A stretch of 64,000 nucleotides of DNA from Methanoplanus sp. FWC-SCC4 (lineage in GTDB: Archaea; Halobacteriota; Methanomicrobia; Methanomicrobiales; Methanomicrobiaceae): the NCBI RefSeq assembly GCF_032878975.1, contig NZ_CP043875.1, positions 1,356,370 through 1,420,369 of the forward strand. Reading direction: 5' to 3'. A model generated the notes under the pieces. The model was given only the letters and a program-made list of their open reading frames with translations, was not told the origin of the DNA and made no database searches. Positions within the stretch are counted from its first letter, which is position 1. Each line of letters begins with the position of its first letter. Below are positions 1-64,000 of the stretch, piece by piece. Position numbers and translations under genes: made by a program.

Positions 1-488
1 ATCTGCATAAAGTACCGGAATGATATCTGACACAAAAATCACAGGAACATTTACCACCCCTGATTTTTCTGCTTCCGCACTTATTATTCCATGAATATCG
101 TTTATTGTTTCATTATCAACATCTGCTTTTTCATATATTCCAACAACAATTGTTCCAAGGAGATTATAGCCGTAGGAAATCACAGGCCCTTCAGGATAAA
201 AATAAGGATAAATATCTGAATTGGTATTGTCAACAATACCCTCAACCGTCCTGTACCACTTATGCCGGGATTCATTATCAGAATTACCCAAAATTCCTCT
301 GTATGTCACAACACCATTCTGATCATAAACCGGAACATTACCAAAGGAGATTATAAGCCAATGTGTATAATCCGCCGATACTCCCTTAAAGGCTTCATCA
401 CGAAGTACATCGGCACAGGCAGTTCCAGGTATAAAAGCAACGGATAAAAATAAAATTATCAATGTTCCAAGTTTTAATTTTTAATCAT
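1..488 (-). CDS. secreted protein of unknown function, N-terminal part only, start region frameshifted
   Basis: Reading leftward, a frame stays open from about position 476 to the window edge. It encodes a hydrophobic signal peptide (TLIILFLSVAFIPGTACA) and then an extracellular segment beginning DVLRDEAFKGVSADYTHW; the C-terminus lies outside the window. The only in-frame start is a TTG at 462 inside the signal peptide. An ATG at 488 with a natural N-terminus (MIKK-LKLG) is separated from this frame by one base: the A run read on the minus strand at 478-482 has five A's and six would join the frames. I infer either a sequencing error or a recent frameshift. I do not recognise the family. Confidence 0.55.
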
Positions 489-635
489 AATCCAGCCCCA
501 TAAAATTTCATAAATATCATAGAATTATCAAAGATTTTTATATTTTTTACATTTTATCTTCTTACATTGTCTATATGCTTATAAAAGATAAATCTAACAA
601 AATAATTAGATCAAAAACTAACAAAAAATTAAAGT

Positions 636-1118
636 TTAAATAGAATTTTTCTTTTGGAGATTAAATAACAGAATAATTGTCTGAATTATTATTGCACCAA
701 GTCCGATTGCAAAAAGCAAAAAGAAGGGATCTTCAAAAATAGGAAAAGATAACGGTTTTGAATGCAATCTTGGAATTGTATAATATGTGTAAAGGGCTGC
801 AAAAGCCGTAATATAAGTCAGTGCAGATGACAAAATAACAGAAATTTTCGTATTTTTATCAGGATTTAATATTGCATTTCCCTTGTCAGATATCTCATAA
901 TATATCCATTTATTCTCTGTATCCATAGATTTTACAAGGCCGGATTCTTCTAGTTTCTGAAGGTGGTGATGAGTTGTTGAAGCCCTGAGAGATAGCTCTT
1001 TTGCAAGTTAGGAGTTTGTTTTTCTCCGTGAATTCAGAGATTTCAGAATCTTTATTCTGGTATCAGAAGATAAAATCTCAAAAATATCTTTATCAAGTAC
1101 AACTGTTTCTTCTTTCAC
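636..1118 (-). pseudogene. membrane-anchored ArsR-like winged-helix regulator with an in-frame stop
   Basis: Reading left from a GTG at 1118, one frame encodes a winged helix (about residues 8-65: DIFEILSSDTRIKIL, then LAKELSLRASTTHHHLQKL, the recognition helix) followed by two or three hydrophobic segments. Codon 37 (1008-1010) is TAA, exactly where the helix-turn-helix normally reads KTxSELAKELSL. Without it the product would be 160 residues. An ATG at 926 could give only the C-terminal 96 residues, with no DNA-binding helix. The family is common in methanogens as a membrane-tethered repressor. I call it a pseudogene, or an intact gene with one base error. The neighbouring secreted-protein gene on the same strand may be its former partner. 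Confidence 0.7.
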
Positions 1119-1271
1119 TGAATTTTATTTATAATCGCAATGATATATATCAGGTTCTGTATCCTAAAAATAAAAAAAATCTTAGTTCTTCTCATTAACA
1201 TAAGAAAAATCATATCTAAAAAATCTGCCGGAAAACAAGGAAATTTACGTAATAAACTCTGATTTGAAAGT

Positions 1272-1838
1272 ATGAATTTTAATGGAACATCTCAAAGCGA
1301 AGATAAGTCAAATTCGGCCACCGAGACAAATATCACACTCAACCCCATAGGAATTATAAGAAACAACACCACAAAACCGGTGCTTTTCGCAGATGAAAAA
1401 GGACTAAGAATAAACGGTGACAATAAAGCTGCAATTGAAAACTTTCATGAAGTACACGAAGGAATTTCAGAAATTGTAATAAAAGATGAATTAAGTGAAC
1501 TCCTTGAAGGAATAGAAGACTACTCACATCTCATAATTATTTACTGGGGACACGGAATAACAAAAGAAGGCCGTTCCCTTAAAAGAGTCCATCCAATGGG
1601 AATGCAAAAAAATCCCCTTACAGGAGTATATTCAACATGCAGTCCGGCACGCCCAAACCCCGTTTTGATGACAGTTGTCCGTCTCCAAAAAAGGGAAGGA
1701 AATGTATTAACAGTGTCAGGCCTGGATGCAATCGACAAAAGCCCTGTGATTGATATTAAACCATATGTAAGCAAATTTTACCCACAGGATGATATCAAAA
1801 TCCCCAACTGGATGCAAAAAATCATAGAAGAATATTAA
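1272..1838 (+). CDS. trmO: TrmO/TsaA-family tRNA methyltransferase
   Basis: The product (188 residues) belongs to the TsaA/YaeB family, whose bacterial member TrmO uses S-adenosylmethionine to N6-methylate t6A37 in some tRNAs. The family signature is present: PIGIIRN near residues 25-31, YSHLIIIYW at 84-92, STCSPARPNPV at 121-131 and GLDAIDKSPVIDIKPY at 150-165. Bacterial enzymes usually read ATRSPxRPN at the third motif, so Thr-Cys replaces Thr-Arg here. The first 20 or so residues are polar and not part of the domain. Monocistronic; the next gene is convergent. Family assignment is firm, tRNA substrate inferred. Confidence 0.85.
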   Translation: MNFNGTSQSEDKSNSATETNITLNPIGIIRNNTTKPVLFADEKGLRINGDNKAAIENFHEVHEGISEIVIKDELSELLEGIEDYSHLIIIYWGHGITKEGRSLKRVHPMGMQKNPLTGVYSTCSPARPNPVLMTVVRLQKREGNVLTVSGLDAIDKSPVIDIKPYVSKFYPQDDIKIPNWMQKIIEEY

Positions 1839-1886
1839 AATTATTTCTTTTTTGAGAAAATCATGTATTTAATTTTTTAGAAAATA

Positions 1887-2384
1887 TCAGATTCTCCCGA
1901 ATTTTTTATCCATAAATATACCTTCAGCCGAAATTCCGGTCAGGGTTTTTGTATTTATATCAACATGATAAAAAAAGGATTCTCCGTCCATACAGACACT
2001 CAGCCCATAGATTTCTTCATATGAATTATCAGTGTCACCGTACTTTTTCACATTTATGGATATTGGATACTCCCATTCCAGATTATATTCAGATACCTCA
2101 CTACTGCAAAGATCCCTGACTATAAATTTTCCATCCCCGCTGCCTTCTAAAATCATTTTTTCACTTACAGTGCATAAAACCGAAATGTTCTGCTCAGCAT
2201 CGTAGATATAATGGGAATAATCACTTCCGTATGTTCCTGAAAGAGAATCCATATCCAGCGAAACAAAAGAACCAAATCCCTCAGACAAATCTCCGGAACT
2301 CCCGGAATTGCCCTCCGAAAAACCGGTACAGCCCGAAGAAAACAAAACAAGTACCAAAAATATGACAGAAAGTCCTTTTTCCAT
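1887..2384 (-). CDS. small lipoprotein, unknown function
   Basis: The 165-residue product starts with a lipoprotein signal (MEKGLSVIFLVLVLFSSGC) with the lipobox Cys at residue 19, followed by a Ser/Gly-rich linker (about residues 20-35). The rest is polar with beta-type periodicity and no motif I recognise. It should be exported and lipid-anchored on the outer face of the membrane. Convergent with trmO and divergent from the PsiE-like gene. Confidence 0.6.
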   Translation of the reverse strand: MEKGLSVIFLVLVLFSSGCTGFSEGNSGSSGDLSEGFGSFVSLDMDSLSGTYGSDYSHYIYDAEQNISVLCTVSEKMILEGSGDGKFIVRDLCSSEVSEYNLEWEYPISINVKKYGDTDNSYEEIYGLSVCMDGESFFYHVDINTKTLTGISAEGIFMDKKFGRI

Positions 2385-2529
2385 TCATTAAGGATTGCAT
2401 CAGATCATAATTATCCTTTATGAGATTTTATCCAGGAAAAAGTCAGACTTTAATCAAATCTTCGCCCCCAGGTTTTTGCAAATCCCCTGCATTATTATTA
2501 TAACGGTAAAAAAACAATAAAAGAACAGA

Positions 2530-2967
2530 ATGAATGGAAAAATTCTAAAAGGAATTACGAATATTGAAACAGCAGTTTATTTTGTATTAATGATAATTCT
2601 GACGTTTGTCATCATTTTTTCATTATTTGAACTTGCATTAATGATAATTGAGAAATTATTATATGACAACACACCATACATCCTTGAAGCCAAAGGCATA
2701 CTGCAATTCTTCGAATTCTTCCTGCTAATTTTAATTGGACTCGAACTTATGGAAACAATAAAATCCTTCATTGAAACCAAAAAAATTCAGGTTGAAATAG
2801 TTTTGATTCTTGCAATCATAGCAATATCAAGAAAAATAATTGTAATTGATCCTGCAACGGCATCTGAATTTGAATTAATGGGAATAGGTCTGGTAGTTAT
2901 CGGCCTTACAGCAGGGTATTATTTCATAAAAAAGGCAGATAGTCTCAAATATGCCAAAAAATCATAA
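2530..2967 (+). CDS. PsiE-family membrane protein
   Basis: The 145-residue product has four hydrophobic segments (about residues 17-42, 58-80, 92-108 and 118-135). The order and wording (FEFFLLILIGLELMETIKSFI, then VEIVLILAIIAISRKIIVID) match the PsiE family, named for phosphate-starvation induction in Escherichia coli. The biochemical role of that family is not established. No partner gene adjoins it; the phosphate transporter pair lies about 11 kb away. Family call moderately firm, function unknown. Confidence 0.65.
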   Translation: MNGKILKGITNIETAVYFVLMIILTFVIIFSLFELALMIIEKLLYDNTPYILEAKGILQFFEFFLLILIGLELMETIKSFIETKKIQVEIVLILAIIAISRKIIVIDPATASEFELMGIGLVVIGLTAGYYFIKKADSLKYAKKS

Positions 2968-3085
2968 TGCACTAAAAAAGCATTATCAAAATCCTATTTT
3001 CAAATCCTAATATCAAAGAATAATTTAAAAAATGAAGTTGTTCTAATATTTTTTTAGAATTAAAAATCAGCAGATATTATTTTAA

Positions 3086-4432
3086 TCAGACTCTCCCATA
3101 GACATCCTCAAATCTTACAATATCATCCTCACCGAGATATTCACCAATCTGAACCTCAATAACCTCAAGAGGAATTTTACCATTGTTAAAAAGCCTGTGT
3201 GAAACTCCGGCAGGAACAAAAGTGCTCTGCCCGCGTGTAACAATTTTTGTTTCTCCGTTTAATGTAACCTCAGCAGAACCACTGACAACAACCCAGTGCT
3301 CACTCCTGTGATGATGCAGTTGTAAAGACAAAACATGCCCTTTTTTCACTGAAACCCTCTTTATTTTGAAGAAAGGCTGTGTTTCCAGAACAGTATAAGA
3401 TCCCCAGGGTCTGTTTACGGTCAGATGATACCTTGCAACATCATCGTCCCTATCAAGATACATCTTAACAAGATCCTTTACTGACTCGGAATTGTCAAGA
3501 TTGCAGACCAAAAGTGCATCACCGGAATCAATGACTGCAAGGTTATCAACACCTATAAGTGCAACTTTCTTGTCTTTTGCATGGACAAAATTTCTCTTTG
3601 ATTCTATGAAATCTGCAGGCCCGCAATTTCCGTTTTTGTCATGCTCCTTTATATTATAAATTGACCTGAAACTTCCAAGGTCACTCCACAAAACATCAAG
3701 GGGCATAACAGCAACCCTCTCTGAAAACTCCAAAAGACCATAATCTATTGATACTGATTTTAAAGAATTATAGTCAGGATCGCCATTTGAAAATGCTTCA
3801 TACAATTCAGGCTGATATTTCCCGGTTTCTTTTAAAAATACTTCTGATGAGAACAAAAATATCCCGCTGTTCCAGAGATATCCGTCCTCAACATATTTTT
3901 TGGCAAGAGGCAGATCAGGTTTTTCCTTAAATTCATCAACAAGATATCCCGGAGACAGTTCTTTTCCCGGTTTTATATATCCATACCCGGTATTTGCCTC
4001 GGAAGGATTTATTCCAAAAACAACAATATTTTCTTTTGAAAGAGGAACTGCACTGTTTATTACATCAACTGCACCGTCATCGAGTATATGATCGCTTGGA
4101 AAGACCAGAATATCAGAGTCACCTGATTCAGCACAGATAGTTTTTACTCCCCAGAGTATTGCCGGAAGAGTATTTTTCCCGACAGTCTCCTTTAGCACAT
4201 GCTCTTCTGGTATATTATATCCAAGCTCTTCAATCTGATTTTCCACAATAAAACGATAATTTTCGCCGGTTACGACATATATATCCTCAGGATTTGAAAA
4301 TTTTAGTGAACGCAGCCATGTTTTCTGGAAAAGTGAGTGCGAATTCATATATAAAAACTGTTTTGGATAGGATTCACGGGAAAGGGGCCACAACCTGGTA
4401 CCTACACCGCCTGCAAGAATTATTACCTTCAT
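3086..4432 (-). CDS. manC: mannose-1-phosphate guanylyltransferase / mannose-6-phosphate isomerase
   Basis: Bifunctional type II enzyme of 448 residues. The N-terminal nucleotidyltransferase (about 1-335) opens with the signature LAGGVGTRLWPLSRESYPKQ and has FPSDH near residue 110; it makes GDP-mannose from mannose-1-phosphate and GTP. The C-terminal cupin (about 345-448) begins RPWGSYTVLE and contains the metal-binding run LQLHHHRSEHW and FVPAGVSH. GDP-mannose would feed glycans and glycolipids of the envelope. Full-length for the family. It stands alone, divergent from a lipoprotein gene. Confidence 0.93.
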   Translation of the reverse strand: MKVIILAGGVGTRLWPLSRESYPKQFLYMNSHSLFQKTWLRSLKFSNPEDIYVVTGENYRFIVENQIEELGYNIPEEHVLKETVGKNTLPAILWGVKTICAESGDSDILVFPSDHILDDGAVDVINSAVPLSKENIVVFGINPSEANTGYGYIKPGKELSPGYLVDEFKEKPDLPLAKKYVEDGYLWNSGIFLFSSEVFLKETGKYQPELYEAFSNGDPDYNSLKSVSIDYGLLEFSERVAVMPLDVLWSDLGSFRSIYNIKEHDKNGNCGPADFIESKRNFVHAKDKKVALIGVDNLAVIDSGDALLVCNLDNSESVKDLVKMYLDRDDDVARYHLTVNRPWGSYTVLETQPFFKIKRVSVKKGHVLSLQLHHHRSEHWVVVSGSAEVTLNGETKIVTRGQSTFVPAGVSHRLFNNGKIPLEVIEVQIGEYLGEDDIVRFEDVYGRV

Positions 4433-4586
4433 TATATCGTTTATCTCCGTTTCTGCTGAATGAACAGATTTTCTGTAAAAATTACAGATTATTCAAATTT
4501 TTATTTAATCCCGGGATGCATATAGAGATCTTTTTTAAATATATACTCCCATCAGGATTAATAATGTATTGAAGGAGAACTTTAGT

Positions 4587-4982
4587 ATGAATGCCAAAAC
4601 ACCCTTTGCAGTGCTCGCCATATGCATGATACTTATACTGTTTACTGCCGGATGCACAACAGCCACTGAATCTGAAAAAGAACTTTCAAAGATAACAAAT
4701 TTTGAACATACAGTATCCCCGCCGGAAAAGCATTATCGTGCTGATGATACATGCTACTATGAGTCTTTGGTCGACATCAGAAACAATGCACAAAAAGACG
4801 AAAAAAATGTTATCGTCAGATGTAATCTCATAAACGTCAAAACGGGAGAAATCAGCGATACAGTCACACAATACTTTGAGGTCATAAATGCAGGTGATCA
4901 CAAGGCATTCACTGTAAAACTAAACGGCGACTGCGATTCAGACTATTCAATAGAAATTGAAATATCGGAGGATAAATCATGA
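4587..4982 (+). CDS. small lipoprotein, unknown function
   Basis: I place the start at the ATG at 4587 because AAGGAG at 4572-4577 lies at good ribosome-binding distance; a TTG at 4569 would bury that site. The 131-residue product begins with a lipoprotein signal ending LILFTAGC (Cys at residue 23). The mature part (ESLVDIRNNAQKDEKNVIVRCN, then YFEVINAGDHKAFTVKL) looks like a single immunoglobulin-like beta-sandwich of the kind seen in archaeal surface lipoproteins. Its last codon overlaps the next gene by four bases (ATGA), so the two are translationally coupled. Confidence 0.65.
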   Translation: MNAKTPFAVLAICMILILFTAGCTTATESEKELSKITNFEHTVSPPEKHYRADDTCYYESLVDIRNNAQKDEKNVIVRCNLINVKTGEISDTVTQYFEVINAGDHKAFTVKLNGDCDSDYSIEIEISEDKS

Positions 4983-5644
4983 AAATAACAGGAATATGTG
5001 CAAGCCCAAGAGGAAAAAACAGTAACACCCTTGCACTTGTAAAAGAAGGTCTCAAAGGAGCAAAAGATGCAGGTGCAGAAACAGAATTAATTGACATCTG
5101 TAAAAAAGACATCCGTTACTGCACAGGATGCTCGGTCTGTTATGAAACAGGAAAATGCATTATAAAAGATGACTTTGAAGAGATTTTAGATAAACTTTGT
5201 TCAAGTGACGGGATCATACTTGGATCTCCCAATTATATCAATTCAGTCACAGGCCAGATGAAAACTTTCCTTGACAGGATGGCTGACTGTATCCACTGCC
5301 AGAGACTTCTCGGAAAATACGGATTTTCAGTCTCAACAGCCGGAGGATCAAATTCGGTATTAGTAGCCGGATACCTCAACCAGACACTAAATGTTCTCGG
5401 TGCTGATACAGTGGGACTTGTTTCAATCGACATTGGTGTGGATCCGGATCTGTTTCAGGAAAGCATCGATTATTCATACAATACAGGGATCACTCTTGTA
5501 AATGCCATTAAAGAAAAAAGGGTATATCCGGAACAGAAAAAGTTTCACGATGAAATGAAAAGCAGAATGAAAATGCTGATTCTGGCAAACAAAGATAACT
5601 GGATTCATGAGTACGATTACTGGAAAGATATGGGATGGATTTAA
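4979..5644 (+). CDS. iron-sulfur flavoprotein (Isf family)
   Basis: The 221-residue product has a flavodoxin-like fold: phosphate-binding loop near residues 8-17 (ASPRGKNSNT), GSPNYINSVTGQMKTFLDR for FMN binding, and a late STAGG. It carries the compact cysteine motif of Isf proteins: C48-x2-C51-x2-C54-x5-C60, which binds a 4Fe-4S cluster. Isf proteins of methanogens move electrons between ferredoxin and oxidants such as O2 or H2O2. Overlap with the upstream lipoprotein gene implies one transcript, though a functional link is not obvious. Confidence 0.85.
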   Translation: MKITGICASPRGKNSNTLALVKEGLKGAKDAGAETELIDICKKDIRYCTGCSVCYETGKCIIKDDFEEILDKLCSSDGIILGSPNYINSVTGQMKTFLDRMADCIHCQRLLGKYGFSVSTAGGSNSVLVAGYLNQTLNVLGADTVGLVSIDIGVDPDLFQESIDYSYNTGITLVNAIKEKRVYPEQKKFHDEMKSRMKMLILANKDNWIHEYDYWKDMGWI

Positions 5645-5648
5645 ATCA

Positions 5649-6143
5649 TTATTTTTTTAAGGAGTCAATAAGTCTTTTTTCAAGATTCTTTGCATGTGTC
5701 CCCATCCAGTATAATCTCCGGCAGTTGGGGCACCAGCAAAAATCCTTTCCTATTTTATACCGTGGTGCATAGTCTGAACTTTTTATTTCATCACAGGTTG
5801 CCCTCCGGAGAACCGAATTGCACAAAGGGCAGCGCTTCATTCTGATGCACAATGAATCTTCAATTAAACCTGCCTTATATATCTGCTTCATCTGATCAAG
5901 AACATCGTCTGATAGAAGGTGCAATGCCCCGATATCCGCACCACGTCCTGCGAGCTCCCTGTCACGTGTAAGCAGGAATCTTTTTTCCTTCCTTGCCATC
6001 TCAAGAAGGATGGAATCCTCACGTCTGTTGCCGGATGCAAGAGAGTTTGCACTTTTTGTGTCGTATCCCAAAAACCGAAGATAACGTGCAAGCGGCCCGA
6101 GCATTCTGTCTGTTAAAAACAGACAACATGATGAGGATTTCAT
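5649..6143 (-). CDS. Mut7-C (DUF82) RNase-domain protein
   Basis: The 164-residue product matches Mut7-C: LTDRMLGPLARYLRFLGYD near the start (PIN-like fold, Asp12 a likely metal ligand), LLTRDRELA in the middle, then a zinc ribbon with CPLC and CPNC pairs and the closing run RLYWMGTH. Mut7-C domains are predicted RNases; the substrate is not known for archaeal forms. The gene starts within the last four bases of the radical SAM gene, so both are probably co-translated. Confidence 0.82.
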   Translation of the reverse strand: MKSSSCCLFLTDRMLGPLARYLRFLGYDTKSANSLASGNRREDSILLEMARKEKRFLLTRDRELAGRGADIGALHLLSDDVLDQMKQIYKAGLIEDSLCIRMKRCPLCNSVLRRATCDEIKSSDYAPRYKIGKDFCWCPNCRRLYWMGTHAKNLEKRLIDSLKK

Positions 6144-7153
6144 GGATGAATAACAATCGGGATTTTCTCACCGCATTTCTGACAGTAACTGCCTTTCAAA
6201 TCTACATTACGCTGGTTATAGCCGGAACGCTGAATCAGGAGCGAACCGCATTCATGACAGTATGTGTTGCAGTATTTATGATCCATAACATTTCCAAGAT
6301 AAGGATATTTTATACCCATATCACGTGCTGTTTCATATATTCTCTCAAGAGTCAAAACAGGAGTGGAGGCCACATCAGTCATCTTATAGTCGGGATGAAA
6401 ACGTGTGAAGTGCATCGGGGTATTTTCACCGAGATTTTCCAAAACCCAGGCAATTAATGATTTCACCTCATCTTCGGAGTCGTTAAGTCCCGGAATTACA
6501 AGATTTACGGTTTCAATATGCATCCCAAGTTCTTTTGCAATGATTGTTGCATCCAGAACAGGCTGAAGCTTTGCTCTGCATACCTTATGGTAAAACTTCT
6601 CTGAAAATGCCTTTATATCAACGCGAAACGCATCAAGCATTACAGAAAGTTCTCTTAGTGCCTCCTCTGTCATATATCCGTTTGTAACATAAATCGTACC
6701 AAGATTATTTTTTTTGGCCATCCGGCCCATGTCAAGTGCATACTCATGCCAGATTGTAGGTTCGTTGTATGTCCAGGCTATGCTCTTGCAGTTATTTGCA
6801 ATTGCCTTTAAAACCCCCTTTTCAGGACTAATCTCCTGAAGATAATCAAAGGATGTTGTCTGGGATATCTGCCAGTTCTGACAGTGAAGACACCGGAAAT
6901 TACAGCCGACACCTCCAAGTGAATACACATCTGTTCCGGGAAGATAGTGAAATAGGGGCTTTTTTTCAACAGGATCAACCGCTTCAGCACTTACCATACC
7001 ATAATTTTTTGAAAATAGTTTGCAGCCATTGTTTTCCCTGACGCCACAGATACCGGTTTTATTTTCTCCTATTAAGCACCTGTGACTGCAAAGGTTGCAT
7101 TTTACAAAACCATCCTCCCGGCAGTCATATAAATGAGCTTCATGCATGTCCAA
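6140..7153 (-). CDS. AmmeMemoRadiSam-type radical SAM enzyme
   Basis: The 337-residue product has the radical SAM cluster motif C84-x3-C88-x2-C91 (GCNFRCLHCQNW). N-terminal cysteines CNLCSHRC (19-26) and GICGV follow the pattern of this subfamily, related to pyruvate-formate-lyase activating enzymes. WTYNEPTIWHEY and HFTRFHPDYKM are further family hallmarks, and the C-terminus carries an extra zinc-ribbon-like pair (CHEC, CQKC). The natural substrate is unknown. The usual partners Memo and AMMECR1 are not nearby; the Mut7-C RNase gene is coupled instead. A second ATG two codons in (7147) is also possible. Confidence 0.85.
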   Translation of the reverse strand: MDMHEAHLYDCREDGFVKCNLCSHRCLIGENKTGICGVRENNGCKLFSKNYGMVSAEAVDPVEKKPLFHYLPGTDVYSLGGVGCNFRCLHCQNWQISQTTSFDYLQEISPEKGVLKAIANNCKSIAWTYNEPTIWHEYALDMGRMAKKNNLGTIYVTNGYMTEEALRELSVMLDAFRVDIKAFSEKFYHKVCRAKLQPVLDATIIAKELGMHIETVNLVIPGLNDSEDEVKSLIAWVLENLGENTPMHFTRFHPDYKMTDVASTPVLTLERIYETARDMGIKYPYLGNVMDHKYCNTYCHECGSLLIQRSGYNQRNVDLKGSYCQKCGEKIPIVIHP

Positions 7154-7347
7154 AACCTGATCTCTCTTTGATCACTCAATGGTATTTGATTTTTTTGAGT
7201 AATATTAAAATATCAAAGATCTAAAGAACAGCATTTAAAAAAATTTAGAAAAACGGGTTTTTAAAATCACTTTTTACAGTAATCAATATCAGTTACCAGG
7301 ATCTTTAGAAAGAATATATGCTATTGGATACAATATTTTTGTCTGGT

Positions 7348-8052
7348 ATGAAAAAAATTGTTATATCGCTTGGCGGTTCTATTCTCGTTCCATCGCTTGA
7401 ATCAAATAACATCTCCAAATATGTGGATGTTTTAAAGGAATTATCAAAAAAATACCAGATCTTTGTTGTAATTGGAGGCGGCGGAGAAGCCAGACGATAC
7501 ATCAATGTTGCGCGATCACTCTGTATAGATGAGGCAACATCTGATGAACTCGGGATTATGGTCACAAGGATAAATGCATCTCTTCTTGCATGGGCTCTTG
7601 GAAATTATGCACACCCCTGCATTCCGGAGAATTACACCCAGGCCCTTTCATATGCCGAGTCAGGTAAAATTGTGATAATGGGAGGAGTGACTCCCGGACA
7701 GACGACTGATGCAGTATCAGCAGTGCTTGCAGAAAGGACAAAGGCTGATCTTTTAATCAACGCAACTTCTGTTGACGGAATATATTCAGCAGATCCAAAG
7801 AAAAAACCAGACGCTGAAAAATTTGATAAGATGACACCCGATGATCTTATTGAGATCGTTTCAGGTGGAAGAATGAATGCGGGCTCCAACAATGTAATTG
7901 ATCTTGTAGCTGCCAAAGTGACACAGAGAAGTGGCATTCCCATGGTTGTTTTACAGGGCACAGACATTGATAATCTCAAAAATGCACTTATATCAGGCGA
8001 ATTCACAGGAACCACAGTAAGTTATTCCAAAGAAAAGCCACTTCCATTATAG
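7348..8052 (+). CDS. pyrH: UMP kinase (archaeal type)
   Basis: Amino-acid-kinase-fold enzyme that phosphorylates UMP to UDP. I start it at the ATG at 7348 (MKKIVISLGGSIL), the N-terminus archaeal UMP kinases show; an ATG at 7318 would add ten residues with no family counterpart. Length is then 234. VVIGGGGEARRYI is the glycine-rich nucleotide loop, and GVTPGQTTDAVSAVLAE and NATSVDGIYSADPKK complete the signature. Divergent from the radical SAM gene; tRNA-Pro follows. Confidence 0.9.
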   Translation: MKKIVISLGGSILVPSLESNNISKYVDVLKELSKKYQIFVVIGGGGEARRYINVARSLCIDEATSDELGIMVTRINASLLAWALGNYAHPCIPENYTQALSYAESGKIVIMGGVTPGQTTDAVSAVLAERTKADLLINATSVDGIYSADPKKKPDAEKFDKMTPDDLIEIVSGGRMNAGSNNVIDLVAAKVTQRSGIPMVVLQGTDIDNLKNALISGEFTGTTVSYSKEKPLPL

Positions 8053-8119
8053 TGTTTTATAATAATATTAAATCGGCACCTTTTTTTACCCAGGCACTGA
8101 CATATATGATGTCGCAAGC

Positions 8120-8194
8120 GGGGTAGTAGGGTAGCCTGGTCCATCCTAGAGCGTTTGGGACGCTTTGACGGCAGTTCGAATCTGCCCTACCCCA
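8120..8194 (+). tRNA. tRNA-Pro (anticodon TGG)
   Basis: A full cloverleaf folds by eye: acceptor GGGGTAG (8120-8126) with CTACCCC (8187-8193), anticodon stem GAGCG/CGCTT around loop TTTGGGA with anticodon TGG at 8156-8158, and T-arm GGCAG-TTCGAAT-CTGCC. Discriminator A at 8194; CCA is not encoded. No intron. The nth start codon is only ten bases past the 3' end, so the two are either one transcript or very tightly packed. Confidence 0.95.
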
Positions 8195-8204
8195 TTCTGG
8201 TTTT

Positions 8205-8852
8205 ATGCATTCAAAAACTGCATGCAAAATTTATTCTGTTCTCGCCAAAATTTATCTAAATAAAGATACTAAACTGAATTTTCTTGATTTTGACAATCCA
8301 TACCAGATTCTTATTATGACAATTCTGTCTGCACAAACAACGGACAAAACCGTGAACTCAATAAAAGGCAGACTTTTTGAAAAATATCCGGGGCCCGAAG
8401 ATCTTGGCCATGCAAATCAGGAAGATGTTGAAGAGATTATCAAAAGCACCGGTTTTTACCACGCAAAGGCAAAAAATATCATCTCTTCCTCAAAGATGAT
8501 TTGCAGTGACTTCAACTGCGAAATACCAAAAACAATATCTGAACTTACAAAGCTTCCGGGAGTCGGAAGAAAAACGGCCAATATTGTCCTGAATCATGCA
8601 TTCCGAATCAATGAAGGCATCGCAGTAGACACGCATGTAAAAAGGGTCGCTTTTAGAACAGGTATGACAGAAAATACTGATCCTAAAAAAATAGAAACTG
8701 ATCTGACAAACCTGTTCCCAAAATCAACCTGGGAAAAAATAAATTTTCTCCTCATTTCACATGGAAGAGCAGTCTGCGATGCAAAAAAACCGGCATGTGA
8801 TAAATGCGAAATAAAGGATTTATGCAGATATTATATGGAAAAAAGTACCTGA
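8205..8852 (+). CDS. nth: endonuclease III (DNA glycosylase/AP lyase)
   Basis: The 215-residue base-excision repair enzyme removes oxidised pyrimidines. Seen: helix-hairpin-helix LPGVGRKTANIVL with the catalytic Lys, the catalytic Asp in VDTHVKRVAFRTG, and a C-terminal 4Fe-4S loop C-x6-C-x2-C-x5-C (CDAKKPACDKCEIKDLC). Full length for the family. The ATG lies ten bases downstream of tRNA-Pro. Confidence 0.93.
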   Translation: MHSKTACKIYSVLAKIYLNKDTKLNFLDFDNPYQILIMTILSAQTTDKTVNSIKGRLFEKYPGPEDLGHANQEDVEEIIKSTGFYHAKAKNIISSSKMICSDFNCEIPKTISELTKLPGVGRKTANIVLNHAFRINEGIAVDTHVKRVAFRTGMTENTDPKKIETDLTNLFPKSTWEKINFLLISHGRAVCDAKKPACDKCEIKDLCRYYMEKST

Positions 8853-9021
8853 GAAACAATCTTTCAGGGATAAGTTAATTAAAACAGCAATGTCATTTTC
8901 ATCTAAAATGGTAATTAAAGCAAATTTTTCACATTTTCACACATTCATGACAGTGAATCAGAACATGAATTTAACAGTTATAATTCTTACAAAAAAGTGT
9001 TTTGGATGAATAATACAGGAT

Positions 9022-10065
9022 CTAATTTTTGCTTAAATATGCATTAATTCTCTCGCCGATATTCTGCTCAAGGTTTCTGTACCAGAATGCATAGTCATAG
9101 CGGTGATAAACACCTTCTGAATATGGACCGATATCAAGATTTTCCCCTTCAGGTATCGTTGTTGTCAGTGCACCTGTTTCCATATTAATCTGTGAACCAC
9201 TGTAATTTTTCACCTCACGCAGAAGTTCACCTGTTGAATCGTTGTAAAACCTTGCACCGAGATTCAGAGAAGGTGATGCATATGTTGAATCTGTTTTCCA
9301 GTTAAGAGGATTTATACAGTTTGCACCCTCCATGAGCATCGGACCCCCGGCTGATGTTACGGACTGTGTATTATATGTGATCACAACTCCGGTATCATTG
9401 GCACCCTCTGCTGCACTAAGACCTGCTTTTTCCAGATCTTCATCAGTTACTGTGTAACCAATGAGATAAGCTGCCACAAGGCGGTTTCTAAGTTCTTCAT
9501 CATCCCCGAAGCGGTTCCTGATAAGCTCTATCAGGGTCATTGTTCCCTGACTGTGACCTGCAATAATAAAGGGACGGCCTTCATTGAGATTGTCGATATA
9601 ATATTCAAAAGCAGACTCAACGTCAACTGCACCTTTTTTAAATTCTTCAGTATCTGTTGCCAGCTTTGCTCCTGACATATCAACAGATGTTGACATCTGC
9701 CTGTAATAAGGTGCAAATACATTGGCATTGGATTCAAAAACACTTGCCTGAGCTTTTAAAATTCCCTGTGCCAGTGATCTGTCAACCGGATCCGTAATAT
9801 CCATTGCCCCTGATTCATTGCTGCTGACTGTCGGGTACACATAAAATACATCCACAGCCTTTTCTGTTTCAGGCAATGAAAGCCAGTTGTATGGGTCTTT
9901 GTAATTTATGCTGTCCTCAGTAGCAGGCACATATGCATCATTTTCATTTGATGATGAATCTGCACTGTTTATACATCCACACGTAAGAATTAAAGACAAA
10001 CCAACTGCTATAAGAAAGAAAGATCTTTTATTCGTTCCTGAAATGCGAATATGATCCCATATCAT
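9022..10065 (-). CDS. DUF3089 alpha/beta-hydrolase-like lipoprotein
   Basis: The 347-residue product has a signal sequence with a lipobox (LILTCGC) near residue 31. The mature part matches DUF3089: VDVFYVYPTV, VFAPYYRQ, and the nucleophile elbow AGHSQGTM with Ser as probable nucleophile. C-terminal HRYDYAFWYRNLEQN is also typical. It is probably an extracytoplasmic esterase or lipase-like enzyme; no substrate is established. Monocistronic, divergent from the large surface-protein gene. Confidence 0.8.
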   Translation of the reverse strand: MIWDHIRISGTNKRSFFLIAVGLSLILTCGCINSADSSSNENDAYVPATEDSINYKDPYNWLSLPETEKAVDVFYVYPTVSSNESGAMDITDPVDRSLAQGILKAQASVFESNANVFAPYYRQMSTSVDMSGAKLATDTEEFKKGAVDVESAFEYYIDNLNEGRPFIIAGHSQGTMTLIELIRNRFGDDEELRNRLVAAYLIGYTVTDEDLEKAGLSAAEGANDTGVVITYNTQSVTSAGGPMLMEGANCINPLNWKTDSTYASPSLNLGARFYNDSTGELLREVKNYSGSQINMETGALTTTIPEGENLDIGPYSEGVYHRYDYAFWYRNLEQNIGERINAYLSKN

Positions 10066-10452
10066 AAATAAAATAGACTAATCTGATTTTTAAATATGAT
10101 CATTTGCAATATAATAAGTTAAAATTAAGCAATTCTCATTTTTTTTGTAAAAATAACATTATAGCAGAATTTTAGGAATTTAAATTTTTATCGACAGCAC
10201 GCTGGCATTTAGGGAAAAATGATATTTTAGAAATACTCTTGTAAAATTGGGACAGAAAGAACGATCTTACAGGAGTTCCAATATAATTTTACGACAAATA
10301 TTGAGGTATTTTGAAATAAATGTTGCAAAATGGATATATCTGCCTTATAAAAATCTTTCAAGCAGTGCTGATTGTTAATTTCAAAGTCAAATAACCAATA
10401 CTAAATATTTTTAAAAAAATATTTTTTTTAGAATAACTTTTTTGGTTGTGAT
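10066..10452. other. intergenic region between divergent surface-protein genes
   Basis: AT-rich DNA with no convincing gene. It contains an imperfect inverted repeat (TGTAAAATTGGGAC at 10240-10253 and GTTCCAATATAATTTTACGA at 10275-10294), a TATA-like CTTATAAAA near 10343, and an A/T palindrome just before 10440. The TATA-like site fits a promoter for the 10453 gene with a leader of roughly 80 bases. Confidence 0.35.
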
Positions 10453-13400
10453 ATGGTGAAAATTCATATAAGAATGCCTGTCGGTCATTTTTTTAGGGAA
10501 AAATTAGCAACTTTTGTGATTTTAACTATATTTCTTGGTTTTTGTGTAATTCCGGGATCTGCATCACTGTTTAATATCCCTTTAGTAAACGATATTCCCT
10601 CAGTTCTTGATTTGGATATAAACAATAAAAATACAATACAGGGCGGAGTGGCCTTAGGAAATGAAATAAAGGATGAAAACATCCTCCAAAACATTTCAAT
10701 ATCCATGCACTCCTTTTCATACAATAAAAAAACAGGTATGTGGAATGCATACAACCCAAAGGAGGATATAAAAGTCTCCACAGGTGTTCCGGGCATATTT
10801 ACCATTAAAACAAAATGCGGATCGTTCCAGATGTTTTTATCAGGCTTGGGGCGCGTATTTTGTCTAAAGGAACCCGGAGATGGCAAATTTGAGGCAGATG
10901 AAAACTGCCTCAATGTTGTTTACAAAGGCTTTACCGAGTGGTACAAAAACAGTGATGGGAGAATAGAGCATGGGATGACTATTTTTGAATCACCTCCCGG
11001 TGACGGAAATCTGGTTGCAGAATTTGTGGTATCAGGGGATTTTGAGCTGTCGTCTGCAGGTGGCAACATATACTTCTCAGATGATTACGGGCGTGTCTTT
11101 GAGTATGGCAGGATTTCTACATTGGATTCCTCCGGAAAGATTCTTGATTCAGCAATTATCCTCTCAAATGGCAGAATATACTGGGAGATTGATGACAGAA
11201 ATGCTGTATATCCAGTAAATATTGATCCCATACTGACGCAGGTGAAGACTCTCACACCCATCAACAAAGGCAATGCTGACCAGTTTGGCTGGTCTGTTTC
11301 TATTTCAGGTGACACTGCAGTTTTCGGGGCACCGAATGCCAATCCAGGGACTATGCCCGCCGATTGCGGCCAGGCTTATGTTTTTTATAAAAATCACGGC
11401 GGCACTGACAACTGGGGAGAAATCAAGAATCTCACAGCATCCGACAGGGAGGCGAGTGACCATTTTGGCTGGTCTGTTTCTATTTCAGGCGATACTGCGG
11501 TTGTCGGTGCTTATAGTGCAGACGTTGGCGGCCAGGCATATATCTTTTCACGAAACAACGGAGGTCCTGACAACTGGGGACAGGTTGCAATCCTGAACGG
11601 CTCTGACACTACGGATGGTGACCAATTTGGCTATTCTGTTTCTGTTTCAGGAGATATTGCAGTTATCGGTGCCAAAGATGCCGATCCAGGGACTTTACCT
11701 GATAACTGTGGCCAGGCTTATGTCTTTTCAAAAGACAACGGGGGTCCAGAAAACTGGGGGCAGATTGCGATCCTTAATGCTTCTGACAAGGCAGGTGCTG
11801 ATTATTTTGGATGTTCTGTTTCTCTATATAATGATACAGCAGTAGTCGGTGCTTATAATGCAGGCGTTGGCGGCCAGGCATATATCTTTTTACGGGACAG
11901 CGGTGGTCTCGGCAACTGGGGACAGGTCAGGATACTGAATGGCTCTGACACTGCCCCTGTTGACCGGTTTGGTAATTCTGTTTCTGTTTCAAGAAATATT
12001 GCAGTTATCGGTGCCTATGAAGCGGATCCAGGAGCTTTACCTGATAATTGTGGCCAGGCTTATGTCTTTTCAAAAGACAACGGGGGTCCAGAAAACTGGG
12101 GGCAGATTGCGATCCTTAATGCTTCAGACAAGGCAGATAGTGACTTCTTCGGCAATTCCGTTTCTGTTTCAGGCAACATTGCAGTAGTTGGAGCTTGGGG
12201 TGCAAGTGGAGGCGTCAATTGCGGTCAGACCTATGTCTTTTCCGGGGACAGCGGAGGCGCAGGCAGCTGGGGGCAGGATCAGATACTGATTGCTCCCGAT
12301 GGTTCAAATTGGGAGTACTATGGCTGTTCTGTTGCTTTCAGTGATGATACTGCAGTTGTCGGTGCTTATGAAGCAAATTCAGGAGTATTGGGTATGTGGG
12401 GTGGAAAGGCCTATGTTGTCATAAACGTTCCTGCACCTACATTCACATCTATCGTGCCTTCATCTGCACTGACAGATAATGCATCTGCCGGTGTTACGAT
12501 AACAGGATCAAATTATTTGGGAAAGCCCGTTATAAAGCTGGAAAAAGCCGGACAGGCAAATATTAACGCAAAAGAGGTTGTAGTTTCTGCAGGAAATACA
12601 ACAATCACCTGTTCGTTTGATCTTACGGGCGCCGCAGCAGGTGCATGGGATATAAATATCACAAATCCCGACTCGAAGTCTGTTACAGCCGCAGATGCAT
12701 TCACAGTGACTGCCGCACCGACAGAAGCCCCATCAGGAGGACGCACAAGTTCAGGCGGCGGCTTAAACACTGATACTGGTGTTTGTTCAGCAAAGAACCT
12801 GAATGCAGGCGATACCGCCTCATTTGGTTTTAAAGACAAGGGTGCTGTATATGGTCTCTTAGTGAAAGTCAGTGAGGACACACCGAATATGATGGTGACT
12901 GTTAAAAAGCAGGGCTATACACCCTCATCAGTTGAAACACCTGATACTAATGTATATGAGTATGAAGAAGTGAAGACATACCACGCTGATAAATCTGCAG
13001 TGACACGCGGAATTTTTGAATTCAAAGTTGCACAAAGCTGGCTTTTCACAAAGGGCTATACTAAGGGCGATATCGTCATGCTCCACTACAAAGACGGTGA
13101 ATGGGTGAGCCTTCCAACGGTGTTTATCCGCGATGATGCCGGTTACTATCACTACACCGCCGAAACACCTTCGTTTTCCTGGTTTGCAATAGGAATAGGT
13201 GAAGGAGAAACAATCCTTGCCGATGAGATACACAAAATAACACCGAAGGAAACAGTCATACCTGCCGTTGAAACAACAGTACCTGTTCAGACAACGGCAC
13301 CCAAATCACCTGAATCTGAACATGCTGATTCAAATACAGGAAGTATAGCGGCGTATCTGTTAGTTATTGCAGTAGTCTTAATTATGCTTGCAGCAGCTGT

Positions 13401-13458
13401 AATATGGCAGAGAAAACAGAAAAAAAAGTATCCTGACTGGTGGAATAAAAAATTCTAA
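10453..13458 (+). CDS. large surface protein: seven-bladed FG-GAP-like propeller, IPT/TIG and PGF-pre-PGF domains
   Basis: The 1001-residue exported protein has, in order: a signal peptide (about 1-40), a beta-rich N-terminal region (40-270), seven repeats of 55-60 residues (about 272-656) of the form DxFGxSVSxSGDxAVxGA...GQAYVF, an IPT/TIG-like domain (FTSIVPSSALTDNASAGVTI, about 660-755), a PGF-pre-PGF domain (about 775-915), a Pro/Thr-rich linker, and a C-terminal membrane helix with a basic tail (KQKKKYP). Seven repeats would close one beta-propeller, as in integrin-like surface proteins. No PGF-CTERM sorting motif is present, so the helix itself is the likely anchor. Probably adhesion or cell-surface structure. 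Confidence 0.8.
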   Translation: MVKIHIRMPVGHFFREKLATFVILTIFLGFCVIPGSASLFNIPLVNDIPSVLDLDINNKNTIQGGVALGNEIKDENILQNISISMHSFSYNKKTGMWNAYNPKEDIKVSTGVPGIFTIKTKCGSFQMFLSGLGRVFCLKEPGDGKFEADENCLNVVYKGFTEWYKNSDGRIEHGMTIFESPPGDGNLVAEFVVSGDFELSSAGGNIYFSDDYGRVFEYGRISTLDSSGKILDSAIILSNGRIYWEIDDRNAVYPVNIDPILTQVKTLTPINKGNADQFGWSVSISGDTAVFGAPNANPGTMPADCGQAYVFYKNHGGTDNWGEIKNLTASDREASDHFGWSVSISGDTAVVGAYSADVGGQAYIFSRNNGGPDNWGQVAILNGSDTTDGDQFGYSVSVSGDIAVIGAKDADPGTLPDNCGQAYVFSKDNGGPENWGQIAILNASDKAGADYFGCSVSLYNDTAVVGAYNAGVGGQAYIFLRDSGGLGNWGQVRILNGSDTAPVDRFGNSVSVSRNIAVIGAYEADPGALPDNCGQAYVFSKDNGGPENWGQIAILNASDKADSDFFGNSVSVSGNIAVVGAWGASGGVNCGQTYVFSGDSGGAGSWGQDQILIAPDGSNWEYYGCSVAFSDDTAVVGAYEANSGVLGMWGGKAYVVINVPAPTFTSIVPSSALTDNASAGVTITGSNYLGKPVIKLEKAGQANINAKEVVVSAGNTTITCSFDLTGAAAGAWDINITNPDSKSVTAADAFTVTAAPTEAPSGGRTSSGGGLNTDTGVCSAKNLNAGDTASFGFKDKGAVYGLLVKVSEDTPNMMVTVKKQGYTPSSVETPDTNVYEYEEVKTYHADKSAVTRGIFEFKVAQSWLFTKGYTKGDIVMLHYKDGEWVSLPTVFIRDDAGYYHYTAETPSFSWFAIGIGEGETILADEIHKITPKETVIPAVETTVPVQTTAPKSPESEHADSNTGSIAAYLLVIAVVLIMLAAAVIWQRKQKKKYPDWWNKKF
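11707..12125 (+). repeat. exact 77-base internal duplication within the propeller gene
   Basis: Positions 11707-11783 and 12049-12125 are identical, 342 bases apart, equal to two propeller blades. Flanking sequence is also similar. Blades 1, 3 and 5 carry the longer PGTxPxxCGQAYVF version and blades 2 and 4 the short VGGQAYIF version, so the propeller appears to have grown by copying pairs of blades. Confidence 0.85.
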
Positions 13459-13613
13459 TTTTTTTGACATTTACTTCTTAAATTGTATTACAATAAAATA
13501 TCTGCCGGTATAAGCATTATTTGAGATTTGTAAAAAAATAAGACTTTTTTGTAAAACAATGCCTAAACTTTTTTTTAAGCACTTAATTATTTTTCCACTC
13601 AGTAATTCATATA

Positions 13614-13790
13614 TCAAACCGGCTCGTATGGGTTTTTGGTATCCAACGGAACTGCAGCCACAATCCCGATATCCATCCTGTCAACATTTAACACCAGATT
13701 AATTGCGACTTTCACATCAGGGGTCTCAAACATGATAACTGTATCATACACTCCCCAACCGTCCATAAGATGCCAGAATGTTTTATCCGC
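13614..13790 (-). pseudogene. C-terminal fragment of a small alpha/beta protein (GYD-like)
   Basis: Read leftward, an open stretch ends at TGA (13614-13616) and encodes GWGVYDTVIMFETPDVKVA followed by NLVLNVDRMDIGIVAAVPLD. The pattern resembles the C-terminal half of GYD-type or related small ferredoxin-like domains. No start codon or N-terminal half is found, because the frame runs into the transposase remnant. I call it a gene fragment with low confidence in the family. Confidence 0.35.
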
Positions 13791-13794
13791 TTAT

Positions 13795-13978
13795 TTGCAT
13801 ATGATCTATGAATATATCTGTGATGACAGAGAGGCGAATCTGCAGATTATGCTTTGAGATGATTGAAAGTCCTGACAAGGGAAAATACAAACAACGAAAT
13901 CGTTTGGAATATGTATTTTCGATAATTAAAAGAAATATCATGAAGCTCTGCAGTAAAGAATATATTATACCAGTTTAA
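13795..13978 (+). pseudogene. C-terminal remnant of a DDE transposase
   Basis: Two short frames, split by stops near 13857, encode HMIYEYICDDREANLQI and then GKYKQRNRLEYVFSIIKRN, ending at TAA 13976-13978. The second phrase resembles the closing E-containing block of IS4/IS5-type transposases (KYxxRxxVExVFSxIKR), and the first resembles the block just before it. No inverted terminal repeats were found. This is a decayed insertion sequence, family unassigned. Confidence 0.45.
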
Positions 13979-14111
13979 GGAAATCAAAACAAGAATTATT
14001 TATACCAATATACTGCCTAAAATTCAGGTTTTCTACATAGTAAAAAACATCAATTTTTCAAAAAATTATGCCATTTAAATTAAAAAATATTCAGTTATTT
14101 GTAAAAAAAAT

Positions 14112-15293
14112 TTAGAGAAAAATTACAGAATAAACCAGATATACAAGACCGGATACAATTGCAGCACAGGGGATTGTCAAAAACCATGCGGCAACAATCT
14201 CACGGACATTACTCCATTTTACAGCGGAAGTATACCCCCTTGTTGTCCCTGCACCCATTATTGAGCCGCTTATTGCATGAGTTGTTGATACAGGAACACC
14301 AAACGAAGTCATAAGAGTCAGAACTCCGCTGCCTGCAATACCTGCCGCTATTCCCTGGTAAGGTCTGATCTTTGTAATCTTGTTTGCCATCTTATCAATC
14401 ACCCTCCACCCTCCAAGAAGGGTTCCAAGCGATATTGCAAGACATGAAGAAATAATTACCCACAAAGGAACATCAAAATCAGAAATAAGACCTCCGGCAA
14501 CAAGCATTGCCGTAATCATACCCATTGCATTCTGAGCATCATTTGCACCATGACCAATTGCCTGAAAAGAACCTGCCAGTATCTGAAAAGGACGGAATCT
14601 TCTGTTTAACTTTGTCGGGTTTGATCTTCTGAATATGCGCATTATAATGAGTCCCAGAATATATGCAGATATCATTCCAAGAACAGGGGATACGACAATG
14701 AAAATTACAACCGCAAGAATACCTTTTATCTCAAGAACACCGGAGATTATTAAAAGCGGTATGGTAAGCGATATTCCGGCGAAAAAAGTTAAAAGGAAAT
14801 TTTTTCTCCAGTCCTCTTTCATAAGATAACAGAATAGTGAACAAAATACTGCAAAAAGTAATCCGCCCACAATAGTGTATGCAATTAGCAATGCAATAGT
14901 AGTAAGGCCAGGCCACATTATCGCACCGATGCCGCCCATGGCAACTCCGGCTCCCAAAAGGCCTCCTACCAGTGCATGACTGCTTGAAACAGGTATTCCG
15001 AAATATGATGCAGCAAATACCCACAGAACAGCACCGACCATTGCAGCAAGAATAAGGTGAGTTGTTAGAAAAGAGGATTCAACAATTCCTTTTCCAATTG
15101 TTTTTGCAATTGCAGTCGAAAACAAAAGCGGCCCAATCATATTAAAGAATGCGGCAAGGCCAACTGCCTTTAACGGCGACAATGCTTTTGTCGCAACGAT
15201 GGTTGCAATTGAGTTAGCCGCATCGTTGAGTCCGTTTACGAAATTAAACATGAGGGCAAGAATAATTCCGACCACTATTACGATTATATCCAT
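14112..15293 (-). CDS. pit: PiT-family inorganic phosphate transporter
   Basis: The 393-residue polytopic membrane protein has both PiT signature repeats, GLNDAANSIATIVATKAL near residue 20 and GANDAQNAMGMITAML near residue 248, in the expected duplicated topology with about ten hydrophobic segments. It imports phosphate by cation symport. It lies five bases after the DUF47 gene in the same operon, the usual arrangement in archaea and bacteria. Confidence 0.92.
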   Translation of the reverse strand: MDIIVIVVGIILALMFNFVNGLNDAANSIATIVATKALSPLKAVGLAAFFNMIGPLLFSTAIAKTIGKGIVESSFLTTHLILAAMVGAVLWVFAASYFGIPVSSSHALVGGLLGAGVAMGGIGAIMWPGLTTIALLIAYTIVGGLLFAVFCSLFCYLMKEDWRKNFLLTFFAGISLTIPLLIISGVLEIKGILAVVIFIVVSPVLGMISAYILGLIIMRIFRRSNPTKLNRRFRPFQILAGSFQAIGHGANDAQNAMGMITAMLVAGGLISDFDVPLWVIISSCLAISLGTLLGGWRVIDKMANKITKIRPYQGIAAGIAGSGVLTLMTSFGVPVSTTHAISGSIMGAGTTRGYTSAVKWSNVREIVAAWFLTIPCAAIVSGLVYLVYSVIFL

Positions 15294-15298
15294 GATTA

Positions 15299-15928
15299 TC
15301 AGGAATGCCTTATTGCAATATCTCCAAGGACGTTTGCAACTTCCTCACATTTGTCAGTTGCAATCTCCAGTGTTTCATAAATATCCTTACGCTTTATAAT
15401 TCTCAATGCATCATCAGTCGTGAAAAGCTCCTGTATTGCATGCCCCAATACGTCGTCAGCAAGATTTTCAAGCCTGTTTATCTCTATGCAATGCTCCTCA
15501 ATAACCTTCGGGTGCTTTAGATCCCGTATTCCATAAATTGCCTTTTGAAGTTCTTCCGACTGTGCCAGAATAAGCCTCGTAAGCTCAATCATGTATTCAT
15601 CTGTTTCATCCAGATCGTAGAAATACATCTGGCGGGCAGTGTCGTCAATGTGGTCAATGATATCATCAAGACCTGATGCAAGACGCGAAATCTCTTCCGG
15701 CTCAATTGGAGTTATGAAACTGCGATTTAATAACTGGTATATCGAGTGTGTGATGTCATCTCCCTTGTGTTCGTAGGTTTTCATTTTGTGGCATTTGTTT
15801 TTGACGTCATCAAAATTCTGAACCATATAATACAAGTGGTTAGCCGCTTTATTCACCGTTTCAGCCTGTTCCTCAAACAAATCAAAAAATAATTTATCCT
15901 GTGGGACAAGCCAGTCTTTCAAACCCAA
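15299..15928 (-). CDS. DUF47/PhoU-like accessory protein of the PiT transporter
   Basis: I choose the TTG at 15928 as start: AGGTGAT lies just upstream and the product then begins LGLKDWLVPQDK (first residue read as Met), the usual N-terminus. A longer ATG frame would start at 16003. The 209-residue protein is all-helical with acidic metal-binding patches such as MKTYEHKGDDITH and SGLDDIIDHIDD, as in PhoU/DUF47 proteins that control PiT-type transport. Operon with pit. Confidence 0.85.
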   Translation of the reverse strand: MGLKDWLVPQDKLFFDLFEEQAETVNKAANHLYYMVQNFDDVKNKCHKMKTYEHKGDDITHSIYQLLNRSFITPIEPEEISRLASGLDDIIDHIDDTARQMYFYDLDETDEYMIELTRLILAQSEELQKAIYGIRDLKHPKVIEEHCIEINRLENLADDVLGHAIQELFTTDDALRIIKRKDIYETLEIATDKCEEVANVLGDIAIRHS

Positions 15929-16003
15929 TTCAAGATCACCTTTAATGTAAATTAGTTTACTCCTGAGTAGAAAAAGACTTTTTGAATCAGGAATAATATA
16001 CAA

Positions 16004-16220
16004 AAAAATAATTCATTAAATTAATGTTAATTTTGTTAACATAATTCTCCCTGAAAATGAAAATTAATAAGATTATTTATTCAGATATTTTCCGGAGATT
16101 AAATTTTTACCTTTATTAATATCCAGATTTCTAAAAATAAATGCGCCTTGAAGAAATGCTATCCCTTTGAATTGGGTTTAGAGGAAAAAAATATGATTAT
16201 AAACCTATCGCGAGACATGA
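16004..16220. other. upstream region of the DUF47-pit operon
   Basis: AT-rich region with the operon promoter. On the minus strand a TATA-like GTATATTATTC sits near 15988-15998. Further upstream is a perfect inverted repeat, listed separately. No gene is seen. Confidence 0.4.
16024..16042. promoter_or_regulatory. inverted repeat, candidate operator of the phosphate-uptake operon
   Basis: ATGTTAA and TTAACAT form a perfect seven-base inverted repeat with a five-base spacer. It lies about 30 bases upstream of the TATA-like sequence of the DUF47-pit operon, where archaeal regulators bind. The regulator is unknown. Confidence 0.35.
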
Positions 16221-16421
16221 AAAAAATCAGTCTTAACTCCAAAAATAAATTCTGAGGATGATTTCACCAGAACATATTATGTTGCCTTTAGTAGAGCAAA
16301 ACGACACCTTTGTTTGGCAATACCTTCTGCAGATCAAAAAGTAATTAAAAATGCGAACAATATGGGGATCATTACTACAAATTTTCGATCTGAACCACAA
16401 AGTACATTGTTCGATTTTTAA
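16221..16421 (+). pseudogene. C-terminal remnant of a UvrD/Rep-type helicase
   Basis: A short frame encodes SEDDFTRTYYVAFSRAKRHLCLAIP, which carries superfamily-1 helicase motif VI (YVAxSRAxxxLxxA), followed by a tail to TAA at 16419. A TGA at 16218-16220 closes the frame upstream and no other helicase motifs are present. It is the tail of a gene otherwise lost. Such helicases often belong to defence or mobile loci, but nothing else of that kind survives here. Confidence 0.5.
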
Positions 16422-16624
16422 CAATACTTAGCTAAAGGATTCAAATATTTCATCATTTTACACTTGCATTTCAGACAATAGAACTCACATTATACCCATA
16501 AATCTGAGCAAAACTGCCAAATTCAGTACAGAAATTTTTGAGATTTAAGGACACAAAACACCATTATACACCAAATGGAAAAATTGACTAAAAAAATTTA
16601 AAAAATTTAAAAAATCCAAGCTAC

Positions 16625-18130
16625 TTATGCAACGTGGATGTATTCAGCAACAAGTTCTGCAATAGCTTTGTCGTTTCCGTAGAGTTTCTCGGAGAGACCT
16701 TCATCTTCATATGCCTTAAGCATCTTGATCCTTGCGTCAATCATTGCTGCAGGGAAAATACCATTTTCCTCGAAAACTGCACGCTTTTCAGCAAGAACAT
16801 CAGCTGATTCCCAGCATGAAACAGGGAGCTGTTTGAGCTGTGCAAGGCGATCCGCGTTCTCCGGTGCGAAGATGTTTACGCTGACGTAGAGATCCTCTGC
16901 CATCTTGAGACCGTCTTTCATGTTGATTCCGTGGAGAGCTCCGATGATTAAACTTGCTACAAGGAGATAAGGATCAGCTGAACCGTCCCCTACACGGTAT
17001 TCAAAGGTCTGCTTTGATGGTCTGACTAATGAAATTGTATCATCACCGGGGTTTGCATCCAGTGTCATACTGGTTAAGCCGTTCCATCCAAGCGGGACAC
17101 GAATAACAACTGAACGGTTGCGGTCTCCCCAGCAGACGTTTGTTGGTGCTTCCTGGTGTGGAACCAAACGGAGGTATGATGTAGGAACTGTGTTTCCAAA
17201 TGCTGTGATTGCGTCACCGATGTCAAGAACGCCTGCAATCATCTTCTTTGCCATATCACTAAGTGCACCGTTTTCAACGAGGAGGTTTTTACCGTCCTTT
17301 TCTGCAAGCATGTGGAAGTGAAGACCTGATCCTGCCTTTCCGACCGTGATCTTCGGAGCAAAGCTGATTTCAACACCATATCTGTACCCAAGCATTCTGA
17401 CCATCCACTTTGCAATGATAAGTGACTCAACAGCTTCCTCAGCAGGCATTGGGAGGAATTCAATCTCGTGCTGTTCGTTATATCTCTCACCCTTGGTAAA
17501 GCATCCTACTTCAGAGTGACCGTATTTAATCTTTCCGCCTGCCTTTGCAATGAGCTTCATTGCTTCGGTACGGATTTCTTCGTATTTCACAAACGGCTCA
17601 GCAGAGTGGTAACCCTTCTGGTCAACAGCCGGGAATGTTTCATCAACATCACCGATTACATAGTATTCGAGTTCTGCAAGGCACTTGAAGGTTGCACCGG
17701 TCTGCTTTGTGAATTCAGCATTTGCCTTTCTAAGAATGTGCTCTGCGGAGGTTTCCAGTGGCTTGCCTTCATTATCATAGTAAGAACAAAGAATCTCAAG
17801 TGTGGGGATTTCTGTAAAAGGGTTAACAAAAGCGGTTCTGTAACGGGGAATTACATAAAGATCACTGCTTTCTGCTCCAACGAATGAGAAGAGACTGCTT
17901 CCGTCAACTCTCTCTCCGTCTGTGAGAATTGTGTCAAGGTACTCCTTTGATGAAATGATAAAGTTAAGCATCTTGAGCTTTCCGTCACCACCTTCGTAGC
18001 GGAAGTTGACCATCTCAATACCTTTTGCTTCACAGAAAGCAATAATATCGTCTTTTGTGAATTCTGAAGGAGATTTATTCAGAAACTGAACGAGATCGTT
18101 CGGATTCATTGCAATATCATTTAAGCTCAT
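16625..18130 (-). CDS. glnA: glutamine synthetase, long (about 500-residue) type I form
   Basis: The 501-residue product has the N-terminal beta-grasp (VNFRYEGGDGKLKML), the YGHSEVGC...EQHEIEFLP block, GSGLHFHM (ATP/metal), NRSVVIRVP and the C-terminal EYRVGDGSADPYL. It condenses ammonia and glutamate using ATP. Typical archaeal GSI is about 440-450 residues with NRxxxxR(I/V)P near SANRSA and HHEVAxGQHEI; this one instead reads HSEVGCFTKGERYNEQHEI and HQEAPTNVCWGDRNRSVV, a form I associate with Bacteroidetes and other anaerobic bacteria. Acquisition by transfer is plausible. Flanked by AT-rich DNA with a helicase remnant. Confidence 0.88.
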   Translation of the reverse strand: MSLNDIAMNPNDLVQFLNKSPSEFTKDDIIAFCEAKGIEMVNFRYEGGDGKLKMLNFIISSKEYLDTILTDGERVDGSSLFSFVGAESSDLYVIPRYRTAFVNPFTEIPTLEILCSYYDNEGKPLETSAEHILRKANAEFTKQTGATFKCLAELEYYVIGDVDETFPAVDQKGYHSAEPFVKYEEIRTEAMKLIAKAGGKIKYGHSEVGCFTKGERYNEQHEIEFLPMPAEEAVESLIIAKWMVRMLGYRYGVEISFAPKITVGKAGSGLHFHMLAEKDGKNLLVENGALSDMAKKMIAGVLDIGDAITAFGNTVPTSYLRLVPHQEAPTNVCWGDRNRSVVIRVPLGWNGLTSMTLDANPGDDTISLVRPSKQTFEYRVGDGSADPYLLVASLIIGALHGINMKDGLKMAEDLYVSVNIFAPENADRLAQLKQLPVSCWESADVLAEKRAVFEENGIFPAAMIDARIKMLKAYEDEGLSEKLYGNDKAIAELVAEYIHVA

Positions 18131-18602
18131 ATTATTCTAAAATTTAATTCAGCTATATATAAAGTATAATCATGTGAGATTAGTAAAATATGTTTTGGAA
18201 GGAATATATATATATATAGATCTATAGGAAAGAACCTTCCATCTATGCAGAGGGCGGAAGAATTATTCTTACTTTAAAAAAACATACGGGTAATAAAGCC
18301 ATATGCCCACTTTTTTTAGACATATAAAAATAATCAGAATTTTTAGTTTTATGTAGCATTAATGGGAAATATGCTTATTTTTCTCAGAAATATTTATAAA
18401 ATATTTAGCAGAGGGATTAAATTACTTTTACCAGAATAAAATAGAAATATTTTTGACAGCAACACAATTCATGAAACTGGTTCTAAGATATCTGACAAAT
18501 GAATAAAAATAATTTATAAGTCCATTCATTATCCGGATAACAGATAACAAATGATCAGAATACTTAATATTAATTAAATTCTTTTCAATAATCCTGAAAT
18601 AA
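18131..18602. other. regulatory region between glnA and a pentapeptide-repeat gene
   Basis: No gene is visible. For glnA (minus strand) there are TATA-like stretches near 18153-18165 and 18205-18217, with an NrpR-like palindrome just upstream of the second. The right half is AT-rich with several TATA-like stretches, any of which might serve the 18603 gene. Confidence 0.4.
18227..18240. promoter_or_regulatory. NrpR-like nitrogen operator upstream of glnA
   Basis: The sequence GGAAAGAACCTTCC fits the palindrome GGAA-N6-TTCC bound by the methanogen nitrogen repressor NrpR. It lies directly upstream, in the glnA direction, of an ATATATATAT TATA-like element. Repression of glnA under nitrogen sufficiency is the inference. 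Confidence 0.55.
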
Positions 18603-19175
18603 ATGGCAGAAATATTACATCAGCAAAAAAGTTTTAAAAAAGCTGATTATTCAGAGAAAGAATGGTTTGACACAGAGTTTGAGTCATGTAAATTTACAGA
18701 CTGCAATTTTTCCAACACCAATCTGTCAAACAATGATTTTCAGGATTGTCATTTTAATAACTGTAATATGAGCACTGTGAAATTCAACAATACAGGGCTT
18801 AAAAATGTGAATTTCATAAACTGCAAAATGGTAGGTATTGACTTTGGCTGTTGCAATGATTTTCTTTTTGCGGCGAATTTTGAAAAATGCAACCTAGAAT
18901 ACTCCGTATTTTACAAAAACAAATTAACGAAGACAAAATTTGATGACTGTATTATAAGGAATGTAAATTTTACAGATTCTGATCTCAGGAATGCATCATT
19001 TAAAAACTGTGATTTATTAAATACCATTTTTGACAAAAACAATTTATCAAAAGCTGATTTCAGAACATCATATAATTACTCTCTTGATCCTGAAAATAAT
19101 CTGATTAATAAAGCAAAATTCTCATATCCCGGCATAACAGGTTTGCTGGACAAATATGATATCATAATAGAATAA
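18603..19175 (+). CDS. pentapeptide-repeat protein (cytoplasmic)
   Basis: The 190-residue product consists of A(D/N)LxX-type pentapeptides, mostly with Phe or Leu centres and many Cys/Asn (CKFTDCNFSNTNLSNNDF and onward), interrupted near residues 75-85. The pattern, an N-terminal run, a small break and a C-terminal tail, resembles Qnr/MfpA-like right-handed beta-helices, which can bind DNA gyrase. No signal peptide. Whether it protects gyrase is unknown, although this genome does encode gyrase at 49-53.5 kb. Confidence 0.75.
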   Translation: MAEILHQQKSFKKADYSEKEWFDTEFESCKFTDCNFSNTNLSNNDFQDCHFNNCNMSTVKFNNTGLKNVNFINCKMVGIDFGCCNDFLFAANFEKCNLEYSVFYKNKLTKTKFDDCIIRNVNFTDSDLRNASFKNCDLLNTIFDKNNLSKADFRTSYNYSLDPENNLINKAKFSYPGITGLLDKYDIIIE

Positions 19176-19222
19176 TTATTTTGCAAATTGTAAGGATAAT
19201 TCCAAAATATATATTTCCGGAT

Positions 19223-19909
19223 TTATCCGGATATTTTGTTTATGATTGCTTTAGATTCCTCAAGGTATTTTTCCGCTTCATCAAATTCATTATTTCTTTT
19301 CTCAACAAAATCCCTTACTGATTTTTCATACAGTGTTTTTGAACCATATGTCTCGGTTTCAATCATCCTGTCACAATAACTGATTATTGAAATTGAAGTC
19401 TGGATATATTTGTCAAGGAAGCATCTGCATTTGAGCTGGGAAACCAGATATTCCTCAGAAACATTGAGTCTCATAAGTTTTTTTCTCTCTTCAATACCAA
19501 CATCCCGTATTTCCTCAGCATCACTCATGAGTCTTTCAACTCCTGCTTTGTATCTGAATTCAAAATTTAATTTCTCCCTTAGCTGACAAATATTCTCACC
19601 TGAACTCTTTATTAATGCGGGCAGTTTGCCATCCTGGTAGATGATCTCCTTTACTTCTGTACGATACGGGTTTGTTGGTGCAGGTGAAGGCGTTTTGATT
19701 TCATCCGGGGTGGCAGGGGTAACAGTCTGAACTTCTGAATCAACATATATAAAATCTGCATCATAATATTCATTAACATCAGGCACATTCCCATAATTCT
19801 CACTTCCTTTATCAGCCTGACTTAAACATCCGGAAATGACAACTAAAGAGATGATAAACAATGCAATTAGAAATCCTGATCTTACAGACATAACTGCCCA
19901 TATCAGCAC
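19223..19909 (-). CDS. lipoprotein with a helical C-terminal domain
   Basis: The start is probably the ATG at 19891 (MSVRSGFLIALF), which gives a standard lipoprotein signal ending VVISGC. A Pro/Thr-rich linker (TPATPDEIKTPSPAPT) leads to a charged, helical domain of about 130 residues with two Cys (CRC). I do not recognise the family. It would be anchored outside the cell. Confidence 0.6.
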   Translation of the reverse strand: MLIWAVMSVRSGFLIALFIISLVVISGCLSQADKGSENYGNVPDVNEYYDADFIYVDSEVQTVTPATPDEIKTPSPAPTNPYRTEVKEIIYQDGKLPALIKSSGENICQLREKLNFEFRYKAGVERLMSDAEEIRDVGIEERKKLMRLNVSEEYLVSQLKCRCFLDKYIQTSISIISYCDRMIETETYGSKTLYEKSVRDFVEKRNNEFDEAEKYLEESKAIINKISG

Positions 19910-20054
19910 AAGATAAAATATATTTTACGGCATATTTTTATGTACTGAATAATCAGAGTTACTGAAAATAATTACTGAACATTAATAATTACTGTCCGTG
20001 ACTTGAAAATTAATTTAATATACAGCTTTATTGAAAAATGCCTAAAAGAAGAAA

Positions 20055-20126
20055 TGGACTGGGCGGGAATTGAACCCGCGGCCTCTACCATGCCAAGGTA
20101 GCGATCTTCCCCTGATCTACCAGCCC
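20055..20126 (-). tRNA. tRNA-Ala (anticodon GGC)
   Basis: On the minus strand: acceptor GGGCTGG/CCAGTCC with the alanine identity pair G3-U70, D-stem GATC/GATC, anticodon stem CTACC/GGTAG around loop TTGGCAT (anticodon GGC), five-base variable region and T-arm GCGGG-TTCAATT-CCCGC. Discriminator A; no encoded CCA and no intron. A perfect 14-base palindrome ACTAATTAATTAGT lies at 20140-20153, where its promoter should be. Confidence 0.95.
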
Positions 20127-20246
20127 GTCAGATTATTGCACTAATTAATTAGTATCCCACTGGTTAAATATAGTTTGTTTTAATCGCCCGGTTCCCGACA
20201 ACTTTGAATAGCTTTATTTTAAAAACAAAACATAACTCAGACTTCA

Positions 20247-20792
20247 ATGAAAGAAGTGTACAGACAGTTATCACATATGTTCTTCGGACTTTTAATCGCC
20301 CTTTTCATCTACTTCGCAGATAAAACCCTCTCAACAGCCATAATGGGACTTGTCGTATTTGTTTCAGTCATAATATCGGATGCGATTTCAAAAGGAATTA
20401 AGATACCTCTCTTCTCATACATCATAAAAAGACTCGAAAGAGAAGTAAACGTCCCCGGAAAAGGCACAATAGTTTTTTTCATAAGCACTCTGTTTTGTCT
20501 TCTCTTCTTTGAAAAATCAGATGTTTTTTTGGGAATTCTGGTCCTCGCATTACTTGACAGCTTTTCAACAATAATTGGAATAAAATTTGGAAGGACAAAA
20601 ATCTACAAAGAAAAATCCCTTGAAGGAACAATCGCGGGAATTATTGCATCTTTCATAGCTCTTGTTTATTTCACCGGACCAGTGACGGCATTAATTGCAA
20701 GCACGGGTGCCGGAATTGCCGAACTCATATCACCGGTTGATGACAATCTTGTAATTCCCGTAGTGGTATGCATCATTCTCTCAATAATATAA
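20247..20792 (+). CDS. SEC59/DGK1-family polyprenol or diacylglycerol kinase-like membrane protein
   Basis: The 181-residue product has five or six membrane segments and the hallmarks of CTP-dependent lipid kinases: an N-terminal RQLSHMFFGL, a conserved VNVPGKGTIVF, and LDSFSTIIGIKFGRTKIYKEKSLEGTIAG with the Asp-Ser and Lys-Ser-Glu-Gly elements. It could phosphorylate dolichol or another isoprenoid alcohol for glycan carriers. The substrate cannot be told from sequence. Monocistronic. Confidence 0.72.
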   Translation: MKEVYRQLSHMFFGLLIALFIYFADKTLSTAIMGLVVFVSVIISDAISKGIKIPLFSYIIKRLEREVNVPGKGTIVFFISTLFCLLFFEKSDVFLGILVLALLDSFSTIIGIKFGRTKIYKEKSLEGTIAGIIASFIALVYFTGPVTALIASTGAGIAELISPVDDNLVIPVVVCIILSII

Positions 20793-20923
20793 AAGATCAT
20801 TATAATCAAATTCCAAATTTCCAGATACTTATTTTGGATTTTTGGACAAATGTTCACGGATAAGTTATATAAATCATCAAAGAATTCTTTTAATTAATAC
20901 AACCAGAACGAAGGATTACAAAT

Positions 20924-21424
20924 ATGGAAGAAAAATCATTACTAAAATTTTTAATAATCGCACTCGTTCTCCTTACTGCATCCGTCTCAGTCAATATACT
21001 ATTATACACAAATCAGGGAGGAGATGCTGAAAACGGGCAGAATAACCAGGTTGAGCCTTCAGAAAAAACAGTAAAAACCCTTCCCGAATCAATATCATAT
21101 CTTGATTACACAAATGCTTACCTCCAGGGCGCTGACCTTGCAAAGATTAACGCATACAAGACAATTTTCATAAATGCAAACTTAAGGGAAGCAGATTTAC
21201 ACGGTGCAAAACTCACCCTCGCTGACCTCACAGGGGCAAACCTGAAAAATGCGGATTTAATAGGTGCAAAACTGGACTACGCGATACTTGTAAACGCAGA
21301 TCTTGAAGATGCAGACTTAAGTTATGCAGATCTCCGGGGTGCAGATCTGACAGGGGCGGATTTACGAGGCGCAATAATTGAAGGCGCAGACCTAAGATGG
21401 ATAAAAGGGGAATATCTCAGATAA
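20924..21424 (+). CDS. membrane-anchored pentapeptide-repeat protein
   Basis: The 166-residue product has an N-terminal membrane helix (about 7-28), a polar linker, then about 18 regular A(D/N)LxX repeats (for example ADLTGANLKNADLIGAKLD) forming a right-handed beta-helix. Unlike the 18603 protein it is the classical Ala-Asp/Asn-Leu type and is exported or membrane-tethered. Function unknown. The end lies four bases from the convergent pncB gene. Confidence 0.75.
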   Translation: MEEKSLLKFLIIALVLLTASVSVNILLYTNQGGDAENGQNNQVEPSEKTVKTLPESISYLDYTNAYLQGADLAKINAYKTIFINANLREADLHGAKLTLADLTGANLKNADLIGAKLDYAILVNADLEDADLSYADLRGADLTGADLRGAIIEGADLRWIKGEYLR

Positions 21425-21428
21425 ATAT

Positions 21429-22550
21429 TCATTCAGTCATATTTTGAATTGCCATAAGAACTCTCATACGGGACTTGTTCATATCCGGCATCGACAGAAT
21501 CTGTCCGTCCTTCATAAATATTTTAAGCATCGGTTTTGTATTCTCAGGTGCAGGGGCACCTGCCGGCAGAAGAATGTGATTTCCATTTTCAAACTCATAC
21601 ACTTCCTTAACACCACTCTTCTTCCCCCTTTTTGACACAGGCTTTCCTTCTATCTCGACAATGTCAAGGGAAAAGTCCACAACAGGAGCATTGGCAATTG
21701 CCCCCCCGACACCAAAGGCGTCCACAATGTCCCGAAACTCCAGAATATCACCTGCACCAAGGCCGCCTGAGAGAAACAGCCTTACATTTTCAAAGCCGTT
21801 CACGTCAAGTTCCCATCTGACTTCTTCAAGAATGGATCTCATGTCACCCTTTCTTGAACTAGGAGTATCAAGCCTGATTGCAACCGCCCCTCTCTTTGCG
21901 GCGGAAAGTGCCTCTCTTTTTTCATCACAGAAAGTATCGCAGAGCATGACCCTTGGAACATCTTCAGGGGCATGCTTTGCAAACGAAACCCAGGAATCTT
22001 TTGGATTGTCATAGCACATGACAAAGGAGTGTGGCATAGTTCCTATCAAAGGAAGCCCTGATGGGGCACATGTGTTGCTGACCCCGTCAACACCACCAAT
22101 CCATGCCGATCTTTCAATCATCTCTGCAATAGACGGATGCTGCCTTCTTGAACCAAAAGAGTACACCGCCCGCTCGCCTGCACATCCCTTAATCAGTGCA
22201 GCAGCGGAAGCGATACCGGATGCATGACATAAAAATCCGAGGAGTGATGTCTCAAACCTGCAAAAATCACGGTAATTCCCGACAATTCTGATTACAGGCT
22301 CTCCCGGATAGAACATACTTCCTTCAGGCATTGCATAGACATCAATTGGAAGACCTTCCAAAAGCCAGAGAGCATCGGAGAGACCACACAATATCCCCCA
22401 TCCGTCAGGAAGGGAAGAAACTGTTATTTCCGCAGTCACTTTGGGATTTTTGTCCTCAGCAGCCAGTATTTCTTCAGTCCTTATAAAATAGATATCAGTG
22501 CAGTCCCCTGCCCGTATTATTTCGTCATCTATCGTCTGAAATATTCCCAT
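21429..22550 (-). CDS. pncB: nicotinate phosphoribosyltransferase (archaeal type)
   Basis: The 373-residue product shows the NAPRTase family order: TDIYFIRTEEIL near residue 18, FETSLLGFLCHASGIA, SFGSRRQHPSI (substrate loop with Arg and His), GTMPHSF, and LSGGLGAGDILEFR for the phosphate site. It makes nicotinate mononucleotide from nicotinate and PRPP in NAD salvage. Length is typical of archaeal forms. Confidence 0.85.
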   Translation of the reverse strand: MGIFQTIDDEIIRAGDCTDIYFIRTEEILAAEDKNPKVTAEITVSSLPDGWGILCGLSDALWLLEGLPIDVYAMPEGSMFYPGEPVIRIVGNYRDFCRFETSLLGFLCHASGIASAAALIKGCAGERAVYSFGSRRQHPSIAEMIERSAWIGGVDGVSNTCAPSGLPLIGTMPHSFVMCYDNPKDSWVSFAKHAPEDVPRVMLCDTFCDEKREALSAAKRGAVAIRLDTPSSRKGDMRSILEEVRWELDVNGFENVRLFLSGGLGAGDILEFRDIVDAFGVGGAIANAPVVDFSLDIVEIEGKPVSKRGKKSGVKEVYEFENGNHILLPAGAPAPENTKPMLKIFMKDGQILSMPDMNKSRMRVLMAIQNMTE

Positions 22551-22683
22551 TGGAGAAATAATGCGTCAATAACCAACATAAATACTTTGTATCTCTGACA
22601 GGGAAGGAAAGGAATAGCCAAATCTCATTTCAGGGTGCATATAGAGAAACGAATTCATTTAAAATATTCTTAATACAAAGATT

Positions 22684-22764
22684 ATGCCGGATATTCAAAA
22701 ATTTATAAAAGATGCTTTTAAATGGAGAAGCACAGTTCCGGATTTTATTGACTATCACAAATAA
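22684..22764 (+). CDS. possible 26-residue small ORF before the phosphorylase gene
   Basis: ATG to TAA encodes a short peptide beginning MPDIQKFIKDAFKWRSTV. It ends 12 bases before the phosphorylase start. A TATA-like TTTAAAATAT at about 22657-22666 would start a transcript near the ATG, so translation could be leaderless. It could be a leader peptide or chance. Low confidence. Confidence 0.25.
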   Translation: MPDIQKFIKDAFKWRSTVPDFIDYHK

Positions 22765-22776
22765 TGAGGTAATCTT

Positions 22777-23445
22777 ATGCTAGGAATCGTAGGCGGGACA
22801 AGCCTTTTGTATGCTGATCTTCCCGAACTTGAAAAAAAGACAATTGCAACACCTTTCGGACCATCAGAAATATACCTGGGAGAAATAGCACTTCTGATGC
22901 GCCATCAGTATCGCACACCGCCGCATAAGATAAATTATGCCGCATGCATCAGTGCAATGGCTCTGTCAGGTGTTGACAGAATAATTGCATTCGGATCCAC
23001 GGGATCACTAAAAGCAGAGATTCAACCGGGAACTATCGTTCTTCCGGATGATTATTTCAGCCCTTATTCAATCCCGACAATACATAACAATGCAATAGGG
23101 CACGTAGCACCTTCAATAGACAAAGAGTTAATCAAAAAACTCTCTGAAATAATTCCCGAAGCAAAAACCGGCGGAACTTATGTACAGACGGCAGGCCCCC
23201 GTTTTGAAACCTCGGCTGAAATAGATTTTCTTAAAAATGCAGGGGATATTGTAGGGATGACAGTTGCAAGCGAAGCAACAATCGCAAACGAACTGGGAAT
23301 ACCATTTGCGGCAATCTGCTCAGTTGACAACTACTGCAACGGCCTTTGTAAAGATGAACTGAGCTATGAAGCAATACTGGAAAAATCAAAGGCAAACAAG
23401 GAAAAAATAGAAGATATAATCAGCGAAGTAATAAGCAAAATATGA
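22777..23445 (+). CDS. methylthioinosine / 6-oxopurine nucleoside phosphorylase
   Basis: The 222-residue product belongs to the MTAP/PNP superfamily: GIVGGTSLL at the start (phosphate site), TGGTYVQTAGPRFET and GMTVASEATIANELGI. The position where adenine-specific MTAP reads TDYDCW is SVDNYCN here. Next to a deaminase gene this fits the methanogen route in which methylthioadenosine or 5'-deoxyadenosine is first deaminated and the inosine form then phosphorolysed. GAGGT at 22766 is the ribosome site. Confidence 0.75.
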   Translation: MLGIVGGTSLLYADLPELEKKTIATPFGPSEIYLGEIALLMRHQYRTPPHKINYAACISAMALSGVDRIIAFGSTGSLKAEIQPGTIVLPDDYFSPYSIPTIHNNAIGHVAPSIDKELIKKLSEIIPEAKTGGTYVQTAGPRFETSAEIDFLKNAGDIVGMTVASEATIANELGIPFAAICSVDNYCNGLCKDELSYEAILEKSKANKEKIEDIISEVISKI

Positions 23446-23541
23446 TATTTTCTAACTTCCAATTGTTAAAAATCAAATAATTTTTACAAATTTCCGGATA
23501 TTTGCCACTTTGGATTAAAAAATATAATTAGGAGCAAAATT

Positions 23542-24876
23542 ATGTCAAACGAGATTAACGAAACAGATATTTTCAGCAGTAATTCATCAGTTCTTATAAG
23601 GGGAACCCTCCTGAACGGAAAAAGACAGGATATTTTCATAACAGAAGAGGGTAATATCGGAGAGATCAGCGAAAGCATATCGGGGGAATTAAAAAACGAA
23701 GCCGAGTTTATAATTGACGGCTCAAAAACAGTTGCATCCCCCGGATTCGTCAACACCCACACCCACGCTGCAATGACTCTTTTAAGAGGTTATGCAGATG
23801 ACATGCACCTTCAGGAATGGCTTTCTGAAAAGATCTGGCCGCTTGAGGCACACCTATGCGGTGAGGATGTTTACTGGGGAACAAAACTTGCCTGCATTGA
23901 GATGATAAAATCCGGAACCGTTGCTTTCAACGACATGTATTTTTTCATGGATGAGGCGGCAAAGGCAGTTGACGAATGCGGAATGAAGGCAGTGCTTTCC
24001 CACGGTTTCATAGATTTTGGAAGTGAGGAAAAACGAGAGTCTGAGATAAAAGCAACAGAGAAGCTCTTCTCGGATGTCAAAAAGATGAACAACCAAAAAA
24101 TCAGGGCAGCTGTCGGCCCCCATGCACCCTACACCGTTGCACCGGAAGGACTCTCATGGTGCTCGGAGTATGCAAAGGAAAATGACAGTCTTTTACACAT
24201 TCACTTAAGCGAAACTGAAACAGAGGTCAAAGACTGTGTAAACCAGCACGGAATGAAACCTGCAAAACTTCTGGACAAGTGCGGATGTTTGTCTGAAAAT
24301 ACAGTTGCCGCCCACTGCTGCTGGCTCGATGACGAAGAATGTGCACTTCTTGGCAAAAGGGGAGTCTCAGTCTCACACAATCCGGTCTCAAACATGAAAC
24401 TTGCAGTAAACCGTGCAATGCCCTACCAGCAGCTCATCGATGCAGGTGCAAACGTAACTCTGGGAACAGACGGATGCTCTTCAAACAACAATCTTGACAT
24501 ACTCGAAGAGATGAAGACAGCCGCAATTCTTCAGAAATTCTTCTGGAATTCAGACACACTCCTCCCTGCACATGAAGCAATCAAAATGACAACAGAATCA
24601 GGTGCAAAGGCGCTCGGGTTTGGAACAGGCAAAATAGAGACAGGTGCTCCTGCAGATATCGTTCTCCTGAAGACAAATATCTCATGCATGACCCCTCTGT
24701 ACAATCCGGAATCAAATATTGTCTATGCGTGCGGTTCAAATGCGGTTGACACAGTTTTATGCAGCGGAAGAGTCCTGATGTATGACGGTAACATCCCCGG
24801 AGAAGAGGAAGTCTATCAAAAGGCCGCAGAAACTGCATTTAATCTTGTAAATAGAAAAGAAAACGCAGACAATTAA
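23542..24876 (+). CDS. dadD: 5'-deoxyadenosine / MTA / SAH deaminase
   Basis: The 444-residue amidohydrolase has the metal motif PGFVNTHTHAAM, AVGPHAPYT, LHIHLSETETE with the catalytic Glu, AAHCCWL and LGTDGCSSNNNLD. It is the MtaD/SAHD family; the methanogen member DadD deaminates 5'-deoxyadenosine from radical SAM reactions as well as MTA and SAH. Together with the upstream phosphorylase it should recycle these byproducts to hypoxanthine. Separate promoter likely, with a 96-base gap. Confidence 0.85.
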   Translation: MSNEINETDIFSSNSSVLIRGTLLNGKRQDIFITEEGNIGEISESISGELKNEAEFIIDGSKTVASPGFVNTHTHAAMTLLRGYADDMHLQEWLSEKIWPLEAHLCGEDVYWGTKLACIEMIKSGTVAFNDMYFFMDEAAKAVDECGMKAVLSHGFIDFGSEEKRESEIKATEKLFSDVKKMNNQKIRAAVGPHAPYTVAPEGLSWCSEYAKENDSLLHIHLSETETEVKDCVNQHGMKPAKLLDKCGCLSENTVAAHCCWLDDEECALLGKRGVSVSHNPVSNMKLAVNRAMPYQQLIDAGANVTLGTDGCSSNNNLDILEEMKTAAILQKFFWNSDTLLPAHEAIKMTTESGAKALGFGTGKIETGAPADIVLLKTNISCMTPLYNPESNIVYACGSNAVDTVLCSGRVLMYDGNIPGEEEVYQKAAETAFNLVNRKENADN

Positions 24877-24987
24877 ACAAAAAATAATACAAATACAACT
24901 TTTTTAATTCACGACAATCAGGATTTTTAAAATTTAAACCAGATTTCCAAAAAAATTATTTGAAATAATTATTAAGAAGAAAGATTT

Positions 24988-26694
24988 TCAGGCAGTCTCT
25001 ATCTTTGCCTCAGTCTCAAGACCAAGTTCTGCAATTGAAATCTCCCGCATATCTCCCTTCTTTATTTTGCCTGATACAGTCATTGGGAAACTGTCTACAA
25101 ACTTGACATATTTTGGAATCTTATAGCGGGCAATCTGACCTTTGCAAAACTCCTTAAGCTCCTCTTCAGTCATTTTTAGGCCTTCATGAAGCTTTACCCA
25201 GGCAATAAGCTCCTCACCGTATTTCTCATCAGGAACGCCTGTAATATAGACATCCTCAATCTTTGGGCTGGTATGCAGGAATTCTTCAATCTCACGCGGA
25301 TAGATGTTCTCTCCGCCGCGTATGACCATCTCTTTGAGTCTTCCGACAATCTTGACATAGCCTTCCTCATCCATGATTCCAAGATCTCCGGTATGATTCC
25401 AGTGATCAGAATCTATTGTCTGACGGGTAGCACTCGGATTGTTGTAGTAGCACTTCATGACAACGTAACCGCGTGCACAGATCTCTCCGGGTTCACCCCT
25501 TGGAACAATCTTTTGAGTGACAGGATCAACTACCTTTAACTCAACATGAGGAAATGTTCTGCCGACCGTTGTAACCCTTCTCTCAAGCGGATCATTTGTT
25601 GTCGTCATCGTAACACCAGGTGATGTCTCAGTCTGGCCGTAGACAATGACAATGTCCTTCATGTTCATCTTTTCATTTACAGCCCTCATATACTCAATAG
25701 GGCACGGAGAACCTGCCATAATTCCGGTTCTCAGAGTGTCATATTTGTATTTGTTGAAATTCGGATGCTTAAGTTCGGCAATAAACATTGTCGGGACACC
25801 GTGAACAGCGGTGCATTTTTCATTGTCTATTGCCTTTAAGACAGCCTCGGGATCAAATGCAGGGGCCGGAAGAACCATTGTGGAACCGTGTGTTACCGAT
25901 GCAAGATTCGACAAAACCATTCCAAAGCAGTGGTAGAAAGGAACAGGGATGCAAAGACGATCCTTTTCTGTAAATTTCATTCCCTCACCTATCGTAAAGC
26001 CGTTGTTTACAACACTGTGATGGGTCAGGACAACTCCCTTTGGATACCCTGTCGTACCGCTTGTGTACTGGATATTGATTGGATCATCAAAGCTGAGGGA
26101 TTCTTCACGCTCCTTTAATTCCTCACGGCTGATGTTTTTGCCTTTTGAAATAAATTCATCCCAGGTAAACATCCCGTTGTAGGGGACATCCCCCATAAAT
26201 ACAACATTCCTGAGGAACGGGAACTTTTCAGTGCTTATTTTACCAGCGCGTGACTCGATTGCCTCAGGACATGCCTCATAAAACATTCCCACATAATCCG
26301 ATGTCTTAAAACGTCCCTGAAGAATGAGTGTATGGACCTCAGCCTGTTTTAAGGCGTATTCCAGTTCAAACGTGCGGTATGCCGGATTTATATTGACCAT
26401 TATCGCACCGCATTTTGCGGTTGCAAACTGGACAAGAACCCATTCTGCGTAATTCATTGCCCAGATACCTACGCGATCACCCTTGTTGACGCCAAGTGCC
26501 ATAAGGCTAAGAGCAAGCTCATCCACTTTCGAGAGGAATTCACTATACGTCCACCTTATGTTCTGGTCTACTGCAACCAGAGCCTCATTGTCGGGGTATG
26601 TCGCGCTGATGCGCTCAAGCATCCCGCCGATAGTCTCTCCTATCAGCGGTACGTCTGACAACCCGCTCGCGTAGCTTATCATAGCCATATCCAT
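24988..26694 (-). CDS. AMP-forming acyl-CoA synthetase
   Basis: The 568-residue product has all adenylate-forming motifs: YTSGTTGYPKGV (about 216-227), YGQTETSPG, HWNHTGDLG, GRLKEMVIRGGENIYP and the C-terminal catalytic Lys in VSGKIKKGD. Sequence style is that of medium- or long-chain fatty acyl-CoA ligases. In a methanogen it may activate acids from syntrophic environments or serve cofactor acylation. Monocistronic. Confidence 0.88.
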   Translation of the reverse strand: MDMAMISYASGLSDVPLIGETIGGMLERISATYPDNEALVAVDQNIRWTYSEFLSKVDELALSLMALGVNKGDRVGIWAMNYAEWVLVQFATAKCGAIMVNINPAYRTFELEYALKQAEVHTLILQGRFKTSDYVGMFYEACPEAIESRAGKISTEKFPFLRNVVFMGDVPYNGMFTWDEFISKGKNISREELKEREESLSFDDPINIQYTSGTTGYPKGVVLTHHSVVNNGFTIGEGMKFTEKDRLCIPVPFYHCFGMVLSNLASVTHGSTMVLPAPAFDPEAVLKAIDNEKCTAVHGVPTMFIAELKHPNFNKYKYDTLRTGIMAGSPCPIEYMRAVNEKMNMKDIVIVYGQTETSPGVTMTTTNDPLERRVTTVGRTFPHVELKVVDPVTQKIVPRGEPGEICARGYVVMKCYYNNPSATRQTIDSDHWNHTGDLGIMDEEGYVKIVGRLKEMVIRGGENIYPREIEEFLHTSPKIEDVYITGVPDEKYGEELIAWVKLHEGLKMTEEELKEFCKGQIARYKIPKYVKFVDSFPMTVSGKIKKGDMREISIAELGLETEAKIETA

Positions 26695-26992
26695 ATAAGT
26701 TGTTTAACAGAGGAAATATATTTGACGGCAATCTGCCTGCATCCGTCTGTTAAAGTAATTTTGAAATTTGTCAATTTCGATCTTATCATCTCCTCTAAAA
26801 TCGCAGATAAATAAATTTGAAGCTTTTAATTAAGCCAATTAGGGTTATTTCAAATAGGGTTTAAGCGGCTCTACACAAAAGATCATATCCCTATACTATC
26901 CCTGATGAATGCAGGCCCGGGTCTTTGTAAATCTTAGAAAGATATCCAAATTCTTAAATCATATTACGGGTTATTTTATTATAGATTCTGGA

Positions 26993-27213
26993 GGGGTCGT
27001 GGCCTAGTCCGGCATGGCGACGGGCTCCAACGGTCTTTGCGTATGATGAACAATGGGTCTGCTGATTTGATGATGATCCGTTGGAGCGCTGATGCAAACA
27101 TGTCTTATGATCTGATCATAAGATGACCGGTTTGATGATGTAAATCACGCTTGAAAATGTAACGCATGTACGGAGAGACCCGTCGATCGTGAGTTCAAAT
27201 CTCACCGACCCCA
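26993..27213 (+). tRNA. tRNA-Trp (anticodon CCA) with a 147-base intron
   Basis: Exon 1 (26993-27030): acceptor GGGGTCG, D-arm, anticodon stem ACGGG, then CTCCAA with anticodon CCA at 27027-27029. Exon 2 (27178-27213): A38, CCCGT, T-arm GTGAG-TTCAAAT-CTCAC, acceptor CGACCCC, discriminator A. The splice site is a bulge-helix-bulge: CTCC (27025-27028) pairs with GGAG (27172-27175), flanked by three-base bulges AAC and AGA, each cut after its second base. That puts the intron at 27031-27177. The intron carries a box C/D guide. Confidence 0.93.
27043..27092 (+). ncRNA. box C/D guide RNA inside the tRNA-Trp intron
   Basis: Elements in order: box C ATGATGA (27043-27049), D' CTGA (27062-27065), C' TTGATGA (27067-27073), D CTGA (27089-27092). 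The guide before D pairs with ten bases across the exon 1/intron junction (27024-27033); its fifth base from the D box meets C34. The guide before D' pairs with 27176-27183, with one G-U pair, and its fifth base meets C39. These match the Cm34 and position-39 targets known for the Haloferax tRNA-Trp intron. TGCGT/ACGCA (27038-27042, 27162-27166) forms a closing stem. A further 70 bases with a nine-base hairpin arm (TCTTATGAT/ATCATAAGA) follow. Confidence 0.82.
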
Positions 27214-27368
27214 TTTCTATGAATTTTCTTTTCTAAAGTTAATGTTTATACGAACCGTTATGCTGCGCATTTCACTTAAAATTCGCAGGAAATTTTTACT
27301 GATAAATATTCCAAAGTGATTCTTTTTCTATCAGTAGCACCCATATTTAAGACAGGTAGGAAACCTCT

Positions 27369-28559
27369 ATGTATTTAATTGGCGAAGCACTCGAAGGCGA
27401 AGGCGCAGAACTTGCGCACATCGATCTTTTAATCGGTGACAAGACAGGTCCGGTTGGAATGGCATTTGCAAACGCAGCATCACAGCTATCGCAGGGACAC
27501 ACCCCACTTCTGGCAGTTATCAGGCCAAATCTTCTGACAAAGCCTGCAACACTCATCATTCCAAAAGTAACCCTTAAAAAAGAGTCACAGGTCAATGCAA
27601 TGTTTGGTGCAGTCCAGGCATCAGTTGCAAAGGCTGTTGCAGACTCATATGAAGAAGGCGTCTTTGATGAATGCGATGCTGAAGAGACTGTTCTTTTGGT
27701 TAGCGCATTCCTCCACCCCGATGCAAAGGACTACAACAGAATTTACCGCTACAACTACGGTGCAACAAAACTCGCAATTGAGCGTGCATTTAACAAATTC
27801 CCAAGCAAAGAAACACTCATGCATGAAAAGGACCGTGCAGGACACGCTGTTATGGGATTCAAGGTACACCGCCTTTGGGACCCTCCATACCTTCAGGTCG
27901 CTCTCGACCTTGTTGACATGGGCTCAGTAGAAAAGGTCTTAAAAGCAGTTCCTAAAAACGACCACGTTTTAATTGAAGCAGGAACTCCGTTAATCAAACA
28001 GTTTGGTCTTGCAGTAATTGGCGAGATCAGAAAGATCAGACCAGATGCATTTATCATTGCAGACTTAAAGACACTCGACACAGGAAACCTGGAGGCAAGG
28101 ATGGCAGCAAACGCATCCGCTGATGCTGTTGTCGTATCAGGTCTTGCACCTGTCTCAACAATTGAGAAGTTCATCAAAGAAGCAAAGAAGACAGGCATAT
28201 ACTCAGTAATCGATATGCTCAATGTAAAAGAGCCTGCAAAATTAATTGAAGAGCTTGCAAAAGTCAATGCAGTACCAAGCATCGTTGAGATGCACCGTGC
28301 AATTGACAACGAATCAACAGAATACAACTGGGGAGACATTCCTGCAATCAAGGCAGCAGCAGGTGGAAAACTCCTTGTTGCAACAGCCGGCGGTGTCCGT
28401 CAGCATGTTGTCAAGACAGCTCTTGCATCAGGCGCAGATATCATCGTCGTAGGACGTGCAATCACTGCAAGCAAGAATATCCAGAATTCAGCAGAACAGT
28501 TCCTTGAGGAAATGAACAAGGAAGAGATTGACCAGTTCAGGGTCATGACTGATTTCTAA
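27369..28559 (+). CDS. fae-hps: bifunctional formaldehyde-activating enzyme / 3-hexulose-6-phosphate synthase
   Basis: The 396-residue fusion has an N-terminal Fae domain (about 1-160; MYLIGEALEGEGAELAHIDL with catalytic His17) and a C-terminal Hps domain (about 165-396; VALDLVDMG, IIADLKTLDTG with the catalytic Asp and Lys, VATAGGVRQHV and VVGRAITAS). In archaea the pair links formaldehyde, tetrahydromethanopterin and ribulose-5-phosphate synthesis. The start is preceded by AGGTAGG. Strong codon regularity suggests high expression. Confidence 0.95.
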   Translation: MYLIGEALEGEGAELAHIDLLIGDKTGPVGMAFANAASQLSQGHTPLLAVIRPNLLTKPATLIIPKVTLKKESQVNAMFGAVQASVAKAVADSYEEGVFDECDAEETVLLVSAFLHPDAKDYNRIYRYNYGATKLAIERAFNKFPSKETLMHEKDRAGHAVMGFKVHRLWDPPYLQVALDLVDMGSVEKVLKAVPKNDHVLIEAGTPLIKQFGLAVIGEIRKIRPDAFIIADLKTLDTGNLEARMAANASADAVVVSGLAPVSTIEKFIKEAKKTGIYSVIDMLNVKEPAKLIEELAKVNAVPSIVEMHRAIDNESTEYNWGDIPAIKAAAGGKLLVATAGGVRQHVVKTALASGADIIVVGRAITASKNIQNSAEQFLEEMNKEEIDQFRVMTDF

Positions 28560-28651
28560 TCAGAAATTCTTTTTTTATAATTTTTAAGCGCTTTTGAAGA
28601 TTTTTTAATATATCTTTGAAAGATGCGGATTTCATCCGAAATTTAACATAT

Positions 28652-28680
28652 GTTCAATGAGACGGTGAGAGGATTTAATT
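28652..28680 (+). promoter_or_regulatory. shared upstream element, copy 1 (diverged)
   Basis: GTTCAATGAGACGGTGAGAG at 28652-28671, followed by TTTAATTA (28674-28681). It matches copy 2, 107 bases downstream, at most positions. It is the weakest of the six. The same bases lie inside a possible 39-codon frame from the ATG at 28650. Confidence 0.45.
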
Positions 28681-28758
28681 ACAGGGTTTTTATTTTTGTG
28701 CGTGATTTCTATTTTGTATATATATCTTTTCTTTATTTGCTTAAACAAAGTAAAAACA

Positions 28759-28790
28759 GTTCAATGACATAGTGAGAGAATTTTTTAATA
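28759..28790 (+). promoter_or_regulatory. shared upstream element, copy 2, with TATA-like box
   Basis: GTTCAA-TG-ACATAGTGAGAGAA (28759-28780) runs directly into TTTTTTAATA. The ATG of the 28845 gene follows about 55 bases later, giving a leader of roughly 30 bases with GGTGA as ribosome site. Confidence 0.65.
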
Positions 28791-28844
28791 ACCTGTTTTA
28801 TAGTATCAATTGCAGCCCGATAGAGAGGGTTTTGCGGTGAAATT

Positions 28845-29291
28845 ATGAAGAAATTTTTGATTATGCTTATAGCTGCAGCTATGCTTATACCATTCGCTGC
28901 AGCTGCAGATGATTTTGGAACAGATGCGGCTGCCTTAAATGAGGGCTACACGATAACATGGATTAATTCCGAAAAACAAAATGACTATCAGACAAAGTCA
29001 GTCTATCAGACTATTACCCAGGGAGAAACAGACTGGATATATAAATATATAAACAGTCTTACAACACAATTGCATATTGACTTAAACTGGGGAGATACAT
29101 CAAATTCCCTCAGATTAAAGGTTTATTCCCCGGACGGCCATACTTTTGGCTATTATTATGATAATTCCGATGGATCTATCAACGGAAGAATTCAGTTTGA
29201 CATAAATAATCCGAATGGTATTGCACAGGGGAAATGGCGGTACGAAGTTTACGGGTATAGTGTTTCAGGAATTGAGGATTATTATATATAA
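28845..29291 (+). CDS. small secreted beta-sandwich protein (PPC-like)
   Basis: The 148-residue product has a clear signal peptide (MKKFLIMLIAAAMLIPFAAA) cleaved near residue 21. The mature part (ITQGETDWIYKYINSL, LRLKVYSPDGHTFGYYYD, GKWRYEVYGYSVSGIEDYYI) follows the pattern of PPC-type domains: an unloaded N-terminal strand, a D-x-S-D-G turn and a closing GxWxYEVYG. There is no membrane anchor. It is first in a two-gene unit with a membrane winged-helix protein 21 bases downstream, suggesting it could be sensed by or regulated by that protein. Confidence 0.65.
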   Translation: MKKFLIMLIAAAMLIPFAAAADDFGTDAAALNEGYTITWINSEKQNDYQTKSVYQTITQGETDWIYKYINSLTTQLHIDLNWGDTSNSLRLKVYSPDGHTFGYYYDNSDGSINGRIQFDINNPNGIAQGKWRYEVYGYSVSGIEDYYI

Positions 29292-29312
29292 AAGATATAT
29301 GATAAACAGATC

Positions 29313-30065
29313 ATGAACATTCAGCAAAAGACAATTCTAATTATTTTTTTATCAGCCGCTTTGTTTGTTCATGCAGGATGCTGTGAATATACGGTTACTT
29401 TTGGCGAAATCACTGAGCCTGATGCCGATGTTTCAGGAGCAGACGGGATTGAAACTTTCTGGGATCTGCCATTATGGATTCAGGTTTCATGGATTTCATC
29501 AACTATAATCGGATCAGTTGCTGCAATCAAATTTTTTCCGCTTATTGCAGGAAAAATCAGATATGCACTTGAAAATGCAAAAAGACAGAAAATTCTTGAT
29601 TACGTAATAGAATATCCGGGAAGATGCATAGAAGAGCTTTCAGATGAAATAAATATTAACAGGGAGACTCTTAGGTATCATCTCGGATGCCTTGAAAATA
29701 ACAATCATATAATTATTGAAAGTTCAGATCATTTTAAGAGAATTTTCCCGAATCATAACACATTTTCAAGTCAGGAAAGAAAAATTATCAGCATCTGCCA
29801 CAATCCCGTTCAGGTTAAGATTCTTGCATCAATTCTAAAATACCCGGGGATAAGAAACACCGATCTTAAGGATGAACTAAACCTTTCAAAAAGTGCTGTA
29901 ACATGGCATATTAAAAAAATGGAGAGTGCAGGCATTCTGTCTGTTCGAAAATCAGGAAGATCAGGGCACTACTACATCAAATCTGGCCTTGAATCTTTTG
30001 TAGCTGAAAACCTTCCTGATGAAATAAAGGAAAATCTCGAATTAGAGAGAGCAAATCTGACTTAA
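29313..30065 (+). CDS. membrane-anchored double winged-helix regulator
   Basis: The 250-residue product has a signal or membrane segment (7-24), a short acidic external stretch, a second membrane helix (about 49-72), then two cytoplasmic winged helices: RQKILDYVIEYPGRCIEELS...RETLRYHLGCLE (about 91-130) and VQKILASILKYPG-like VQVKILASILKYPG...KSAVTWHIKKMESAGIL (about 165-215), ending in a wing GRSGHYYIKSG. This is a one-component, membrane-tethered transcription factor. It is the only regulator in the exoprotein island, so it may act on the repeated upstream elements; that is inference. Confidence 0.75.
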   Translation: MNIQQKTILIIFLSAALFVHAGCCEYTVTFGEITEPDADVSGADGIETFWDLPLWIQVSWISSTIIGSVAAIKFFPLIAGKIRYALENAKRQKILDYVIEYPGRCIEELSDEININRETLRYHLGCLENNNHIIIESSDHFKRIFPNHNTFSSQERKIISICHNPVQVKILASILKYPGIRNTDLKDELNLSKSAVTWHIKKMESAGILSVRKSGRSGHYYIKSGLESFVAENLPDEIKENLELERANLT

Positions 30066-30236
30066 TGCAAAAAAATATTTCAGTGAGTATTAATTTTAAA
30101 TTCTAAAGGCGCAGAACAGAAAAAACCATTAAAACACCTCTTTTTTCCAAAATAATAAAACTCAGCCAATTTAATTCCTGAAGAGCAGATAAAATAATTT
30201 TCAGTATATATTATTTTTCAATTTTTTAAGAGAACA

Positions 30237-30267
30237 GTTCAAGTACATAGTGAGAGAAGTTATAAAA
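30237..30267 (+). promoter_or_regulatory. shared upstream element, copy 3, with TATA box
   Basis: GTTCAA-GT-ACATAGTGAGAGAA (30237-30258) immediately followed by TTATAAAA (30260-30267). Transcription should start near 30286-30292. It would drive the phospholipase-like gene at 30502 with a leader of about 210 bases. Confidence 0.7.
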
Positions 30268-30352
30268 CCTCCAGTCCTATTTTCAACCGGGGAAGAATGG
30301 GGGGATATTCATCCTTTTATCAAACCTAAAAAATCAACCAGGTTAAAAGAAA

Positions 30353-30476
30353 TTGGAAAAGAAGAGAAGATCTAACCAATCCTTTTCCCTTCTTTTCCCA
30401 ATGATTTATTACCGATTGATATAACCGGCATTTAACATAAGATGCATAATTGCAGATTAAAGTTTGCATGCCGGTT
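30353..30476 (+). promoter_or_regulatory. structured leader RNA, copy A (two stems)
   Basis: Stem 1: purine-rich GGAAAAGAAG (30355-30364) with CTTCTTTTCC (30389-30398), extended by two T-A pairs outside. Stem 2: AACCGGCAT (30423-30431) with ATGCCGGTT (30468-30476), enclosing a small TGCA-TAAT-TGCA hairpin. Copies B and C keep both stems. In copy C stem 1 has changed in sequence (GGAAAAGAGGAGA with TCTCTTCTTTTCC) but still pairs, using one G-U. This argues for selection on RNA structure. Confidence 0.5.
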
Positions 30477-30501
30477 TTAAAGGAAATTAATGAGTTAAAC
30501 A

Positions 30502-31461
30502 ATGAAAATCAAAAAAGGCATGCGGGCTTTTTGCCTGCTTATGGTAATGATTTTTGTCGGGGCAGTGTTTGTTCCGGCGGTTAGTGCGGAAAGTATAGAT
30601 TTGAAAATATCAAATGATGGAGAAATTCAACTTGCTATTCCCCCGGGAGTTACTCTAAACATTGATAATGATGCCCAGTATAGGGAATCATTAACATACA
30701 TCAAAGAATACCTGTTAAAATCGGATATTGGTTCGAAGGAATATTCAGAGATCCTTAGGCTAATTAATGAAGAGTTGATGAAAACAGAAATTGCTATGGA
30801 AGATTATATTAGCATACTTAACCTTGCAGTTCCATATATGCCTGACCCTCATCAGACCAATGCGAAATGGGGAGGGAATATTCATAAGGCTATGGCTTAT
30901 GATGCAGCAATTACCAGAGGATTATCATCTGCAAATGCACAGATTTTGTATAATTATGCCGATGATGCCGATCAATTAGCTCCACCATTAAGTTCATGTA
31001 ACCACTACGCTAATACTTTAGGTCCATCAAGTGCTGAATTATACGCAGGTTGGGCTATTGACAACATTAACAATAATAACGAAGTACAAGGTTACCAAGA
31101 TCTAGCATATGCGCTACATTTTATGACTGACATGTCAATGCCTTTTCATAATAATTATGTAGATCTTATTAATCATCAGGAATATGAGTCATATGTAGGT
31201 AGTAATTGGGCAAACGGCAAAAATTTTCAATCAGCAATGGTTGATTATTATTATACAATAAATGACGTATCTGACACTGCAAGTTATCTGAATTCAATTA
31301 CTTCGGGATATAAAATTTATATCTCAGATTTAATCAATTATAATAGACCTAACGATGATTGGAAAGATGATCCTACTGTAATAGCTAATACAATGCTGTC
31401 TATAGCAGCAGGTTCACGTTATAATAACGGCCTTGTGAAATATGTCCAGGACAGGACATAA
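30502..31461 (+). CDS. secreted zinc-dependent phospholipase C / S1-P1 nuclease-superfamily protein
   Basis: The 319-residue product has the cassette signal peptide (MKIKKGMRAFCLLMV..., cleaved after about residue 29). The mature protein has a helical zinc-PLC pattern: GGNIHKAMAYDAA, ADDADQ, YQDLAYALHFMTDMSMPFHNN and NHQEYESYV supply the His/Asp/Glu ligands of the trinuclear zinc site. The family cleaves phospholipids or nucleic acids; which applies is unknown. No anchor, so it is probably released. The 31484 membrane protein follows after 22 bases. Confidence 0.68.
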   Translation: MKIKKGMRAFCLLMVMIFVGAVFVPAVSAESIDLKISNDGEIQLAIPPGVTLNIDNDAQYRESLTYIKEYLLKSDIGSKEYSEILRLINEELMKTEIAMEDYISILNLAVPYMPDPHQTNAKWGGNIHKAMAYDAAITRGLSSANAQILYNYADDADQLAPPLSSCNHYANTLGPSSAELYAGWAIDNINNNNEVQGYQDLAYALHFMTDMSMPFHNNYVDLINHQEYESYVGSNWANGKNFQSAMVDYYYTINDVSDTASYLNSITSGYKIYISDLINYNRPNDDWKDDPTVIANTMLSIAAGSRYNNGLVKYVQDRT

Positions 31462-31483
31462 CAAATTAAATTTTTAATGACCT

Positions 31484-32356
31484 ATGGAATTGAATAAAAA
31501 TTATACTATTGCAGGGGTATCGCTGATCGCAGTAATAATACTGATCCTGATGATGTTCTCAGGAGTATTATTTTCACTTCCCAGGCAACTTTGCGTTATA
31601 TTACTTGGGACATTCCCCCTAATCATCCTGACACTTTTGGTTATTGCGTTAAGTGCACTGATGACAAGCAGATCCAAAAATACTTCAGATAAGATAATCA
31701 GCAGTACTGTTATCATCGGACTATTGGTAATAATCGCAGGAATCATTGTTCCGGTTATTTTTTTTGAGTCTTTCGTTCACAACCAAGGACAGGGCAATAT
31801 TAAGTATATAGTATCAGTGACAGGACTTGAAGATAAAAATGGGAATTATCTGAATGATGTTATTGTTCCACTGCCTATGCAAAACGGAGAGTATCTTCTA
31901 CCTCTTGAAGAGATTGACAACAGGTACTTTGGAGAATGGCATACGGTAATAGTCGGATTTCCGGATAGTGACAAGAAGATGCTCGCGTTTCAGCATGCAG
32001 GGGTGAATCTGACAAATATAAATGCTGAATTTAATCAGTATCTTCCTGACGGTCTAACTGTAGACAATGGAAAACAGGTTTATCTTTCTCCGGTTTTAGA
32101 TGGTCAGAATAAATTGACAATGAATTTGGAAGACATGGATTATAGTTACAAAACGATGGTTGCATTACCCGATAATCTTAAAAATGAATCTGATTCAACA
32201 GCTGAGAAGATCAATTTTAATATTATTCTTTGGGTAAGTACCGGCAAGACGGGGTTCATGACGAGAGCGGTTGATTATAGATTCTCAATAAATGAATCTT
32301 TAAGCATGTACAGTTCCGGATTTACACAGGTGAATGTGACCGTTCATGCCTCATAA
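31484..32356 (+). CDS. membrane protein with a large external domain, unknown function
   Basis: The 290-residue product has three N-terminal membrane helices (about 9-28, 38-60 and 73-95) and then about 190 residues outside, starting NIKYIVSVTGLEDKNGNYL and running through YLLPLEEIDNRYFGEW. The external part looks beta-rich and lacks cysteines. The gene directly follows the phospholipase-like gene and shares its transcript, so it might secrete, hold or protect against that enzyme. I do not recognise the family. Confidence 0.6.
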   Translation: MELNKNYTIAGVSLIAVIILILMMFSGVLFSLPRQLCVILLGTFPLIILTLLVIALSALMTSRSKNTSDKIISSTVIIGLLVIIAGIIVPVIFFESFVHNQGQGNIKYIVSVTGLEDKNGNYLNDVIVPLPMQNGEYLLPLEEIDNRYFGEWHTVIVGFPDSDKKMLAFQHAGVNLTNINAEFNQYLPDGLTVDNGKQVYLSPVLDGQNKLTMNLEDMDYSYKTMVALPDNLKNESDSTAEKINFNIILWVSTGKTGFMTRAVDYRFSINESLSMYSSGFTQVNVTVHAS

Positions 32357-32507
32357 TTCATCTAATGGCCAACAAAATTTTATAAATTCTCAAAAACCGC
32401 AATTCTAATTTAAGCTTTTTAAAATCAGTCTTACTTTTAATGAAAACAGAATTTACTTTTATTATAATAATAAATGAGGACTCACATTCATTTTTTGAAT
32501 ATTTACG

Positions 32508-32826
32508 AGAACAGTTCAAGTACATAGTGAGAGAAGTTATAAAACCTCCAGTCCTATTTTCAACCGGGGGAGAATGGGGGGATGTCCATCCTTTTATCAA
32601 ACCTAAAAAATCAACCAGGTTAAAAGAAATTGGAAAAGAAGAGAAGATCTAACCAATCCTTTTCCCTTCTTTTCCCAATGATTTATTACCGATTGATATA
32701 ACCGGCATTTAACATAAGATGCATAATTGCAGATTAAGGTTTGCATGCCGGTTTTTAAAGAAATTTATGAGGTAAAAAATGAAACTAAACAAAGGCATGC
32801 GGGCTTTTTGCCTGCTTATGGTAATG
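32508..32826 (+). repeat. promoter/leader/signal-peptide cassette, copy B
   Basis: Nearly base-for-base copy of 30231-30549, including upstream element, TATA box, both leader stems and the first codons (shared KGMRAFCLLMVM). Differences are a handful of single bases. Downstream of the signal peptide the encoded proteins are unrelated. The rest of the intergenic DNA before it (32357-32507) holds nothing I recognise. Confidence 0.85.
32514..32544 (+). promoter_or_regulatory. shared upstream element, copy 4, with TATA box
   Basis: GTTCAA-GT-ACATAGTGAGAGAA at 32514-32535 and TTATAAAA at 32537-32544, identical to copy 3. It would drive the 32779 gene through a leader of about 210 bases. GAGGT at 32769-32773 is the ribosome site. 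Confidence 0.7.
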
Positions 32827-33639
32827 GCACTTCTTGGAGCGGTTTTTGTTCCAGTAGTTAGTGCGGAGGAAATTAAAACAACCAATGAGACGACTGGAAT
32901 TAGTATTTATGAAATACTGGAACTCAAGGAACCGATCATTACTAAAGGTTCCCAATGGCAATCTTACAATCAGAACTCAGAAAATGCAGTTAAATTAATT
33001 TCTCTTTCGGGTTTAAAGATTGAAAATGATCAAATAATTGGTTACATTGAGGGTGAGAATGAAAAAGCTCTGCTCTATAAAACAGGTGAAGATAATTATT
33101 ACATTATTTTGGAGGATAATGGCATAATATCTATTGATAAAGCAGAATTAAAGGATTTAGGATCAAAAATTATAACCAGTCCTGTTAAAGGTGGCCTGCC
33201 TGAAACTACAACCGAATATCTATTAAAAGAGATTAGTCTTTCAAATACAAAAAGCAAGGAATTCAGTTCAAAAAGTGTTTATTCCGCAACAATTACCAGA
33301 ACGGATCGCTGGGTTTATTTAGGATATACCAGTGCAACTCTATATACAAAAGGAACATTCACTTATGATTACGGGAATCAGATATTAGGTATAAGTGACA
33401 GTTCATATACATCTCAGGACGTAGGTTTTGCCAAATGCAGCTTTGATCACTCAACCAGAATTACTGGAATCACAGGTTATGTAGAGGCTGATGTTATTTG
33501 GTCGGTTTATTCCGTCTCACCGCCTAAACATTCAGTGGATGCCTGGATAAGCTGTAATTACTATGGAACAACAGGTGGAGATTCTAATCACAGCGACTGG
33601 GTTGCTGTAGGTGGTCTGGGTTGTTTAGCTTTACCCTGA
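32779..33639 (+). CDS. secreted protein with cassette signal peptide, unknown function
   Basis: The 286-residue product has the cassette signal peptide (MKLNKGMRAFCLLMVMALL..., cleaved near residue 29). The N-terminal half of the mature protein (about 30-130) is acidic with beta periodicity. The C-terminal half (about 165-286) is Tyr/Ser/Thr-rich beta (ITRTDRWVYLGYTSATLYTKG, then VDAWISCNYYGTTGGD) with only a few cysteines. It has no membrane anchor. I do not recognise it; an adhesin-, toxin- or matrix-like exoprotein is possible. Confidence 0.6.
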   Translation: MKLNKGMRAFCLLMVMALLGAVFVPVVSAEEIKTTNETTGISIYEILELKEPIITKGSQWQSYNQNSENAVKLISLSGLKIENDQIIGYIEGENEKALLYKTGEDNYYIILEDNGIISIDKAELKDLGSKIITSPVKGGLPETTTEYLLKEISLSNTKSKEFSSKSVYSATITRTDRWVYLGYTSATLYTKGTFTYDYGNQILGISDSSYTSQDVGFAKCSFDHSTRITGITGYVEADVIWSVYSVSPPKHSVDAWISCNYYGTTGGDSNHSDWVAVGGLGCLALP

Positions 33640-33662
33640 TCATTAAACAGGAGGTAGAATAA

Positions 33663-34247
33663 TTGAATAAAATTATCAAAAACTCACTCTTTATTTTGAT
33701 TAACCCTTTCTCTACAATCAGGAGTGTTAAAAGCGGTTCTTTGAGGGAAGATCTTTTATTTTTTATTTTTACCGCATTTTTTGGGTCTTCATTCTATTTA
33801 CTGGCATTTTATATTGGTAATACCGATGTAAATATGTCAATCGCCAATAACAACTGGTTTTTAGGCGCTCTTCTTTTATTTGCAACTAATTTTATTTCAT
33901 TCATTACAGGCGGCATTTTTCTGATTCTAATTATAAGTCTGATTATTCATTTTCTTCTTCTTTTTACAAAAAACGGAGCAGGTAATTATGAAGATACTAT
34001 TAAAGGAGTTATTTACTCAGCGTCACCTGTAATACTGTTTATATGGCTCACAAGTTTCATAGAAGTGTATTATATAATATCATTGCTTTTAGTCTGGTTT
34101 GCCGTATTAACATGCATATGCCTCAGCATTTTAAAGGATAAAAATAATGTTGAGTCAGTTTTGGTTACCCTTTTCGTAAGTGTTGTCCTTTTTGGCATAA
34201 TATATTATAATTATGGAATGAGCCGGTGCCTGTCATGCATGGCATAA
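33663..34247 (+). CDS. Yip1-like membrane protein
   Basis: The TTG at 33663 is chosen as start because GGAGGT (33650-33655) lies at ideal spacing and no ATG fits. The 194-residue product has an N-terminal amphipathic stretch (LFILINPFSTIRSVKS, like the NP-x3 opening of Yip1 proteins) and five membrane helices, with the conserved NYEDTIKGVIYSASPVILF. Yip1-like proteins of prokaryotes have no settled function. It lies 23 bases after the exoprotein gene in the same transcript and a strong hairpin ends the unit. Confidence 0.65.
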   Translation: MNKIIKNSLFILINPFSTIRSVKSGSLREDLLFFIFTAFFGSSFYLLAFYIGNTDVNMSIANNNWFLGALLLFATNFISFITGGIFLILIISLIIHFLLLFTKNGAGNYEDTIKGVIYSASPVILFIWLTSFIEVYYIISLLLVWFAVLTCICLSILKDKNNVESVLVTLFVSVVLFGIIYYNYGMSRCLSCMA

Positions 34248-34248
34248 A

Positions 34249-34324
34249 ACGGAGTTTATAAAAAGTGAACTGATGAGGAAAAGAGGTTAAAATTAAAAAG
34301 ACTTTTTATGACACTCCGTTTTTT
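34249..34324 (+). terminator. hairpin terminator after the 32779-33663 unit
   Basis: ACGGAGT (34249-34255) pairs with ACTCCGT (34313-34319) and ATAAAAAGT (34258-34266) with ACTTTTTAT (34301-34309), followed by a run of six T's. The stop codon of the Yip1-like gene lies just before it. Confidence 0.65.
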
Positions 34325-34432
34325 AGGTCAAAGTGATAATCTGATTGCAATATTTTTGACTGTATCTGAAATAATGTGTAAAGTATTGTACCACAAGATA
34401 CATATGTATTTTTTTATAATACTCTTTGGTGA

Positions 34433-34740
34433 TAAATAAAGGGGATGTTCACTCTTTTATCAAACCGTTTTAAAGTCAATCGTGGGGAGCCAAAAAAAGA
34501 TTCGGAAAAGAGGAGACTTCTCTAGCTAATCATTTTCTCTTCTTTTCCAAATGATTTATCCGCCGATTGATATAACCGGCATTTAACATAAGATGCATAA
34601 TTGCAGATTAAGGTTTGCATGCCGGTTTTTAAAGAAATTTATGAGGTAAACAATGAAAATCAAAAAAGGCATGCGGGCTTTTTGCCTGCTTATGGTAATG
34701 ATTTTTGTCGGGGCAGTGTTTGTTCCGGCGGTTAGTGCGG
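34433..34740 (+). repeat. leader/signal-peptide cassette, copy C (upstream element lost)
   Basis: Similarity to copies A and B starts near 34433 (GGGGATGTTCACTCTTTTATC), is diverged through the first leader stem, and becomes almost exact from about 34560 to the end of the signal peptide. The 88 coding bases are identical to copy A. The 22-base element and TTATAAAA box are not recognisable here; an upstream TTATAATA near 34415 might serve instead. Confidence 0.8.
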
Positions 34741-34928
34741 TTGATATTGAGAATATTGAAAAATATTCAGTATCCCAGAATAATGCATTCAACGGAGCAA
34801 AAAATGAGTTAAGTAAATTCATTAATGTCGGTGCAATGTCGAAGGATGATTATTCAATTGAAATGTTGAAAAACGAACCAACATTGATAAATCATAGAGT
34901 GGATTTTTGTAGGATGGTAATTTTTTAA
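34653..34928 (+). CDS. short secreted product of cassette copy C, possibly truncated
   Basis: The 91-residue product has the same signal peptide as the phospholipase-like gene, then about 62 residues (VDIENIEKYSVSQNNAFNGA onward) ending abruptly in FCRMVIF. The mature part has no recognisable domain. Its tail overlaps no conserved frame. It may be a small exoprotein or a gene cut short by a frameshift. The next gene starts 38 bases later. Confidence 0.5.
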   Translation: MKIKKGMRAFCLLMVMIFVGAVFVPAVSAVDIENIEKYSVSQNNAFNGAKNELSKFINVGAMSKDDYSIEMLKNEPTLINHRVDFCRMVIF

Positions 34929-34966
34929 CAATAAATCCTTTTTTTATTATTGGAGATATTGTATCT

Positions 34967-35938
34967 ATGACTAAATCAAAAAAAAAATTGATATCAATCG
35001 TAATTGTCCTGATGGTGGCAGTTCTGGTTGTATCAATTTATTGTGTTTTAATTGGAGAGAATTATAATCCGTTAATTACACCGATCAGCACCATAAACTA
35101 TTCAGCAGAGAAGTACACATTTACAAATTCAGATGCAGAAACACTGGGTGAAAAATGGTACCCTGAACTGGTCTTTAATGCCAATATGGATTATCCTGAT
35201 ATTAAGTCCCTGATGAATGAATATTTTGGAGATGTGGATGTTGTATGGAAAATCTATTATGGCAAAAATTATGGCAAAAACCAGGATGAAAGCCAAAATT
35301 TGAAAGTCATGTTATGTTCCTGCAAAAATAATCCTGATGTAAACAACCGGATTGTATCATCCCTGAACAGGATAAATAAAGACTATGATACGATATTTGC
35401 CATCAGGGTAAATTCTGTAAACAGGTTTTGTGACCCGTATTATTACACCGCCAACAATTCAGGAAGATACTGGTATCCAATAATCAGTTTTAAAGCAGAT
35501 ACTACTGACAATGAAATCAACAGATTATTGAACAAAGAACTGGGTCATGATGCGTCATGGAGTACTATTGATTATAAATCATATGATATGAATTATTATG
35601 CTGCGCTATCTCCCGATTCAAATCAGATTCCTGAGGCTTTGAATCATTTTGTTGATATTTCAACATATGGGTGGATATTTTATGAAATTATTTGCTTTGA
35701 CAACAGACAACCGGACTATTATCCTGTAAGTATCAACTCACTTTCAGATGAAAATGAGAATTTAATCCTTGATACATTAAAGGATGAAGGAATTGTTACT
35801 TATCCGTCCAGGCTTGTGAAGATTGAAGATATTACATTTAATGATATTTTATTTGAAAAATCCTATACGCAATATGAAAACATATCAAAATCTGATGATA
35901 TAATCTTTATTGCCAAATTCTATCTAAGAGACGGTTAA
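34967..35938 (+). CDS. membrane-anchored exoprotein, unknown function
   Basis: The 323-residue product has one N-terminal membrane helix (about 8-28) and a large external part. Two halves share the phrase EKWYPELVFNANMDYPDIKSLM and SGRYWYPIISFKADTTDNEI, so it probably has an internally duplicated domain of about 120 residues. Aromatic-rich, with a few cysteines (CSCKNN). I do not recognise the family. Probably transcribed with the short 34653 gene. Confidence 0.58.
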   Translation: MTKSKKKLISIVIVLMVAVLVVSIYCVLIGENYNPLITPISTINYSAEKYTFTNSDAETLGEKWYPELVFNANMDYPDIKSLMNEYFGDVDVVWKIYYGKNYGKNQDESQNLKVMLCSCKNNPDVNNRIVSSLNRINKDYDTIFAIRVNSVNRFCDPYYYTANNSGRYWYPIISFKADTTDNEINRLLNKELGHDASWSTIDYKSYDMNYYAALSPDSNQIPEALNHFVDISTYGWIFYEIICFDNRQPDYYPVSINSLSDENENLILDTLKDEGIVTYPSRLVKIEDITFNDILFEKSYTQYENISKSDDIIFIAKFYLRDG

Positions 35939-35986
35939 TTAGCTATAAACCGAAAGTATTTGATTATGAGTTTAACTTGTGACTGA

Positions 35987-36067
35987 ATGGGATTAGGAGG
36001 GAGGATCAAAAGCATAATTGACTGGATTTCCGAAATTCCCAAACAGATAAATAATCCTCCAAATTGA
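35987..36067 (+). CDS. possible 26-residue amphipathic peptide
   Basis: ATG to TGA encodes MGLGGRIKSIIDWISEIP and eight further polar residues. The first 20 residues would form an amphipathic helix. There is no clear ribosome site or promoter. Chance cannot be excluded. Confidence 0.2.
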   Translation: MGLGGRIKSIIDWISEIPKQINNPPN

Positions 36068-36215
36068 TATAATTAAAGATCTAAAACACGTCACAGGAGG
36101 AAAATACAAAACGTCATTTCCTTCTTATCAGTATAAAAATTCAATTCCCTGTTTTTAAAAATTTCCTAAAAAAATGTATACTAAATTTAAATTTTTTTTA
36201 ATTGATCCGTTGATA

Positions 36216-36245
36216 GTTCAAGAACATAGTGAGAGAATTTATAAA
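36216..36245 (+). promoter_or_regulatory. shared upstream element, copy 5, with TATA box
   Basis: GTTCAA-GA-ACATAGTGAGAGAA (36216-36237) followed at once by TTTATAAA (36238-36245). Downstream bases to about 36303 also resemble copies 3 and 4. Between it and the 36469 gene lies a protein remnant. Confidence 0.68.
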
Positions 36246-36316
36246 GCCCCCTGTCCTATTTTCTATTAGGGGAGATAAAATGGGGGAAATTAATCCTTTT
36301 ATCAAACTTTTCCTAA

Positions 36317-36457
36317 AAAAATTCAGTTAATTATGTGCAAAAGCATGAAATGTATCTGGCAGGAATTCATGTTGGAAATAGTGATAATTACGGAGCCTTG
36401 TTTAGCCCGATTTCAGGCATCATGAGTGATTTAGGCATAACACCCCTGACAAGGTAG
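36317..36457 (+). pseudogene. C-terminal remnant of a secreted trypsin-like protease
   Basis: An open stretch ends at TAG (36455-36457) and encodes MYLAGIHVGNSDNYGALFSP followed by ISGIMSDLGITPLTR. The phrase GIHxGNSxxYGxxFSPIxGIxxDLG is like the closing strand and helix of chymotrypsin-fold extracellular proteases. The catalytic region is absent. This looks like a gene whose body was deleted while its promoter (copy 5) was retained. Confidence 0.4.
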
Positions 36458-36468
36458 AAGGCTATTGT

Positions 36469-36984
36469 ATGGCAATGAAAAAAAATTCAACTATTTTTTT
36501 GGCATCTGTATTAATCTGTGCAGCATTATTTGGAATATTTATCATAACTATATCTTATAGTCAGAATAATTCCTCTGCACATGCGGAAGATTCTCTCATA
36601 AATGACAGTAAAAAATCTGAGACTGATCCAAGAATAGACAAGACAAAAAAAACATGTGTAAGCTATTATAATTCAAACCTGACAATTCTTAAAGAGTATG
36701 GAAACTGGTCAGAACGAACTTACTACGAGTATGAAAGCTGGAATGCTATCAGACCACCCCATTATGATTTTGATAAATACTGGTGGGCATCTAAAGGAGG
36801 ACCAGTCAACGGATATGGTCCTGATTCCTGTTTAGGAGGAATTTCTGTCTGGTGGGATCCGGATATACCTGTCAACGAAACAATAATGGATGAAGTCTAT
36901 TCACTATTCGCCGATAGTGCAAAAGCAGCCGGTATGAAAGAGCCTTACCTTACATTTATACCTGGAAAACTATACCCTGATTAA
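36469..36984 (+). CDS. membrane-anchored exoprotein, unknown function
   Basis: The 171-residue product has one N-terminal hydrophobic segment (about 8-28), a polar linker, then a Trp/Tyr-rich domain (YWWASKGGPVNGYGPDSCLGG, ISVWWDPDIPVNETIMDEVY) with two cysteines. A second Met (codon 3) is an alternative start. I do not recognise the family. Driven from element copy 5 or read from upstream. Confidence 0.55.
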   Translation: MAMKKNSTIFLASVLICAALFGIFIITISYSQNNSSAHAEDSLINDSKKSETDPRIDKTKKTCVSYYNSNLTILKEYGNWSERTYYEYESWNAIRPPHYDFDKYWWASKGGPVNGYGPDSCLGGISVWWDPDIPVNETIMDEVYSLFADSAKAAGMKEPYLTFIPGKLYPD

Positions 36985-37007
36985 TTTTCATTATAATTCC
37001 TGGAATA

Positions 37008-37038
37008 GTTCAAGAACATAGTGAGAGAAGTTATAAAA
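37008..37038 (+). promoter_or_regulatory. shared upstream element, copy 6, with TATA box
   Basis: GTTCAA-GA-ACATAGTGAGAGAA (37008-37029) then TTATAAAA (37031-37038). The propeller gene starts 84 bases after the TATA box. Similarity to copies 3 and 4 continues to about 37075. Confidence 0.7.
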
Positions 37039-37121
37039 CCCCCAGTCCCATTTTCAACCGGGGGAGAGTGGGGGATGACTATACGATCATTAAATAAAAA
37101 AATGAATCTGGAGCAAAGATC

Positions 37122-38390
37122 ATGCAAAAAATAAAATTAATCTCGATTTTTTTTCTGAGTATATTTATCATTGCAGCTTTAGTTAGTGCGGATGAATTTC
37201 AGGGATATGATAGAGAAAATATTGACTTTGTTCATGTATCATTAAGCAATAATGGGAACATGATAATCGCAGGAGACCCGGAAAGAGGGATTCTGGCACT
37301 CATTACAAAAGATGGATTACCGGTCTGGGCCTATCAGACAGGAACAAACATTTCAGGAGTTGCAATCTCAGGAAACGGGGAATATATCTCATGTATATCT
37401 GAAGAGGGAAATGTAATTTTGTTCGATAATTCCGGGAACTTTCTCTGGGAATCATCAATAAAGGGTTGCAGTCCTAAAACTGTTATATCTGAAAACGGAT
37501 CGCTTTGTCTTGTGTATAACGAGGATTTGCCAGACGACCCTTATACTCACACACTCCACGTTTTTGATGAAAACGGCACTGAATTCTTTTCAAAACGTAT
37601 CCCTGCGATTGATTCTGTCGGGATCTCTTCCGATGAAGATTACTTTTTTGCAGGCACATCACATTTCACAAGAGGAAGTCTATATTCCAGATTCGGGGAA
37701 TTGCTATGGGACTATCAAGCCAGACAGGCATCCTTCATATCAGCAAATCCAAGAACATCCATATCTGATGATCTAAACCTTATCGGAATTGTCGATCTCG
37801 GCGGAGTGATATGCCTTGATAAATCGGGCAATGAAGTAATCAATAAGTCTTTGACATATCTGGTTGAAGACAGGCCTGCATACGATAGGCCCCTCGTGTA
37901 TATTGATGTCTCGGGAGATGGAAGCCGCTTTGTTACGGGAAGTGAATTTATTGGATATTGCCTGAATGATACAGGCAGCATATTATGGAGTTTTGAATTC
38001 GCAAATGCAACATCTGATGATATAGGGTCTGCGGCAATCTCTTACGATGGCAAACTCGTTGCAGCCTCATGCAGGGACAATCTGTTTGTCCTTGATGAAA
38101 ACGGTAAGATTCTGTCAAAGCACCAAATTGATCTTCCGGTCAAACGGATATTCATTTCAGATAACGGAGAAGTAATCGCAGGCGGGGCACAGGGCGGAAT
38201 ATTATACCTGTTATCAGAAAAAACGAATTTGATTTCAATAGAGATTGGCAATCTCCCAGTAAAACCGGTACCTGCGAAAATAATTTCCCAAAATGCATCT
38301 CCAACAACCAGGAAGAGTACCCCGATAACGACTTTTCTGCCAATAATTGCACTTGTAATTACAATGGCTTTTCTAAAACAGGACTGGTAA
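37122..38390 (+). CDS. membrane-anchored WD40/PQQ-like beta-propeller exoprotein
   Basis: The 422-residue product has a signal peptide (1-23), six or seven propeller blades with recurring phrases (VSLSNNGNMIIAGDPERG, VAISGNGEYISCISEEGNV, ISDDLNLIGIVDLGG, AISYDGKLVAASCRDNLFVLDENG), a Thr-rich linker and a C-terminal membrane helix (PITTFLPIIALVITMAF). It resembles the PQQ-like propellers of archaeal surface proteins. No sortase motif is evident. Ligand unknown. Confidence 0.7.
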   Translation: MQKIKLISIFFLSIFIIAALVSADEFQGYDRENIDFVHVSLSNNGNMIIAGDPERGILALITKDGLPVWAYQTGTNISGVAISGNGEYISCISEEGNVILFDNSGNFLWESSIKGCSPKTVISENGSLCLVYNEDLPDDPYTHTLHVFDENGTEFFSKRIPAIDSVGISSDEDYFFAGTSHFTRGSLYSRFGELLWDYQARQASFISANPRTSISDDLNLIGIVDLGGVICLDKSGNEVINKSLTYLVEDRPAYDRPLVYIDVSGDGSRFVTGSEFIGYCLNDTGSILWSFEFANATSDDIGSAAISYDGKLVAASCRDNLFVLDENGKILSKHQIDLPVKRIFISDNGEVIAGGAQGGILYLLSEKTNLISIEIGNLPVKPVPAKIISQNASPTTRKSTPITTFLPIIALVITMAFLKQDW

Positions 38391-38553
38391 TCTTTTTGAG
38401 TAGTAAAGACTTGCATATAACTTGTAAAACCGGTTGCATTAATCCAGGTTATTTTAATCTTCTCGCCTTTTTGGTGCAATCAGCGAATTACATCTTTTAG
38501 GATTATATGAATATGAGTTTTGGAATCCTTTTCATAAATTTCTGAATAGTGAT

Positions 38554-38643
38554 AAAACGGGGAACTTCTTTTAATTCCATAAATTATAAAATAATTATTA
38601 ATTTTCTATTTTATCAGGCAACTCCGTTTTTTTCTAAAGTAAA
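38554..38643 (+). terminator. hairpin terminator after the propeller gene
   Basis: AAAACGGGG (38554-38562) pairs with CTCCGTTTT (38632-38640), with one G-U, and T's follow. The design resembles the 34249-34324 hairpin. It separates the propeller gene from a convergent gene. Confidence 0.45.
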
Positions 38644-38663
38644 AAAAGGATTCCTGAAATTTA

Positions 38664-39101
38664 TCAGTCACCTCCAATATCAAATCCTCCAAGATCAGAA
38701 TAACCGGATTCGGAATCAGAACGGGAATCATCATCTTCAGGTTCGGATTCATGGTCTAAATAAATCAGATTGTTCCTGTAGTTTCCCGTACCCGCGGAAG
38801 ATCCTTCTTTAATCTTTTCAGACAGGGACGCACATATCAATATAGGGATTATGCATAGTGCGAAAAATATTGCCAAAAACAAAATACAAAACAAAAATGT
38901 ATAACTATTATAATATTCAAGCAATCCAAACCAGGACATCACAGATTCCTTCATAGAGGGCATTCTAAATATCTGAAATCCAGCATATAGTCCCATAAGG
39001 TATATTGTCAATATAATTCCGCTGATACTTTCTCCATTAATTTCAGGCTCTTTAACAGACCTGTTTTTTTCATTTTCATCATCCATCATAAAATCCCCCA
39101 C
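38664..39101 (-). CDS. small membrane protein with acidic C-terminus
   Basis: The 145-residue product has a polar N-terminus, two membrane helices (about 27-47 and 68-92), and a Gly/Asp/Ser-rich acidic tail (DDDSRSDSESGYSDLGGFD). A start at the Met at codon 5 or 6 is also possible. I do not recognise it. Confidence 0.5.
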   Translation of the reverse strand: MGDFMMDDENEKNRSVKEPEINGESISGIILTIYLMGLYAGFQIFRMPSMKESVMSWFGLLEYYNSYTFLFCILFLAIFFALCIIPILICASLSEKIKEGSSAGTGNYRNNLIYLDHESEPEDDDSRSDSESGYSDLGGFDIGGD

Positions 39102-39345
39102 GATTTAAACGGATGAACCCTCAGTGCTGTTTTAAGAACATAAAATTATCCAATATATTATGGTGTGAAAAATATTGACACATATAGTCTGTACATACAT
39201 TAGGATTATCGGGGGTGATTTATTTTGAGATAAATTGAATGGAAAAAAGATTCTTCCTCCCGGCTTTATCTCTTAAAATAAAAATCTTCAAAAAAATCAG
39301 GGTCATTTCCGAATACAATGCAAAAAAACAGGGCTGCCTGAAGGC

Positions 39346-40209
39346 TCATCCCATCTCAAACGATGTAACCCCGAAGATGTTTTCCAGCGGGAGTTTTGGG
39401 ATCTCTTTTGTGTACATTCTTGCTGTTCCAAACACCTCTGTCATATTGTATTTTTTAGCAAGTGCAACAGCATCTGAATTCGGCTCAGGCGTGTCAAGAT
39501 ATACAGGCCCGGATTCAACAGAACCGCAAAGCCCTGAAAATATCTTCTCAGCGATATCCGGATTGTCTGCAAAAAGCGGTCCGATTTTATAGCCTTCAAC
39601 ACACTTTCTGATCATCCCGTAACCGTTGATGAGATCACCCTCACAGCTTACAAGGCAGGTGCTCTCTTTTTGGTTTACCCATCTTTCAAGAAACTTTTCC
39701 CTTACGACAGGAAAATGCCGGGCATCGTAGGACAACAGGCTTTCAAAGGGAACATCCTCCGCCTTTAAAAGACCGTGATTCTTCTCACCCCTTATCTCCC
39801 CTTCCCACCTGATATTCCGGTAAGCAAAGATTAATCCGTACTTTCGTGAGTATGTATCCTGCATCTCAAAAACCCCGTCAGCACCGCATATACTCCCCTT
39901 CGTATGTGCAAGACCGGTTTTCAGGAGTGCATCACCGATGCCCATATTTCGAAATTCCTCTTTTACAACCAGAAAACCTCCGAATGAAAAGTTATCATCA
40001 TAATTTGAAAACTGAACAATTCCAACCATCTCTTCGTTAATCTCAGCCGCAAACCAGCCCTCAGGATCAACGGCATAATGGCATTCACCATCATAAATCC
40101 CCGGATTCCATCCCTCTATTGCTGCCCATTTTATTGCGGTTTTGATCTCAGCCGGGTGCAGATTTCTGACAATTACATTTTCAGCATTTCCGGAGGTATT
40201 CCCTGCCAT
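39346..40209 (-). CDS. tandem GNAT-type acetyltransferase
   Basis: The 287-residue product has an N-terminal GNAT domain (about 10-140) with the acetyl-CoA loop VVKEEFRNMGIGDALLK, and a second GNAT-like domain (about 150-280; GYGMIRKCVEGYKIGPLFAD) of the YitH type. It transfers acetyl to an unknown amine. Monocistronic. Confidence 0.78.
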   Translation of the reverse strand: MAGNTSGNAENVIVRNLHPAEIKTAIKWAAIEGWNPGIYDGECHYAVDPEGWFAAEINEEMVGIVQFSNYDDNFSFGGFLVVKEEFRNMGIGDALLKTGLAHTKGSICGADGVFEMQDTYSRKYGLIFAYRNIRWEGEIRGEKNHGLLKAEDVPFESLLSYDARHFPVVREKFLERWVNQKESTCLVSCEGDLINGYGMIRKCVEGYKIGPLFADNPDIAEKIFSGLCGSVESGPVYLDTPEPNSDAVALAKKYNMTEVFGTARMYTKEIPKLPLENIFGVTSFEMG

Positions 40210-40321
40210 GAAAAAGAATATGAACAGATAAATTAGTTTAAATTTTTCATTTTATATTCTGCATCATACAATGCAATAAAGCACGGATAAAATAAATTTA
40301 CAGGAAAAAAGACATAAAAAA

Positions 40322-40990
40322 TTATTTGAGATAATCACCGGTCTCAATCTCATCGCCGGGATTTAAAACCAGAACCTTCATGTCAGTCACCCTTTCAACT
40401 GCATCCTTAAAGGCATTGGCATCCTGCTCAATTGCAGGGAAGGTGTTATAGTGCATAGGGATCACAACAGGTGCCCCGACAAACTCTGCTGCAACCATAG
40501 CTTCAGAAGGGCCCATTGTATATCTGCTTCCAATCGGAATCAGTGCAATATCGGGATGATACATATCGCGGATGAGCTTCATGTCTGAAAAAAGCCCCGT
40601 ATCGCCTGCATGATAAATCCTGACACCGTCAATATCAATTACAAACCCTGCCGCAGGGCCGCCGTATATCTTTTCATCCCCGTCGGTAATCTCCGATGAA
40701 TGCGATGCCCAGACCATCGTAAACTTAACACCGTCAGCTTCAACACTCCCTCCGATATTCATCGGTTCTGTCTCAATCCCTTTTTCTGAGAGATATTTTG
40801 CAAGTTCATTCGGACAGACCGTGAGCCTTTTAAGAGTCAGCGTCTCCCCAAGGTGATCAGAATGTCCGTGTGTGACTGCAACAATATCAGGGCTGCATCC
40901 AAAATCGCCATACGGCATGAAAGGATCTGTTAATATCTTCTTTGAACCGTCGATAAAAAAACATGAATGTCCAAGCCATCTCAGTTTCAT
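40322..40990 (-). CDS. UPF0173 metal-dependent hydrolase (metallo-beta-lactamase fold)
   Basis: The 222-residue product has the motif VTHGHSDHLGE near residue 58 (HxHxDH), HAGDTGLFSD, and IPMHYNTFPAI for the later ligands, all as in UPF0173. No natural substrate is established for the family. Full length. Confidence 0.88.
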   Translation of the reverse strand: MKLRWLGHSCFFIDGSKKILTDPFMPYGDFGCSPDIVAVTHGHSDHLGETLTLKRLTVCPNELAKYLSEKGIETEPMNIGGSVEADGVKFTMVWASHSSEITDGDEKIYGGPAAGFVIDIDGVRIYHAGDTGLFSDMKLIRDMYHPDIALIPIGSRYTMGPSEAMVAAEFVGAPVVIPMHYNTFPAIEQDANAFKDAVERVTDMKVLVLNPGDEIETGDYLK

Positions 40991-41092
40991 AGTGATTAAA
41001 ATCGGTCTTTGAATGAATAAATATTTGGCTTTTAAAATATCCGGCCGGCTTTAATACAGATGCCGGCAGGAATTATTCATGAAAAATGTGTA

Positions 41093-42028
41093 TTACCGGG
41101 GATTTATCACAACAATTTCAGGCTGTGACTGGTACCTTAACTCTATTCCAAAAAGACTTGAGGAGCCGATACCGCGTGTGATGTAAAGGGGTGTCCCTGA
41201 ATCAAAATATCCGCTCAGTTCAAGAATTCCGTTGTCATTTAGTAACTGAATAAAAGGCGGCGCAAACTGCCCTCCGTGAGTATGGCCTGACAAAATCAGA
41301 TCAGCGTCCCAGTCAGCCCTGCATTCAGGCTCATGTATCATATAAATTGTATATGCATCGGTTTCTGGCAGTTCCGGAGGATTTGAAAGACCCGCCCATC
41401 CGTCATCAAGGCCGACAATCATAAGCTCCTTTCCGCCTGCGTTTATGATGACATACTCATTTTTCAAAACATTCACGCCGGACTCTTCAAGTCTGGCCTC
41501 AAGCCCGGATGCAAATTCCAAATTTGTATTCTCATCCCTTAATGCACTCACATCATAACCTTCAACAGTTGTATTGGCTTTTATCGCGACATCAAGCATC
41601 TTATACTGCCCGTTTATCCCATGAATCCCCGACTGATAGTCGTGATTTCCCAAAACTGCATAAACCGGCGCATCAATCTCCTTCCAGACATCATGAAGAG
41701 AAAAGTCCTCTTCATCGCCATTTACAAAATCCCCCCCGATTAAAACAACAGAAGGGTTCATCTTGTTTATAATGCCAATAGCATTTCTGATATGATCCAG
41801 ATTCTTTTCCTGAAGATGAGGGTCGGCAATAAATACAACAGAATCAGGTGCCCCCTCCAGTTTGAGTCCGGTCACAACAGGGCTCTTTGCCTCTGCAAGC
41901 ATGTAGCCGGACAGTGACATGATTCCTATTAAGGAAACCGCCAGAATACTGTAAAACCTGAAGTTCTGTTTTGGAAATTTTGTCTTCATAAATCTCTTAA
42001 TGGTAAAGATATTCTCAATTCGTCTCAA
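41093..42028 (-). CDS. membrane-tethered metallophosphoesterase (YkuE-like)
   Basis: The 311-residue product has one N-terminal membrane helix (about 26-46) and the calcineurin-like motifs in order: IADPHL, GGDFVNGDE, LGNHDYQSG, MIHEPE and LSGHTHGGQF. Related bacterial YkuE-type proteins act on lipid-linked or other phosphoesters; no archaeal substrate can be inferred. The catalytic domain is probably outside. Confidence 0.8.
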   Translation of the reverse strand: MRRIENIFTIKRFMKTKFPKQNFRFYSILAVSLIGIMSLSGYMLAEAKSPVVTGLKLEGAPDSVVFIADPHLQEKNLDHIRNAIGIINKMNPSVVLIGGDFVNGDEEDFSLHDVWKEIDAPVYAVLGNHDYQSGIHGINGQYKMLDVAIKANTTVEGYDVSALRDENTNLEFASGLEARLEESGVNVLKNEYVIINAGGKELMIVGLDDGWAGLSNPPELPETDAYTIYMIHEPECRADWDADLILSGHTHGGQFAPPFIQLLNDNGILELSGYFDSGTPLYITRGIGSSSLFGIELRYQSQPEIVVINPR

Positions 42029-42118
42029 TCAACTGGAACATAAAAGTATATATTACAACTTCTTGAGGCAGATTTGTAAAATAAAATTTTAAAAAAATAT
42101 TTTTTATTTTTTCCCCGA

Positions 42119-42754
42119 TCAGGACAGGTCTGCAAGTTCTGCTTCAGTTGCATCAATAGCTTCTGAAAGGCCGTCATTATTGAGGCCCCTTGTCATAGAC
42201 TCGGTAAGATCACGGTCTTCCATAACATCCCTGATGCGCTCAAGGAACGGATCAAGAGTTGTGTCTTTCTCCTGCTCAATGACATGCCTGTATTCACGAA
42301 GTGTCGAGGGACTTACCCCAAGCTCCTCGCTGATATCTTTCATTGTCTTTCCGGAATCAAGAAGCTGTTCCATCAACTCACGCTCAAAAGGCATCTTGAA
42401 ATCAAGATCGCGGAACAATTTCAGTCTGACACGTGCCCTTGCCACAGTCTTGGATAATTTCTCGTCTCCAAGCTGCCTTGCAATCTCAGTGTCATTTTTG
42501 CCTTCATAGTATCCGCAGACAAGGCATGCAAGATCCCTTGGCTTTAATTTTGTTTTGAAATGCCCCTGATCGAGGATTTCACGCATAACCAGAGCCACCT
42601 CGCGCTCTATTGCATCCTTATCGCGCAAAGTACCGTGGATCTTCTTCATTGGCTCTACAATCTCTGTCTTACCTGAGATATCTGCAAACAGATTCAATAG
42701 CTCCCGTTTACGGTCTGCTGTATTTATTTTCTTTTTCTTCCGTGGTGCTGCCAT
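42119..42754 (-). CDS. archaeal helix-turn-helix protein (conditioned-medium-induced protein 4-like)
   Basis: The 211-residue product begins with a very basic stretch (MAAPRKKKKINTADRKREL) and has two HTH-like regions: CGYYEGKNDTEIARQLGD (about 110-127) and SGKTMKDISEELGVSPSTLREYRHVI (about 145-170). The layout resembles an archaeal family annotated as conditioned medium-induced protein 4. Cytoplasmic, probably a DNA-binding regulator; target unknown. Confidence 0.6.
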   Translation of the reverse strand: MAAPRKKKKINTADRKRELLNLFADISGKTEIVEPMKKIHGTLRDKDAIEREVALVMREILDQGHFKTKLKPRDLACLVCGYYEGKNDTEIARQLGDEKLSKTVARARVRLKLFRDLDFKMPFERELMEQLLDSGKTMKDISEELGVSPSTLREYRHVIEQEKDTTLDPFLERIRDVMEDRDLTESMTRGLNNDGLSEAIDATEAELADLS

Positions 42755-42942
42755 AACTGATCAATCCAGATTTTCCATTATAATGTTCACTATAATATAT
42801 AATCCTATTGCCTATTGCAAATTCACAGCAGACAAATGAGTGATTATATATTTTATAATCTCCGGTCGAATTATTAAACCAATAATGAGCATTTAAAATA
42901 AGCAATAAACATTATTTTGAAATTTAGTTTGAGTGAAGCAAA

Positions 42943-44658
42943 ATGGCTGACATATACGACAAAGTAATAGAGCTCGCAAGAAGGCGTGGGTTTGTATGGC
43001 CTTCATCAGAATGCTACGGTTCTGTCGCAGGATTTATTGATTACGGACCTCTCGGTGCAATGATGAAAAGAAAGATCGAAAATGTCTGGCGCGACTTTTA
43101 TGTTGTGCGTGAAGGCTATTTCGAGATCGAGTGCCCGACAGTAGGAGAAGAGTCAATATACATCGCATCAGGGCACGTCAAAGGCTTTGCTGATAAAATG
43201 ATTCAGTGTCCGCACTGTAATGAATATCAAAGGGCAGACCACATCGCTGAGGCCCATGGCATTTCAAATGCAGAAACAAAAACACTCGAAGAACTTACAG
43301 AAATATTAAAGGATCTCCCATGCCCTGCATGCGGTGAAAATTTCAACGGTTCAGAAGTTTATTACTTCAATCTGATGTTTCAGACAAATATCGGCCCGGG
43401 AAGCCAGAGAACCGGATACATGCGTCCGGAAACTGCACAGGGTATATTTACCGATTTCAACCGTCTTTTAAGATTTTACCGTGACAAACTCCCGTTCGGG
43501 GCAGTCCAGATAGGCAAGTCATACAGAAACGAAATTTCGCCAAGGCAGGGAATGATCCGCCTTCGTGAATTCACACAGGCAGAAGCTGAGATCTTCATTC
43601 ATCCGGAGAAAAAGGATCACCCGAACTTTGCAAGATATTCAGACAGGGCTGTTCCGCTAAGGGGGATAAAGCAGCAGGAAGAAGAGACAGAGGCAGTCCT
43701 GGTAACGATGAGAGAAGCCGTTGATTCAGGTATGGTTGCAAACGAGTATGTTGCATATTATATTGCACTCACACACGATTTCCTCCTGACCTGCGGTGCT
43801 GACCCTGAAAAAGTAAGATTCCGTCAGCATCTTCCCGACGAGCGTGCCCACTATGCAACCGACTGCTGGGATGCGGAAATATTTTCCGGACGCTTCGGCT
43901 GGGTCGAGGCTGTGGGAATTGCAGACAGGACAGATTATGATCTCCGTGCACATTCAAAGGAAAGCGGCGACAAATTTACAGTCTTTGTCCCTTACAGCGA
44001 ACCTAAAAAAGTATGGCAGAAGAGAATAGTTCCTGACATGGGAGCTCTCGGCCCGAAATTCAGGGGACAGGCAAAGGCAATCGCTGATGCACTTGAGAGT
44101 TCATCACCAGGTGAAAACGGTGCAGAAATCACCGTAAACGGTGAGAAAATGCTCATACCTCCTGAACTTTATGAAGTCCGCGAACAGGAGGTTGAAGTCA
44201 GGGGAGAAGAGGTCATGCCCCACGTGATCGAGCCGTCTTATGGCATCGACAGGATCATATACTCCATTTTAGAGCACACCTATGACGAAGAAGAAGTCGA
44301 AGGTGAAATCAGACGTGTTCTTCATATGCCTCCACGGGTTGCCCCGCTGCAGGTTTCAGTACTTCCGTTGATGACACGTGACGGACTTGACACACTCGCA
44401 CTTGAGATAACCGACATACTTCAGAGTGAAGGCATACTTGCACAGTATGATGATGCTGGTGCAATAGGCAGAAGATACAGAAGACAGGATGAAATAGGCA
44501 CTCCTTTCGCTGTTACAGTCGATTACGACACAAAAGAGGACAACACCGTAACACTCCGTGATCGCGATTCAATGAAACAGATCAGATGTGACAAAGAGAT
44601 GCTTCCGGAGATTTTAGGTTCTCTAATAAAGGGCAAAAAGTCGTTTGAAGAAATTTAA
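42943..44658 (+). CDS. glyS: glycyl-tRNA synthetase (archaeal/eukaryal alpha2 type)
   Basis: The 571-residue class II enzyme has an N-terminal GFVWPSSECYGSVAGFIDYGPLG, zinc-type cysteines CPHC and CPAC, motif 2 around SYRNEISPRQGMIRLREFTQ, the RPETAQGIF block and a C-terminal anticodon-binding domain (PPRVAPLQVSVLPL). It charges tRNA-Gly. The gene is followed after eight bases by hef. Confidence 0.95.
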   Translation: MADIYDKVIELARRRGFVWPSSECYGSVAGFIDYGPLGAMMKRKIENVWRDFYVVREGYFEIECPTVGEESIYIASGHVKGFADKMIQCPHCNEYQRADHIAEAHGISNAETKTLEELTEILKDLPCPACGENFNGSEVYYFNLMFQTNIGPGSQRTGYMRPETAQGIFTDFNRLLRFYRDKLPFGAVQIGKSYRNEISPRQGMIRLREFTQAEAEIFIHPEKKDHPNFARYSDRAVPLRGIKQQEEETEAVLVTMREAVDSGMVANEYVAYYIALTHDFLLTCGADPEKVRFRQHLPDERAHYATDCWDAEIFSGRFGWVEAVGIADRTDYDLRAHSKESGDKFTVFVPYSEPKKVWQKRIVPDMGALGPKFRGQAKAIADALESSSPGENGAEITVNGEKMLIPPELYEVREQEVEVRGEEVMPHVIEPSYGIDRIIYSILEHTYDEEEVEGEIRRVLHMPPRVAPLQVSVLPLMTRDGLDTLALEITDILQSEGILAQYDDAGAIGRRYRRQDEIGTPFAVTVDYDTKEDNTVTLRDRDSMKQIRCDKEMLPEILGSLIKGKKSFEEI

Positions 44659-44666
44659 CACTAAAT

Positions 44667-46934
44667 ATGAAATATATCACTCATCCGCTGATCAAACCGG
44701 AATCGCTTGAAGAAAGACAGTACCAGCTTTCAATAGCGGTTCGTGCAATGGACGGAAACACAATGGTTGTCCTGCCGACAGGTCTTGGCAAGACCGCCGT
44801 TGCGCTTCTTTCAGCAGCGATGAGAATCAAATCAAAAGGCGGAAGGGTGCTTATGATGGCACCCACCAAACCTCTTGTTGACCAGCACCTGAAGATGTTT
44901 CAGGACCTTTTAATCGAACCTGAAGGGGACAATTTTTCCGGTTTTGCAATGTTTACGGGGAATACCAAAACATCAGACAGGAAGAAGATGTGGGAGGAGT
45001 CAAGGATGATTTTTGCAACCCCTCAGGTTATTAAAAATGACATCATTGCCGGCAGATATTCTCTGGCGGATGTCTCCCTTTTAATAGTTGACGAATGCCA
45101 CAGGGCTGTCGGAAACTATGCGTATGTATTTATTGCGCAGGAATACATGAAAACAGCAAACAGTCCGATTATCCTCGCAATGACCGCATCTCCCGGCAGC
45201 AAAGACGAAAAAGTGATGGAAGTCTGTCAGAATCTCTCAATAGAAATCGTTGAGACCAGAAATGAAGAGGATGATGACGTCAGGCCTTACATTCATGAAA
45301 GGGAAGTCCATTACGTTGAAGTCGACCTGCCCCCCGAACTTGAATTTGCAGATTTAACCCTTAAAAAAATTCTCCAGTCACGCCTCGATATGCTCTCCGA
45401 CATGGGATACATTGTTCCAAAAGAGAACAAACTGACGATGAAGGCCTTAAACGGCATCAATGCCCATATCCAGAGAAATATTCAGGCTCGAAATTCGGAT
45501 GCATATCTTGCGGCATCGATACATGCCGAACTGATGAAAATCAGGCATGCCATATCACTTGCGGAGTCACAGGGAAGCCTGATTCTAAAGGGATACCTGA
45601 ACAAGCTTGCGGCCGAAGGGATGAGTCCGTCAGGAACAAAAGCCAGCCAGCGACTCTGCCGCGACCCGCTTTTTGTTACTCTTATCGAAGAGTCAGACAA
45701 ATGGGAATCCGAACTGCTCCCAAAATTCCAGCTGACTTACGAGATTGTAAATAAACAGCTTATGGAATTCCCGGACAGCAGGGTAATTATTTTTGCAAAC
45801 TTCAGGGATACCGTTGGTCTTTTGACCGATTATTTAAATGACAGGGGAATAGAAAGCCAAAGATTCATAGGTCAGGCATCCAAGGATTCATCAAAAGGAC
45901 TCTCACAGAAAAAACAGATCGAGACACTCTGCCAATTTCGCGAAGGTGAATTCAGGGTTCTTGTTGCAACATCCGTTGGAGAGGAAGGTCTGGATGTCCC
46001 TTCAACAGATCTTGTGCTTTTTTATGAATCCGTACCTTCAGAGATCAGAAGCATTCAGAGAAAAGGGCGTACCGGCAGGCACGGAAGCGGCAGCATTGTG
46101 GTTCTTGTAACCAAAGGCACATCTGACGAGACATTCAGGTATGTCAGCAGAAACAGGGAAAAGTCGATGAAAAAAGGCATAGGACATCTTGCAAACATTG
46201 CCAGAATCAATTCAAAGACAAATGAAACCCTTACGGGAACAATCGCCGCACCCACTAAAACAGGCCAGATCTCAATAGACAGTTTTGTAAGCAGTGGCCC
46301 TGCAATAATCGCTGACGACAGGGAGGCATCATCAGGAGTTGTCGAACATCTTCACAGGGCAGGAGTTGATCTTACACTTGAAAGGCTGCCCTTTGGTGAC
46401 TATGCAATAGGAGACAGAATTCTTGTGGAGAGAAAGACAACACGGGACTTTATGGATACCCTTGTTGAGCGTGATCTCCTCGGCCAGATCAAAAATATGG
46501 CAGACGCGGTTTTAAAACCGGTTTTGATAATAGAAGGAACTGATCTTTACAGCCAGAGGAATATCAACCCCAATGCCGTAAAAGGTGCTTTGTCCGCTAT
46601 TGCAATAGGAATGGGAGTATCCATATTCTACACGGAAAACGCAAAAGAGACTGCTGATATGCTGTTTGTGATTGCAAAGCGTGAAGACAGTGAGAGAGGC
46701 ACGGCAGGTAAACCTCACTTCCACAAATCCTACAAGTCCAAAAAAGAAAGCCAGGAGTATATCATGTCTTCATTCCCCGGTCTCGGACTTAAAAATGCAA
46801 GGATACTGCTTACAAATTTTGGAACACTCAAAAATATAATGAATGCAGATGAGGATGAGCTAAAGGCGGTTTTGGGAATCGGTGAGAAAACCGCATCAGC
46901 CATTTATGAGATTTCAAGAAAAATTTACGAGTGA
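44667..46934 (+). CDS. hef: Hef: fork-structure helicase/nuclease (XPF/FANCM family)
   Basis: The 755-residue product joins an N-terminal superfamily-2 helicase (LPTGLGKTAVAL Walker A, VDECHRA, TASPG, QRKGRTGRHGSG motif VI) to a C-terminal ERCC4 nuclease (GDYAIGDRILVERKTTRDF, catalytic ERKxxxD near 595) and two helix-hairpin-helices (FPGLGLKNARILL, LGIGEKTASAIYEI). Hef resolves stalled forks in euryarchaea. Intact in both halves. Co-transcribed with glyS. Confidence 0.93.
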   Translation: MKYITHPLIKPESLEERQYQLSIAVRAMDGNTMVVLPTGLGKTAVALLSAAMRIKSKGGRVLMMAPTKPLVDQHLKMFQDLLIEPEGDNFSGFAMFTGNTKTSDRKKMWEESRMIFATPQVIKNDIIAGRYSLADVSLLIVDECHRAVGNYAYVFIAQEYMKTANSPIILAMTASPGSKDEKVMEVCQNLSIEIVETRNEEDDDVRPYIHEREVHYVEVDLPPELEFADLTLKKILQSRLDMLSDMGYIVPKENKLTMKALNGINAHIQRNIQARNSDAYLAASIHAELMKIRHAISLAESQGSLILKGYLNKLAAEGMSPSGTKASQRLCRDPLFVTLIEESDKWESELLPKFQLTYEIVNKQLMEFPDSRVIIFANFRDTVGLLTDYLNDRGIESQRFIGQASKDSSKGLSQKKQIETLCQFREGEFRVLVATSVGEEGLDVPSTDLVLFYESVPSEIRSIQRKGRTGRHGSGSIVVLVTKGTSDETFRYVSRNREKSMKKGIGHLANIARINSKTNETLTGTIAAPTKTGQISIDSFVSSGPAIIADDREASSGVVEHLHRAGVDLTLERLPFGDYAIGDRILVERKTTRDFMDTLVERDLLGQIKNMADAVLKPVLIIEGTDLYSQRNINPNAVKGALSAIAIGMGVSIFYTENAKETADMLFVIAKREDSERGTAGKPHFHKSYKSKKESQEYIMSSFPGLGLKNARILLTNFGTLKNIMNADEDELKAVLGIGEKTASAIYEISRKIYE

Positions 46935-47156
46935 GGGTAATTTTTTAAAATTTACAGGCCCGGTAGAAACCTAAAAAAACCTGGCCTTTGCCGGCACGAT
47001 TATCTCAAAACTTAACTAAGAAATCACTTATTCTTTTTTTTAATGTTAAAGGCGGGTTAAAAGACAAATTCAAAAAGAAGAGCCCCCTGAAAACCAAAAT
47101 GCAACAAATAAAAATAACATATTTTGTTTTTTAAATTCAAACAGAAATTCCCTGAA

Positions 47157-47534
47157 TCACTTTAGTGTTTTGAGGAGCTCAACCCCTGTTTTAATGGATT
47201 CCATAAGAGAAAGGCAGTCTTCGGGGCGGCTCTCATTTTGGCAGCGTCTGCACAAAACTATCACAGTCTCCTCAAGCTCCTTAATAAGTCCGGGTGACGT
47301 GAAACAGGGCGCCTCCAAATCCTTCTTAACAGAAATATCCGGTGCGGAATCTGTTTTTATCTGCTCCGCCTCCTTTGGCGCGGGTATGATTTGGGTACCC
47401 CTTTCTTTGCAGACAACACATTCTGTTACGCCTTTTACGACAAATAAGGGGGAACCGCATACGGGACACAATTTGTCGAGCATTTTTCCGCCTTTTAGCA
47501 AATAATCTGCCATTATATCTTCCTGATTTCTCAT
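47157..47534 (-). CDS. Sjogren/scleroderma autoantigen-1 family zinc-ribbon protein
   Basis: I prefer the ATG at 47534 (MRNQEDIMADYLLKGGKML), the usual opening of this family, over an ATG at 47558. The 125-residue product continues LCPVCGSPLFVVKGVTECVVC, a single zinc ribbon, and then a charged, partly helical tail with a second CRRC pair. Function unknown in archaea. Divergent from UPF0147. Confidence 0.75.
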   Translation of the reverse strand: MRNQEDIMADYLLKGGKMLDKLCPVCGSPLFVVKGVTECVVCKERGTQIIPAPKEAEQIKTDSAPDISVKKDLEAPCFTSPGLIKELEETVIVLCRRCQNESRPEDCLSLMESIKTGVELLKTLK

Positions 47535-47603
47535 GAAATTATCACCAAACAAGTTCATCTTATATATGCGGGTACATAAATTAATAATAAGACGGTGATG
47601 TAA

Positions 47604-47867
47604 ATGGCAGATCCTGAAAATACTATAAACTACTGTATTCAGATGTTGCAGGCTATGATGGAAGATACAACAATTCCACGCAACATCAGAAGAGTAGCAG
47701 ACGAAACCAGAAAAGTCTTAATGGACGAAAAACAGGGTCTTGGACTTCGTGCCGCAACAGCAATATCCTTAATAGACGAAGTCTCTAATGATCCGAACAT
47801 GCCGGTTCATGCAAGAACCCGCATCTGGGAACTTGTTTCACAGCTTGAAACAGTACCGCTCGACTAA
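47604..47867 (+). CDS. UPF0147 family protein
   Basis: The 87-residue helical protein matches UPF0147 end to end ([57 protein letters not shown]). The family is small, archaeal and of unknown function. GGTGATGTAA precedes the ATG. Confidence 0.9.
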
Positions 47868-47957
47868 AAAAGAATTGAATTCCGGATGACAATAATTGCC
47901 ATCCGCCTAAATTTTACGGGATATTCGTTCACAGAATAATAATGCAGTGAACAAATT

Positions 47958-48383
47958 CTATTTTCCGATAATAGTGCAGTAAACTTTCCTTGTTCTTTTA
48001 CTTCTGACATCAAGTTCAAGTAGTACAATCTGCTGCCACTTTCCCAAAAGCAGTCTTTCATCCCTTATGGGAATTGAGAGCGAAGGCCCGATAAGCGCTG
48101 CCTTCACATGTGACCTGCCGTTCCCGTCACCCCATGCAGCGTCATGATCATAAGGAATATTGTCAGGAGCCAGAACAGACATTGCACGCCTCAGGTCACT
48201 TAGAACACCCTTTTCGTATTCTATCGTGGTAAGAGCCACAGTAGAACCCCCCACAAAAAGAGATAATAATCCGGTTTCAACACAGCTTTTACTGACAATA
48301 TCATCAACCTCTGATGTCAGGTCTATGATGTCGCCTTCGCCATTAGTCTCAACAGTTATAATCTCTGATTCAAAACAACCCAT
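47958..48383 (-). CDS. YjbQ/UPF0047 family protein
   Basis: The 141-residue product has the family hallmarks VETGLLSLFVGGSTVALTT, HDAAWGDGNGRSHVKAALIG and GKWQQIVLLELD. Some bacterial members show thiamine-phosphate synthase activity in vitro; the physiological role is uncertain. Sixteen bases downstream of the 48399 gene on the same strand, so probably one operon. Confidence 0.88.
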   Translation of the reverse strand: MGCFESEIITVETNGEGDIIDLTSEVDDIVSKSCVETGLLSLFVGGSTVALTTIEYEKGVLSDLRRAMSVLAPDNIPYDHDAAWGDGNGRSHVKAALIGPSLSIPIRDERLLLGKWQQIVLLELDVRSKRTRKVYCTIIGK

Positions 48384-48398
48384 AAATTCAGGTCTCTT

Positions 48399-49028
48399 TT
48401 ATTTCCGGGTATAAAGGAATGTCTCTTCGGCGCTTACACTTCCGCCGGTCGGTATTCCCACAGTCACCTTTACCTGTCCGACTCCTTTGTCATACTCTGC
48501 AAGATTCAGCTCATCATAAGCAACCCGAAGACCTGAAAGAGAGCCCCCTTCACCCTCATCAGAACTTGTGATTGTTGTATAACCTTTGTAAATCACTTTT
48601 CTTGGACTTACCTTACGGTTAAGTTTGTCAATATCGGGAGTATAAACATTAACCTCGGTATTCATTGAAGTGCCGGAAAATATCACTTTTCTGCCCTGCT
48701 CATCATAGAAATTAAAATGGATTACAATTCCATCGTTTCCAATCTCTGAATCCCAGTCAACAGGCTCGGCATAAAGATCCATGGACTTTATTACAGAGGG
48801 AGAAGCGAGCACCTCTCCGGCGTGAACATAACTGACACCGGGGGTGCCTGCCCCGTTTTGCAGTTCTGTCGGAACATATTGGGAAACCGGCTGTACAGTA
48901 GGAGTTGCAGTATCCGCCCCCGCCCCGCTGCCGGAATCATTGCCGGAGTACTTCATCATTATTATGTATCCGCCGGTGAAAATAAGGGCAATACCCAGAA
49001 TAATCACTATGATCTCATTTTTTTCCAT
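48399..49028 (-). CDS. membrane-anchored exoprotein of unknown function
   Basis: The ATG at 49028 is chosen because AGGGGTG lies just upstream; an earlier ATG at 49073 would add 15 residues with no role. The 209-residue product has one N-terminal membrane helix (about 4-24), a Gly/Thr-rich linker and a beta-sandwich-like external domain (IVIHFNFYDEQGRKVIFSG, then VYKGYTTITSS-like repeats). I do not recognise the family. Confidence 0.6.
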   Translation of the reverse strand: MEKNEIIVIILGIALIFTGGYIIMMKYSGNDSGSGAGADTATPTVQPVSQYVPTELQNGAGTPGVSYVHAGEVLASPSVIKSMDLYAEPVDWDSEIGNDGIVIHFNFYDEQGRKVIFSGTSMNTEVNVYTPDIDKLNRKVSPRKVIYKGYTTITSSDEGEGGSLSGLRVAYDELNLAEYDKGVGQVKVTVGIPTGGSVSAEETFLYTRK

Positions 49029-49141
49029 TGCACCCCTATATGAAGCATATTCATATAAATATACTGTTTCCAAAAAATTCAGACAAAAGAATACGGGAAA
49101 ATTAAAAAAATAGGTATTTTAAAATTTATTTTACAGCGGAT

Positions 49142-53573
<4,432 letters not shown>

Positions 53574-53776
53574 TTATCCTTAAATAATCTGATATTTTTA
53601 TTCAGATTCAGGAAATTTCCTTTGTTTAAAATCGGTACATAATTCAGACTAAAATACACATATATTATTGGGTCTACAGACACTTAAAGCATATCAGGAA
53701 TTAGCTGATTTTTAATTCACGGATTTTTATTTTCCGGAATTATAAGAGATCAGCTATTCCAGAAATCAGTCATAAA

Positions 53777-54085
53777 TCAGTCATACTTCCCGACCATTGC
53801 ATCGGGAAATCCAATCTCTTTATCAAGAGCAACGACAAGGCGCTTTAAAACCCTGTACACTCCATCCAGATCCTCTTTATCCATCTGGCCGTTCTGGTGC
53901 CACATGATTTTCTGCCTCAGGTTCATATACAAATCCTCAACCTCTGTTCCCCTTAAATTATCAGGCAGCTTCATTTCCGTCAGGTGATCGGAAAGTCCCG
54001 TCCATGCCCTTTCCGGCGGCAGGCTCATGTGCTTTGATATGAGCATTATATTTGTTACAAAACCCCTTCCAAACTGACTGTCCAT
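53777..54085 (-). CDS. conserved hypothetical, helical, about 102 residues
   Basis: The ATG at 54085 (MDSQFGRGFVTNIMLISKHM) is more natural than the one at 54094. The product is helical (LPPERAWTGLSDHLTEMKLP, VEDLYMNLRQKIMWHQNGQM) with no cysteines or membrane segment. I do not recognise the family but its regular codon use suggests a real gene. It lies downstream of the lipid reductase gene on the same strand. Confidence 0.6.
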   Translation of the reverse strand: MDSQFGRGFVTNIMLISKHMSLPPERAWTGLSDHLTEMKLPDNLRGTEVEDLYMNLRQKIMWHQNGQMDKEDLDGVYRVLKRLVVALDKEIGFPDAMVGKYD

Positions 54086-54132
54086 GAATATCATATAACA
54101 AAAACAGTTTTATAAATATTTCGAGGTCTGTT

Positions 54133-55281
54133 TCATGAAAGTATCATTTTTTTCAGCTCATTTGCCATAAATGCCCCTCCGGCCCTCATCACAGAAGGCC
54201 TTAGTGCGAGCTTTTTGATAATCTTTTTTGGAGAATCCATATCCCCGTATTTCACTATATCATTGGTAATGCCGGGGTTATCCATTGCCCTGCACAAAGA
54301 GTCAATAGTTTCATCATTGATTTTTTTGCGAAGGTTAAACATCTTCATTCCAAAAGAGAGCTCGTTTCCGATATCTGCCTTCCAGAGTTTTTCATAATTT
54401 TTCATCAGGGAATCGTCAAAACGGTTTTTTTCACAGCACAAAAGTGCTGTCTCTGCTGCATGCCGTGCTGTCCTGATCCCCGTGTAAATGCCTCCTCCTG
54501 ATGTGGGCTTTGCAAAACCCCCGGCATCGCCAATAAAAAATGTCCTGTGTCCGTATGTTTTTGGCATAACCCCAAGGGGTATTGTGCCGGTCACATGATG
54601 CACATTTTCCCGGCCAAACCCGGCGATGAATGAATCAAAACGCTCCTTTACATTTTTTTCACCGCAAAGACCAACTCTGACACGGTTTTTCCCACACGGG
54701 ATCACCCATCCGAAAAAATCAGGCGATGCATAAGGATGTAGTTCAACCAGATTTTCATTCATCTGATAAGGAATCTCGGCCTGGACTCCTGATAGAAATG
54801 TACCGGCACGTTTCATCCCATAAATTCTTGAAAAGATACTACGCGGCCCGTCTGCCGCAATAATCATTTTCCCTTTAAAAGACTCCTTCCCGTCAACACC
54901 GGTTGTCAAAACACCTGAGTCACTAACGCCATAAACAGAAGTCTTAAGCTTTATCAAAGCCCCTGCAACTGCCGCTTTTTCTGCCATCTCCCTGTCAAGT
55001 GCACTCCTGTCAACAACATAGGCCTTTGTTCTGCCGGCATCAAAAGAAAGCTCACTGCCCAGACCCGACACAACCCTGGCACCCGAAACAGTGTTTAATA
55101 CACTCCTCTTTGAAACCCGGCACTCTTTAAAGGCGGCAGAGCTTAAAAGTCCGGCACACTGAACAGGCCTTCCAAAATCCGCATGCTCCTCTATCAGCAA
55201 AACACTAAGTCCTTCTTCGGCACAGAAACGTGCGGCGGAACTCCCGACAGGCCCCCCGCCTGCAACAATTACATCATACAT
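54133..55281 (-). CDS. geranylgeranyl reductase family protein (archaeal lipid saturation)
   Basis: The 382-residue flavoprotein has the FAD site VAGGGPVGSSAARFCAEEG, GRPVQCAGL, the aromatic motif FFGWVIPCGKNRVRVGLCG, and GDAGGFAKPTSGGGI. The family reduces geranylgeranyl chains of archaeal membrane lipids. Other lipid genes lie nearby (58660). Confidence 0.88.
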   Translation of the reverse strand: MYDVIVAGGGPVGSSAARFCAEEGLSVLLIEEHADFGRPVQCAGLLSSAAFKECRVSKRSVLNTVSGARVVSGLGSELSFDAGRTKAYVVDRSALDREMAEKAAVAGALIKLKTSVYGVSDSGVLTTGVDGKESFKGKMIIAADGPRSIFSRIYGMKRAGTFLSGVQAEIPYQMNENLVELHPYASPDFFGWVIPCGKNRVRVGLCGEKNVKERFDSFIAGFGRENVHHVTGTIPLGVMPKTYGHRTFFIGDAGGFAKPTSGGGIYTGIRTARHAAETALLCCEKNRFDDSLMKNYEKLWKADIGNELSFGMKMFNLRKKINDETIDSLCRAMDNPGITNDIVKYGDMDSPKKIIKKLALRPSVMRAGGAFMANELKKMILS

Positions 55282-55386
55282 ATTTTGTGTGAATTAATTT
55301 TTGGAATCAGACATCATAATAACTCTTGGCAAAATGCTTTGACCCATTGCTATTTGAGAGACAAAAAACAAAACTAATGAGTAAAT

Positions 55387-55749
55387 ATGAAAGCAGAACC
55401 CGACTTCAAATATAAACAGTGTCTCATCATCAGAAACGATATAAAAATGAGCTGCGGGAAAAAATGTGCCCAGCTTGCACACGCAGCCGTATCAGCATAC
55501 GAGAAATGCGATAAAATTACGAAAAAAAAGTGGTTTGACGAAGGGATGAAAAAAGTGGCCCTGAAAGTGAACTCACAAAGAGAAATGTATGAACTCAAAA
55601 CAATTGCAGAAGACGCAGGGATTCCGGCATCATTGATAGTGGATGCAGGAATGACGGAAATTCCTCCGGGAACGGTAACAGCACTGGGACTGGGGCCCGC
55701 CAAATCTGAGGATCTTGACAAAATAACAGGGGATTTGCAGCTCTTATGA
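55387..55749 (+). CDS. pth2: peptidyl-tRNA hydrolase, archaeal/eukaryal type
   Basis: The 120-residue product is a full Pth2: QCLIIRNDIKMSCGKKCAQLAHAAV with the catalytic region, then DAGMTEIPPGTVTALGLGPA. It releases peptidyl-tRNAs. Its stop overlaps the start of truD (ATGA), so the two are co-translated. Confidence 0.95.
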   Translation: MKAEPDFKYKQCLIIRNDIKMSCGKKCAQLAHAAVSAYEKCDKITKKKWFDEGMKKVALKVNSQREMYELKTIAEDAGIPASLIVDAGMTEIPPGTVTALGLGPAKSEDLDKITGDLQLL

Positions 55750-57017
55750 TGAAAAGCCCGTATAAAAATGAGCAGATACTCGGGATGGAGTATTACATAA
55801 CAGACACACCCGGCACAGGCGGGCATTTAAGAGAGACACCGGAAGATTTCAGGGTAGGCGAACTGTTCAGGGACGTAAAATTAACAGGCGGCCCTCATCT
55901 TATATGCGAACTTGAAAAAACAAACTGGGAACTTCAGCGTGCTGTCAAGGAGATCACAAAAAGACTTGGCATTAGTCATAAAAGAATCGGATGGGGCGGA
56001 ACAAAAGACAAACGTGCCGTAACAACACAGTTAATCTCAATATACGGGATTAAAGCAGAAGATCTTGAAGATTTCCATTTAAAAGACATAAACCTAAAAC
56101 CACTCGGGTATGCAAACAGCCAGCTTTCACTCGGAGATCTGGAAGGAAACAATTTTGACATCTGGATTCGTGACTGTGACGGCCCGGATATTGCAGGAAA
56201 CCTTGAAAGTTGTGTTAAAACAGCACAGACAGGCCTCCCGAATTACTACGGAATACAGCGCTTCGGAGTCACAAGACCTGTTTCACACCTTGTCGGGATA
56301 GAGATGCTAAAGGGAAATTACAAAGAGGCTGTATTCAGATATGTCGGCTTCCCGTGTGATGACGAACACGAGGAGACAAAAACAGCCAGACAGGCATTTG
56401 AAGACAACCAGGATCCAAAAGAGACACTCAGCCTGATGCCGGTATATCTCAGGTATGAAAGGGCAATGCTTCACCACCTCGTTGAACAGCCCGAAGACTA
56501 CAAAGGCGCCCTGATGGTAATTCCTCCTAAACTCCTCTCAATGTTTGTAAGCGCCTATCAGTCATACCTTTTCAACCGCGTTCTTAGCAAAAGAATTGAA
56601 AATTCGGACAACATATCAGAGCCTGAAACAGGAGACAGACTCATATTCCCCGATGGAAAAGAGGACATAGTCACTGAGAAAAACATCAGGACGGCAAAAG
56701 TCCACATGAAAAGGGGACGCTGCTCTCTTTCAATCTACATGCCGGGATCTGAAGATTATGAAATTATTGGTGAGATGGACAGGTACGCAAAAGAGATAAT
56801 GGAAGAGACAGGAATCACTAAAAAGGGTTTTTCAGAAGTCACAGAGCTTGTTGGTGCAAGATTTAAGGGTGCATCACGCGCCATATCAATGAGAACGGAA
56901 ATCGATTACAAAATATCCGAAAACAACATAAACTTAAAATTCACACTTCCCCCCGGGCATTACGCAACAACAGTCTGCAGAGAGATAATGAAAGCAGATC
57001 CTAAAAATATGATTTAA
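55746..57017 (+). CDS. truD: tRNA pseudouridine(13) synthase
   Basis: The 423-residue TruD has ETPEDFRVGELF, the catalytic-loop phrase IGWGGTKDKRAVTTQ (Asp is the nucleophile), PNYYGIQRFGVTRPVSHLVG, and a C-terminal domain ending FTLPPGHYATTVCREIMK. It makes pseudouridine at tRNA position 13 (35 in some tRNAs). A second ATG one codon on is possible. Confidence 0.94.
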   Translation: MMKSPYKNEQILGMEYYITDTPGTGGHLRETPEDFRVGELFRDVKLTGGPHLICELEKTNWELQRAVKEITKRLGISHKRIGWGGTKDKRAVTTQLISIYGIKAEDLEDFHLKDINLKPLGYANSQLSLGDLEGNNFDIWIRDCDGPDIAGNLESCVKTAQTGLPNYYGIQRFGVTRPVSHLVGIEMLKGNYKEAVFRYVGFPCDDEHEETKTARQAFEDNQDPKETLSLMPVYLRYERAMLHHLVEQPEDYKGALMVIPPKLLSMFVSAYQSYLFNRVLSKRIENSDNISEPETGDRLIFPDGKEDIVTEKNIRTAKVHMKRGRCSLSIYMPGSEDYEIIGEMDRYAKEIMEETGITKKGFSEVTELVGARFKGASRAISMRTEIDYKISENNINLKFTLPPGHYATTVCREIMKADPKNMI

Positions 57018-57020
57018 TTA

Positions 57021-57857
57021 TTATTCGGATTCGGCTGTAACATTTGAAGAAACAGCACCAATTTCCCCGGATTTATATTTTTTAAAATTTTTTGTATATT
57101 CAATTGCGGAATAAAGATTACCCATTTCATCCACAAGACCAAGCTTTAGTGCATCTTCACCGCGAATAAGCTGGGCCTCCTCGATTTTTTTCCTGTCTAT
57201 CCCCCTCTGCTCAATAACATCGGAAATAAACCTCTCAAAACTCTCATCAACAATTTTCTGTACATACTCTCTCTCTTCATCAGTGAGAGCCCGGAATGTC
57301 GATCCCAGATCCTTTTGTTCTCCGGATTTCACTACCGATACCGAAACGCCTTCTTTGTCAAGGGATTTGCTGACGTCATAGAATGTCCAGATTGTTCCGA
57401 TACTGCCTGTCATGGTGTCAGGGTTGGCAAATATCCGGTCTGCGTGGGAACTTATATGATATGCGGCAGATGTTGCGACATCTCCCATTGAAACAACAAC
57501 AGGCTTTTTCTTTTTTGCATACTCAATGTCCTCTATAATCTCCTGCGCTGCTGCAGGAGAACCACCCGGACTGTTTACGCGAAGAACAATTCCATCCACA
57601 AGAGGATCGTCTGCTGCCTTTCTAAGCTGACTTCCAACCCACTCGCTTCCGGTGTACTCGCCGGTGTAAAAATTGCCGGTGACGATCGTTCCGTCCACCC
57701 TGATAACCTCAACACCCTGTGTATTGGAATATGGCATAAAGGAAATGGCAATAAGAAGCACTACTGTAAAAAGGAATCCCAAAAGAAACCATTTCACTCC
57801 GTTGCGGCGAAGTTTTTTCTTCTCAATCCTGCCTATTTCCCCATTAAGCCATGACAT
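57021..57857 (-). CDS. sppA: signal peptide peptidase SppA
   Basis: The 278-residue product has one N-terminal membrane helix (about 22-41) and an SppA domain: LRVNSPGGSPAAAQEI, the nucleophile Ser in GDVATSAAYHIS, and the general-base Lys in SGEQKDLGS. The short, single-domain form is typical of archaea. It degrades cleaved signal peptides, relevant to the exoprotein load here. Four bases separate it from the upstream reductase gene. Confidence 0.92.
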   Translation of the reverse strand: MSWLNGEIGRIEKKKLRRNGVKWFLLGFLFTVVLLIAISFMPYSNTQGVEVIRVDGTIVTGNFYTGEYTGSEWVGSQLRKAADDPLVDGIVLRVNSPGGSPAAAQEIIEDIEYAKKKKPVVVSMGDVATSAAYHISSHADRIFANPDTMTGSIGTIWTFYDVSKSLDKEGVSVSVVKSGEQKDLGSTFRALTDEEREYVQKIVDESFERFISDVIEQRGIDRKKIEEAQLIRGEDALKLGLVDEMGNLYSAIEYTKNFKKYKSGEIGAVSSNVTAESE

Positions 57858-57861
57858 TTAA

Positions 57862-58545
57862 TCATTCTCCGGAGATTACATCGTATTCCGTTACAAGATT
57901 AGTCCCGCAGAGATAGTGGTTTTTAAGAGACAGGCGAAACATCTCATCTTCGGATTCTATGTGCATTCCGCCGACAAGGGACGGAGTATCAGACCCGCCG
58001 ACAATAAACGGCAGATGAATAAGACGGATTTCGTCAACAAGCCTGTGCTGAAACATATAATAATTCAGAGTCGGGCCGCCTTCCACCATCAGCTTTGAGA
58101 CTGCGTAATCCTTTACAAGGATTTCCATTAATTGCGGAAGATCGACCGAATCTTTTCCGGCGACAACAACATCAACCCCTTTTGCCCTTATCGCCTCAAT
58201 ACGTTCTTTTGGAGCTTTTTCACACACTGCAATAATTGTAGGTGCATCAGAGCCAAGGACATTTGATCCAAGGGGGATGTCCGCCATACTGTTTGGAATA
58301 ACCCGAACAGGACTCTCGCCTTTTACATGCCTTACGGTCAGAAATGAATTATCTATTTTTATTGTATTTGAGCCGACCATTATCGCATCATATTCAGCAC
58401 GGGTTTTGTGAAGAAGGATATCTGTTGCAGGATCCATGTATTTCATCAGAATTTTGCTTGAAGCACCTTTTTTTAGTGTCAGTTTTCCGTCGACGGTAAT
58501 CTCTGACATTACCATAACATGTGGTCTAATCTTTTCTGTTGCCAT
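57862..58545 (-). CDS. arfC: 2,5-diamino-6-(ribosylamino)-4(3H)-pyrimidinone 5'-phosphate reductase
   Basis: The 227-residue product has the RibD-C/DHFR-like order: HVMVMSEITVDGKLTLKKG, AIMVGSNTIKIDNSFLTVR and LMVEGGPTLNYYMFQHRLVDEIR. It performs the reduction step in riboflavin and F420 precursor synthesis in archaea. Sole recognisable partner is the overlapping transcript with sppA. Confidence 0.88.
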   Translation of the reverse strand: MATEKIRPHVMVMSEITVDGKLTLKKGASSKILMKYMDPATDILLHKTRAEYDAIMVGSNTIKIDNSFLTVRHVKGESPVRVIPNSMADIPLGSNVLGSDAPTIIAVCEKAPKERIEAIRAKGVDVVVAGKDSVDLPQLMEILVKDYAVSKLMVEGGPTLNYYMFQHRLVDEIRLIHLPFIVGGSDTPSLVGGMHIESEDEMFRLSLKNHYLCGTNLVTEYDVISGE

Positions 58546-58659
58546 AGGAATCTTTCTTAAAGGTTTATTGTATTGATCAGCTAAAGAAGTTAGCCATATT
58601 TATGGAACATATGAATAATAGTGAAACCTTTTTGCTTTTGCCCCCAATAATTAAGAATA

Positions 58660-59301
58660 ATGAATATTACTGCGCTGAGACCGAAATTTACCGGATGTCT
58701 GCAACCCATTGCAGCTCTGTTCGTAAAATTGAGGATTTCTCCAAATATGGTCTCATTGCTATCACTCATTGCGGGTATTTTTGCTGCATATCTTTTTTTC
58801 ATACATATGCAGGCAGCAGGTGCAATCGCACTTTTGGTATCAGCGGTACTTGATCTGGTTGATGGAAGTGTGGCAAGAAAAACAGGCAAAGAAAGTAAGT
58901 TCGGCGCTGTTTTTGACTGGATTGTAGACAAATATGTAGACAGTATCGTGCTGTTGGGAATAGGGCTATCAGGTACAGCTATCATCAGCGGTATCATAAA
59001 CCCTGCCGGTATAAACCCGCAGACCCTTGACTTTGCAATAGCCTCATTTGCAATTATCGGTTCACTGATGAACACCTTCATTAAACCGGTTACATATGCG
59101 GAAGCAGGGTTTGAGAAAAGGGAAGACGGAAAAATTGACGACCCGCTTGAAAGGGTCGGGTTCTTTGGAAGACCCGAGACCATCATCGTATTAATCTTAG
59201 GCGGACTTACAGGTTTTATTGGCCCTGCCGTTTTGATTGTGGCAATATGCACCAATCTCTCGGCATTGCAGAGGATTATTTACCTCTACCTAAATCTTTG
59301 A
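58660..59301 (+). CDS. CDP-alcohol phosphatidyltransferase (archaetidylinositol phosphate synthase-like)
   Basis: The 213-residue membrane protein has the D-x2-DG-x2-AR-x8-G-x3-D-x3-D signature (DLVDGSVARKTGKESKFG, DWIVDKYVD) and about six membrane helices. It transfers a head group to CDP-archaeol; sequence style suggests archaetidylinositol phosphate or archaetidylserine synthesis. Its 3' end overlaps the convergent archaeosortase gene by 26 bases. Confidence 0.8.
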   Translation: MNITALRPKFTGCLQPIAALFVKLRISPNMVSLLSLIAGIFAAYLFFIHMQAAGAIALLVSAVLDLVDGSVARKTGKESKFGAVFDWIVDKYVDSIVLLGIGLSGTAIISGIINPAGINPQTLDFAIASFAIIGSLMNTFIKPVTYAEAGFEKREDGKIDDPLERVGFFGRPETIIVLILGGLTGFIGPAVLIVAICTNLSALQRIIYLYLNL

Positions 59302-60088
59302 CTTTTTTTGAATAAAGCGTGATTACACCGTCTGCAAACTCACCCAGACTGGGTATTATTGCAAACAGAATAAGGGCCAGGAATATCAGAAATACAAGCG
59401 CTCCAAGTTCCGCCATCACATTATGTGACCAGAAAAAACTCTCATAGCCGTATTCTCCGTTTGCGGCAATTTCAGGCAGATACTGAAACCACTGCCCGGA
59501 ATATGCGGAGACGACAAAGACATTCCGAAAAAGGTTTAGAATGTAGATTACGGGAGCTATTACGAGAAATGAGAGGACTTTCTGTTTTATGGTGGTCGGG
59601 ACGCACCAGGCAAGACCAAGCATTATCGCAATACTCTGTATTCCGGTGCATGCCATAATGATCTCAACCCTGAATCCGTCATTTTCCATCATATTCCATG
59701 CGATCTGGTTAACCGGCAAACCGAGTGCATGAATTAACCAGACAACCTCTGATGTAACTGCTGAAATCAGGAAATCACCGACTGCCGGAATATAGCCAAA
59801 CGGGAAATATATCAAAAAGGCAATTGCAGCCCCGCGACTCAGATAATCGGTTATTTTATTATCTGCCATTATCTCAGGGATTGTAATTGCAAGAAACGGT
59901 ATCCCCAAAATCCCCATAACAGGATATAAAAAATTATTTTCAACATTGATGTAGTATGGCAGATCCAAAATCAGGGACACTACAATAAATATCCATCCGG
60001 CAGAGGCAAAATACCTCTTAAAACCTGCCGGGACTGCCAGATATCCGAAAAATGCGATAGCTGACAGGAGAACAAAAACCGCTTCCAT
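59276..60088 (-). CDS. artA: archaeosortase A
   Basis: The 270-residue product has about seven membrane helices and the exosortase/archaeosortase catalytic triad: Cys in IIMACTGIQSIAI, Arg in LNLFRNVFVVS, and His in FFWSHNVMAELG. ArtA processes PGF-CTERM proteins and links them to membrane lipid. No clear PGF-CTERM substrate is encoded in this window. Convergent with the lipid synthase gene. Confidence 0.88.
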   Translation of the reverse strand: MEAVFVLLSAIAFFGYLAVPAGFKRYFASAGWIFIVVSLILDLPYYINVENNFLYPVMGILGIPFLAITIPEIMADNKITDYLSRGAAIAFLIYFPFGYIPAVGDFLISAVTSEVVWLIHALGLPVNQIAWNMMENDGFRVEIIMACTGIQSIAIMLGLAWCVPTTIKQKVLSFLVIAPVIYILNLFRNVFVVSAYSGQWFQYLPEIAANGEYGYESFFWSHNVMAELGALVFLIFLALILFAIIPSLGEFADGVITLYSKKVKDLGRGK

Positions 60089-60241
60089 TACAAATATGAT
60101 TTAATTTTCATGTGAAAATATCTTATGCTCTTTTACATGAGATTTAAGTCTCTTATTGACTCTGAAATGTAATGCCTTTTCCAAACCCCCGGGTGACATA
60201 ATCAATAATCATTAATCAAATAGAAACAAATATTGTAACCG

Positions 60242-60556
60242 ATGATGTTTTGTCCGGAATGCAAAAGCATGTTAAAATCCTGTGACGGAAAACTAAAATG
60301 CCCAAAATGCGGTTTTGAGAAAACCATTGAAGATAAATCACAACTTCTTAAAACAAAAGCAAGAGTGGAAAAAGAAATTACAATCGTTGATGAAGACGAA
60401 AACGTTCCAACACTCCCGACAACAAAAATCAGATGCCCTGAGTGCGGTCACGATCTGGCTGAATGGTGGCTTCGCCAGCTTCGTTCTGCTGATGAGAGTG
60501 AAGTCAGATTCTTCCGCTGTGTGAAATGTAAAAACACATGGCGCGAGTATGACTAA
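60242..60556 (+). CDS. tfs: transcription factor S (TFIIS-like)
   Basis: The 104-residue product has an N-terminal zinc ribbon (CPECKSMLKSCDGKLKCPKC) and a C-terminal ribbon (CPECGHDLAEWWLRQLRS, then CVKCKNTWREYD) with the catalytic Asp-Glu pair in ADESEVRFF. It promotes transcript cleavage by stalled RNA polymerase. Full length and intact. Confidence 0.94.
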   Translation: MMFCPECKSMLKSCDGKLKCPKCGFEKTIEDKSQLLKTKARVEKEITIVDEDENVPTLPTTKIRCPECGHDLAEWWLRQLRSADESEVRFFRCVKCKNTWREYD

Positions 60557-60751
60557 TTTCCCCTAATATCTTTTTTAAAATTCACGTCTCTTCTAAAAAA
60601 TTTCCTGTGTTTAACTTTTCAAATCAACCCTTGTTTCATACCCCGCATTACTGTAAACCGGTCTATTCCGAAAAAGGGCGGATAAATCTTATAAAACAAC
60701 CTGAATCAGGAAAAATTTTCAGAATTATTTAATCGTAGAAAAATTTGGATT

Positions 60752-62811
60752 TTAGAGAAGTCCCGGACCTTTTACGCGGAACTTGCTCTGGAGTGTTCTT
60801 CCGATTACACGAAATGCTGTCTCAAGCTCTTCAAACGGAGGAACTTTGTTTTCCCTCAATATCTCTCTTCCACCGTTCATCTCCGCACCGCCTATTAAAA
60901 CTGATACGACACGCTTTTCCGTTGCTTCGGAAAGCATCATAATCTGTTTTGCAAAGCGTTCGGAAGTTAAAACGAGGTTCGGGAAACCGATTACAATACA
61001 GATATCCCAGAGATCATCGTGCTTTGCAAGAACACTGAAGGTCTTTGCAAACCTTGCACCGTCAGCATCTCCCAAAAGATCAATCGGGTTTCCTTTGTTC
61101 CAGAATTCAGGCAGGAATTTATCCATCTCCTCAATAACATCAGCCGGCAGATCAACAATCTCAATACCATACCTTTCTGCATAGTCTGTTGAAAGTACTG
61201 CAAAACCGCCTGCGTTGGTTACGACAATTGCACGCTTGCCTTTCGGATAGTGTTTTGCATGTGAGAGGAACTCTGCTGCAAGGAAAGCATCTTCAAGATT
61301 TGTAACATTCAAAACTCCGGCCTCTCTGAATGCCTCAACGTATACCTCATAGCTGCCTGCAAGTGATCCTGTGTGGGATGCGGCTGCCGCACGTCCACGC
61401 TCGGATGAACCTGACTTAATTGCAACTACAGGCTTTGTCAGGGATATCCTTGATACAATGTCCATGAAAGCCTTTCCATTGTTGATCTCTTCGATATACA
61501 TGATAATGGCTTCAGTGTTGGGATCAGCTTCAGCCCAGCGGAGATAATCAAAGAAATCAAGATCAGACTGGTTTCCTACCGAAACCACAACAGAGAAACC
61601 TACGTTGTGTGAAAGACTCCAGTCAACAACGGCGTTTACAATTGCACCGCTCTGGGAAAGGAATGCAATATTTCCGGGAGTTGGAGATCTCTGAACATAG
61701 GTTGTGTCATATCCCTTGTGAGGACTGATAAGTCCAAGACAATTTGGACCGACAATACGGGTGCCGTACTTTTTGGCAATTGAAACCATCTCTTCCTCAA
61801 GACGCTTTCCTTCCTCGTTCATCTCCTTAAAGCCGGCGGTGATTACGACAGCTACCTTTACACCCTTCTTCCCGCACTCTTCCATAACTCCGGGCACAAG
61901 TGCTGAAGGAACAGTAATTACTGCCATGTCTACATTGTCTTCGATGTCAAGAATGCTTGCATAAGTCTTAAAGCACATAATGACATCCCTTTTCGGATTT
62001 ACAGGGTAGAGCTTTCCGGGGAAGGTTGAAAGCTTGTGCATTACGGCATATCCCATTTTCCCGGGCGTCTCTGATGCACCTATTACCGCGATTGACTTTG
62101 GATCAAAGTATTCTACCGGAACCTCTTCCTTCCCGTTTGAAAATTCTGTGTGTTTGTCGCTGAAAATGAATGCTGTATCAACTGCACATGCGCCGGACTC
62201 ATACAAACGCAGAGGGTTGATGTCAAATTCTCTTAGTTCCTCATTTTCCTCAAAGGCACGGCATACATTCATTATGATTTTTACAAGTGATTCCTCATCC
62301 TTTGATACTGAACCACGGTATCCTGAGATAAGCTTGTATGAATTAATCTCATGAATCATTTCACGGACATCATCCTCTGAAAGCGGAAGAATACGGAGTG
62401 AAACATCTTTTAAGAATTCGACAAGCGTACCGCCTATACCAAAGGTAATTGTTTTTCCAAAAGCCGGATCAGTATTGCCTCCAATGATAAGCTCAACACC
62501 AGGTTTGGCCATCTCTTCAACAATGACACCTTCAATCTCCGCTTCAGGCATGCATTTACCAACATTTGATAAAATCTGCAGATATGCCTCCTTTGCCTCG
62601 TCAACATCATTTACACCTACAATGACGCCGCCCGCATCACTTTTGTGGAGAATCTGCGGAGATACAATCTTCATTACAACAGGAAATCCGATTTCCTCAG
62701 CTACAATACCGGCATCCTCTGGGGATTTTACGATCCCGTATTTTGGGACGGGGATATCATATTTTTAAGAAAATCATACCCCTCTGCTTCACTTAGCATC
62801 CATTCTGCCAT
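60752..62811 (-). CDS. ADP-forming acetate/acyl-CoA synthetase, beta-alpha fusion, with a frameshift near the start
   Basis: The intact frame encodes 640 residues from ATG 62674: the ATP-grasp beta domain from KIVSPQILHKSDAGGV on, then the CoA-binding alpha domain (IAVIGASETPGKMGYAVM) with the phosphohistidine site AAASHTGSLAGS. The true start is probably ATG 62811 (MAEWMLSEAEGYDFLK), whose frame leaves at an A5 run (62762-62766 on the plus strand); six A's would give FLKKYDIPVPKYGIVK, standard for the family, and a 686-residue enzyme. It interconverts acyl-CoA plus ADP and acid plus ATP. Confidence 0.82.
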
Positions 62812-62888
62812 TTATTTTTTCCTCACATTATGGATTAATATCATTTTTGCCGCAATATTTCCCGCATAAAGGAAATTTATAAGAACAG

Positions 62889-62907
62889 TGGTGCCCACCT
62901 GGCACCA
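62889..62907. promoter_or_regulatory. inverted repeat upstream of the acyl-CoA synthetase promoter
   Basis: TGGTGCC and GGCACCA form a perfect seven-base inverted repeat with a five-base spacer. On the minus strand it sits just upstream of a TATA-like TTATAAATT (62871-62879), a position suited to a regulator of the synthetase gene. It is also about 200 bases upstream of tbp. The rest of 62812-63112 is AT-rich and holds the tbp promoter. Confidence 0.4.
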
Positions 62908-63082
62908 TCTGTTTATATTATATCATGCGACAGGATTTCAACAAATGTCGAAATTTCATTCGTTAGAATACTGTTTACCATCTATTGAACTAATGTATAA
63001 ATAAAATTTTGTAATTGTTAATCGTGATAAATAGCATTAAATATAGCATGACTGTTGAAAATAACACAGATATACCCAACTA

Positions 63083-63112
63083 TTTATATACCATATAAAT
63101 CACTTTATAAAT
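63083..63112 (+). promoter_or_regulatory. tbp promoter with several TATA-like sites
   Basis: TATTTATATACC, CCATATAAATC and TTTATAAAT follow one another in the 30 or so bases before the tbp ATG. The first lies about 25 bases upstream of the ATG, predicting a very short or absent leader. The multiple sites could let TBP act on its own gene. Confidence 0.4.
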
Positions 63113-63673
63113 ATGAAGGTCAATCCGGAAGAGTCACTGAAAATCGAAAATATTGTGGCATCGGCAAAAGTTGCAGAATCACTTGATCTGCAAATGATAA
63201 ATGAAAAAATAAAGGATGCGGAATACAACAAAAAAAGGTTCCCGGGCGTAGTTCTGAGAATGCAGGACCCAAAGATCGCAGCGCTTGTATTTGGATCAGG
63301 CAAAGTTGTTCTCACTGGTGCAAAGAGTGTTGACAGCCTTTCAAAAGGTCTTGAAATCCTCGGAAAAAGATTAAGGGATCTTGACATAGACATCCCAATG
63401 GAGCTTGAATACAAGATTCAGAACATTGTTACGTCTGCGGATCTTGGATCTCCAATAAACCTGAACAAAATTGCTGTAGGATTTAATCTTGAAAGAATCG
63501 AGTATGAACCCGAACAGTTCCCGGGTCTTGTCTACCGCCTTGAAGAGCCAAAAGTAGTCGTATTATTGTTTGGCTCAGGAAAACTCATTATTACAGGTGG
63601 AAAACAGCCTGAAGACGCAAAAGGTGCTGTTCAAAAAATTCTCTCAGACCTTTCAAACCTTGGATTGATTTAA
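63113..63673 (+). CDS. tbp: TATA-box-binding protein
   Basis: The 186-residue product is a two-repeat TBP saddle: IENIVASAKVAESLDLQMI...FPGVVLRMQDPKIAALVFGSGKVVLTGAKS (about 10-70) and IQNIVTSADLGSPINLNKI...FPGLVYRLEEPKVVVLLFGSGKLIITGGKQ (about 100-162). Conserved Phe pairs that intercalate DNA are visible. General transcription factor; full length. Confidence 0.97.
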   Translation: MKVNPEESLKIENIVASAKVAESLDLQMINEKIKDAEYNKKRFPGVVLRMQDPKIAALVFGSGKVVLTGAKSVDSLSKGLEILGKRLRDLDIDIPMELEYKIQNIVTSADLGSPINLNKIAVGFNLERIEYEPEQFPGLVYRLEEPKVVVLLFGSGKLIITGGKQPEDAKGAVQKILSDLSNLGLI

Positions 63674-63960
63674 AATTTACAATATTACTTTTTTAAAGAG
63701 AACAATTTTTCAATCATGTAACTGCTTCACAAAACGTCTTAAAAAAATACAAACCAAAACTTAAAAGCCATCCGAATTAAAAAAATGTCAAATGTTTCCG
63801 GCCTGAAATTTACAGCGGCATCGCAATATAAAATCTATTTTCAGGAGAGTTATTTCCCTCAAAAACAAAAGATATATCTACCTCCACAAAATACCAAAAT
63901 GTTGATAAAAATCTATTTATAACATACTCGCGAAATATAGTGAGTAATTCTGGTGAGACC

Positions 63961-64000
63961 ATGAAACTTGAAAAAGTGCTTACTTTCACAGAAAAGGAAG
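63961..64000 (+). CDS. start of a gene cut by the window edge
   Basis: ATG at 63961 opens a frame reading MKLEKVLTFTEKE to the end of the window. GGTGAG at 63952-63957 is a good ribosome site and ATTTATAAC lies near 63914. Too short to identify. Confidence 0.5.
   Translation, partial: MKLEKVLTFTEKE

Follow-up and report, generated by a model that had tools for sequence, protein, structure and literature searches.

A tail element complementary to guide 2 in archaeal tRNA-Trp introns, and its likely counterpart in Methanoplanus sp. FWC-SCC4

The tRNA-Trp intron of Methanoplanus sp. FWC-SCC4 is a known box C/D dual guide whose predicted targets, C34 and C39, lie in the precursor that contains it. 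The long tail that follows its box D is probably no further guide but a structural partner for guide 2. In most tailed relatives, a short stretch of the tail, here called the anti-guide, is predicted to pair with a segment that runs from the 3′ half of guide 2 through the base before box D into the first bases of that box; guide 1 would pair with the 5′ half of guide 2. Such a structure is well supported in the group, and from it we infer a function in keeping the guide apart from the splice motif.

Results

The window, which is the whole stretch of 64,000 nucleotides that was analysed, holds a tRNA-Trp(CCA) gene at 26993-27213, on the + strand like all other features of the window given below, read from the sequence and with the CCA end not encoded. 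ARAGORN did not report a tRNA-Trp gene at these positions, presumably because of the intron. Exon 1 extends over 26993-27030, with C34 at 27027, and exon 2 over 27178-27213, with C39 at 27179; the intron between them, of 147 nt (27031-27177), lies between positions 37 and 38, as read from the bulge-helix-bulge. The central helix of this motif is formed by CTCC (27025-27028), which is at the same time its 5′ strand and the target of guide 2, and GGAG (27172-27175), flanked by the 3-nt bulges AA/C and AG/A (the slash marking the exon-intron border), and both strands are paired in the minimum free energy fold of the precursor. The first-pass annotation had reported a tRNA-Trp intron of 147 bases, with correct coordinates and anatomy, and had described it as longer than the roughly 105 bases of haloarchaea, a figure to be corrected to 103 nt for Haloferax volcanii (PMC7714728, PMC2584109). 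Intron lengths range from 94 to 147 nt in the family of the window (f1) and go down to 75 nt in other Methanomicrobiales families, and length differences of this kind are ordinary. The splice motif has an irregular inner helix (27031-27042 with 27163-27171): A27170, mostly T in relatives, results in either a relaxed motif or GT/AC pairing with a 5′ bulge of 4 nt.

A dual guide RNA of the sR3 type covers positions 27039-27094 (Rfam RF01133, 62.5 bits, E 4.1e-13, against a gathering score of 41 bits), and the match places the guide anatomy far above chance level. It consists of box C (ATGATGA, 27043-27049), guide 1 (27050-27061), box D′ (CTGA, 27062-27065), box C′ (ATGATGA, 27070-27076), guide 2 (27077-27088) and box D (CTGA, 27089-27092), so the presence of all four boxes, proposed from the letters alone, is borne out by both the sequence and the family match. 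The same applies to the proposal that the fifth bases meet C34 and C39 of the unspliced precursor, as counting five bases upstream leads from D′ to G27057, opposite C39 (27179), and from D to G27084, opposite C34 (27027). Between 27078-27087 of guide 2 and 27024-27033 the duplex is perfect over 10 bp, and as it extends three bases into the intron, the full target of guide 2 is found in the unspliced precursor only. The base before box D does not take part in the pairing with the target; opposite it in the window is G27023, which makes a mismatch. Within guide 1, CAATGGGTC is complementary also to GATCCGTTG in the C′/guide 2 region of the window, and for the introns tested the complementarity between guide 1 and this region has a median of 8 bp, compared with 4.7 in shuffles; part of this may reflect that the two guides match neighbouring stretches of exon.

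Guide 2 (CCGTTGGAGC) and the guide 1 core GGGTCT are retained in nearly all Methanomicrobiales introns examined, and a loss of guide complementarity in relatives, which the first-pass annotation had named as evidence against its reading, was looked for in these introns and not encountered. The sR3 match was obtained in 193 of the 232 genomes of the order that were searched, and among good-quality genomes in 130 of 135, with scores that clearly exceed the gathering score in the window as well as in most of the Methanomicrobiales genomes. The reading of the intron as a dual guide for its own precursor, as in Haloferax, is right and concerns a known system. The intronic tRNA-Trp guide has been described in at least 29 archaea (PMC2584109, PMC7714728, PMC4090602, PMC7994747), and in H. 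volcanii it resides in the 103-nt intron and directs Cm34 and Um39 (PMC2584109, PMC7714728). The H. volcanii intron and the one in the window share the insertion site at 37/38, the C-D′-C′-D guide within the intron, guides that span exon and intron, and targets at positions 34 and 39, and they differ in that the window has C39 instead of U39 and a longer tail after box D. The first-pass annotation had pointed out C in place of U at position 39, which the sequence confirms; as a novelty the C39 target was rejected, since it is an ordinary one, already predicted for the tRNA-Trp of Pyrococcus furiosus (PMC7668247). Judged from the published description alone, the likeness to Pyrococcus includes both C39 as a target and a tRNA-Trp intron that is itself the guide RNA, sR50 being the guide in the pre-tRNA-Trp intron (PMC7994747).

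The tail after box D occupies 27093-27166 in the window (85 nt when counted to the splice site) and is the longest among the Methanomicrobiales introns examined. It contains a hairpin, TCTTATGATC/GATCATAAGA, at 27103-27123, whose arms (27103-27112 and 27114-27123, with 1 nt between them) measure 10 nt each; the first-pass annotation had given it as a nine-base perfect hairpin. The hairpin is present in a single copy in the genome, on which ground the idea that it is a mobile or repeated element was rejected, and among the genomes examined it was found in this one only. Next to it, GACCG (27125-27129), also seen in this genome only, is complementary to the start of the intron, CGGTC (27031-27035), and is paired with it in the minimum-energy fold. 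Further downstream, CGCA (27163-27166) may pair with TGCG (27038-27041) adjoining the splice motif, as suggested by the sequence and by relatives, and TTTGC of the same site has an alternative pairing with GCAAA (27094-27098), the C/D closing stem.

Two further readings of the tail take the C-box-like TTGATGA (27132-27138) as their starting point. According to the first-pass annotation, the extra bases could be a second, degenerate guide unit, in which TTGATGA would serve as a further C box and TTGA (27151-27154) as a D box, with a guide for another target between them. The C-like motif does exist, its TGATGA is found again in tails of g1, g6 and g8 introns, and TTTGATGATG of the tail is an exact repeat of 27066-27075 in the C′ region. 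However, TGATGA is expected in about 30% of dinucleotide shuffles of the window tail, TTGA is not conserved as a box, and the bases after TGATGA vary freely among relatives, with no guide or D-like box conserved downstream of it across eight introns of g1, g6 and g8. As neither a guide nor a D-like box is conserved there, the second guide unit was discarded, and we consider it highly improbable. The second reading concerns g1 and g8, where box D could combine with the TGATGA of the tail and with a hairpin that immediately follows the box into an extra K-turn, that is, a further predicted L7Ae site that competes with normal C/D pairing and would be part of a refolding. In g8 a hairpin does follow box D and ends 3-5 nt before TGATGA, with stems TGCAG/CTGCA, TGCAA/TTGCA and TGCAAAT/ATTTGCA, and in the window CAAAC/GTTTG (27095-27099/27130-27134) can close such a stem. 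On the other hand, the bulge length is not ideal, g6 has no hairpin, and the lineages concerned are closely related, so that the conservation may reflect descent; an extra K-turn is a very unlikely explanation of the tail.

In the comparison with other introns, a check proposed together with the second guide, the recurrent feature of the tails proved to be a short sequence complementary to guide 2 and box D. A total of 296 loci were compared, and the tailed set comprised 84 distinct introns from 27 genera and 9 families, whose tails usually hold a sequence complementary to GAGC[A/G]C and to part of box D. Examples are GAGCACTGA/TCAGTGCTC (L018), GGAGCAC/GTGCTCC in the Methanofollis family (L033), GAGCAC/GTGCTC in family f8 (L283) and GAGCGCTGA/TCAGCGCTC in f14 (L291). 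The whole helix is 76.6% paired, compared with at most 52% when slid, where the selection of the register brings an upward bias for the other pairs of the helix and none for the key pair, formed by the base before box D, since the register was chosen blind to this base and its partner was read afterwards.

Among the 84 introns, the key pair is A-T in 49, G-C in 21, G-T in 4, A-C in 4 and other combinations in 6, which leaves 10 introns without pairing at this position. The 70 Watson-Crick pairs observed compare with a mean of 44 and a maximum of 58 in 20,000 permutations of the partners. The covariation score of the key pair, calculated on 60 distinct guide-partner strings, is 0.680 against 0.375 when shuffled, with none of 500 shuffles as high, and it is the highest of all slides, the slid positions reaching at most 0.416. 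At the level of genera, T and C partners number 15 and 2 for A, and 0 and 7 for G (Fisher p 1e-4), while the combined shuffle test over the 27 genera gives p 9e-8, the genera being related and their counts not fully independent. Because the base before box D is unpaired with the tRNA target, complementarity to the target cannot explain this covariation; in the tail-less lineage f9 the base is A, G or T. Both A-T and G-C states are found within Methanofollis (f3), within f6, where g14 has G-C and g21 has A-T with three G-T, and within f1, and f14 has G-C. The coexistence of both states in f3, f6 and f1 implies that the exchange probably happened several times, as judged from genus and family labels in place of a tree. 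Exceptions are represented by A.C at the key pair in g7 and in one f28 intron, and by some introns of g8, f22 and f8g50 that have no good helix. A tail is missing from many families (f9, f15, f31 and Methanoculleus), and the element is thus not essential to the system.

The main competing explanation is that of an ordinary intron, with a known guide, a tail that in this species is neutral drifting spacer, and only the C/D core and the splice motif being of importance. It is in agreement with tails that vary across the phylum from almost nothing to more than 100 nt and that many lineages lack, with the anti-guide helix of the window not being significant alone, and with the hairpin and GACCG occurring in this genome only. 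What it does not account for is that the element reappears in most of the nine families and that at least three families contain compensatory changes at the base preceding box D, and we hold it to be rather unlikely. The anti-guide is very probably real in the group.

The proposed anti-guide of the window is CGCTT (27148-27152), which pairs with GAGCG (27084-27088) of guide 2, including the base before box D, and sits where g2 and g8 relatives have GCGCTC or AGCGCTT. The helix has 5 bp and a long loop, with G-C at the key base as expected. Taken alone, it does not stand out against shuffles (p 0.51), its pairing in the ensemble is 0.34, and breaking it does not raise pairing between guide and exon. 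Support for the element in the window hence comes from homology, namely the match in position and pairing with relatives, and not from its own helix, and we find it fairly likely that the anti-guide is real in this species too. The species-specific hairpin, together with the GACCG/CGGTC, TTTGC/GCAAA and TGCG/CGCA pairings, suggests a remodelled version of the structure in the window.

Folding models of the precursors, which represent the RNA with no proteins, salt or temperature, gave a mean pairing of 0.69 between guide 2 and the tail, with values approaching 1.0 in f3 and f30, in most of f8 and in much of f1, so that guide 2 is predicted to be hidden in most long-tailed precursors. Pairing of guide 2 with the exon in cis was near zero in most species with high tail pairing; f6 and many tail-less introns gave higher values. 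When the tail element was replaced by its complement, this cis pairing rose from 0.14 to 0.27 (p 1.6e-7), with 0.16 for control windows, while the predicted pairing of the splice motif, also looked at for an effect of the anti-guide, showed no consistent change (p 0.13). Two introns of 102 nt each, L102 and L057, are present in the folding set as 212 and 514 nt, due to an overrun to a later match.

Discussion

The anti-guide pairing, its covariation and its competition with cis pairing between guide and exon in the folding models are computed results. In regard to the mechanism, guide 2 and the splice motif would compete for CTCC, and a precursor in which the guide holds CTCC should be unable to form the splice motif. 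With guide 2 folded away, the exon is not bound and CTCC is free to form the splice motif with GGAG, so the anti-guide may stop the guide from jamming splicing. An intramolecular hairpin would avoid the trap at CTCC, which fits action in trans, by a ribonucleoprotein assembled on another precursor or on the excised intron. Upon assembly of the C/D proteins, for example on the excised or circular intron, the hairpin would have to open before the guides act, probably in trans. Gating of splicing against methylation, including a weak form of it in the window, is what we infer from these relations. Published work treats the question of cis or trans action of the guide as undecided, with in vitro data favouring trans (PMC2584109, PMC7714728, PMC4090602, PMC7994747). 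A covarying hairpin that hides the guide offers a concrete, mutable element for addressing this question as well as the order of methylation and splicing, and culturable methanogens provide a setting in which such a hairpin could be tested.

Complements of guide 2 are found at other places too. Methanoregula introns (f5, g18) have no tail and carry GTGCTC with varying flanks before box C, complementary to the same bases of guide 2; these elements recur, are marginal when taken one by one (p 0.03-0.11), and face an invariant guide base, so that a complement located upstream of box C instead of in the tail is suggestive only. In the haloarchaeal-type introns examined there is, in place of the tail element, the sequence ACTCCAGA, which lies before guide 1, nearly copies the exon target and could pair with guide 2. 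As a tentative extension, it is quite possible that the tRNA-Trp precursors of many Halobacteriota contain an RNA switch: an internal mimic of the anticodon target would tie up both guide 2 and box D and thereby let the splice motif form, and assembly of the C/D proteins would flip the switch. Such mimics could have originated repeatedly, at sites after box D, before box C or, in haloarchaea, before guide 1.

No description of the anti-guide element was found in the literature searched, which lay outside the main structural studies of 2001-2008, and the element may have been noticed before. The Rfam sR3 model (RF01133) consists of the 55-nt core only, without the tail or the anti-guide hairpin, and the published family model accordingly ends short of the conserved RNA in many species.

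Some introns of the comparison show other additions to the core. In f8, f14, f22, f28 and f30 a hairpin is located between D′ and C′ (L272-L285, L287-L289, L291-L292, L295-L297 and L301-L311), with varied stems such as AACCC/GGGTT, TTTCC/GGAAA and CTCTC/GGGAG and a nearly constant loop region, CGACGG, which repeats part of exon 1 (GCGACGGG). An insertion of about 45-60 nt between D′ and C′, with boxes and guides intact, is found in some introns of the Methanoregulaceae type and in one f2 intron (L042, L084, L106, L129, L139, L140, L159, L236 and L054). Three genomes (G170, G179 and G181) have two sR3 matches each, and on the Methanoregula contig of L159 two matches to the guide core lie about 1.2 kb apart on the - strand, at 5210-5230 and 6428-6448.
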